Shown here in pieces: positions 1 through 41,543 of a DNA stretch of 41,543 nucleotides. The translations under genes were made by a program, and so were the position numbers. The stretch comes from Mycoplasmataceae bacterium (GTDB taxonomy: Bacteria; Bacillota_I; Bacilli_A; Mycoplasmatales; Mycoplasmoidaceae). The notes below the pieces were generated by a model, which saw only the letters and a list, made by a program, of their open reading frames with translations, had not been told where the DNA came from and did no database searches. Each line of letters opens with the position of its first letter. Position 1 is the stretch's first letter. The DNA is taken from contig JAISPD010000029.1 in the NCBI GenBank assembly GCA_031275175.1, positions 1 through 41,543 on the forward strand. The letters are read 5' to 3'.

Positions 1-35
1 GATATTAATATGTATTTGTATTCTTCCTTGGTCAT
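1..35 (-). CDS. IS21-type transposase (IstA-like), 5' end only
   Basis: Only the first 11 codons are inside the window; the gene runs off the left edge. On the minus strand an ATG at 35-33 follows a good ribosome binding site (GAGAAGGA, ending 7 nt upstream) and reads MTKEEYKYILI. This resembles the start of IstA proteins, which often begin with a similar short acidic-aromatic segment. The better evidence is context: the upstream DNA (69-120) holds tandem terminal repeats of the kind found at IS21-family ends. The family assignment is inference from these two weak signals. Confidence 0.4.
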   Translation of the reverse strand, partial: MTKEEYKYILI

Positions 36-68
36 TATTTGTCCTTCTCGTTAATTAAACGTTATTTT

Positions 69-120
69 GGGACAAAGTCGCTGATCCTTTACTCGGGACA
101 TTTTCGCTGATCTTTTAGAA
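69..120. repeat. Tandem terminal repeats of an IS21-type element
   Basis: Two direct copies of a ~26-bp unit lie at 69-94 and 95-118. Each starts GGGACA and contains TCGCTGATC followed by a T-rich stretch. Multiple subterminal direct repeats are typical of IS21-family ends, where the transposase binds. The copies lie just upstream of the IstA-like start on the minus strand and 29 bp before the -10 box of the GH92 gene. The exact outer boundary of the element cannot be fixed from this window. Confidence 0.5.
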
Positions 121-148
121 GAAATGATTTATTCTTGGGCAAAGAAAT

Positions 149-154
149 TATAAT
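149..154 (+). promoter_or_regulatory. -10 box of the GH92 gene
   Basis: Perfect TATAAT, 30 nt before the chosen ATG at 185. No good -35 hexamer is visible at 16-18 bp spacing, which is common in Mollicutes. The end of the IS21-type element lies only about 30 bp upstream, so part of the promoter region could come from the insertion. Confidence 0.5.
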
Positions 155-184
155 TACAATGTGCTTAAAAATGGAGTTATAAAA

Positions 185-3100
185 ATGCGTAAAAATAAAC
201 TTGTACAATTTTTTACATGTCTTTGTGTTGGTTCGTTAATGTTTATAGCTTCGCCACAAATAATAAAAGGTATTAGTAGTTTGAATATTACTCCACATAT
301 TTCAGGTACCCCATTTTATTCTTCATTTGAAAGTAATGATCCAGCAGCAGCGACGAATCAATTTTTGTCTTATAGTGGAGTTCAGTCATCACCGTCTGCC
401 AGTACACAATATGGTCCCACCGTTAATGAAGCTTACAATATAGCAGAAGGGGATTATGGTTTTACAGGCGAAAAAACTTTTAAATACAATTGTGGAGCTG
501 CAGGGATTAATGTTAATAAAAGTTTTCAAGCAGTAATTTATCAAGAGATAACAAATGTTCAGGTGGGCACTGATTTTGTTTTTAAATATAAAATTTTACC
601 TACTTTAGGAGAAAACAAATCGCCATCAAATGCAGATTTAAGTTATATTTCCTCCTATATAAGCGTAGATTTATTGTATAACGACAGTCCAACCGATTTT
701 AATAATCTACAGTCTTTAGCAGCCACCGGAGCAACAGATCAATATGGATATGGTATTACTCCTAAAGAACAAGGGGATGCTAAAGTGTTATATTCTGCAC
801 AGTGGAATTCTAAACAAATTGATTTAAAAGGGATAGTGGGTAAATATATACATTCAATAGTTTTATGCTATGACAATGATAACACGAGCTATGTTGGCGA
901 AAAAATTTTAGGTTATGTTGATGACATTAGTATTGATGCACAGCAACCAATTGATTCTTCAAGTTTGACAAACTATGTTGATACACGTCGTGGAACAAAT
1001 TCTAGTGGAGATTTTTCAAGAGGTAATAACATCCCTGCAACTGCAGTACCAAATGGTTTTAATTTTTATACACCAATGACTGACTCACAATCAGATTGAT
1101 TGTATAGTTATAAAGTGCAAGTTAACGAAGAAAATTTACCGACTTTAAACGGCATTGGCATTTCGCATGAACCCAGTCCATGGATGGGTGATCGTGAACA
1201 AATGAACATTATGCCAAGTTTGCAAACTGAAGATCTTACTCCGTCGGGTCGTGCATTACCTTTCAGCCATGACAATGAAATTGCTCAATCAGACTACTAT
1301 AGTGTTTTATTTGAAAATAATATAAAGACAGAAATAGCCCCTAGTAGTCATAGTGCAATTTTTAGAATTACTTATCCAACAGGCGCCACAACTAATTCAC
1401 TAATTATTGATTCGTTCCATCGTGCTTCATCAACCCATAGTTTTAACTTTGACACAGACACTAATTCTTTTTCTGGTTGGGTTAATAATAAAAGTGGAAT
1501 GAGTGCGGGAGCAAGTCAAATGTATATTTATGCAACTCTTTCCCAATCATTTATTGTTTCTAGTTCATCACCTAGTAGTCCTGCTTGCATTGTGTTTCAA
1601 AGTCCATCAACACAACCTATAGATTTAAAAATTGCAACATCATATATAAATGTTGAACAAGCTAAAAAGAATCTTGAACTTGAGATTGGTGATAACACAT
1701 CATTTGATCAACTAAGAACACAAGCAACCGTTCTTTGACAAGAACGGTTAAAAGCAATTAATTTGGATTCATCAAATGCAACAGAAACAGATAAAGTGAC
1801 AATGTATTCAAATTTATATCGTCTCAATTTATACCCAAATGAATATTTTGAAAACACCGGAACAATTAATACACCACGTTATCAATACAGAAGTCCAGTA
1901 CTAGAAAATAATCCTATTGAAGATGGAAAAATGTATGTCAATAATGGTTTTTGAGATACATATCGAACTGTGTGACCAGCTTATTCACTTTTATATCCTA
2001 ATTTCGTTAACGAATTAATTGATGGCTTCCTATTGCAATATCGTGATAGTGGATATGTCGCACGATGATCTTCCCCAGGACACGCTGATTCAATGACCGG
2101 GACTTCTTCAGATGCTGCATTTAGTGATGCATACATTAGTGGAGTCATCAATAATATTGACACAGTTATCAACATCTATAAATCTGGTATGAATGATGCT
2201 TTTTTATATAGTCCTGACTATACCAGAGGCCGAAAAGGGTTAAATTACTCACAATTCTTGGGGTATACGCCATACATTAGTAGCTCTGCACCAGCGGGTT
2301 ATTCAAATGAAACTGTTTCATGGACACTTGAAGGATATATTAACGATTATGCGTTGGGTCAATTAGCAATAAAACTAGGGCAAGATCCTCAACTTTCAGA
2401 TGCAAAAGCATTAAGTGAATTACAACAAACTAAACAACAAATTATTGAAACAGGTAATTACTTAATTAGACGTGCTGAAAATTTTCCAATTTTGTTTGAC
2501 CATGAATATCAATTTTTTCGAGCAAAAAATCGTGATGGAAATTTTGTAGACACAACTGGCCCTACTTTTGACCCAAAAGTTTGGGGTTATGAATTCACTG
2601 AAACTGATGGATGAAATTATGCATTTAGTGTCCCATTTGATGTTCCAGGTTTAATGTCATTATATGGTGGTCAAGAAGGTTTGCTTAATAAATTAGATAC
2701 CTATTTTTTGACCCCCGAGCGAGCTGATAAAAGTGGTAGTTATGGACATGTCATTCACGAAATGTTAGAGGCTAGAGATGTAAGGATGGGACAACTTGGG
2801 ATGAGCAACCAACCTTCACATCATATTCCATATATGTATGCAGCAGCAGGTATGCCTTATAAAACCCAAATGTATACAAGGGAAATTTTACAAAGATTGT
2901 ATATCGGTTCAGATATTGGTCAAGGATATTGTGGTGATGAAGATAATGGTGAAATGTCAGCTTGATACATTTTATCATCGCTTGGATTGTATGATTTAGC
3001 TTTGGGTAGTGGGCAATATATTATGACGTCACCATTATTTAATAAAATGCAAGTAAAACGCGACAACGGTAATCAATTAACTGTTATAGCTAATGATAAC

Positions 3101-3820
3101 AACAAAACAAATAAATATATTCGTTCTGCTACTTTAGATGGTAAATCATTAAACGATGTTTATATCAACCAAAATCAATTATTAAACGGTAATCACACAC
3201 TATCTTTTAATATGTCTAGTGTACCAACTTCATGAGGAAGCAAAAAAATTGAAGCTACTAAACCAAGTTCAATTATCAATAGTACTATCGATGGAACGTT
3301 GACAGCATCTGATGGCACAGATACTACTCCTTTGACAGATAATGATTCCCAAACATCCGTCCAATTTTCTACAAATCAAGTTAATTTAAATTGGGATGTA
3401 ATTGAACCGATTACTGCAAATGGTACATTTATTAATATGTTTACTTTAACATCTGTTTCTGATAATCAAAAATTTACTAAAATCAGACTTTTAGGTTCAG
3501 ATGATCGTAGTAATTGGCATAAACTAGCAGACTATGACAATCAATTTTTTGTTAGTCAATATCTCACAAAACAATATGTGTTTAATACAACAAAAAACTA
3601 TCAACACTATCAATTACAACTCTCTATGGATGGTTTAGTTAATTTAAGTGAAATTCAATTTCTGAGTAGTGATTATCAACCAAACCCACAGACGAATAGT
3701 GGTACCTTTTGAATTATTTTTGGTTCAATAGCGGGTGTCATGGTTTTAGTTGCTACGGCTATTTCCATTAGTGTTGTATGAAGTGTTAAAAAACAAAAAC
3801 ATATAACTAAAACGAAATAA
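185..3820 (+). CDS. GH92 family exo-alpha-mannosidase, secreted and membrane-anchored
   Basis: 1211 aa, read through TGA as Trp. GH92 enzymes are Ca2+-dependent exo-alpha-mannosidases acting on N-glycans and other mannosides. The start at 185 is chosen because GGAG (173-176) lies 8 nt before it; an in-frame GTG at 161 is less likely. The N-terminus has a hydrophobic export signal. GH92 landmarks follow: HEPSPWMGDR, WDTYRTVWPAYSLLYPN (from residue 590), TLEGYINDY (Glu716, likely acid) and GDEDNGEMSAW (Asp918/Asp920, likely base/Ca region). Residues about 1050-1165 look like an F5/8C (CBM32-like) sugar-binding module. Residues 1176-1199 form a membrane helix followed by a basic tail. The domain order suggests an enzyme displayed outside the cell. 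It is convergent with secA, with only 2 bp between stops. Catalytic roles are transferred from family knowledge and the substrate is inferred. Confidence 0.93.
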
Positions 3821-3822
3821 AA

Positions 3823-6417
3823 CTATTTTTGTTGATTGTTATCTTGTTTGTTTTGTGCTTGACGCATTTTTTCTAGTAATTCAGTTTTTGCATCAACTGC
3901 TTTTTGTGAATCAGGTACATAGGGGCGATCTTTAGGTAATTTTGGGGTAACATCTATTTTTATATTAGGTGGACGACGTAAAATGTCTTCAATTTTATTA
4001 GGTTTATTTTCTGTTGAACCAGTAATATGAATTTCTGGTAATATTTTTGCTAAATTATTATGTAATTCTTCGTTTATTTTAGGAATGTATAAACGGTGCA
4101 AAGCAATGATGACATTGTGAGCAATATTTTTACGCATTTCATTAAAATGTCAGTCTGCTTCTTCCACATAAATATTTAAAGGGGAACGTTGTTCTAATGA
4201 ACGCAAAGAAACTCCTTCACGAACTTTAGTGATTCGATCTAGATGACCGGTTCACTGAAAATCTAAATTTTGAATCATTAAAGTTCGAATAATATTTTTG
4301 TTGTTTGCTCCGAGCATACTAACTCTAGTTTCAATGCTTAAATTTAAAATTGCAGAAGTTATTTTGATCCCATCAGCTAGTGTTTTATTTTCAAATACAT
4401 TTGGACTTATTAAATTAGCATTTAAAATTTTTCCATTCAAAGCTTGAGTTAATTTTTCTCCATCAACATAAAGTTCATTGGTTGGTGATTTAAAAAGATT
4501 GACAAAATCTTTTGCTACAACAGCCCCCATATTTTTCAAAATTTGTAGGTTGTCAACGTTTTTAAGAATTTGATCTCTTTGTTTGTAAACCAATTCACGT
4601 TGGTTGCTTAAAACGCTATCATAATCAATTAAATTTTTACGAGTATCAAAATTTAAACCTTCCACTTTTTTTTGTGTGGAGTTTAATAATCTGGTAAAAA
4701 ATCAAGAATCAAAATAATCATCATCAATTTTTTCATTAGATTTATCTAATTTTTCAGTTGCAAATCTTCGAAACAATGTATCTTGTAAAGAAATAAAAAA
4801 GCGAGTTACTCCTGCATCCCCTTGACGGCCACTGCGTCCTCTTAATTGATTATCAATTCTACGTGCTTCATGTCGTTCTGTACCAATAACGTATAGTCCA
4901 CCTAATTCAGCAATCCCTTTACCAAGTTTAATATCTGTACCACGACCCGCCATATTTGTAGAAATGGTAATGGCCCCCCTTTGTCCCGCTTGAGCAACTA
5001 TTTCTGCTTCACGTGCGTGGTTTTTGGCATTTAATAACTCAAAGTGTAAACCTTTATTTTTTAAATATTTCACTAATTCTTCTGAGTCCTCTACTGAAGC
5101 AGTACCCACTAAAATAGGTTGCCCAGTTTTGTGAACTTTTTCAATTTCTGCCACTACATGATGTCACTTACTAATTTTGTTAGCAAAAACATAATCATTA
5201 TGATCTTTGCGAATATTCGGTTTGTTAGTTGGGATAGGGACAACAATCATATTGTATATTTTGATGAATTCTTCGGCCTCTGTCATGGCTGTTCCAGAAA
5301 CACCAGCTAATTTTCGATACAGTCGAAAAAATGATTGATAAGTAATAGTAGCAACAACCACATTTTCAGGTTCAATTTTTACATACTCTTTTGCTTGAAT
5401 GGCTTGGTGAAGACCCGCATTATAACTACGTCCTTCCAAAATACGACCAGTGAATTGGTCTACTAGCAATATTTTGTCATCACGAACAATATATTCCACA
5501 CCTAATTCAAATACATAGTTAGCCATTAATGCATTTTTGATTTTATGAATGAGATCTGAGTTTTCAATTGCATATAAATTTTTTAATCGATATCGACTTT
5601 CAGCTTTTTTAATACCTTCGTTAGTTAAGGTAATAGAATTAGTTTCTGGATCAGTTTTATAATCTTCCGGTTTTAATGATTTGACAAAATGGTCTACTTC
5701 AATATACATGGAAACATCTCGTTTTGGTTGACCAGAGATAATTAATGGAGTACGGGCTTCATCAATTAAAATGGAGTCGCCTTCATCCACAATCGCAAAA
5801 TTGAGATTACGGATTACTTTGTCCTCAAAATTACTTACCATGTTATCACGTAAATAATCAAAACCTAACTCTGAGTTGGTAGTATATGTAATGTCACACG
5901 CAAACATACTACGTTTTTGTTCTTGAGATAGGCTAGCGATGTTATAACCAACGGTAATATTTAATGGATTAAGAGCTTGGGCACAAAATTTAGCATCACG
6001 TTGTACCAAGTATTCATTGACTGTTACAATATGTACACCCTGCTTTAGCAGAGCATTTAAATAAGATACAATTACTAAAGTTAAAGTTTTTCCTTCTCCC
6101 GTATACATTTCAGCAAAGTCACCAAATTGTACGATTGCTGCACCGACAATTTGCACTTTATAAGCAAAAATTTTATGAACGCGATAACATGCTTCTCTAG
6201 CGACAGCAAAAGCTTCGGGCATGATGTCATCTAAAGTTTTGCCGTTCTTTAACTCAGATAAAAAATGATTTGTCATGCTTGACAAATCATGGTTAGACAT
6301 TTTACGATATTTGTCTTTGAGGGCTTCTGTTTGGTTGGCAATTTTTCGTGCTCTTTTCAACAGACGACGATAAGGAGCAAATATATTTAAGCGATAAAGT
6401 CCATATTGTTTAGCCAT
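3823..6417 (-). CDS. secA: SecA, preprotein translocase ATPase
   Basis: 864 aa, continuous when TGA is Trp. SecA drives proteins through SecYEG by ATP hydrolysis; secY lies elsewhere in the window (27194). Visible motifs are Walker A YTGEGKT (105-111), [20 protein letters not shown] (DEAD region), [34 protein letters not shown] and [15 protein letters not shown] (helicase motifs). It is divergent: the usual KTGEGKT reads YTGEGKT and DEVDS reads DEGDS. The C-terminus is a Lys/Gln-rich tail without the Cys-rich zinc-binding motif of many SecAs. The ATG at 6417 is preferred over an in-frame TTG at 6429. There is no Shine-Dalgarno; the promoter lies only 13 nt upstream. SecA1 is the simplest call, as no second SecA is seen here. 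Confidence 0.96.
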
Positions 6418-6430
6418 ATTAAGAAACAAA

Positions 6431-6459
6431 ATTATAAACGATATTACAATTATCTACAA
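6431..6459 (-). promoter_or_regulatory. Promoter of secA, giving a very short leader
   Basis: On the minus strand TTGTAG (6459-6454), a 17-bp spacer and a perfect TATAAT (6436-6431). The ATG at 6417 follows 13 nt after the -10 box, so the predicted 5' leader is only about 6-8 nt and holds no ribosome binding site. Confidence 0.6.
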
Positions 6460-6499
6460 ATGATGTTATCAATAAAACAAATATGCAAATTTTAAATCC

Positions 6500-7005
6500 T
6501 AAATTCCAATTGCAAGTGCAACACTTTATGTTTGATAAAGAAATTATACTTGATGTTTCATAGCTCGATTTTCCTTCTAATCTTTTACGATGTGTAAGAT
6601 TGATTAACATATTAGCGATCCATACCTCCCTATCTGACTGGTTTAACACATTTATGACGATTTAATCCATATACAAAATCTCCACGGTTTGCAGTATGCA
6701 AAGGCTTATCTACCAGTTGTTCGTTATATAAGGATTTTTCTCATGCTTTCTTATATACACAACACTTTTTAAGTGCCCTAGAAATGGTAGATTTATTTCG
6801 CCGTCGTTTCCGGACTATCTGGGACATTGTGAGACCGTTATTAAAGTCATCTACTATTAACACCCTTTCATCGTGAGATATATGGTTATAATTTTTTACT
6901 GTTCACAAGAACCTTTTCATAATTTTTGTTTTTTGTCAAATTTAATTATATTAATAGGTCATTATGGACATTTTTATTTAGTGTTGCACTTGCAATTGGA
7001 ATTTA
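6500..7005. mobile_element. Short IS30-derived element with 26-bp inverted ends (MITE-like)
   Basis: The two ends, 6500-6525 and 6980-7005, are perfect 26-bp inverted repeats (core TTGCAAGTGCAACACT). The 506-bp interior carries the N-terminal part of an IS30 transposase (6630-6920) joined, in another frame, to the C-terminal part (about 6530-6648, encoding ANMLINLTHRKRLEG and SNIKCCT). The middle with the catalytic residues is missing. This is an internally deleted derivative that could move only with transposase supplied in trans. Related C-terminal sequences occur at 16601-16873 and 40725-41543. Confidence 0.75.
6630..6920 (-). pseudogene. IS30 transposase, N-terminal fragment
   Basis: 96 codons from ATG 6920 to TAG 6632-6630. 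The translation has the helix-turn-helix region of IS30 transposases: NHISHDERVLIVDDF, GLTMSQIV and KRRRNKSTISRALKK. The frame ends at a stop, and the remaining sequence jumps to the C-terminal end of the protein in a different frame, so the DDE core is lost. Confidence 0.75.
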
Positions 7006-7358
7006 CAGAGTTTTATCTGTTGAATATTTCACAATCAATCGTGATTGATTTAGTCATAATTATTTTCACTTATACATTAAATTAAGATCATGAGCACTAT
7101 TGAAAACTTACAACAAATTTTAATTAAAACAGATAAAAACCACGGATTGTCTTTGTAGATGATTGAAATCTAACGATTCAATAAGCAGCATCAGAACTAC
7201 AAGATAATATAATCATTGCTCCTTGTCTATTGTTTCACACTAGTGAGTGAGGTTCTAGATATTTTTCGTTACAACACGCTGCTATTGACCGAGCTAATTT
7301 ATCCATAATATATTCAATATTCAATGGCAAAAATAAAAAATTTATAATTTACTGCAAA
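7006..7358. other. Gene-less stretch with decayed coding traces
   Basis: No intact gene is seen between the IS30-derived element and the hsdR stop. A short plus-strand reading frame, ATG at 7090 to TAG at 7156, gives MSTIENLQQILIKTDKNHGL. A second frame from 7158 reads on with one in-frame TAA, including segments such as SELQDNIIIAPCLLFHTSEW and YFSLQHAAIDRANLSII. The two look like pieces of one decayed gene in shifted frames. I do not recognise the family. Confidence 0.3.
7033..7050. repeat. Perfect 8+8 bp palindrome
   Basis: AATCAATC, GT, GATTGATT: two 8-bp arms around a 2-bp centre, 27 bp outside the right end of the IS30-derived element and 40 bp upstream of the decayed ATG at 7090. It could be an old operator or a palindromic target for IS30-type insertion. 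Confidence 0.4.
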
Positions 7359-10300
7359 TTACATCAATGATATATTAGAAATATCAGAATATTTTTTGAA
7401 AATATTTATAAACTCTTTTCAAACTCGCCATTTCTTTTGCTCTCGAGCTTGATCCTTTGTGAAACGTGACATATTTGGCAATAATTCGCTAATTTCTGTA
7501 CCTATAATTTTGACCTCGCCATTTTTAAATGAAGATTTTAAAAAATCATAAGTTTTGTCTTTTTTTAATTGTTCTTTAGCAATAATTTTATTAATATCTT
7601 TTTGTCTTTGCTCGTTTACAAAATCTTCTCACTTTTGGTTTGATTGATTATTTATCGTTTTAATAAAGTTATTAATTAATTCCATTTTACTTCTTAATGT
7701 TGGATTGGATGTGACATTTCTATTGATTTGTGCTAATACAACGGTCTTATCTTTATAATTAGATTGATGGTATCTTTCAACTAGTGAGAGAATATAATCA
7801 ATGCTGATTTCGCTTTGCTTGACTAATTCAATTTCAAAATTTACATCATTCAAAATGCTCGCTTTATTGGATTCTATTTTGTTTCTATTTTTGTCATATA
7901 AATCTAAATATAAGCTCTGATAATCTTGAAATTCTCGTTCCGTAAGAATTTCTTTATCCAGAAATTCATCAAAACTAGACAGAATATTTTTAATGCGTAA
8001 AATCGCTCCGTATAATTTAATGAATCTCTTTTCTTTTTGCTCACCCATAATTTGTGAAATTAGAAAATGCTTTTTTAAATGCTGAATTAATTCAACATAT
8101 CCATCATGATGGATATTATTATCATCGTAACCATAATAATAATCGTTAAAAGATTTTAAAATTACAATATTTCTTGCATTTTTATTCCCAAATAATGCGA
8201 TTGCATCGTTGATATTTTGCTCTAAATCCCTAAAACAGACAATATTACCAAAAACTTTAATATCGTTTAAAATACGATTTGTTCGTGAAAACGCTTGTAA
8301 AAGACCATGATATTGCAAATTTTTATCAACTCACAGAGTATTTAAAGTGGTTGCATCTAATCCTGTCAAAAACATATTAACAACAATTAATATATCAATT
8401 TTTCTTTCCTTAATTTTTTTGGAAACATCTTTATAATAATTTTCGAATTGATCTGAAGATGTTGAATAATTTGTTGTAAATAAATTGTTGTAATCGTTAA
8501 TGGCAGAATCTAAAAAATCTCTGGACGATTTATCTAATTTGTCAGTTTCAAAAATTTCATCATTTAATGCTCCGTCTGATAAATCCTCTTCATTATTCGC
8601 AAAACTATAAACTAATGCAATTTTTAATTTATCAGTATTTTGTTTTTGCAAATTTTTAAATGCTATGTAGTATTTTTTGGCCGCTCCAATTGAAGCAGTA
8701 GCTAAAATAGAGTTGAACCCCATTAACCGTTTATCTTTAAGTAAATAGTGCTTATTGCGCATAGTCTTTTGATCAAATTTATCCAAGATGTAGTTAGCAA
8801 TCGTCGTAATTCTTGATGTTGACATCAATGTTTCGTTAGTATCAATGGCGTGAACCCGTGCATCTTTAATCTTAGGTATTTGCTTAGTAGTGTTGACATA
8901 ATCAACTCTAAAAGGTAATACATTATTATCATTGATGGCATCAACAATTGTGTACGAGTGTAATAATTCACCAAAAACCTGTGCCGTAGTTTTTAAAGCA
9001 ATTTTTGAATTTTCGTTAGCATTATTAGCAAAAATTGGTGTACCAGTAAAACCAAATAAATGATAGTTTTTAAAATATTTAATAATATTTTTGTGAAATT
9101 CTCCAAACTGTGAACGATGACATTCATCAAAAATTAATACGACGTGTTTTTTATAAAACACATGGTTTTTATTATTTTTGATAAATCTATCTAATTTTTG
9201 TATCGTAGTAACAATAATTTTTTTTGATAAATTTGATTCTAATTGTCTTTGTAAAATTTTTGTATTAGAGGTTCCATCAACTGAACCTGCTTCATATTTG
9301 TTGTATTCTTGCATGGTCTGATAATCTAAATCTTTACGATCTACCACAAATAAAATTTTGTCAATGTCAATTTCTTTGCTAATTAATTGTGCCGCTTTAA
9401 AAGATGTTAGAGTTTTACCAGATCCCGTAGTGTGCCATATATATCCGCCTCCACCAATCGTTCCGATTTGATCATGATTTGTAGAAACAAGAATTTTATT
9501 CAATATTCTCTCAGTAGCCACAATTTGATAGGGACGCATAACAAGTAATTTTTTCTCGGTGGTAAATACACAGTATTTAGTCAAAATATTGAGAATAGCA
9601 TGTTTGGCGAAAAAAGTTTTGGTAAAGTCTATTAAATCCTCAATATTTTTATTTTTGGCATCAGCTCATCAAGATGTGAACTGAAAACTATCTGAAGTTT
9701 TTATACCGTTAATTCGACCATTATTAAGTTCGTTTCGCTCATACGAATATCTGGTTGTGTTAGAGTAATATTTGGTATGTGTCCCATTGGAAATTACAAA
9801 TATTTGTATATACTGAAATAAACCCGAGTTTGATCAAAAACTTTCTCGAGTATAACGATTAATTTGATTGAAAGCTTCCTTTAACGCAACGCCGCGCCTT
9901 TTTAATTCAATATGAACCAAAGGCAAGCCATTAACTAAAATAGTTACATCATAGCGATTTTTTCTCGCGCCATCATTTTCATATTGATTAATAATTTGCA
10001 ATGAATTATTATGGATATTATGTTTATCAATGATAGTTATATTTTTAAAGGTACCATCATTTCTTGTTAACGAAATTTGTCCACCATCTTGAATTTTGGC
10101 AGTTTTATTTACGCTGTCTTCATTAGGGTTAATTAATTCTGATTTTAAAAGATATTCTCATTCCTCTTTAGTAAATTTATAACGATTCAATTTTTCAATT
10201 TGTTCTCTTAAATTAGTAATTAATTGCGATTCGTTTTTAATGGAAATGTAGTCATATCCCTGCTGTACTAATTGATTAATAAATTCTTTCTCTAATTGTG

Positions 10301-10403
10301 GTTCTGATTGATAAAAAGTATCTGTTTTGTGACCCGATTCATATTCGGCCACAACTGTAGAATTCGGACATAACATAATTTGTTTATATTTAGACATATT
10401 CAT
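7359..10403 (-). CDS. hsdR: Type I restriction enzyme, HsdR (endonuclease/translocase subunit)
   Basis: 1014 aa. HsdR translocates DNA using ATP and cuts it in complex with HsdM2S. The N-terminal nuclease region has LVHIELKRRG (about residue 166), the Glu-x-Lys of the PD-(D/E)xK site. The helicase motor has HTTGSGKT (about 324), IFDECHRSQFGEF, FGFTGTPIF, VVNMFLTGLDATTLNTLWVD and LLQAFSRTNRIL. A C-terminal helical region binds the methyltransferase core in known enzymes. All frames join once TGA is Trp, so the gene looks intact. ATG 10403 is chosen; ATG 10397 is also possible. Its start overlaps the hsdS 3' end (stop at 10390), so it is the last gene of the hsd operon and probably translationally coupled. 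Confidence 0.95.
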
Positions 10404-10983
10404 TTTTTTCAAAAGTTAAAAGTTTATTTCTGTAGTATTCATATTGCTGTCGTCTTATTTTCATTTCTGCTGGTAATCCTTCGGTTAAAGAAGATATTAA
10501 CGACTCAAATTTGTCAAGAATATCAACAACTTTTTGTTGTAATGTAATTGGAGGGATGGGAATATTGAATTTTTTTAACTCATTCATATCAACGCTCGGA
10601 AAACTAGATGTGTTCAAATGTGATTTGCAAAAATTTGAAATTATTGGAAAATAATAAAATAAAAATTTAACCAATATTTTTTCTTTATATAAACCATTAA
10701 TAACTAGTCCTGTAAACCGTTGATTCATTCATGAATCAACGGTTAATAGTGCGTACTCACCAATTGTGGCTGTTGTGCTTAAAATGAAAGAATCTGATGG
10801 CATCAATTTATTATTTTTAATTGCTTGCTTAGTGATAAATTTACTAGCGGTAATTTTGTTTAATATTCTCCCATTATTACGAATATCTTCCATTCTAAAT
10901 CAAGGTATATCTCCTTGGTTTCAAAATTTATTAATTTTAGTGGATGGAGTATATCCATTGCAAAATTTAAATAATTGTTCCAT
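10390..10983 (-). CDS. hsdS: HsdS 3' half: second target-recognition domain (out of frame with the first)
   Basis: 197 codons from ATG 10983 to the stop at 10392-10390. It holds a whole second recognition domain (MEQLFKFCNGYTPSTK onward) and the distal conserved region: IPIPPITLQQKVVDILDKFE, then a helix with RRQQYEYYRNKLLTFEK. It is in a different frame from the first half because of the TG tract at 11009-11024. The ATG lies 1 nt after the stop codon of the first half (TAGCATG on the minus strand), which suits termination-reinitiation. It could therefore be made as a separate half-subunit, or as part of a full HsdS when the repeat number changes. Confidence 0.8.
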
Positions 10984-10984
10984 G

Positions 10985-11581
10985 CTAACCCATTCTATGT
11001 TTCCCCTTTGTGTGTGTGTGTGTGGAGAAGTCTAATAATTTATCCCTATAATATTGATACTGTTTTTTTCTTAATTCTAGTTCTGTTTCTAGTTCTGTTT
11101 CTAGTTCTGTAAACTTATCTAAGATTTTAACAATTTTATTTTGAATTTCTAACGACGGTAAAGGAATAATGATATCATAAATTGCTTTTTTATCTAAGGC
11201 AGGAATTCCTGCGCCTTTTTTTGAATTCATAATAATTTCCTGGCTATTCTTCAGCAAATAATACAAATATTTATTGATTATTTGTGTTTTAGGTTGAACG
11301 ACATAACAATGTGCACCAGCTCAAAATTTTGTTCGTATAAAATTTACATAACCAGCAGAAGCACCCCCTTGGCTGATAATAATTGTATTTTGATTTGCAT
11401 TAAATTCATTTCAAAACCCGGAAGCATGAATGCCCCCATTTATAACTGGATAATTACCAGCATTTAACATTTTTTCTTTGTTCAATTGCGTGCCCTTTAC
11501 AACCGTACAAACAGTTCCGATTTTTACAAATTTCACATCTTTATGACATAATTTTTCAATTATAGTTATGAACTTATTCAT
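10985..11581 (-). CDS. hsdS: HsdS 5' half: first target-recognition domain, type I specificity subunit
   Basis: 198 aa. HsdS chooses the DNA sequence read by the type I complex. The chain contains a first recognition domain (KIGTVCTVVKGTQLNKEK, YPVINGGIHASGFWNEF, ISQGGASAGYVNF, GAGIPALDKKAI) and the central conserved helix (IIIPLPSLEIQNKIVKILDK, TELETELETELELRKKQYQY). After the TG tract it reads a few foreign residues and stops at TAG 10987-10985. With 6 or 9 CA units instead of 8 (minus strand) the frame would open into the second half (EWVSMEQLFKF). ATG 11581 lies 1 nt after the stop of the upstream gene. Confidence 0.85.
11009..11024. repeat. (TG)8 microsatellite inside hsdS
   Basis: Eight TG units on the plus strand, CA units in the coding sense. 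The tract sits between the central conserved helix and the second recognition domain. Frame calculation: 8 units lead to TAG after KGKHRMG; 7 units lead to TAG after KGET; 6 or 9 units join both halves into one protein. Confidence 0.95.
11077..11110. repeat. 12-bp tandem repeat coding TELE units in hsdS
   Basis: CTAGTTCTGTTT repeats nearly three times in phase with the reading frame and encodes TELE-TELE-TELE in the central helix between the recognition domains. In the EcoR124 family, copy number of a four-residue repeat (TAEL) at this place sets the spacing between the two half-sites. A similar role here is inference. Confidence 0.9.
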
Positions 11582-11582
11582 T

Positions 11583-12320
11583 TTATGCGTTTCTATTCAA
11601 AAAAGCAAATATTTCTATACAGACAAAATAAACTCTGTTTATGTACCCGACCTTATTAGTAATAGAAACATATTTTCTATATTCTTCGTTATTATCATTC
11701 TTTTGGTTGTCCTGCGCGTGTCTAACTGCATTCAACATATTTCTATATTTTAACAATTCATCTTCCGAATAAATATTATCAAATATTTCTTTATGCTTGG
11801 GTCCCACCTTATCTATAACTAAGTCTATAATTGGTTTAATATTAATTATTTTTTCATTTATGTTTTTAGAATTTCTATATTTTAAAAAAAGATCATATAT
11901 ATCATCTACATCGTTATCGACTATTTCGGTTTCTTCAAAAGGTATGATTTCATGTTCATTATTCTGCTCAATAATTTTTCATAATGACCAATGGCATATA
12001 GCATGTATTTGATTTAAACATTTTGCACAAAGTTTTTTGTCATGATCAGAATAAGAAGAGGAGTTATAAATATGATAAAAAAATTCATACCAAAAATTAA
12101 ACCATTCTTTTGAATTATGATCAAAATTGGCTAAAAATTGCTTGAGACTCAAAGTGTAATTTTGTAAAAGAAAGTCGTCTATTAGATTGTAGTTTGAATT
12201 GTAGGACATGTGTTCTTCTACATAATTATTAAATTCTTTTATAAGAATATTGCTCATTTCCAATCTATTCAATTTGTCATTATGAAGAATGTTTATTTTA
12301 TTTTTTAGTAAATTACTCAT
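11583..12320 (-). CDS. Unknown protein encoded inside the type I hsd operon
   Basis: 245 aa, not recognised. ATG 12320 is chosen because GAGGT lies 5-6 nt upstream; ATG 12332 is an alternative. It overlaps the end of hsdM by 8 bp and stops 1 nt before the hsdS ATG, so it is locked into the operon. The protein is acidic and rich in Asn, aromatic and charged residues, with no signal peptide or membrane segment. Two compact parts can be seen: an N-terminal helical region with WFNFWYEFFYHIYN and CAKCLNQIHAICHW (three Cys, two His), and a C-terminal helical region with KYRNMLNAVRHAQDN. The latter faintly recalls the RN...H signature of HEPN-type RNases, but spacing is not canonical. A defence-accessory role is suggested only by position. 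Confidence 0.8.
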
Positions 12321-13869
12321 GAAATACCTCATTAATTATTTTTTCTATCTGTTTTCTCAATTCATCTTCTTTAATGACTACTTTTCGAATTTTGTTATTT
12401 AATTGTTTAATATCTATAACTTCTTTAATTTCCAGTTTTTGAACATATTTTGAAACTGATAATTTGTAATCATTACTTGCAATTTCTTGAAAATCAACTA
12501 ATTTACACTTGTATTCTACATTTTTGCGTTTAGTAAATAATTCCAAAATTTGATCAATATTGTTTTTAGTGAGTTTATTCGTTGCATCTTTGCGTTCAAA
12601 CATTTCGGTTGCATCAATAAATAGAACTTTATTTTCTTTCTTATTTTTCTTTAAAACCATAATACAAGTAGCAATAGTAGTGCCAAAAAATAAGTCTTGC
12701 GGTAATTGAATAATACAATCAATAAAATTATTATCAATTAAATATTTTCTAATTTTTTGTTCAGCCCCACCTCTGTACAAAACACCAGGAAAGCAAACAA
12801 TCGCCGCAGTGCCGTTTGTTGCAAGTCAACTTAAACAATGCATGACAAACGCTAAATCTTCTTTTGATTTTGGTGCTAGTACTCCAGCTGGTGCAAATCG
12901 TTCGTCATTAATTAATAATGGGTTGGCATCACCATCTCATTTGTGTGAATAAGGTGGGTTAGATACAATCGCCTCAAACGGTTCGTCATCTCAATGGGCG
13001 GGTTGTAAAATGGTGTCACCACAAGCAATATCAAAATTCGAAAAATTAATATCATGCAAAAACATATTAATCCGACAAAGGTTATAAGTGGTCCGATTTA
13101 TCTCTTGACCGTAAAAACCCTTACTAACATTTTTCTTACCCAAAATCTTTGCAAATTTAAGCAATAATGACCCCGAACCACATGCTGGATCATATACTTT
13201 GTTGACACTCGTTTTATCAACAACGCATATTTTTGCTAATAATTCAGAAACTTCTTGGGGTGTAAAATATTCGCCACCCGATTTACCAGCTTGCGATGCA
13301 TACATCCCCATGAGATATTCGTACGCATCACCGAACATATCTATACTATTATCATGATAATGACCAATATTTAAATCGTTAATTGATATCAATAATTTTT
13401 CTAACAATTTATTCCGCTCATCAATGGTATTACCGATTTTTTTAGAATTGGTATCAAAATCGTCAAACAAACCCTTAATCTTCTTTTCGCTTTCTGTTCC
13501 TATTGCTGATGCTTCAATTGACTTGAAAATATCAAATAAATGTTCATTTAAATGTTCTTTAAATTGACGATTACTTAATTTCTTGACAACATTAGTGAAC
13601 AGCTGACTTGGATAAATAAAAAAACCCTTATCATTAATTATGTCTTTTTTACCATATTCTGCTTGTTCGTCAGACAACATCTTATAATCAATATCTTTTT
13701 CAGTAGAATTAATAAAATGTGTTAAATTTTCACTTATAAAACGATAGAAAAGTGTCCCCAATATATATTGTTTGAAATCTCATCCATCTACAGCATTACG
13801 CAATTGTTCAGCTATTTTTCAAATTATTCTAAACAGTTCATTTCTTTCTTGTTCTTTGGTATTAGACAT
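12313..13869 (-). CDS. hsdM: Type I DNA adenine methyltransferase subunit HsdM
   Basis: 518 aa, full family length. HsdM transfers a methyl group from S-adenosylmethionine to adenine N6 at sites chosen by HsdS. The N-terminal helical domain begins [20 protein letters not shown]. The catalytic domain has the SAM-binding motif [10 protein letters not shown] (from Asp227), [20 protein letters not shown] and the adenine motif NPPY (from Asn304), then [18 protein letters not shown]. The start is supported by AAGGAG 8 nt upstream. ATG 13869 lies within the last codons of the ATPase gene (8-bp overlap), and the 3' end overlaps the following unknown gene, so translation is probably coupled on both sides. 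The gene looks intact. Confidence 0.96.
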
Positions 13870-15106
13870 CTATTTTCTCCTTTCCTAATAATCAATTAAT
13901 CATATTAACAATTCTCACGCCTTCAACTGTGTAATCAGATTTATCATACCGCGAAATAACGATTCGCTCATAAGGCTCTTTGCAAAGTAACAAATTACCA
14001 ATTTCAGCATTTTGGTTGCTGGATGTAATTTTTTCGGTAACTTGAATAAATTTTCTTAATTTACCGTTCTTACTTTCAACTATAAAATCTATCTCTCTCC
14101 CATCGTGAAATTTATAGCCATATAAATTACATCCCAATCTTTTGAATTCGCAAAATACTAGATTTTCAAGGGAGTAACCTCTATCTAAATTAAATTTGGC
14201 ACTAATATTCCTAATTCCAACATCAATTGAAAAATATCTACCCGATGTCTCCAAAACTTTTTTTCCTTTTAAATTAAAATAATCACTACGATATATCAAA
14301 TTAGCATCTATCATCCATTTTATGTAACGATCAACGGTTTTATCGGTAGTAGTAGATTTATTATTGCTCTGAAGATAATTGGCAATCTTATTTGCTGATG
14401 TTTGTTTACCTATATTATCAAATATATAATTAGTTATTCGTTTGAATTCTGACACATTTTTTTTAAGATTATGTCTATTTTTAATATCTTTATTAATAAC
14501 ATCGTCTAGAATTTTAGTTAATTGGTCCTTAATTATTATTTCATTATTTCATTTAGATAATAAAATAGGTAATCCACCATATTGAATGTATTGCTCAAAC
14601 ATATCATTAACTGATGCAAAACTAATGTCATTTATTTTGAAATATTCAAAGTATTCATGAAATGAAAAAGGGAATACATGGATTTCTAAATATCTTCCAG
14701 TAAATAAACTACCCAATTCATCACTAAACATTTTTGAATTTGAACCAGTCAAAACAATATCAAATTTTATTTTTTTATTCTCAAATAAAGTGATTACGCA
14801 ATTTTCAAAGTTTTTTATTTCTTGTATTTCATCAAGGAATACATAATTCACTTTATTTTGAACGGCATTATTTTCAATTTCTTTAGTTAGTTTTTTTCAA
14901 TTAAATTTATCTGCAATGAGTTTATCATTGAAATCATAATCAATGACCTGATTGTCATTTATTCCAAATTCACGAATCAGAATGTCTTTGTATTGGCTCA
15001 AAAGTGTGGATTTACCGCATCTTCTTACACCAGTTAGTATTTTTATATAATGTACATCTTTAAGAGATTTTAATTTTTCCAAATATTCATTTCTAATCAC
15101 TTCCAT
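13862..15106 (-). CDS. DUF4143-type AAA ATPase, first gene of the hsd operon
   Basis: 414 aa. Walker A GVRRCGKST (26-34), Walker B NYVFLDEIQEI, a sensor-like LTGSNSKM, and then an AAA-associated C-terminal part with FHDGREIDFIVESKNGKLRK, which resembles the degenerate nuclease-like fold of DUF4143 proteins. Members are widespread in anaerobes and Mollicutes; their substrate is mostly unknown. The apparent end at a TGA is not an end: with TGA as Trp the protein adds [10 protein letters not shown] and stops at TAA 13864-13862, overlapping the hsdM start by 8 bp and containing its ribosome binding site. The start ATG 15106 has no Shine-Dalgarno, and a TATAAT lies 8 nt before it. Placement suggests co-expression with the type I system. 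Confidence 0.88.
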
Positions 15107-15114
15107 AAGGACAC

Positions 15115-15120
15115 ATTATA
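15115..15120 (-). promoter_or_regulatory. -10 box of the ATPase-hsd operon (leaderless arrangement)
   Basis: Perfect TATAAT on the minus strand, separated by 8 nt from ATG 15106. A transcript starting at the usual distance would begin at or within 1-2 nt of the start codon. No convincing -35 hexamer is visible. Confidence 0.5.
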
Positions 15121-15139
15121 CATAAAATATCAATAAATA

Positions 15140-15171
15140 ACGTAAAAAATATAAATTTAATAGTTTTACGT
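15140..15171. repeat. Inverted repeat upstream of the hsd operon
   Basis: ACGTAAAA (15140-15147) and TTTTACGT (15164-15171) are perfect 8-bp inverted arms separated by 16 bp of A/T sequence. They lie 20-51 bp upstream of the -10 box of the ATPase-hsd operon. This could be an operator for a dimeric regulator or a remnant; no regulator gene is adjacent. Confidence 0.4.
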
Positions 15172-15248
15172 CATAATAATTAATTTGCAGGAAAAAAATA
15201 ATATCGCCCTCTTTGAATTATGAAACATCTACCCCCTCTAAGTAGATC

Positions 15249-16600
15249 GCACCCATTTAAGCAGACAACTTTTGATTGTTCATATGTAAATATAATAGAT
15301 TACCCATATTTTTGTAGTTTCCATTCATGACGCGCATTAAAAGCATGCATTGTTGTTGATACTCTTCAGGGGTTAAATAACCTAATTGACTTTGAATTCG
15401 TCCATTGTTATATCATTATAAATATTTTTCAGCTTCTAGACGAATTCTATCAATTGTTCGTTTGTTTAGTGGAATTTTGTAAAAACATTCAGTTTTAAAG
15501 TTGGATCAAAAAAACTCAATTGGTCTGTTGTCTAGCGATTTACCTTTGCTTCCCATTGATAATCTAATGTTATGATTTTTACAATATTCTTTGTATCCGT
15601 TACTCACATACAAGCTACCATGATCTGAATGAGAGATACAATTACTAACATTAGCTTCATAAATTGATGCATCCCTAATTTTAAGTCGTTTTTTGTATCA
15701 ATTACAAGGCCAGATGTCTTAGTTCCACATAAGTCGATGTAAGCAGAAGCATAAAAAAAGCCAGATGAACTATGTGGCGTTTCCAAATATGTAGTATCAG
15801 TAGAAAATATTGTTTTTGGAATGCAACTGTTAAAATTTCCTTTGAGTAAATCTTTATATTCCTCATTTTTGGTTTTTTGGATCGTAACGTTTTAATTTCC
15901 TTTTAATTAACGATTTAATATTGTATTTATGGCATATATTTTGAATTCGCTTATGATTAACATTCTTTCATGCCTCAATTTTTCTTAGCGAATGATAAAT
16001 TTTACGATATCCATAATTCTTATTAGATAGCCTTCATATATACAAAATCTTTTCAAATAATTTATCCTCTAAATGAATGTTTATTAATTCTTGTTTACTA
16101 CGTTTATCGTAAAATGTACTTCTTGATAATTCTAAAATGTATAAAAGTTTTCGAATACTTATACAACATTCAGAACATTTATCTTTAATGTCATTTTTTT
16201 TAATTTTACCGATCTTTTCTTTGATTATTTCTTGTTGAATTTTTACGATTTCTATCAGTTCGTTACGGGAATAATCTTCAGGGAATCGTATTTGTTTTTT
16301 GTTTGTCACATATTTAAATATGTAAGTATTATCTTTTGAAAAAAGTTTATTTCATCTCTTTAACATCTCAATCCCTGGTCGGTATAAATGTCGGCATTTA
16401 CCTTTTTAATCCCTTTAGATTCATAAATATATTTTTACTCATATTTAACCAATTTATTTCTAAAAATAATTGAATTTAATAATTTGGGTGAGATTCCTAT
16501 ATTGTAATCCACCAATAATCTTAATTTAAGATTTATGTCTTTAATTTTGTCCATTTGTTGCTCCTTTTTTGAGCAACAGGTTGTCTACATTATGGGGTGC
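15249..16600. mobile_element. IS3-family (IS150-like) insertion element, decayed
   Basis: About 1.35 kb. The imperfect inverted ends are related: GCACCCATTTAAGCAGACAAC at the left and, reversed, GCACCCCATAATGTAGACAAC at the right. The interior codes on the minus strand for orfA-like and orfB-like transposase segments with several frame breaks. The right end abuts an IS30 C-terminal coding fragment at 16601, so this element probably inserted into an older IS30 copy. No target duplication could be confirmed. Confidence 0.75.
15257..16554 (-). pseudogene. IS3-family transposase (orfA/orfB), frameshifted
   Basis: Starts at ATG 16554 (MDKIKDINLKLRLLVDYNIG), stops in frame at TAA 16437-16435, and resumes in other frames. 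The orfB part reads ELSRSTFYDKRS and NKNYGYRKIYHSLRKIEAW, then shifts frame at an A6 tract near 15880. It continues with IFSTDTTYLETP and DLCGTKTSGLVIDTKNDLK, shifts again near 15675, and ends with SNCISHSDHGSLYVSNGY, SKGKSLDNRPIEFFWSNFK and YNNGRIQSQLGYLTPEEY. The catalytic D, D and E positions are still recognisable. At least three lesions make it a pseudogene, although orfA/orfB programmed frameshifting is normal in this family. Confidence 0.8.
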
Positions 16601-16873
16601 AGTTTATGCTGTGAATTTAATATTAAACGTACAAAGATTTTCTTCGCCCGGCCTTATAGATCTAATGATCGAGCAATAAACGAAAACAACAATAAGATGG
16701 TTCGAAAATTCTTTGGCAAGAGAACAAACTTTGATAATGTAACAGAAAAAAATATACAAATTGTTAATATGTTAATAAACCTTACGCATAGGAAAAGATT
16801 AAATGGTGAAATGTCTTATAGTACATCAACTATAATTCAGCAGTCAAACATAAAGTGTTGCACTTGGATTTAA
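16601..16873 (+). pseudogene. IS30 transposase, C-terminal fragment
   Basis: 90 codons, in frame to TAA 16871-16873: CCEFNIKRTKIFFARPYRSN, then NENNNKMVRKFFGKRTNF (with the catalytic Glu region) and NMLINLTHRKRLNG, ending SNIKCCTWI. The upstream part, with the HTH and first Asp residues, is absent because the IS3-family element abuts at 16600. The end sequence after the stop (to about 16882) matches the corresponding end of the copy at 40719 onward. Confidence 0.8.
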
Positions 16874-16906
16874 AACTTGCGTCTTTTAGAATATTAAAAA
16901 TTGTAA

Positions 16907-16935
16907 TTGACAAATTAAATAATACATAGTAATAT
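16907..16935 (+). promoter_or_regulatory. Promoter of the S10 ribosomal protein operon
   Basis: Perfect -35 TTGACA (16907-16912), exactly 17 bp, then TAATAT (16930-16935). Expected start point is about 16941-16943, giving a 110-nt leader. It is the best -35 seen in the window, fitting a strongly expressed operon. It begins about 25 bp after the IS30 fragment's end. Confidence 0.75.
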
Positions 16936-16940
16936 TAGTG

Positions 16941-17015
16941 TCCCTATGGATTTTAAAGATTGCCGATACACCATAAAGTGTTGTCAAGTGTCGGGTAACT
17001 TTGAAATCACAGGGA
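16941..17015 (+). promoter_or_regulatory. Long hairpin at the 5' end of the S10 operon mRNA
   Basis: Arm 16941-16971 pairs with 16988-17015 around a 16-nt loop. From the base: TCCCTATG with CACAGGGA, ATTTTAAAG with CTTTGAAAT, and ATTGCC with GGGTAAC. The top closes with CAC/GTG after small bulges, about 25 base pairs in all. It starts at the predicted transcription start and ends 36 nt before the rpsJ ATG. No U-run follows, so it is not a simple terminator. A leader element for autoregulation or mRNA stability is likely but unproven. Confidence 0.6.
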
Positions 17016-17051
17016 TTTGAAAGTAAATTTTATGGACAACAAGAAAACATT

Positions 17052-17354
17052 ATGAATCAAGAATTAAGAATTAAATTATTTTCTTATGACCACGATCTTC
17101 TAGATAAGTCAGTTAAGAAAATAATTGAAATTGCTCGCAATTACAATTGCGGTATTAGAGGCCCAGTTCCTTTACCAACTAAGAAGGAAATTTTTACTAT
17201 TTGTCGTTCAGTTCATGTAGACAAACCTTCGCGTGAACAATTTGAACGTCGTACACATAAGCGTCTAATTATTCTAAACAAGACTAATGCACAAACGATT
17301 GATGCTTTAAGACGTCTTGTAATTCCTACAGGAGTTCGCATCGAATTACACTAG
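17052..17354 (+). CDS. rpsJ: Ribosomal protein S10 (uS10)
   Basis: 100 aa, normal length. A 30S head protein, also the NusE partner in antitermination. [39 protein letters not shown] and the end [14 protein letters not shown] are family signatures. ATG 17052 is chosen because the protein then starts at the usual place; a TTG at 17001 would add 17 residues that overlap the leader hairpin. No clear Shine-Dalgarno is present, unlike most genes downstream. First gene of the S10-spc operon. Confidence 0.97.
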
Positions 17355-17380
17355 TGTTGTAATTCCAAGAGGTAAAAGTT

Positions 17381-18268
17381 ATGAAATATATTATAGGAAC
17401 TAAAATTGGTATGCTGCAGTTGTTTGACATTAATGGTAAACAATTAGCGACAACAATTATTCATTGCGAACCAAATAAAGTATTAGAAGTTAAAACAGCA
17501 GCTAAGCACCATAAAGAGGGTGTGAAAATCGGTTATTTAACTACTAATCAAAATCGTGTAAACAGACCAAAAGCTGGTATTTTTAAAAAAGTTAATTCGC
17601 CTGTCAAACAATACATTAAAACTTTTAGTGGTATTAATGGATATAACGTTGGTGATGAAATTAAAGTAAGTAGTTTTAGCAAAGGTGAATATGTTGATAT
17701 TCAAGGCGTTACTAAAGGGCATGGTTTTACTGGAGCAATTAAACGTTGAAATTTCAAAATAGGTCCATTATCTCACGGTGCAGGGTATGTGCATCGTTAC
17801 CAAGGGTCAGTGGCTTTTGGTCGTGGTGGTAGTGCGCCTCAACGAGTGCCAAAAGGGAAAAAAATGGCAGGCCATTATGGACACGAAACTTGCACCATAC
17901 AAAATTTAATTGTGTTAGATGTTATTCCTAACCGAGATTTAATGTTGATATTAGGTGCAATACCAGGAAATGCAGGTAGTGTTGTGACAATTAAATCTTC
18001 AATGAAAAATATTGATAAGAAAAAAGAATTCACAATCATTACCAAAGAAATTCAAGAAGAAATTTTACGTCAAAACGAAAACTTGGAAGACAAAGAAGCT
18101 TTACATGCTGCAAATGAAGCTGCTGAAGCAATTGCTAAAAAAGAAGCGGAAGCAGAAGAAGCACGTAAGGCTGCAGAAGCAGTTGCACGTGAAAAAGAAA
18201 AACAAGCAGCTGAAAAAGCAACTAAGGCTGCAGATACCACTGCTAAACCAACCGGAGAGAAGAAATAG
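17381..18268 (+). CDS. rplC: Ribosomal protein L3 (uL3) with long C-terminal tail
   Basis: 295 aa against about 210 in most bacteria. A 50S protein near the peptidyl transferase centre; KGHGFTGAIKRWNF (Trp by TGA), LSHGAGYVHRYQGSV and GKKMAGHYGHETCTIQN are visible. The last ~80 residues are Ala/Glu/Lys-rich (AIAKKEAEAEEARKAAEAVA) and predict a charged coiled coil. AGAGGT lies 8 nt upstream of the start. 26 bp follow rpsJ; rplD follows after 9 bp. Confidence 0.97.
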
Positions 18269-18277
18269 GAGCCTGTT

Positions 18278-18913
18278 ATGACTAAATTAAAATTAATAGA
18301 TCTTATGGGTAAAACGATTGGTGATGTTGAAGTACCAGCGGAATTAGTCGTGGAAAAACCTCATAAGCAAGCAATGTTTCAAACCGTTGTTACTGAACAA
18401 GCAAGTTGACGCCAAGGTACTCACGGCACTTTAACAAAAGGTGAAGTGCGTGGTGGAGGGCGTAAGCCATTTGCACAAAAGCATACAGGTAACGCGAGAC
18501 AAGGTTCCATTAGAAATCCTCACTATGTTGGTGGTGGAGTAGTTTTTGGACCAAAACCTAATCATAATTATGCTATAGGTACAAATGCAAAAATTGTTAA
18601 ATTGGCAGTAAAATCTGCTTTTAGTTTGAAATTAAAAACAAATGCAATTTATGTTTTAGATGATAAGGCAAATACCAACAAGCCTAGTACTAAAGTGATC
18701 GCCAACTTATTGAAATCATTAAAAGTGTTACAACAAAAAACTCTATTTATTTTTAATAATGAAAACGCAGAAAAGTTAATTAAGTCGGCAAAAAATATTT
18801 ATCGAGTGGTTAGCAAAAAAGCACACCAAGTTTCAGCACGTGATTTAATGCATGCCAATCTTTTAGTTATTCAAGCTAGTGCTTTGAAAAGCTTAGTGAA
18901 AGTGGTGAGTTAA
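18278..18913 (+). CDS. rplD: Ribosomal protein L4 (uL4)
   Basis: 211 aa. A 50S exit-tunnel protein that in several bacteria also represses its own S10 operon through the leader RNA. The tunnel loop reads RQGTHGTLTKGEVRGGGRKP and QKHTGNARQGSIRNP. The start at 18278 (MTKLKLIDLMGK) follows TAGGAG. The N-terminal part contains one TGA Trp (ASWRQG), so a reader using the standard code would wrongly start it at 18446. Given the hairpin at 16941-17015, an L4-type feedback is possible but not shown. Confidence 0.97.
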
Positions 18914-18915
18914 TT

Positions 18916-19458
18916 ATGGAATTTACAAGAATTATTTTATATCCTTTACATACAGAGAAAACATATACATTTGGTGCTTTGGAACAAAAAAAATATGCTT
19001 TTGCAGTTGATGTGAAAGCAACTAAATATGATATCAATATTGCTTTTGAATCAATTTATGGAATTCATCCTGTGAAAATTGCTACACAAATTCGTAAGGT
19101 TGCTAGGGTGCGTACTGGGACAATGAAACCAGGATTTTCCAAGTTAACTAAAATAGCATTGATTACCCTACCAAAGGGCACGGATATTGCTGCAAGCAAT
19201 AAAGAACTTCCTAAGGGAGTAGAGAACACTAAAAAAGTAGAAAAATCATCTGAGATGAAGAAAAAAGAAATTGGTGTTGCTGCTGAAAAAGATGTAAAAA
19301 TAAAATCACCATCGGCTGATGTTTCTGAAAAAAAACAACATAAAACTGTTAAAAGTAAAAAAGCAAGTACTTCTAGCAAAGCAGCAACATCAGTTGATGT
19401 TAAGAAAAAACATGCTGCTCCTAAAAAATCACTGACTACAAAAGAGGAGACTAAGTAA
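18916..19458 (+). CDS. rplW: Ribosomal protein L23 (uL23) with C-terminal tail
   Basis: 180 aa against about 95-100. A 50S protein at the tunnel exit, where SRP and trigger factor dock. The core is residues 1-95 ([20 protein letters not shown], then [20 protein letters not shown]). The remaining ~85 residues are Lys/Ser/Ala-rich and low in complexity ([20 protein letters not shown]). It starts 2 bp after the rplD stop. Confidence 0.95.
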
Positions 19459-19463
19459 TTAAT

Positions 19464-20303
19464 ATGGCAATCAAATACATTAAAGCACGTAGTAAAGGCA
19501 AACGAACAAGTGTTTTAATAGACTATCAAAAACACTTAACTACCGATACACCTGACAAAGCATTAACTCATCATATTCACAACCAATCAGGTCGTAATAA
19601 TCAAGGAATAATTACTACTAGACACCAAGGTGGTCGACACAAACGTCAATATCGTGAAGTAGATTTTTTAAGAAATAATCCTTTAAAAGCTGTTATCAAA
19701 ACTGTGGAATATGATCCTAACCGTACCGCTTTTATTTCATTAGTTGTTTATGCTAACGGACAAAAATCATACATCCTTGCTCCGCAAGGAATTAAAGTTG
19801 GGGATGAAATAATCTCAGGTGATAAAGTGGATATTAAACCAGGTAATGCGATGTTAATTAAAAACATTCCTGAAGGTACATTTGTGCATAACATTGAATT
19901 ATCACCACACAAAGGTGGCCAACTAATACGTAGTGCTGGTAATAGTGCACAAGTTTTAGGAAAAGATGAAACTGGTAATTACACCATTGTTAAATTAGCA
20001 AGTGGAGAAGTGCGTAAAATTTTAAATGATTGTCGAGCTACTGTAGGTTCAGTAAGTAACGATAATCACAATTTGGTTAATTTAGGTAAAGCTGGTAGGA
20101 GTCGTCATTTAGGTATTCGCCCTACAGTGCGAGGTAGTGCGATGAACCCTAATGACCATCCACATGGTGGTGGTGAAGGGCGCCAACCAGTTGGTTATGA
20201 CGCACCACGTACACCATGGGGCAAACGTCATATGGGTGTAAAAACACGTAAACCTAAGAAAGCTTCGAGTGCGTTAATCATTCGTCGTCGTAATGATAAG
20301 TAA
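19464..20303 (+). CDS. rplB: Ribosomal protein L2 (uL2)
   Basis: 279 aa, normal length. A core 50S protein needed for subunit joining and peptidyl transfer. [40 protein letters not shown] (with the conserved His near the active centre) and [13 protein letters not shown] are all present. It begins 5 bp after rplW with no strong Shine-Dalgarno, so coupling is likely. Confidence 0.98.
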
Positions 20304-20311
20304 GGAGTAAT

Positions 20312-20620
20312 ATGTCACGTAGTAATAAAAAAGGACTGTTCGCAGATAAACATTTAATCAAAAAAGTAACTGTTGCTAAAGCAGAAAGTAAACATAAACC
20401 AATCAAAACTTGGTCACGTCGTAGTGCCATTTTCCCAGAATTTGTTGGTTTAAATTTTAGTGTGTACAATGGTAAATCATTTGTAAATGTTTATGTGACA
20501 GAAGATATGGTTGGTCATAAATTAGGAGAGTTTGTACCTACAAGAGTATTTAAACAACACTCTTCTAATAATAAGGCTGAAGATGCAACCAAAGAAGGTA
20601 CTGGTGAGGCTGCTAAATAG
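20312..20620 (+). CDS. rpsS: Ribosomal protein S19 (uS19)
   Basis: 102 aa, about 10 longer than usual because of a short charged tail ([15 protein letters not shown]). A 30S head protein that contacts the A-site tRNA and S13. The core reads [40 protein letters not shown] and [18 protein letters not shown] precedes the start. Confidence 0.97.
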
Positions 20621-20628
20621 GAGAAGTT

Positions 20629-21135
20629 ATGAAAGCATACGCAATTCAAAGAAATGTTCATGTATCTTCACGTAAGGCTAATTTAGTTTGCGATTTAATA
20701 CGTTACCGCACAGTCGCTCAAGCCCAAACCATTTTGGAAAATACTGATAAAAAAACAGCCATCATTATGAAAAAATTATTAAATAGTGCTGTTGCTAACG
20801 CTACTAATAATCATCAAATGGTTGGTGAAAAACTTTACATTTATAAAGTGACTGCTAATCAAGGTTCAACAATTAAACGTAGCTTACCTAGAGCTAAGGG
20901 AAGTGCCAACATGATTCGTAAGCGTCACAGTCATTTAGAGATTGTTTTATCAGATAATCCTAAACAACGTGAATTAGATAATAGCGGGGCCAAAACAATT
21001 AAATCAAAAGCTAAAGTAGATCCAAAAATTGTTTCTGCTCCTAAAAAACCAGAATTAAAAGTAGTTGAACAAGTTAAACCAAAAGTTAAATTGCACACTA
21101 CTGTGGTAAAAGAAAAAGAAGAGGAGCAAAAATAA
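20629..21135 (+). CDS. rplV: Ribosomal protein L22 (uL22) with C-terminal tail
   Basis: 168 aa against about 110. A 50S protein whose hairpin lines the exit tunnel. The core is residues 1-110 (HVSSRKANLVCDLIRYRTV; KRSLPRAKGSANMIRKRHSH). The tail of ~55 residues is Lys/Val/Pro-rich (KPELKVVEQVKPKVKLHTTV). TAGGAG precedes the start. Its TAA stop overlaps the rpsC ATG by one base (TAATG). Confidence 0.96.
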   Translation: MKAYAIQRNVHVSSRKANLVCDLIRYRTVAQAQTILENTDKKTAIIMKKLLNSAVANATNNHQMVGEKLYIYKVTANQGSTIKRSLPRAKGSANMIRKRHSHLEIVLSDNPKQRELDNSGAKTIKSKAKVDPKIVSAPKKPELKVVEQVKPKVKLHTTVVKEKEEEQK

Positions 21136-21917
21136 TGGGTCACAAAATTAATCCGAATGGATATCGCTATGGAATTAACCGTAATTGGGAATCGCGTTGA
21201 ATTGCTAAAAACGAGCAGCAAACAACTGAATGACTAATTCAAGATGAAAAAATTCGTCAATATTTTATTGCACAATACAAAACATCACAAGTTGTACGAA
21301 TTGAAATTGAACGTACACAAAAAAATATTGATCTGTTTGTATATGTAGGCCAACCCGGTGGAGTTATTGGAAAAGAAGGTGTTAATCTACCGATTATTAC
21401 CAAAGCTATTAACTTAATTGTAGGCCGTAAAATAAAAGTTAATGTTAACATTATTCCTTATGAAAATGTAGCTTGGAGTGCCCGAGTAGTTGCGCGTGAA
21501 ATTGCTGATGCCATTGAAAATCGAGTATCTTTTAGAAATGCTCAAAAAATGGCGATTAAAAAAGTTATGCAAGCACAAGTAATTGGTGTTAAGACTCATG
21601 TTTCAGGCAGATTAGGTGGCGTTGAGATGGCTCGTGAAGAAGGTTACAGTGAAGGGATTATTCCTTTAACAACATTACGTGCTGATTTGGACTATGCTAT
21701 GGAAGAAGCCCACACAACATACGGTAAGATTGGTGTAAAGGTTTGAATTAACCGTGGTGAAATTTTTGGTAAAGGTTTAAATAATCAAGTGAAACCACAA
21801 AAACCAGAATTCAAACCACGTGGTGAACGTGTAATGCGTAAAAGTAGAATAGCCAAAGATAGTATTGAAGTTAGCAAACCAGTTAGTGAACCAATTAACA
21901 ATAAGGTAGGTGAATAG
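21135..21917 (+). CDS. rpsC: Ribosomal protein S3 (uS3)
   Basis: 260 aa. A 30S mRNA-entry protein. It starts [20 protein letters not shown] at 21135, preceded by GAGGAG; several TGA Trp codons follow at once (SRWIAKN, TEWLIQD). The KH domain with [20 protein letters not shown] and the C-terminal domain with [17 protein letters not shown] and GKIGVKVWINRGEIF are intact. The Lys-rich tail is typical in length. It overlaps rplV by one base and is followed by rplP after 2 bp. Confidence 0.97.
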
Positions 21918-21919
21918 TT

Positions 21920-22450
21920 ATGATGCAACCAAAGAGAATGAAATATCGTAAACCACATCGTACACGTTATGAAGGCAAAGCGAAAGGTAATAAATTTGTT
22001 GCCTTTGGTGAATACGGCTTACTAGTAATGTCTGGTAAAGGTCGTAATTGTAATGGTCGTCAAAAAACTGGTAATTGAATTACTGACAAACAATTAGAAG
22101 CTGCCCGAGTTGTTTTAGCTAAGACCCAAACTAAATATTTGAAACAAAGGGCAAAAATATGAATTAGGATTTTCCCGCAACTTTCAAGAACAAAAAAACC
22201 ATTAGAAGTGCGAATGGGTAGTGGTAAGGGTAACCCAGAAATTCAATGTGCAGTGGCAAAAGCTGGTACGGTAATTTTTGAAATTGCCAACGTACCTGAA
22301 GCTGAAGCGAAGGATACATTGCGTAAAGCTGGTAATAAACTAAACGTAGTTTGTCGAGTAGTTTCTAAAGCAGATTTACCTAATGAAACTGTAGCTGAAC
22401 AACTATTAAAGAAAACATTTAAAGCACCAAATGTTATTTTGAGGAGGTAA
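21920..22450 (+). CDS. rplP: Ribosomal protein L16 (uL16) with an internal insertion
   Basis: 176 aa against about 137-145. A 50S protein at the A site. Known segments are KYRKPHRTRYEGKAKGNKFV, GNWITDKQLEAARVVLAK, KIWIRIFPQLSRTKKPLEVR and RMGSGKGNPEIQCAVAKAG. Between FGEYGL and GNWIT there are about 12 extra residues (MSGKGRNCNGRQK) not found in usual L16, and the C-terminus is about 20 residues longer. GTAGGTG precedes the start; ATG 21923 is an alternative. Confidence 0.96.
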
Positions 22451-22452
22451 TT

Positions 22453-22950
22453 ATGAGCATGAATAAAGAATTAAGAGCTAAAACCAATGAAGAACTTTGT
22501 TCGCTAATTATGCGACTTAAGTTGCAATTATTAGAGTCACGTTTTCGTATGGCTAGTGGTGAATTAGAAAAAACAAACATGTTACCAGAGATTCGTAAAA
22601 CGATTGCTAGATCTTTAACAATTTTAAATGAACGTGGGATGAAATTATCAATCGGTACTCATGGCATTACCATGCACAATACTAAAACTAATGAAGTGAA
22701 ATCCATTACTAATCTTGTGCAAGAAGCCTTGAAAGCTACTACTGCTCAAGATAATAAGAGTAATACCAAAACTGAAACTGTGAAAGAGGCGATTAATGAA
22801 GCAACGATTCTTGCTGCCAAGAAAGTTAAAGATGAATCTACCGCTACACCTCCATCAACCCCAGTGGTTGTAAAGAAAGAATTGAAATCACATATGGATA
22901 AAAAAGCAGAAAAGCAAATGATTCGTAAAACAGTAGGAGGAGGTTCTTAA
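22453..22950 (+). CDS. rpmC: Ribosomal protein L29 (uL29) with very long C-terminal extension
   Basis: 165 aa against about 65. A 50S tunnel-exit protein. The core helical hairpin is residues 1-70 (ELRAKTNEELCSLIMRLKLQ, LLESRFRMASGELEKTNMLP, EIRKTIARSLTILNERG). The next ~95 residues are Lys/Thr/Ala-rich and not seen in most bacteria. AGGAGG precedes the start; 2 bp separate it from rplP and 1 bp from rpsQ. Confidence 0.93.
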   Translation: MSMNKELRAKTNEELCSLIMRLKLQLLESRFRMASGELEKTNMLPEIRKTIARSLTILNERGMKLSIGTHGITMHNTKTNEVKSITNLVQEALKATTAQDNKSNTKTETVKEAINEATILAAKKVKDESTATPPSTPVVVKKELKSHMDKKAEKQMIRKTVGGGS

Positions 22951-22951
22951 T

Positions 22952-23209
22952 ATGGAAAAACGTCGTTTTCGTAAAATTTTTACGGGAATTGTTGTGTCAA
23001 CAAAAATGACTAAAACAGTTACTGTAAAGGTTGAACGTAAAAATTTACATCCACGATACAAGAAATTGGTTATTACGCATAAAAAATACCATGCACATGA
23101 TGAAAAAGGAATTGCACAACTTGGAGACAAAGTAAGAATTGTCGAAACTCGTCCTCTTAGTAAAACAAAATTTTATCGAGTGTTGTCAGTTTTAGTGAAG
23201 GCAAAATAG
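22952..23209 (+). CDS. rpsQ: Ribosomal protein S17 (uS17)
   Basis: 85 aa, normal length. A primary 16S rRNA-binding protein of the 30S body. The core reads RKIFTGIVVSTKMTKTVTVK, HPRYKKLVITHKKYHAHDEK and GDKVRIVETRPLSKTKFYRV. AGGAGG is present upstream within the rpmC end. Confidence 0.97.
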   Translation: MEKRRFRKIFTGIVVSTKMTKTVTVKVERKNLHPRYKKLVITHKKYHAHDEKGIAQLGDKVRIVETRPLSKTKFYRVLSVLVKAK

Positions 23210-23218
23210 GAGTAGTTT

Positions 23219-23587
23219 ATGGTTCAATTTATGTCAAGATTAAATGTTGCAGACAACAGCGGTGCACGCCAAGTGGGAGTTATTAAAGTTCTAGGACATA
23301 CTCGCCAACGTTATGCTAATGTTGGTGATATCATAAAAGTATCAGTTAAAGATTGTTTACCTGATGGTGGTGTTAAAAAAGGTCAAATGTTTTTAGCTGT
23401 CGTTGTACGTACTAAAAAAGGTATTAAGCGTCCTAATGGTAATCGTGTAGCATTTGATGATAATGCTTGTGTGTTAATTAAAGAAGATAACACCCCAAGA
23501 GGTACACGTATTTTTGGTCCGGTAGCTCGTGAATTACGTGATAAAGGTTTTATGAAAATTATTTCATTAGCCCCAGAGGTGCTTTAG
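23219..23587 (+). CDS. rplN: Ribosomal protein L14 (uL14)
   Basis: 122 aa, exactly the usual length. A 50S subunit-interface protein. [60 protein letters not shown] and [20 protein letters not shown] are the family signatures. TAGGAG precedes the start. Confidence 0.98.
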
Positions 23588-23595
23588 GAGGAAAT

Positions 23596-23919
23596 ATGCA
23601 ACGAATTAGAAAAGGTGATAAAGTACGTGTGATTTCTGGTAAATTTGTAACCAAAGAAGGTACTGTTTTATTAGTTAATAATAAAAAAGGTACGGCAATT
23701 GTTGAAGGTTTGAATAAAGTAAAACTACATCGTAAACCAAATGCCAAACAAGAAAAAGGTGGTATCACAGAAAAAGAGGCTGGTATTCCTTTGTGTAAGT
23801 TAGCACTTTTGGCACCAAAGTCTCCGCAAGGAATTTCCAAAATCAAATACTCCATTAATAAAGATGGCAAAAAAATTCGTATCGCGAAGAAAACAAATAA
23901 TGCGATTGCAAGCAAGTAA
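23596..23919 (+). CDS. rplX: Ribosomal protein L24 (uL24)
   Basis: 107 aa, normal length. A 50S assembly initiator. It has the KOW region ([20 protein letters not shown]), [20 protein letters not shown] and [26 protein letters not shown] precedes the start. 8 bp after rplN. Confidence 0.97.
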
Positions 23920-23930
23920 GAGGACAAAGT

Positions 23931-24479
23931 ATGAGTTTACATTTAAAAACTAAATATGAAAAATTAATCAAAGATGCTTTGTTTAGTCAATTCAAATACA
24001 AGTCCGTTATGCAAGTACCTAAATTGGAAAAAATTGTCATCAATGCTGGAGTTGGAGATGCTGCTGCTGATGTAAAATTTATTGAGGCTATGGCGAATGA
24101 AATTCAAGCTATTACCGGACAAAAGCCAGTATTAACTAAATCTAAAAAAGCAATCGCTACATTCAAATTACGTGAAAATCAAACAATCGGGGTTAAAGTG
24201 ACTTTACGTGGTGAACGCATGTGAAATTTTGTGGAAAATTTAGTCAATATTGCTTTACCTCGAGTTCGAGATTTTAAAGGATTAAGTAATAATTCGTTTG
24301 ATGGTCGAGGTAATTACACTCTTGGTATTAAAGAACAAATTATTTTCACTGAAATTAATTACGATGACATTAAAAGAGTGCGTGGGTTTGATGTGACATT
24401 TGTCACATCAACTAAAAAAGACCAAGTGGCTAAAGAATTATTAAAGGCAATTGGTTTACCATTTGCAAAACAAAGATAG
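23931..24479 (+). CDS. rplE: Ribosomal protein L5 (uL5)
   Basis: 182 aa, normal length; continuous through the TGA Trp at 24222. A 5S rRNA-binding protein of the central protuberance. It reads [79 protein letters not shown] and [20 protein letters not shown]. Confidence 0.98.
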
Positions 24480-24487
24480 GAGAAAAT

Positions 24488-24673
24488 ATGGCAAAAAAAT
24501 CATTAATCGCAAAACAAAAAAGACACAAAAAATATAAAGTGCGTCAGTATCACCGTTGTGCTCGCTGTGGTCGACCACATGCAGTGATCGGTAAATTTGG
24601 AATTTGTCGTATTTGCCTACGCGAATTGGCATATAAAGGTGCCATTCCTGGTTTAAAGAAAGCATCTTGATAA
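24488..24673 (+). CDS. rpsN: Ribosomal protein S14, zinc-type (uS14)
   Basis: 61 aa, the short Cys4 zinc-ribbon form (CARCG and CRICL). A 30S head protein. The C-terminus KKASW is the universally conserved end of short S14, and its Trp is encoded by TGA at 24668-24670 just before TAA. This is direct internal proof that TGA is read as Trp here. TAGGAG precedes the start. Confidence 0.98.
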
Positions 24674-24684
24674 GGAGAAAAATT

Positions 24685-25083
24685 ATGTATATCGATCCAA
24701 TTGCTGATTTAATTGTAAGAATGAAAAATGCTACTAAAGCACGTCACCCTAGCTGTACAATTTATACTTCTAAAATTACTACCGCCATTTTAAATGTTTT
24801 AAAAGACGAAGGTTATATCGCAAACTTTGAAGTTAAAAAAAATCACAAATCACCTATTAGTAAAAGTGTTATTACGCTCAAGTATAAAGATCAAATACCA
24901 GCGATTAGTGGCATTAAACAGATTTCTAAACTTGGATTACGTGTTTATCAAGAATCCAAAAAAATTCCACGAGTGTTAAGTGGCTTGGGCATTGCTATCG
25001 TATCAACAAATCAAGGTGTTGTCACTGACAAATTTGCTCGTACTAATAATTTAGGTGGCGAAGTCATTGCTTATGTTTGATAG
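24685..25083 (+). CDS. rpsH: Ribosomal protein S8 (uS8)
   Basis: 132 aa. A 30S protein that in E. coli represses the spc operon. DPIADLIVRMKNATKARHPS, RVYQESKKIPRVLSGLGIAI, STNQGVVTDKFARTNNLGGE and the end VIAYVW (Trp by TGA before TAG) are as expected. ATG 24685 (MYIDPIAD) is chosen with AAGGAG 8 nt upstream, rather than ATG 24667. Confidence 0.97.
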
Positions 25084-25091
25084 GAGATAAT

Positions 25092-25661
25092 ATGTCACGA
25101 AAAGGTAATAAAATATTAACAATTCCAACTGGTGTAATGGTAACCATGAATCCAGGAAAAATTAATATTAAAGGTGCACAAGGTGCATTAGATGTTGTTT
25201 ATCCTCATAAATTAATTAGAGTGGAAAATGTTGATAATAAAATTAAAGTTACTCGTTTAAATGAAGAAAAACAAACACGCATGTTACATGGTACTGTTAA
25301 TTCTAATATTAACAACGCTTTAATTGGTTTAAGCAAAGGCTATGTTAAAAAATTAAAAATTGTCGGTGTTGGTTACAAAGCAAATGTAAGTAATAATAAA
25401 TTAACATTGGCTATTGGTTTTAGTCACCCAGTTGTCTTTGATATTCCTCAAGATCTACGAGTAATTTGTCCAACCCCAACCGAAATCGTGGTTGAAGGTT
25501 ATAACAAAACTATTGTTGGTGAATTTGCAGCAAATGTAAGAGCAACACGTAAACCAGAACCATATAATGGTAAAGGTATTATGTATAGTGATGAAATTAT
25601 TATTCGTAAAGTTGGTAAAACTGCTGAAGGTGCAGGAACAACTGCTGGAGCTAAGAAATAG
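25092..25661 (+). CDS. rplF: Ribosomal protein L6 (uL6)
   Basis: 189 aa. A 50S protein near the factor-binding site. NIKGAQGALDVVYPHKLIRV, NALIGLSKGYVKKLKIVGVG, YKANVSNNKLTLAIGFSHPV and ATRKPEPYNGKGIMYSDEII are present. ATG 25092 (MSRKGNK) follows TAGGAG. The C-terminus has a short Ala/Gly tail. Confidence 0.97.
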   Translation: MSRKGNKILTIPTGVMVTMNPGKINIKGAQGALDVVYPHKLIRVENVDNKIKVTRLNEEKQTRMLHGTVNSNINNALIGLSKGYVKKLKIVGVGYKANVSNNKLTLAIGFSHPVVFDIPQDLRVICPTPTEIVVEGYNKTIVGEFAANVRATRKPEPYNGKGIMYSDEIIIRKVGKTAEGAGTTAGAKK

Positions 25662-25669
25662 GAGTATTC

Positions 25670-26026
25670 ATGAAACAGCAAAATATTAATCGCAAAAGTA
25701 AAAAGCAATTACGTCACAAACGTATTACAAATTATCTTAAAAAAATCGATAGTCAAAAATTACGTTTGGTAATTTCTAAAAGCAATAAACATCTAATCGC
25801 TCAAATAGTTGACGATCGTGCAGGAAAAGTTTTAGTGACTAGTTCCACTAAGCAACTAAAAAAAGTTGCAACCATTGATACTGCTAAATTAGTAGGCGAA
25901 GACATTGCTAAGAAAGCATTGGCTAAAAAAATTACAGAGGTTACCTTTGATCGAGGTGGTAGTGTGTATCATGGACAGATTAAAGCTTTAGCTGAAAGTG
26001 CGCGTAGCGGGGGTTTAAAATTCTAA
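25670..26026 (+). CDS. rplR: Ribosomal protein L18 (uL18)
   Basis: 118 aa, normal length. Binds 5S rRNA with L5. RKSKKQLRHKRITNYLKKID, LVISKSNKHLIAQIVDDRAG, AKKALAKKITEVTFDRGGSV and YHGQIKALAESARSGGLKF match the family. TAGGAG precedes the start. Confidence 0.97.
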   Translation: MKQQNINRKSKKQLRHKRITNYLKKIDSQKLRLVISKSNKHLIAQIVDDRAGKVLVTSSTKQLKKVATIDTAKLVGEDIAKKALAKKITEVTFDRGGSVYHGQIKALAESARSGGLKF

Positions 26027-26048
26027 TTAATATGGAAGGAAAAGAAGT

Positions 26049-26696
26049 ATGTTAGATAACGAGAATAAAATGAAAATCAAAGAAGTATCAACTTTAGAAG
26101 AAAACAAAGCTACAGTTCCATCTACAGAAGGAAATAAAACTGCAGATTCTAAGAAGAATCGTAGTGACAAGAAAACCAATGTTTTAAATTTTAAACGACA
26201 AATGCGTTCCCGTGTTAATCAAATGGGTTTTGAGGAAAAAGTAGTAGGAATAAAACGTATTTCTAAAACTACTAAAGGTGGACGGCGTATGCGTTTCAGT
26301 GCTTTGGTAGTAATTGGTGATAAAAACGGTAAAGTAGGTTATGGGGTTGGTAAATCAACTGAAGTTCCTAACGCTATTAAAAAAGCTATTAAGAATGCCC
26401 GTAAGAATATCGTTGATGTGATTATGAATAAACGCTTTACACTTTATCATGAAATAATTGGACGACACGGAGCTTCTAGAGTATTATTAAAACCAGCTCC
26501 TGAAGGTACAGGAATTATTGCTGGGGGAGCAATTCGTGCAGTAATTGAATTAGTAGGTTTTAAAGATATTTATACTAAAAACAAAGGTAGCAACACTGCA
26601 CTAAATATGGTGCAAGCGACTATTGATGGTTTAATTAATCAACGTCATCCATCAGTGATTGCTAAATTACGTGATAAGGATATAAAAGCTTTATAA
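26049..26696 (+). CDS. rpsE: Ribosomal protein S5 (uS5) with N-terminal extension
   Basis: 215 aa against about 165; the extra ~50 residues are a charged N-terminal leader ([20 protein letters not shown]). A 30S protein involved in decoding fidelity and mRNA unwinding. The core reads [60 protein letters not shown] and [27 protein letters not shown] precedes the chosen start. Confidence 0.96.
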
Positions 26697-26716
26697 ACAC
26701 ATTAAGGAGTTAAGCA

Positions 26717-27172
26717 ATGCAATTAGATAAATTACAGTATACAAAAGGGTCACGCGGTCATAAACGTAAAACATATGGTCGTGGTTTTGGTAGCGGTATT
26801 GGTAAAACTGGCGGTAAAGGAACTAAAGGGCAAAAGCAACGAAAATCTGGACACGTTCGTTTAGGATTTGAAGGTGGACAGACACCAATTTATCGTAAAA
26901 CACCAAAAGTAGGATTTAACAATTACAATTTTGTTACACAATACAATGTCGTTACTATCAAACAATTAATCATTTTAAATGTTGATAAAATTGATGCAAA
27001 AATTTTGATTAGTAAGCGAATAATTAAAGATAATAAATTACCAATAAAAGTTATTGGTAATGATAAAATAACAAAGGCTTTGGATGTGAGTGCTCATTAC
27101 TTTACAAATGGGGCTAAAAAAGCCATTGAATCAGCGAAAGGTAAAGTTAATCTTATTAACACAAAAAAATAA
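26717..27172 (+). CDS. rplO: Ribosomal protein L15 (uL15)
   Basis: 151 aa, normal length. A late 50S assembly protein. The Gly/Lys-rich N-terminus ([60 protein letters not shown]) and the end [20 protein letters not shown] are typical. AAGGAG precedes the start. No rpmD (L30) lies between rpsE and rplO, as is usual in Mollicutes. Confidence 0.97.
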
Positions 27173-27193
27173 ATTAATATTATTGAACGATAA

Positions 27194-28624
27194 ATGCCAG
27201 CGACTACAAAAACATATAAATCTTGAAAAACAATCGTAAAGGAAATTTTTACTAATAAAACAGTTATTAGTGCTTTGGCCATTACTTTATTTTTAGTAAT
27301 CGCATTTCGTATTGGTAGTATGTTAACTATCCCAGGTATTAAACTACCTGGTAGTGCTGTAAATTCAAAAGATACATTTGTAGGAATGTTAGATTTATTA
27401 GCGGGAGGCGGATTGACGCGTATGTCAATTTTTGCCGTAGGTGTCGGTCCATACATTACAAGTCAAATTATTGTGCAATTACTATCGAGTGATTTGATAC
27501 CACCAATGGCACGTATGGCGAAAGCTGGTGAGCGTGGCCGTCGTAAATTGGAAATTATCACACGCATGCTCACATTGCCTTTCTGTATCGCTCAAGGTTA
27601 TGCTGTAATTGCTTTGTTATTGACTAGCAACACATCCATTACTATTTTTGGTCAAACTGATATTAAAGCATTAACAGCAGGCCAAATATTAACATTGTTA
27701 TTGATCATGGTTGCAGGGACATATATTTCAATTTTCATAGGTGACATTATTACTAAACGTGGTGTGGGTAATGGAATTACCTTATTAATTCTTGTCGGAA
27801 TTGTTTCCTCAATTATTCCTAATTTTCGCGAAGCATATTTAACTATTGCTGGGAAGATGGATTCAGAAAGTGCCAATCATTTAATTAACTTAATATTAGC
27901 TACTGGTTTATATGTTTTATTTTTTATTGTTATTTTGATTGTGGTAGTTTTTATTAATGGTTCGACCCGTAAAATTCCCATTCAACAAACAGGACAAGGT
28001 TTAACAACTGATATTAAAGATTTACCGTTTTTACCAATCAAGCTAAATGCTGCTGGAGTGATTCCAGTTATTTTTGCTTCTTCCATTATGACTATTCCTG
28101 GTACCATTGCTCAATTTTTACCGCAAGGTGAAGTAAAATGATTCATTGCCGGTGATGGTTCGGGAACTAATGGTTACTTAACGTTAAATACGATAAGTGG
28201 ATTAGTTTTATATTTTATTTTCATTGTGCTATTTTCATTCTTTTATTCTTACATCCAAATTAATCCTCAAAGATTAGCGGAGAATTTTGAAAAGGGTGGT
28301 AAATTTATTCCTGGTATCAAAACAGGCGATGATACAGAAAAACATATTACCAAAGTTTTAAATCGTGTCAATTGAGTTGGTGGTCCGTTCTTGGCTATCA
28401 TTGCCGTCTTGCCTTATATTGTTTCAGAAATTACAGGTATTCCTAGCGGTTTAGCTCTAGGTGGTACTGGTTTAATTATTATTGTCACAGCAACCATGGA
28501 ATTATGGAATTCCATTCGTAGTGCATCAACTACAAGTGGTTATAACGTTACCCGTGCCCGCATTGCTTCCAAACACATTGATGATATTACACCTGAAAAA
28601 GCAACTGTTGAACAATTATGGTAA
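27194..28624 (+). CDS. secY: SecY, protein-conducting channel subunit
   Basis: 476 aa with ten hydrophobic segments. It forms the membrane channel used by SecA (3823-6417). Known segments are [74 protein letters not shown] and, near the end, [20 protein letters not shown]. Several TGA Trp codons join the parts. The start [12 protein letters not shown] has no clear ribosome binding site. Its stop overlaps the adk start by 7 bp. Confidence 0.97.
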
Positions 28625-29265
28625 AAAAGAATTATTACATAGTTTTGTTAGGAGCTCCTGGTAGTGGCAAAGGAACTCTAGCGAAACATTTAGTAGAACG
28701 TTATGGTTTTAAACATTTATCTACTGGAGATATGTTTCGCAAGACAATTGCTAAAAACACTTCATTGGGCTTAGAATTGAAAAGTATTGTAGTAACTGGA
28801 GCATTAGTTAATGATGATGTTACCAATTCAATCATTAAATCTGAATTATTAGAATTAATAAGCAATCACACTAGTTTTATTTTAGACGGTTTTCCTAGAA
28901 CAATCGAACAAGCAAAATTTTTAGATAGTCTCATTAAACCTAATTTGATTTTATTAGTTGATGTTCAAAAAAAATTAGCAATTCAACGTGTTGTGGGCCG
29001 CCGTCTTTGCCCTAAATGTGGAACAATTTACAATGTTTACTTTAAACCACCAAAAATAAGTAATGTATGTGATTATGATGGTGAATTTCTTATTCAACGT
29101 AAAGATGATAATCAAGAAACCATTAGTAAACGTTTTGATTTATATCAAGAAATCACTAGTAAATTGGAAGACTATTATCGTGATAGCCATCATCTATACC
29201 ACATTGATGCTAATGCTGGAATTGATGTAATCCTTCCTGATGTTATTAAACTAATTGGACAATAA
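28618..29265 (+). CDS. adk: Adenylate kinase with zinc-type lid
   Basis: 215 aa. Catalyses ATP + AMP = 2 ADP in the cytoplasm. The P-loop GAPGSGKGT is at 12-20, the AMP site STGDMFR near 35-41 and DGFPRT near 90-95. The lid has Cys131, Cys134, Cys151 and Asp154 (CPKCG...CDYD), a zinc site of the Cys3-Asp type known in Gram-positive kinases. It overlaps secY by 7 bp and ends immediately before the map ATG (TAAATG), so the three genes are tightly coupled, as in Gram-positive spc operons. Confidence 0.98.
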   Translation: MVKKNYYIVLLGAPGSGKGTLAKHLVERYGFKHLSTGDMFRKTIAKNTSLGLELKSIVVTGALVNDDVTNSIIKSELLELISNHTSFILDGFPRTIEQAKFLDSLIKPNLILLVDVQKKLAIQRVVGRRLCPKCGTIYNVYFKPPKISNVCDYDGEFLIQRKDDNQETISKRFDLYQEITSKLEDYYRDSHHLYHIDANAGIDVILPDVIKLIGQ

Positions 29266-30018
29266 ATGATTTACATAAAATCGCAAGAAGATATCATATT
29301 AATTAAAAAGGCTGCTAATATTTGGAAACAAGTTAGAGAAATATTAACACCCATGGTAAAACCTGGTGTTAATTTATTAACATTAGATGAAAAAACCAAC
29401 GAAACTGTTACACAATTTGGGGGCACTTGTAGTTTTTATCAGTACCAAGGATTTCCTAAACATTTGTGTATAAGTGTTAACGATGAATTAATTCATGGCA
29501 TTCCCAGAGATTATGTAATTAAAGCCAATGATTTAATTACTTTTGATTTAGGAATTACTTATGAAAATCATATATGTGATGCTGCTTTTACTATTCATGT
29601 TTCGCCAACCAATAAAGAACCTGCCAGAATCAGTAACGCTACTAAAACAGCGTTAATGGAAGCAATTAAAATTATTAAACCTGGTAATTACATTGGAGAT
29701 ATTAGCAACACAATTGAAAATGTTGCTAAAAAATATGGTTATCAAGTTATCAAAGATTTTGGTGGTCATGGTTGTGGGAATCATATACATGAAGACCCCA
29801 TCATTTTAAATTATGGTGAACCACATACTGGACAAAAAATTGTTTCAGGCATGACTTTATGCATTGAACCAATGTTGATGACTGGAAATGACAAATATTT
29901 CATTGATGAAGCTAATCATTGGACTGTGAAGAGCAAAAATCAAAAATTAACTTGTCAGTGAGAGCATATGGTTTTAGTCACTAAAGATGGTTGTGAAATA
30001 CTAACTGGTGAAACATAA
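29266..30018 (+). CDS. map: Methionine aminopeptidase, type I
   Basis: 250 aa. Removes the initiator Met from new proteins using two metal ions. Metal ligands are seen in DLITFDLGITYENHICDAAF (two Asp), GGHGCGNHIHEDP (His), CIEPML (Glu) and QWEHMVLVT (Glu), the last reached only by reading TGA at 29959-29961 as Trp. Start ATG 29266 follows the adk stop without a gap. Confidence 0.97.
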
Positions 30019-30082
30019 CCTAGTAAAAAAAATAATAGTTAATGTTAGTAATAATAAATAAAATTAATGGAGAAAAATAAAT

Positions 30083-30295
30083 ATGGCAAATGACACAATT
30101 AAAATGGATGGCATCGTAAAAGAAGTATTCCCCAACAGTACTTACAAAGTAGAGTTGGAGAATAAAATAATTATTAATGCTGTTCTTAGTGGCAAAATGT
30201 GACAACACCACATTCAAATATTAAAGGGAGATAAAGTTACGGTAGAATTAAGCCCTTATGATTTGACTAAGGGTAGAATTACTTATCGAAACTAA
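30083..30295 (+). CDS. infA: Translation initiation factor IF-1
   Basis: 70 aa, the usual length. A one-domain OB-fold protein that binds the A site of the 30S subunit during initiation. The sequence reads [40 protein letters not shown] (Trp by TGA; the usual form is GKMR), [20 protein letters not shown] and [14 protein letters not shown] precedes the start. Last gene of the operon: the usual followers rpmJ, rpsM, rpsK, rpoA and rplQ are not here. Confidence 0.96.
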
Positions 30296-30430
30296 AATCT
30301 ATTTTATAGATCGCTAACTATCGGTTGTTAAAAATTCTTGTTTTCAATAAATTTGTACCCTTTTTAGTGCATTATTTTTTCATTTTTTGGTTGGGTGCTT
30401 GCACACATTTATGAGTATGTTCGAGCGCTT

Positions 30431-30506
30431 GGCAGGAGTGGCAGGACTTGAACCCACAACAAGCGGTTTTGAAGACCGCTGTTCTACCAATTGAACTACA
30501 CTCCTA
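30431..30506 (-). tRNA. trnW: tRNA-Trp (anticodon UCA)
   Basis: 76 nt including an encoded CCA. The acceptor stem is AGGAGTG/CACTCCT with discriminator G. The anticodon stem GCGGT/ACCGC encloses the loop CTTCAAA, so the anticodon is TCA, which reads UGA and, by wobble, UGG. T-arm GTGGG TTCAAGT CCTGC. Length and arm structure exclude tRNA-Sec, which shares this anticodon. Confidence 0.97.
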
Positions 30507-30534
30507 TTTGGTTTAAAAAAGTTATGTATGATAT

Positions 30535-30786
30535 TTATTGCTTTACTTTTAAAGCATTTTCAAATGAATTAATTAAATCACCTAAAGTTTTTAGGTTTGC
30601 TAAATCGTTATCAGGCAAACGAACATTGAGCATTTTTTCAACATTAATAATAATGCTCATTGCGTTTAAAGAATCTACATTAAGTGATTTTAAAGTGGAA
30701 TTAAAAGTATTAGGTTCCAAACTTAGCTGAACATCTACTTTAGCTGCTGCTTCACGAATTACTTCAATAATTTTTTGTCTATTCAT
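30535..30786 (-). CDS. acpP: Acyl carrier protein
   Basis: 83 aa. Carries acyl groups on a phosphopantetheine arm attached to Ser39 in the motif NVDSLNAMS (the usual form is DSLD/N). The helical pattern and the acidic helix after the serine (INVEKMLNVRLPDNDLANLK, TLGDLINSFENAL) fit the family. ATG 30786 is chosen; GGAGG lies 14 nt upstream, an unusually long spacing. In Mollicutes without fatty acid synthesis, ACP probably serves lipid transfer. It is divergent from the GH1 gene's 3' side and lies next to tRNA-Trp. Confidence 0.9.
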   Translation of the reverse strand: MNRQKIIEVIREAAAKVDVQLSLEPNTFNSTLKSLNVDSLNAMSIIINVEKMLNVRLPDNDLANLKTLGDLINSFENALKVKQ

Positions 30787-30821
30787 ATTTTTTAAAATTA
30801 CCTCCAAAAATGATTCTCATA

Positions 30822-30827
30822 TTATAT
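30822..30827 (-). promoter_or_regulatory. -10 box of acpP
   Basis: Perfect TATAAT on the minus strand, 35 nt before the acpP ATG, leaving room for the GGAGG at 30801-30805. No clear -35 element. Confidence 0.5.
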
Positions 30828-30874
30828 TCAAATATACGAGGGGGAAGTTATTTACGAATATTATTGACATTGAT

Positions 30875-32380
30875 TTATGATGTCTTATTATTAATTAATT
30901 TATGTTTTTGTCAATCTTTTATTTCTGTTTTTAGTTCTTGAGTCATTTTTTTTCAGTTTGTGGATAAGTCTAAACCGTTAGTCTGAATTGCTTTACGATA
31001 TCATATGTAACTTAATTTAGGTCTTCTTGTTTTATTTTTATTCTTGAAATTTACACTAACTAAGCCATAATCTTTGCGATAACCTCCGCTAGGAGAAAAA
31101 ATATCACAATAAGTTCAAAGGCTATAGCCGATCAAATTAATTTTTAATTTTCGTGCCTTCATAAATTGTTTAATATGATCTTGAAGATAGATAATTCGTG
31201 ATTTATCTAAAATTAGCGGTTTACTTTTATCATCAAAAACCCCCATCCCATTTTCTAGAATCATAATGGGGATGTTTTTACCATAACGTTGTTGTAATAA
31301 CTTTAAACCAGGGATGATTTGTGATGAATCGATTGTTCAATTTCAATTAGTATATTTGACATTTTGCTTTGGGTAGACCACTTGAAATTTACGGGTAATT
31401 GATGGTTCGCTGGGTTTTTGATAATTTTGCATTGAATACTCATAATCACTAACATAAAATGGACGATAATAATTTCAACCAATAAGCTGTAAACGATATT
31501 TCTTAAGATAAGCTAAATCTGCACTGGATATGTTAAACTTAACATTATTTTCTTTAATAAAATTGTAAAAGCTCTTTGAATAAGTACCCAATAAATATGG
31601 ATCATAAAACAAACCTAAATATCACTCGTTATATGATTGCGCAGCTTTTTGTGAACGTAAATTATTTAGTGGATATGGGATTGGTGGTGACCAATCATGA
31701 GCTATTCCTAAAGTCGCGCTTGTCTTAACAAATTTAGCTTTCTTTGCTTTCATAAATGCTTCATTAGTTGCCGCTGAGGCCATTGCTAAATGATGTACAG
31801 CTTTAACAAACGCTTGAATATTATTGCGTTCAGGTGGGAAGTATGTATCAAGGTATCCAAAAATTGTAAAAGAAGAATTTTCATCGCTGACAAAACAAAT
31901 TTCAAAATATTTACCAAGATATTTAAAAATAGTTTTTGCATATTTTTTAAATCAATTAATACACTTACGATTTTCTCATCCACCCATTTTTTGTGCTCAT
32001 AATGGTGTATCCCAATGAAATAAAACGGGGATAAATCTCACATTATTTTTAATAAATTCTTTAAAAACATTTTGATAAAATTTAACGCCTTCCACGTTAA
32101 TATGAGTAGGATCTTTTGGAAAAATTCTTGCTCAATCAATACAGTAAATTAAGGCATCTAATTTTAAACGATTACAAATTTGTGCATCAATTTTATACTG
32201 ATGATAAAAATCAGCGGCTTCTTCAACGGAATTTATTTCACGTTCTGGCGAATTAGGTGGAGGGATATGAAATCGTCTTTTGGTAAACTCATCCCAGATG
32301 GAATCTTGTCGTTTTCCTAGGTGTCTCCCACCCTCTATTTGAAATGCATTTGTTGTAGCGCAAAAGAGAAATTTCTTCAT
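30875..32380 (-). CDS. GH1 family beta-glycosidase, probably 6-phospho-beta-glucosidase
   Basis: 501 aa, normal GH1 length; joined through many TGA Trp codons. These enzymes cleave beta-glucosides or their 6-phosphates in the cytoplasm after PTS uptake. Landmarks are CATTNAFQIEGG, ALIYCIDWARIFP (usual SISWSRIFP), Glu167 in FVSDEN (usual FNEP; acid/base Glu kept but Asn and Pro changed) and Glu376 in MILENGMG (nucleophile). GYSLWTYCDIFSPSGGYRKD then YGLVSV keeps the Lys and Tyr used for phosphate binding in phospho-glycosidases. No signal peptide. It is divergent from the GH20 gene, sharing an 85-bp gap. TATAAT lies 6 nt before the ATG. The phospho-substrate is inference. Confidence 0.88.
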
Positions 32381-32386
32381 GTTTTC

Positions 32387-32392
32387 ATTATA
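32387..32392 (-). promoter_or_regulatory. -10 box of the GH1 gene (leaderless arrangement)
   Basis: Perfect TATAAT followed by only 6 nt (GAAAAC) and then the ATG at 32380, so the transcript should start at the start codon. The region also serves the divergent GH20 gene. Confidence 0.5.
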
Positions 32393-32465
32393 GATAAATA
32401 AAAATAACTTTTCATTTATGTTAAACGATAATTAATGAAAATTAATAAATATGAAGGAATATCTT

Positions 32466-34448
32466 ATGAATAAATTAAAAATTTTTAAATTACGCAAGCC
32501 AACAAGAGTTGTATCAATGCTATCAATTGGTTGTTTTAGTGGAGTAACAGTTTTATCAAGTTGTGCAGAAACTATCGATTTTAAAACATATGTATTGCCA
32601 ACAGTTAAAATGTTTGCAAATACAGAAAATAAACAATACATTATTAACGATGATACTTCCATATCTTTTAATTTAGAATCAATACCAAGTGGCGTTACAC
32701 CAGAATATCCAGTAAGTGGAGCTAGGAGACAATTAATTAGAGAAATATTTCAAAATATTGCAGGTGAATATTACACTAAGTTGTTACAAACAAACCATGC
32801 GCTAGCAAGTCATCCAAATTTGAAAATAAAAATTGAAAATGCCGCTCATGAAATATCATTTGAGTTTTTATCATCTGATCACTTAGATAGCCTAGACCAA
32901 ATAACTAGTGATAAATATCCTGAAGCTTATCAGATAAACATAAATGATAAAATCCAAGTACGTGCTTTCAATGAATATGGTTGATTGCAAGCTGCTAGGA
33001 CATTGCTACAATTGCAGCTTACTAATGATAAAGGTATCCCATATGGGCAAATAAGTGACTGACCTAAGATACAACAACGAGGTATCGAAATAGACTTTTC
33101 AGGTAGAGGTTATCCGTTAAGTTTTGTAAGCACTTTAGTTAAAACCTTGGCTTGAAATAAATTAAATACAGTCGCTTTGCGTTTTGCAAGCGGGGGGATG
33201 CGTCTAGACTGCAATAAGATTGATGAAGCGCCAAGTAATTGGCAAGGTACAGGCACATGATTTCAAATAAATTGACATGATTATGATACGGTTTTTCCTG
33301 ATGAACCGACATATTTCAATTTGAATCAAAATTATCGTGATGATTCACCTACGTGAAAATGAGATTCAGAATTTAGCGAATTTAGTAATCTATTAAATTT
33401 AGCCTATAAAGAAGGCGTAAAAATTATTCCGGAAGTTAATATTTTTACGCATGCTTGATTTTTGGCTGATTTAACAATTCCAATTAACAATCAAGGTCAA
33501 TATGTTGATGACGGAAAAGGGATTAGTGATCCAAATTTAAGAGAAAAAGATTTTGCGATTTGAGATGACCGCTCAGATGATGAATACCCTTTGGGTAAAC
33601 GTATCCCAGACACACTTGATTTACGAGGGGGAAAAGCTGGTTCAAAAGCAGCAATTGATATGTGCAAAAAATTCTTAAAATATTTTGCACAGCGTTTTAC
33701 TTCAATTGGTAATTATTACAAGCATGCACTTTTATCATTCGGCATTGGGGGGGATGAATACTTAGAAACACTTGACGGTTCTTGAGCTGGGTCTCCCAAT
33801 GTATGAAACTCACAAAGTAAAATAGACATTGTAAAATCTATTTATACATTTAATAAAGAAATGAGTAACACTTTAAACGAAAATGGTATTCAAAAAATTT
33901 TGCAATGATCTGATGCTTTTTTAAAAAAATATAACGATTGACCAGAGGCAACTACTGAAGATTGGAATCAAGTTTTAACAAACAAAGATTATGTCGGCAT
34001 AAAACATTGATGATCAAAATATGGGAATGCTCCAATCAACGATTTTGTGAAGCCGATTGAAACAACTCTTAAAGTTGGTGGTGGGATTAATAAAGTGATT
34101 AATTACAATTCTGATCTACTATATTTTTCAGATGATGATAGTAATACAAGTACAGTTCCAACAGCTCAACAAATATTAGATAACTTTCAACCAGGATTAT
34201 TTGCAGGTAATGCAGGAAACTATTTAGACAATAACGGACTTTATAATGACGAATATCCTGATTGATTAACTGGAGCAATGATGTCAGTTTGATGAGATTA
34301 TGCACCACATGTTTCAACCTTAATTGGTGGTCCTCTTAAAGCTTTTGCACAAAAATGTTGGAATGGAACACAAAATCAAATTTCGTTAGATAAATTTGAT
34401 GATTTAACTAAAAAAATTGGTAGCGCACCATTAATTGATTGAGATTAA
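32466..34448 (+). CDS. GH20 family beta-N-acetylhexosaminidase, lipoprotein
   Basis: 660 aa, joined through many TGA Trp codons. GH20 enzymes release terminal GlcNAc or GalNAc by substrate-assisted catalysis. ATG 32466 is chosen because AAGGA (32454-32458) precedes it; ATG 32451 is less likely. A signal with lipobox VLSSC anchors it outside the membrane. After an N-terminal alpha/beta domain, the barrel starts at RGIEIDFSGRGYPLSFVSTL (usual RGLMLDVSR). The catalytic pair Asp430-Glu431 lies in GIGGDEYLE, and Trp-rich segments KHWWSKYGN and MSVWWDYAPH form the sugar pocket. It ends adjacent to the PTS EIIA stop. With the GH92 protein it would act on host surface glycans. Confidence 0.92.
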
Positions 34449-34460
34449 TTAAGCAATCTC
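34441..34460. terminator. Small inverted repeat across the convergent stops
   Basis: GAGATT and AATCTC around an 8-nt loop spans the stop codons of the GH20 gene and the convergent PTS EIIA gene. A 6-bp stem without a U-run is a weak terminator at best; it is noted because the two genes have no other space between them. Confidence 0.25.
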
Positions 34461-34910
34461 GACTTGATTAATTAATTTGAATAACCGTTCTTTAGAAATT
34501 GCCGACGTTAATTGATTACGGAATTTTTGGTCAACTAATTTTCTAGCAATTGATGAAAGAATTTTGATATGTTGATCACCACTTACATCATCAGGAATTG
34601 CTAATGCAATTGCCACTTTTACAAGTGAATTGTCAATGGAATTTCATTCGATTGGTTCAGTAAATTTAAAAACAAAAACAGCAGCTTTGGAAATTTCTTT
34701 GATTCGTGCATGCGGAATCGCGATACCGTCATTAAAACCAGTGGTGCCTTCTTTTTCACGATGTTTTAATCCTTTATAACATGCTTTAGTATTATTAGAT
34801 ACTTGGTTATCTACAAATTTTTGAGCGATAAATTTAAATGCTTCTTTTTGTGAAGAAGTTGTGACATCTGTATAGATATGATTGAGATTAAATATTTTTT
34901 GATTAATCAT
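34449..34910 (-). CDS. PTS sugar transporter subunit EIIA, fructose/mannitol type
   Basis: 153 aa. It accepts phosphate from HPr on a histidine and passes it to EIIB. His67 in DGIAIPHARI is the expected phosphorylation site; VKVAIALAIPDD and LSSIARKLVDQKFRNQLTSA follow the family pattern. It is the last gene of the operon that begins at 40656: its ATG lies inside the end of the GH38 gene (8-bp overlap). It supplies the A domain missing from the EIIBC protein at 37822-39759. Confidence 0.92.
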
Positions 34911-37560
34911 TACTGTCTTCTAATGCTGTGGTTAAGCGATATGTTCTGATTTCATATTTGTTAATTGTATCTATTTTAACATTTTGTTTCAGCATTTTTT
35001 CTTTTAAATTTAATATATCAACGCCAACCGGTTTACCATCAACATTAGTGAATGTCAATTTAATTGGTTTTTCAGAATTATTGAAACCTCTAATCATTAA
35101 GTTGTCTGTATGTTCCATTTTTTTAATACAAGTAATTGTAAAATCTGGATGATTGATAAATGGTAACTTCACTTTTTTATTAGGATTCAATTTGGTGTGG
35201 AGTGACATAAAGAATTTATCTAAGACATGATATGACTTATCATAATTTTGTGATTGATAATACGTAGTGCGTGTATTATGGTTAATAGCCAAATTTCAAA
35301 CATTTGTGGTTTTTAATGTAGTAAATCAAGCGATCTTAAATGAAAGTGAGGTCAATAATTGTGCATCAGGTGTTTCAACACTAAATTCATCAATTCCGCT
35401 CGCTCGGCCTGGACGATAAATTAAGTCACGTTTACCTAAATAACCAACGCTACGAAACAATGTTAAATAGACATATGTTTTTTTATTTTCATTGCGTGCT
35501 TCAACATTATTTTCGCCACTAGTTAAAAAGCCGCTTTTAAGTTTTATGTTTTGAATATAGGCGAATGATTCATTGGTTCAAATATCAACAGGATACTCAG
35601 CTCATTTTTGTTTTTCTCAAATTGACTTATCCAATTTATCGTAAACTGGATGAGATGATGCACAATATGCATGATTACAATAGATATTGCTTGTTAGAAA
35701 ATTAGCATGTGCCTTGATTAACCAACGAGCATCTTTAATTTTATTATTTAAATGAATATTGATAGAAATGACATCATTATTAGTAATATGGATGTTGAAT
35801 TCTACAGTTTGTTGAATCTTTTCACTATTATGAGCGGCAGGGATTTCATAAGTATTTTGAATTTTAAGATTATGATATTCTTCGCATGAAAATATTTGAT
35901 ATTTAGTGTCAACTATTTTATTAATTTTCCCAGGATGTGTTTTTGATGGTGAAAAATCATAAGAATCTCCGCAATCATGTTCTACATAAATTTCAAACAA
36001 GTTTTCATAAGTTTGATCGAATTTTTTATCCAAAATATTTAATGTACCATCATTATTAATAAAAACTTTTCAACGGTGATTATCAATTTGATTAGCAGAC
36101 TGAAGTTGATAACTGTTCAGTGATGGAACGACTTTAAAACGACTAACACTAAATAATGGTAATTTAGGATTACGAATGAATACTCGATAACTAAAATAAG
36201 ATGAATTATGGGAAGGTCGCTTTCAATAATCAAATTTTAATCGTTGATTAGTTTGAGTATTTATCAAATCAAAATGTTCATATTTAGTAAACAATGTTAA
36301 TTCATAAGAAGTATTATTTTGTTGTTCGTTGATTTGAGGATTAAAAATAATAAACTCTTCATTTTTTAAGCGTAATGTTCTACTAATATTTTTAATTGTT
36401 AAGACAATTAATGAATTGACAAGGTCATTAATTTGTATCAATAAATTTTTAATTTCCGCATTAGTTTTATCAATTACACATCCTCCTAATGAGTCGTGTG
36501 CCTGACATGTGATTAATTTTTTAAGGATGTATTGAATGATTCCATATTTGTAATCGCCACCAATACTATAGAAATATGCAGAGAGTGGTTCCAATTTGTA
36601 AAAAATGTTATATTCTATCGATTTACATAATTGTTTGATGTCAACACGTTGCGATGAAATTGTCCGATGTACACGCGATAAGGCTGGACATAGTAGGTTG
36701 CCATTCATTGTCTCTAAACGAGGATTATGTGCATCAACATTCCGCATAAAATGATCGTAATCTGACAAGATTCATTTATTTTGAGTATCTATTTTGTTAA
36801 GCTCATGAATAAATTCTGGCAAATATTTCATAATAGGAGCTTGGTCTCCTCCTAGCGGAATTAAGATACAATTATTTGTAAAATTTGCTAATCTTTTAAT
36901 TTCATTAAATTGCGTAAAAAATTTTTTATAAAATCATTTGGCTTTTTGTTTAATGTTATTTTTGTTAATCCCATCATAAGGATAAAGTGTTCCCATCGGT
37001 CAATATCCAAAGCGCAAGTTATAGGTTAGTATTTTTGTACCATCAATCCCTTCTCATAATGCTGCTGAAGATTTTTTCATATCTTGAGGATTAATCCCAC
37101 GTCAATAAATTAAATTTTTTAATTCAAACTGTTGGTATATTTGGGGCATTTGTTCATTTTGCCCAAAGGAATCGGGTACATAAGCTAGACGTAAATAATC
37201 AGCATGATAACGATTTGCAGTGTTAATACCAATTAATAGATTTCTAACTAATGATTCAGAAGTTGTATTAAAAAAATCAGGTTGGATGTATCATGGACCG
37301 ACAATTAATTTTTTGCGATTTAAGGTTTCTAAAAAAGCATGACTATTATTAATATCATTTACTAAGAAATAATCATCTATTATTGATGTTTGACCATCAT
37401 AAGTGAAACTAAAAACGTCCCGATTTTTTTGATATAAATCGATGTAATTTCTAATGTTTGCATCTAAAACTACTTCACAATCTTCGCGAGTAAAAAACCA
37501 TTCTTTATCTCAATGTGTATGTGGTACGACATATACACTTCATTTTTTGTTCAATAACAT
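34903..37560 (-). CDS. GH38 family alpha-mannosidase (MngB-like)
   Basis: 885 aa, joined through TGA Trp codons. GH38 enzymes are zinc-dependent retaining alpha-mannosidases. HTHWD (His14, His16, Asp18) binds zinc; Asp130 in AYVPDSFGQNEQ is the likely nucleophile; LGGDQAP and TCQAHDSLGGC are further active-site segments. There is no signal peptide, so it acts in the cytoplasm. AGGGA precedes ATG 37560. It lies between a PTS EIIBC and its EIIA, as in mannosylglycerate operons (mngA-mngB), where the enzyme cleaves the phosphorylated mannosyl product of import. Another mannoside, for example a host glycan piece, is equally possible. Its stop overlaps the EIIA start. Confidence 0.93.
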
Positions 37561-37568
37561 AAAATTCC

Positions 37569-37832
37569 CTATTTTTCTAAAGTTTCAGTCTTATTTTTTT
37601 GTAATTGACGTCTAATTAAAACTACGGTAAATAGACTGAAATAACCAACGAGACCAGTTCCCAATAGAACTCAACCCGAGATTACCATTCATCAATTAAT
37701 AACTGGATCATCAACTTGTGAGCCTACTTGGTATCCTATCATTACAAAGGCAAAACCTAAAACAATTAAAATAACGAAGATAGGAATGAGCACTCCTAAA
37801 AGAATTTTGAATTTTTGACTACTATTTGACAT
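37569..37832 (-). CDS. Small two-helix membrane protein in the PTS operon
   Basis: 87 aa, not recognised. It has two hydrophobic helices (GVLIPIFVILIVLGFAFVMI and, after a short polar loop, WWMVISGWVLLGTGLVGYFS), separated by YQVGSQVDDPVIN and ending in a basic tail (RRQLQKNKTETLEK). Three Trp are encoded by TGA, so it is invisible with the standard code. ATG 37832 lies 11 bp inside the end of the EIIBC gene, and its stop is 8 bp before the GH38 start. Complete integration into the operon argues that it is real. A role with the transporter is possible. Confidence 0.75.
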
Positions 37833-39759
37833 CTTGGTTACCTGTTTTATTTTTATGGTGAATTTTTTGTCAAAGAATTTTATATGGTTTGGTTACCAAT
37901 CGACCAAATTTAGCAAAACGTGAGCCTCATAATTCAAATCATTTTTCAATCGCAGCACCACAACTAATCCAATAATCAATAGCGCCATCTTTTCGTTTCT
38001 TTTTGAATGCTTTCGTAGAAACATTAGCTTTTTGTATAGCTTGTTTTGGGTGTGTAAATGCCAATTTAACATTACTTCATGCAGTTTTATATTGTGATCT
38101 TCGGTGTGTTTTTCATACTGCTAATTGTGTCATCTCTTCTTTGTTAATTTTTCTTCTTAATAATCCAAGACTGATAGCGGCAACAAATGCCCCGCTTCAA
38201 AAACATGCTAACCACACAAATACTCATCAAGCATAATTATTTTGGAATAACTCGGTGTTTCCATAAGTAAATAAACCAAGAGGTCCTGCTACTCCACCTA
38301 CGAATTTCGCACCCAATAATACTGAAACAACACCAGTAGCACCACAACCTAACATACAACAAGGAATTACACGAATAGGGTCAGAAGAAGCAAATGGAAT
38401 TGCCCCTTCTGTAATTCCAAATATACCAGTTGGAAGACAAGTTTTACCCATCGCTCTTTCTTCGCGAGTAAACTTACTCTTAAACATAATTGTAGATAAC
38501 CATAAACCTAGCGGAGGGACACAAATTGCAGCTATCATTCCAGATCAAGGGATGAAATTAGCATCCCACATGCTTAAACCTTGTCCTGTAACATTAGACA
38601 GGGATTGATAAAAAGTAATGGTGGCAAAAATGTTGGCTGTTTTGTTAATTGGCCCACCCATATCAATCGACATCATCATACAAATAATGATGGCAATTAC
38701 GATTGGGAAGGCTAACGATTGTTGTTGCAAAGATTGTAAACCATCAAACATACCAATTACTAATTGAGCGATGATAGCACCGACACAATAACGAATAAAT
38801 ACAGCTACCACAAAGGTAACACAAACAGGAATAATTAAAAATGGAACAATGGATTTCAACATTTTAGGAAACCTTCATGAGCGAATGTATTTAACCAAAT
38901 ATCCAACAATAAATCCTACAATAATTGCACCAATAAATCCAGCACCTGGTTCAATTGGCATCACAATACCACCAGTATCACCTGTATTTATCGTGACGCC
39001 CAATAATTTATTATCATTGATGATTCAACCACAGACTAAAGCTGGGACTAAAGCTGGTTTATCACCAATTGAATAAGCAATGTATGCAGCAAATAGTGGA
39101 ATCATTAATTTAAATCCAGCAATAGCTATATCAGCAATAAAACGCACGAATGGTTTACCACCACTTCAAATCACACCCACTAATGAAAATGTTCCATTCG
39201 CATCCGAATATAAATTTTCATTACCAATAGCATTAGCGATGGCTAATAACAAACCACAAGCAACAATTAAAGGCATCGCTCATGAAATACCTGTCATGAT
39301 ATGCGAAAGTATCCCTTTACCTTTTTTAATGGTAAACATGTTAGATTCTAATGCTGTTTTATTGCTAGATGTTTTCTCTTCACCACCTAATACTTTAGCT
39401 TGGGACAAACTCTTTTGAATTAAAACTTCAGGATCTTTAATAGCAGCGCCTACGCCAGCCATTAAAATTTTTTTACCTTTAAAACGTGAAGTATCAATTT
39501 TTACATCACTTGCGATAACGACTACATCTGCATTGTCAATTTCTTCTTCTGTTAATGGAGTCTCAGCACCACTTGCCCCTTGAGTTTCAATACGGACATC
39601 ATAACCCATTTTCTTACCAGCTAACTTCAAGGAATCTGCCGCCATGTAAGTGTGAGCAATTCCTGCTGCACAAGCAGTAATACCAACAATTTTTTTGGCT
39701 GTATTTTTTTCTTTTGTATTTCCAGATTTTAGAACTTTTTTACTTAATTGCTTTGCCAT
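37822..39759 (-). CDS. PTS sugar transporter subunit EIIBC, fructose family
   Basis: 645 aa. Residues 20-120 are an EIIB domain with phospho-Cys30 in VGITACAAGIAHTYMAADSL. From about 155 a EIIC domain of 8-10 membrane helices contains GGIVMPIEPGAGFIGAIIVG, MSIDMGGPINKTANIFATIT and GIFGITEGAIPFASSDPIRV, as in fructose and mannosylglycerate transporters. The C-terminus is a long basic cytoplasmic tail of ~100 residues (RRSQYKTAWSNVKLAF, KANVSTKAFKKKRKDG), longer than usual for the family. It lacks an A domain, which is encoded separately at 34449-34910. It starts 3 bp after the lipoprotein gene. Confidence 0.94.
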
Positions 39760-39762
39760 ACT

Positions 39763-40656
39763 TTAACTTATTCCATCACATCTTAAATTTGCATGCACAT
39801 AAAAAGCAATTGGTGGAGCTTCCTTAGTATAAGGTTTTGGTGAAAATTTTACCAAATAACTAATTCTGACTATAGAATTTGTTGATTCAATAAACGGAGC
39901 AATAACTGGGTCTCGCGATGTCTGATCGAAAACTTTATCACTAAAAAGGAAACGAGGATCTAAATAATTGCAGTATTCTTTATTGTTAAGAATATAAGAG
40001 GGGGTTTGATTATTTTTAATTTCATAAGGAGTTCCGGGATAACTACTATTTTTTTGGAATGCTTGGTTATCAGCATCACTTTGTAAACATTTAAATATTT
40101 TATACGGTTCGTGATCAACTGGATCTGCTCCAATCGCAGAAGATGCTGAGTCTTCAAAAACTCATCCTTGATCAGGCGACTGGTTTGGGAAAGCAGCATA
40201 AAGATTGACTAAATGTACACTAAAATAATCTTCTCTGAATTGATCAAATCCTGCAATCGCTTGAATTTGAGGATCATCAGTTCCAATTAAACTTTTATGT
40301 TCTTTAATATTGTTATTAATGTATGTTTTTAAAGGTGCAGTAATTTGTTCTTCTCAATCTTGAGCATCGGCTGAAACTACATTTTTATATTTAGGAGATT
40401 CAATATCATTTCAATATTGTATGTCATCGCCACTAGGTGAATATTTGGCAAATTCACCAATATTTCCAACATTCACGATATGAGAATCCGTTTCGGTTGA
40501 ACTATATGCCTCTTGTTGATAGACGCTTAATATTTGAGAAATAATTTTTGGTGACAAACCGTTTTCTGAACATGAAGAGATGCTAATAGCGAATGATGAG
40601 CCAATTAAACCAAGTCCTAAAACTAATCCGATTATTTTAAATGAGTTTAACTTCAT
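39763..40656 (-). CDS. Lipoprotein of unknown function, first gene of the PTS-GH38 operon
   Basis: 297 aa. MKLNSFKIIGLVLGLGLIG followed by SSFAISISSC gives a signal peptide and lipobox (ISSC); the mature part is surface-exposed and acidic, with no recognised domain. Visible segments include KYSPSGDDIQYWNDIESPKY and CNYLDPRFLFSDKVF. ATG 40656 is chosen as the start of the hydrophobic signal. There is no Shine-Dalgarno, but TATAAT lies 6 nt upstream. Three bp separate it from the EIIBC gene. A role in binding the sugar ligand for the transporter is inference from position. Confidence 0.8.
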
Positions 40657-40662
40657 GGAAAT

Positions 40663-40668
40663 ATTATA
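40663..40668 (-). promoter_or_regulatory. -10 box of the lipoprotein-PTS-GH38 operon (leaderless arrangement)
   Basis: Perfect TATAAT followed by 6 nt (ATTTCC) and ATG 40656. No other promoter is visible up to 34449, so the five genes probably share this one. Confidence 0.5.
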
Positions 40669-40718
40669 ATCAAAAATCATTAGATATAACTGATCTAAAA
40701 GCAACTATTCACTGAGCG

Positions 40719-41543
40719 CAAGTTTTAAATCCAAGTGCAACACTTTATGTTTGACTGGTGAATTATAGTTGATGTACTATAAGACATTTCACCATTTAAT
40801 CTTTTCCTATGCGTAAGGTTTATTAACATATTAGCAATTCGTATATTTTTTTCTGTTACATTATCAAAGTTTGTTCTCTTGCCAAAGAATTTTCTAATTG
40901 TTCTTTTCGTTTATTGCTCAATCATTAGATTTATAAGGGCGAGCGAAGAAAATCTTTGTACGTTTAATATTAAATTCACAGCACGAGTTTTCTATCCCAT
41001 CTACGTCTCTAAATTCAATACCGTTATCAAAAATAATATAAGTAAAGATATCGTTAAATTTTTCAGCACCTAATAATTTTTCTAAAGTATTGAGTGCTGT
41101 AACAATAGAGGGCTTAGTACGATTTGGTAATTTCATAATCACTTCATCATTATTTTTCCTATTAGTAAGTGTTAATAGCACTGATTTGCTTCGTTTTGGT
41201 CCAATTACCGTATCTCCCTCTCAAACGCAATTCATATCAGGGTCTAGCAGTTCTTTTGCCATCTGCTCTATCGAATCGCCATTGATGCGTTTTCCCTCTT
41301 TAGAATTGGTATTTCTTACCAAGTTTTTTGTTGTATTAATAGCATATATGGTTTCAAGTCTTTAATCTTTGGATTGTGAATTGCATAATAAATTGTTGAC
41401 TTAGAAATTTTTTACATCTCCAAGGTTAAATAATTCTCGATATGTTATTGCCATAAATTGCTCGGTGCTAATGTCAAATACTTGATCATCTAATTTCATG
41501 ACTATGTCATATGGCGATGATTTATATACGCTCAACATAAATT
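40719..41543. mobile_element. IS30-family element, decayed, running off the right edge
   Basis: The left end shares the sequence CGCAAGTTTTAAATCC, followed by AAGTGCAACACTTTATG, with the outer end of the IS30 fragment at 16601-16882. The interior is a damaged transposase gene. The other end is outside the window. Confidence 0.75.
40725..41543 (-). pseudogene. IS30 transposase, frameshifted and partial
   Basis: Recognisable pieces are KISKSTIYYAIHNPKIKDLK, KRINGDSIEQMAKELLDPDM, CVWEGDTVIGPKRSKSVLLT (first Asp), IIFDNGIEFRDVDGIENSCC (second Asp) and RTIRKFFGKRTNF (following the Glu of NEK). The frame breaks at least three times: at an A6 tract near 41410, near 41345 between KPYMLLIQQKTW and NTTKNLVRNT, and at 40900-40910, where an 8-bp deletion relative to the copy at 16601 brings in a TAG. 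The stop is at 40727-40725. Confidence 0.8.

Follow-up and report, generated by a model that had tools for sequence, protein, structure and literature searches.

A type I restriction-modification operon of a Mycoplasmataceae bacterium probably carries, in its hsdS gene, a slippage switch resembling that of NgoAV, by which a fused HsdS with an asymmetric target and a self-dimerizing half-HsdS with a palindromic target replace one another. The repeat tract and its reading frames, the intact domains at both sides of it, the conserved position of the junction and the presence of both states among relatives are directly observed in the window (i.e., the whole stretch of 41,543 nucleotides analysed) and in the genomes compared with it. 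What we infer is that the tract slips in this species, that the half-subunit is active and that methylation changes.

Results

The operon and its two HsdS halves

The operon lies on the minus strand, in the order AAA_14/DUF4143 ATPase, hsdM, an ORF of 249 amino acids, hsdS and hsdR. Both hsdM (12313..13869; EcoR124II M, E 5e-180), which is free of repeat tracts, and hsdR (7359..10412; EcoR124 R, E about 1e-244), a member of the EcoR124_C family (PF12008, E 1.2e-53), are intact and encode full-length proteins, provided that TGA is read as Trp, since five in-frame TGAs are found in the first and seven in the second. Among PDB sequences, HsdM, HsdR and both HsdS halves each match EcoR124II best, the two halves matching its S subunit with E 3e-30 and 8e-40. 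Judging by the EcoR124_C domain of HsdR, by the closeness of HsdM and HsdS to their EcoR124 counterparts and by a 12-bp array of the TAEL type, in three perfect copies, in the central conserved region, the operon is a type IC (EcoR124 family) restriction-modification system.

The 249-aa ORF (11583..12332, minus strand) abuts the hsdS start; its family matches all fell below cut-off, and no counterpart turned up around the hsd loci of its congeners. The ATPase gene (13862..15106, minus strand), a PADLOC candidate (PDC-S01), overlaps the start of hsdM, and AAA_14/DUF4143 ATPases also occur near other type I systems, at L117 7032-8000 in the same genome and at L127 3605-4822 (G018). The second type I system of the source genome, at L117 2107-3345 (G000:C7), has a fused HsdS whose only repeat near the joint is (AG)5. 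An ORF of 170 amino acids (15854-16366) with an HTH_21 domain (IS3-type transposase fragment) separates the restriction operon from the following genes of the opposite strand.

As assembled, hsdS is split into two modules on the minus strand. Half-HsdS1 (10985..11581) comprises the first target recognition domain (TRD1) and the central conserved helix. Its frame is open from a TTG at 11608, giving an ORF of 207 amino acids; judging by the alignment, the likely start is rather the ATG at 11581. Half-HsdS2 (10390..10983) comprises TRD2 and the C-terminal conserved helix, in a frame that is open up to the tract and for 213 codons altogether, which happened in none of 20,000 base shuffles. This half has an ATG at 10983, one base past the stop of the first half (TAGCATG). 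Pfam Methylase_S is matched by both halves (E 1.6e-34 and 3.5e-28), so that the halves, just like hsdM and hsdR, are as undamaged as had been claimed.

Half 1 as modelled with AlphaFold2 (mean pLDDT 88.9) has a complete TRD followed by one helix of 40 residues (153-192 of the 207-aa ORF), directly after which come the tract-coded residues, with confidence falling there. In the model of a fused homologue, L047 from an uncultured Clostridiales with a G9 tract, the equivalent residues (195-197, by coordinate arithmetic) fall within the loop, modelled with low confidence, that leads from the central helix to the second TRD. The tract thus follows immediately on the central helix, in the linker, and a break at this point would therefore leave half-HsdS1, at eight units, a complete half-subunit according to the models. 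The helix also holds the 12-bp array mentioned above (11075..11110, minus strand; TRF, 100% match), whose three copies code for Glu-Thr-Glu-Leu (ETEL) repeats and correspond to the TAEL spacer repeats of EcoR124, where the number of repeats determines how long the spacer in EcoR124I/II targets is (PMC3874165). Perfect period-12 arrays of at least 24 nt are found in most distant relatives as well (one listed array being a masked N run), and the array is likely to be a second source of variation, which would alter target spacing and leave the frame unchanged.

The CA tract and its reading frames

The putative slippage site is a perfect (CA)8 repeat on the coding strand (TG8 on the plus strand) at 11009..11024, in the context ...TTA GAC TTC TC CACACACACACACACA AAGGGG.... 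The structure predictions place it where the original prediction had it, between the central conserved helix and the second TRD. Runs of this kind were absent from all 100 dinucleotide-preserving shuffles of the window, and pattern searches, by which all genome-wide repeat counts were made, found (CA) repeats of at least six units nowhere else in the source genome, a draft of 833,179 bases in 33 contigs and 86% complete. Translated in silico with code 4, the eight units of the assembly, a modest number, give the split state, with a stop 7 codons past the tract; seven units lead to a stop 4 codons past it, whilst 6, 9 or 12 units yield a single hsdS frame of 404-408 codons. The earlier reading of the frames, i.e., stops with 7 and 8 units and joined halves with 6 and 9, thus holds. 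A search for other isolates of the species gave one distant IMG/VR match only (28% identity).

Junction repeats in the same genus

Eight genomes of the genus, including the window's own (G000), have this hsdM family and a visible hsdS, and a frame-shifting repeat sits at the junction in all eight: G8 in G013, G021, G010 and G022, G9 in G008, G7 in G015, GA9 in G019 and CA8 in the window. At each of these loci one of the three phases joins the halves and the remaining two run into a stop within 15 codons of the tract. The gene is fused in five genomes (G008, G010, G013, G019 and G021) and split in three (G000, G015 and G022), a contrast seen between species only, with one genome per species. 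The junction of G015 has an overlapping TAATG; that of G022 has no in-frame ATG for the second half. Further hsdS families of the genus (G001, G004, G035 and C7 of G000) have (AG)5 repeats, which were considered too short to be counted. In two of the loci, L123 (G019:C2:44430-46270; 609 codons) and L124 (G010:C2:44310-46060; 567 codons), three TRD modules share one frame and the slippage tract occupies one of the two joints; an HsdS with three TRDs is known from H. pylori (JHP1422; PMC3936762).

Tracts of the same sort are not limited to hsdS in this genus. Poly-G runs occur in hsdM at about codon 200, in an SGGE motif (L123 7190, L124 6374, L125 7706, L119 6120 and L120 6878), and hsdM is split there in G010, G019 and G022, whereas G008 and G021 have it intact. 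In G013 and G015 a GA9 or CA10 repeat lies close to the start of hsdM. Such separate tracts suggest an independent ON/OFF control of the methyltransferase. None of the eight genomes yielded a MutS, which fits a high rate of slippage. The genome of G008 is unusually rich in poly-G (G7 matched at 93 overlapping positions in about 500 kb), suggesting many phase-variable loci.

Junction repeats in distant type IC loci

Eighty distant loci were picked by similarity of their HsdM, and not by repeats; 72 of them had an assessable hsdS pair, and in 15 of these 72 a strict non-triplet tract lies at the joint. The tracts are of many kinds (GA7 to GA19, AG8 to AG14, AC16, G8-9, AAGC6, GACA18, CAGA9 and CAAG5). 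To these 15 in 10.6 kb of junction compare 7 in 72 kb of other hsdS sequence, all homopolymers, 4 in 125 kb of hsdM and 3 in 190 kb of hsdR; all 11 dinucleotide and tetranucleotide tracts (7 and 4, respectively) in about 398 kb of hsdRMS sit at the junction. The density at the junction exceeds that in the rest of hsdS across the 72 loci (binomial p 2.9e-9), and the triplet to non-triplet ratio differs between junctions (0:15) and the remainder of the three genes (7:14; Fisher p 0.014), both tests assuming an independence of loci that is not strict, as L015/L046 and L047/L080 share flanks. The lack of triplets at the junction and the confinement of dinucleotides and tetranucleotides to it argue for selected frame-shifting and against decay.

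On the HsdM tree, presence and absence of a junction repeat need at least 13 changes; the trait therefore arose or vanished many times, horizontal transfer being a caveat to this count. The repeat can also differ in length within near-identical flanks, GA7 in L015 against GA19 in L046. In L015 the stops of both non-fusing frames meet the ATG of the second half (ATGA and ATGATTGA), and L046 is alike (ATGACTGA), stop-start overlaps that look like translational coupling. An in-frame ATG for the second half is not commoner at repeat-bearing junctions (7/15) than at the others (18/34).

Discussion

The mechanism proposed would work as follows. Replication slippage would alter the number of CA units in a tract that encodes a flexible linker after the central helix, where HsdS divides into two self-sufficient halves. 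In one phase out of three (6, 9 or 12 units) the full HsdS would be made, with TRD1 and TRD2 reading an asymmetric split target, whilst the other two phases, including the assembled eight units, would release half-HsdS1, consisting of one TRD and the helix. This helix would zip with that of a second copy, directing HsdM and HsdR to a predicted palindromic target. Given that the half-S dimerizes in the NgoAV, EcoDXXI and EcoR124I cases, the switch would therefore alter the target rather than turn the enzyme OFF. Activity of half-HsdS1 is a prediction and not guaranteed, however, considering that the TRD1 half-S of H. pylori JHP1422 is inactive alone (PMC3936762). Half-HsdS2 may also be expressed when the gene is split, though the hsdS2 of NgoAV is inactive.

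In a plainer interpretation, seven or eight units leave the cell with no active HsdS and a silent system, and six or nine with a working one. This is the commonest slippage control of methyltransferases, and the hsdM of the same genus carries such tracts, being split at poly-G in G010, G019 and G022. Even so, we consider it quite unlikely, for an OFF tract could occupy any position in hsdS and yet the tracts cluster at the junction, where by the structure model the break keeps half-HsdS1 complete, and type IC half-subunits are active in NgoAV, EcoDXXI and EcoR124I (PMC9577141, PMC3874165). Alternatively, both halves could always be made as separate proteins, by termination and reinitiation at TAGCATG, giving the same heterodimeric specificity plus homodimers, so that the tract would mainly add combinatorial targets. 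The ATG of half 2 only one base past the stop of half 1, the overlapping TAATG in G015 and the restoration of wild-type activity by co-expressed halves of EcoDXXI (PMC3874165) all agree with this. It is nevertheless unlikely, since a ribosome-binding site close to the half-2 ATG is missing, half 2 lacks the first strand when it begins at 10983, and junctions with repeats show no excess of start codons, G022 having no in-frame ATG there.

Repeats may gather at the junction simply by neutral tolerance, as the linker is unconstrained, a low-confidence loop in the model of fused L047; frame-keeping triplets would then be favored, but distant junctions have 0 triplet against 15 non-triplet tracts (Fisher p 0.014), which makes this improbable. 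That the gene is decayed or the count erroneous, the true allele being fused or dead, is a concern with this draft genome, known from a single consensus, short repeats being error-prone. We find it highly improbable, given that half 2 is open to its end (0/20,000 base shuffles), that the congeners carry differing frame-shifting repeats at the same joint and in both states, and that a count off by one unit would still leave a slippage site. Inversion-type hsdS switching was rejected: no suitable inverted repeats (arms of at most 27 nt, 78%) were found between 7000 and 15200, and no duplicated hsdS was found within the operon.

The switch between fused and half HsdS is thus the reading we prefer, and the phase variation originally predicted gains from the junction repeat in every comparable locus of the genus (five fused, three split), as well as from the clustering of repeats in distant type IC loci, the failure to find MutS and the NgoAV precedent (PMC9577141). 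With about even chances, the half-joint in the HsdS of type IC systems is a hotspot of slippage in general, refilled in many phyla by unrelated frame-shifting repeats (G, GA, CA, AAGC, GACA, CAGA, CAAG); switching between fused and half forms would then be a widespread design of the family, and the rule in this mollicute genus, often with a separate hsdM tract in addition. The literature searched contained no statement that different frame-shifting repeats concentrate at one structural joint across phyla, or that every comparable locus of this genus has one, though the original REBASE survey (reference 14 of PMC7394358), outside that search, may touch on the matter. An asymmetric-to-palindromic methylation switch at a single locus would allow several states of restriction and methylation to coexist within one clone, which is of consequence for resistance to phages, the uptake of DNA and gene expression controlled by methylation. 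The differing repeats at one joint also make it possible to ask, across many species, what leads type I enzymes to alternate between whole and half S and how frequently they do so.

Simple sequence repeats (SSRs) in hsdS, a half/fused switch and dinucleotide slippage in mollicutes are all known already, and to them the present locus adds another case. Closest is NgoAV, the type IC system of Neisseria gonorrhoeae, where truncated HsdS recognizes GCAN8TGC and the fused form GCAN7STCA (PMC9577141). In both systems two half-S ORFs are separated by a repeat tract, which closes hsdS1 at its 3′ side, and one length class joins the halves, with a change of target in NgoAV, and the sizes are similar (truncated HsdS of 208 aa against the 207-aa ORF here). 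They differ in the repeat, a CA dinucleotide instead of poly-G, in the host, a mollicute with TGA as Trp instead of a gonococcus, and in that switching and activity are demonstrated for NgoAV and predicted from sequence here. EcoR124I/II and EcoDXXI share with our operon the subunits, which match EcoR124II best, and, within the central helix, a 12-bp array of the TAEL type. Truncated to half-S, EcoDXXI and EcoR124I are active with palindromic specificity (PMC3874165), but the truncations were engineered or transposon-made, and none of these systems is described as having a slippage tract at its junction. SSRs were reported in 7.9% of REBASE hsdS genes, predicted as phase-variable, in a survey as cited in PMC7394358; relative to what is cited of it, the present analysis adds that the repeats lie where the half-S modules meet and that they are present genus-wide. 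Dinucleotide slippage in mollicutes, also invoked by the original prediction, has its precedent in MmyCI, the type III mod of Mycoplasma mycoides subsp. capri, whose AG tract is off at 12 units and on at 10 (PMC3498834), i.e., likewise a dinucleotide tract in a mollicute methyltransferase gene, but one of ON/OFF character and not a specificity switch. The inverting hsdS loci of Mycoplasma pulmonis and SpnIII, finally, share the phase-variable type I specificity and reach it by recombination between inverted repeats, which at suitable length are lacking here.
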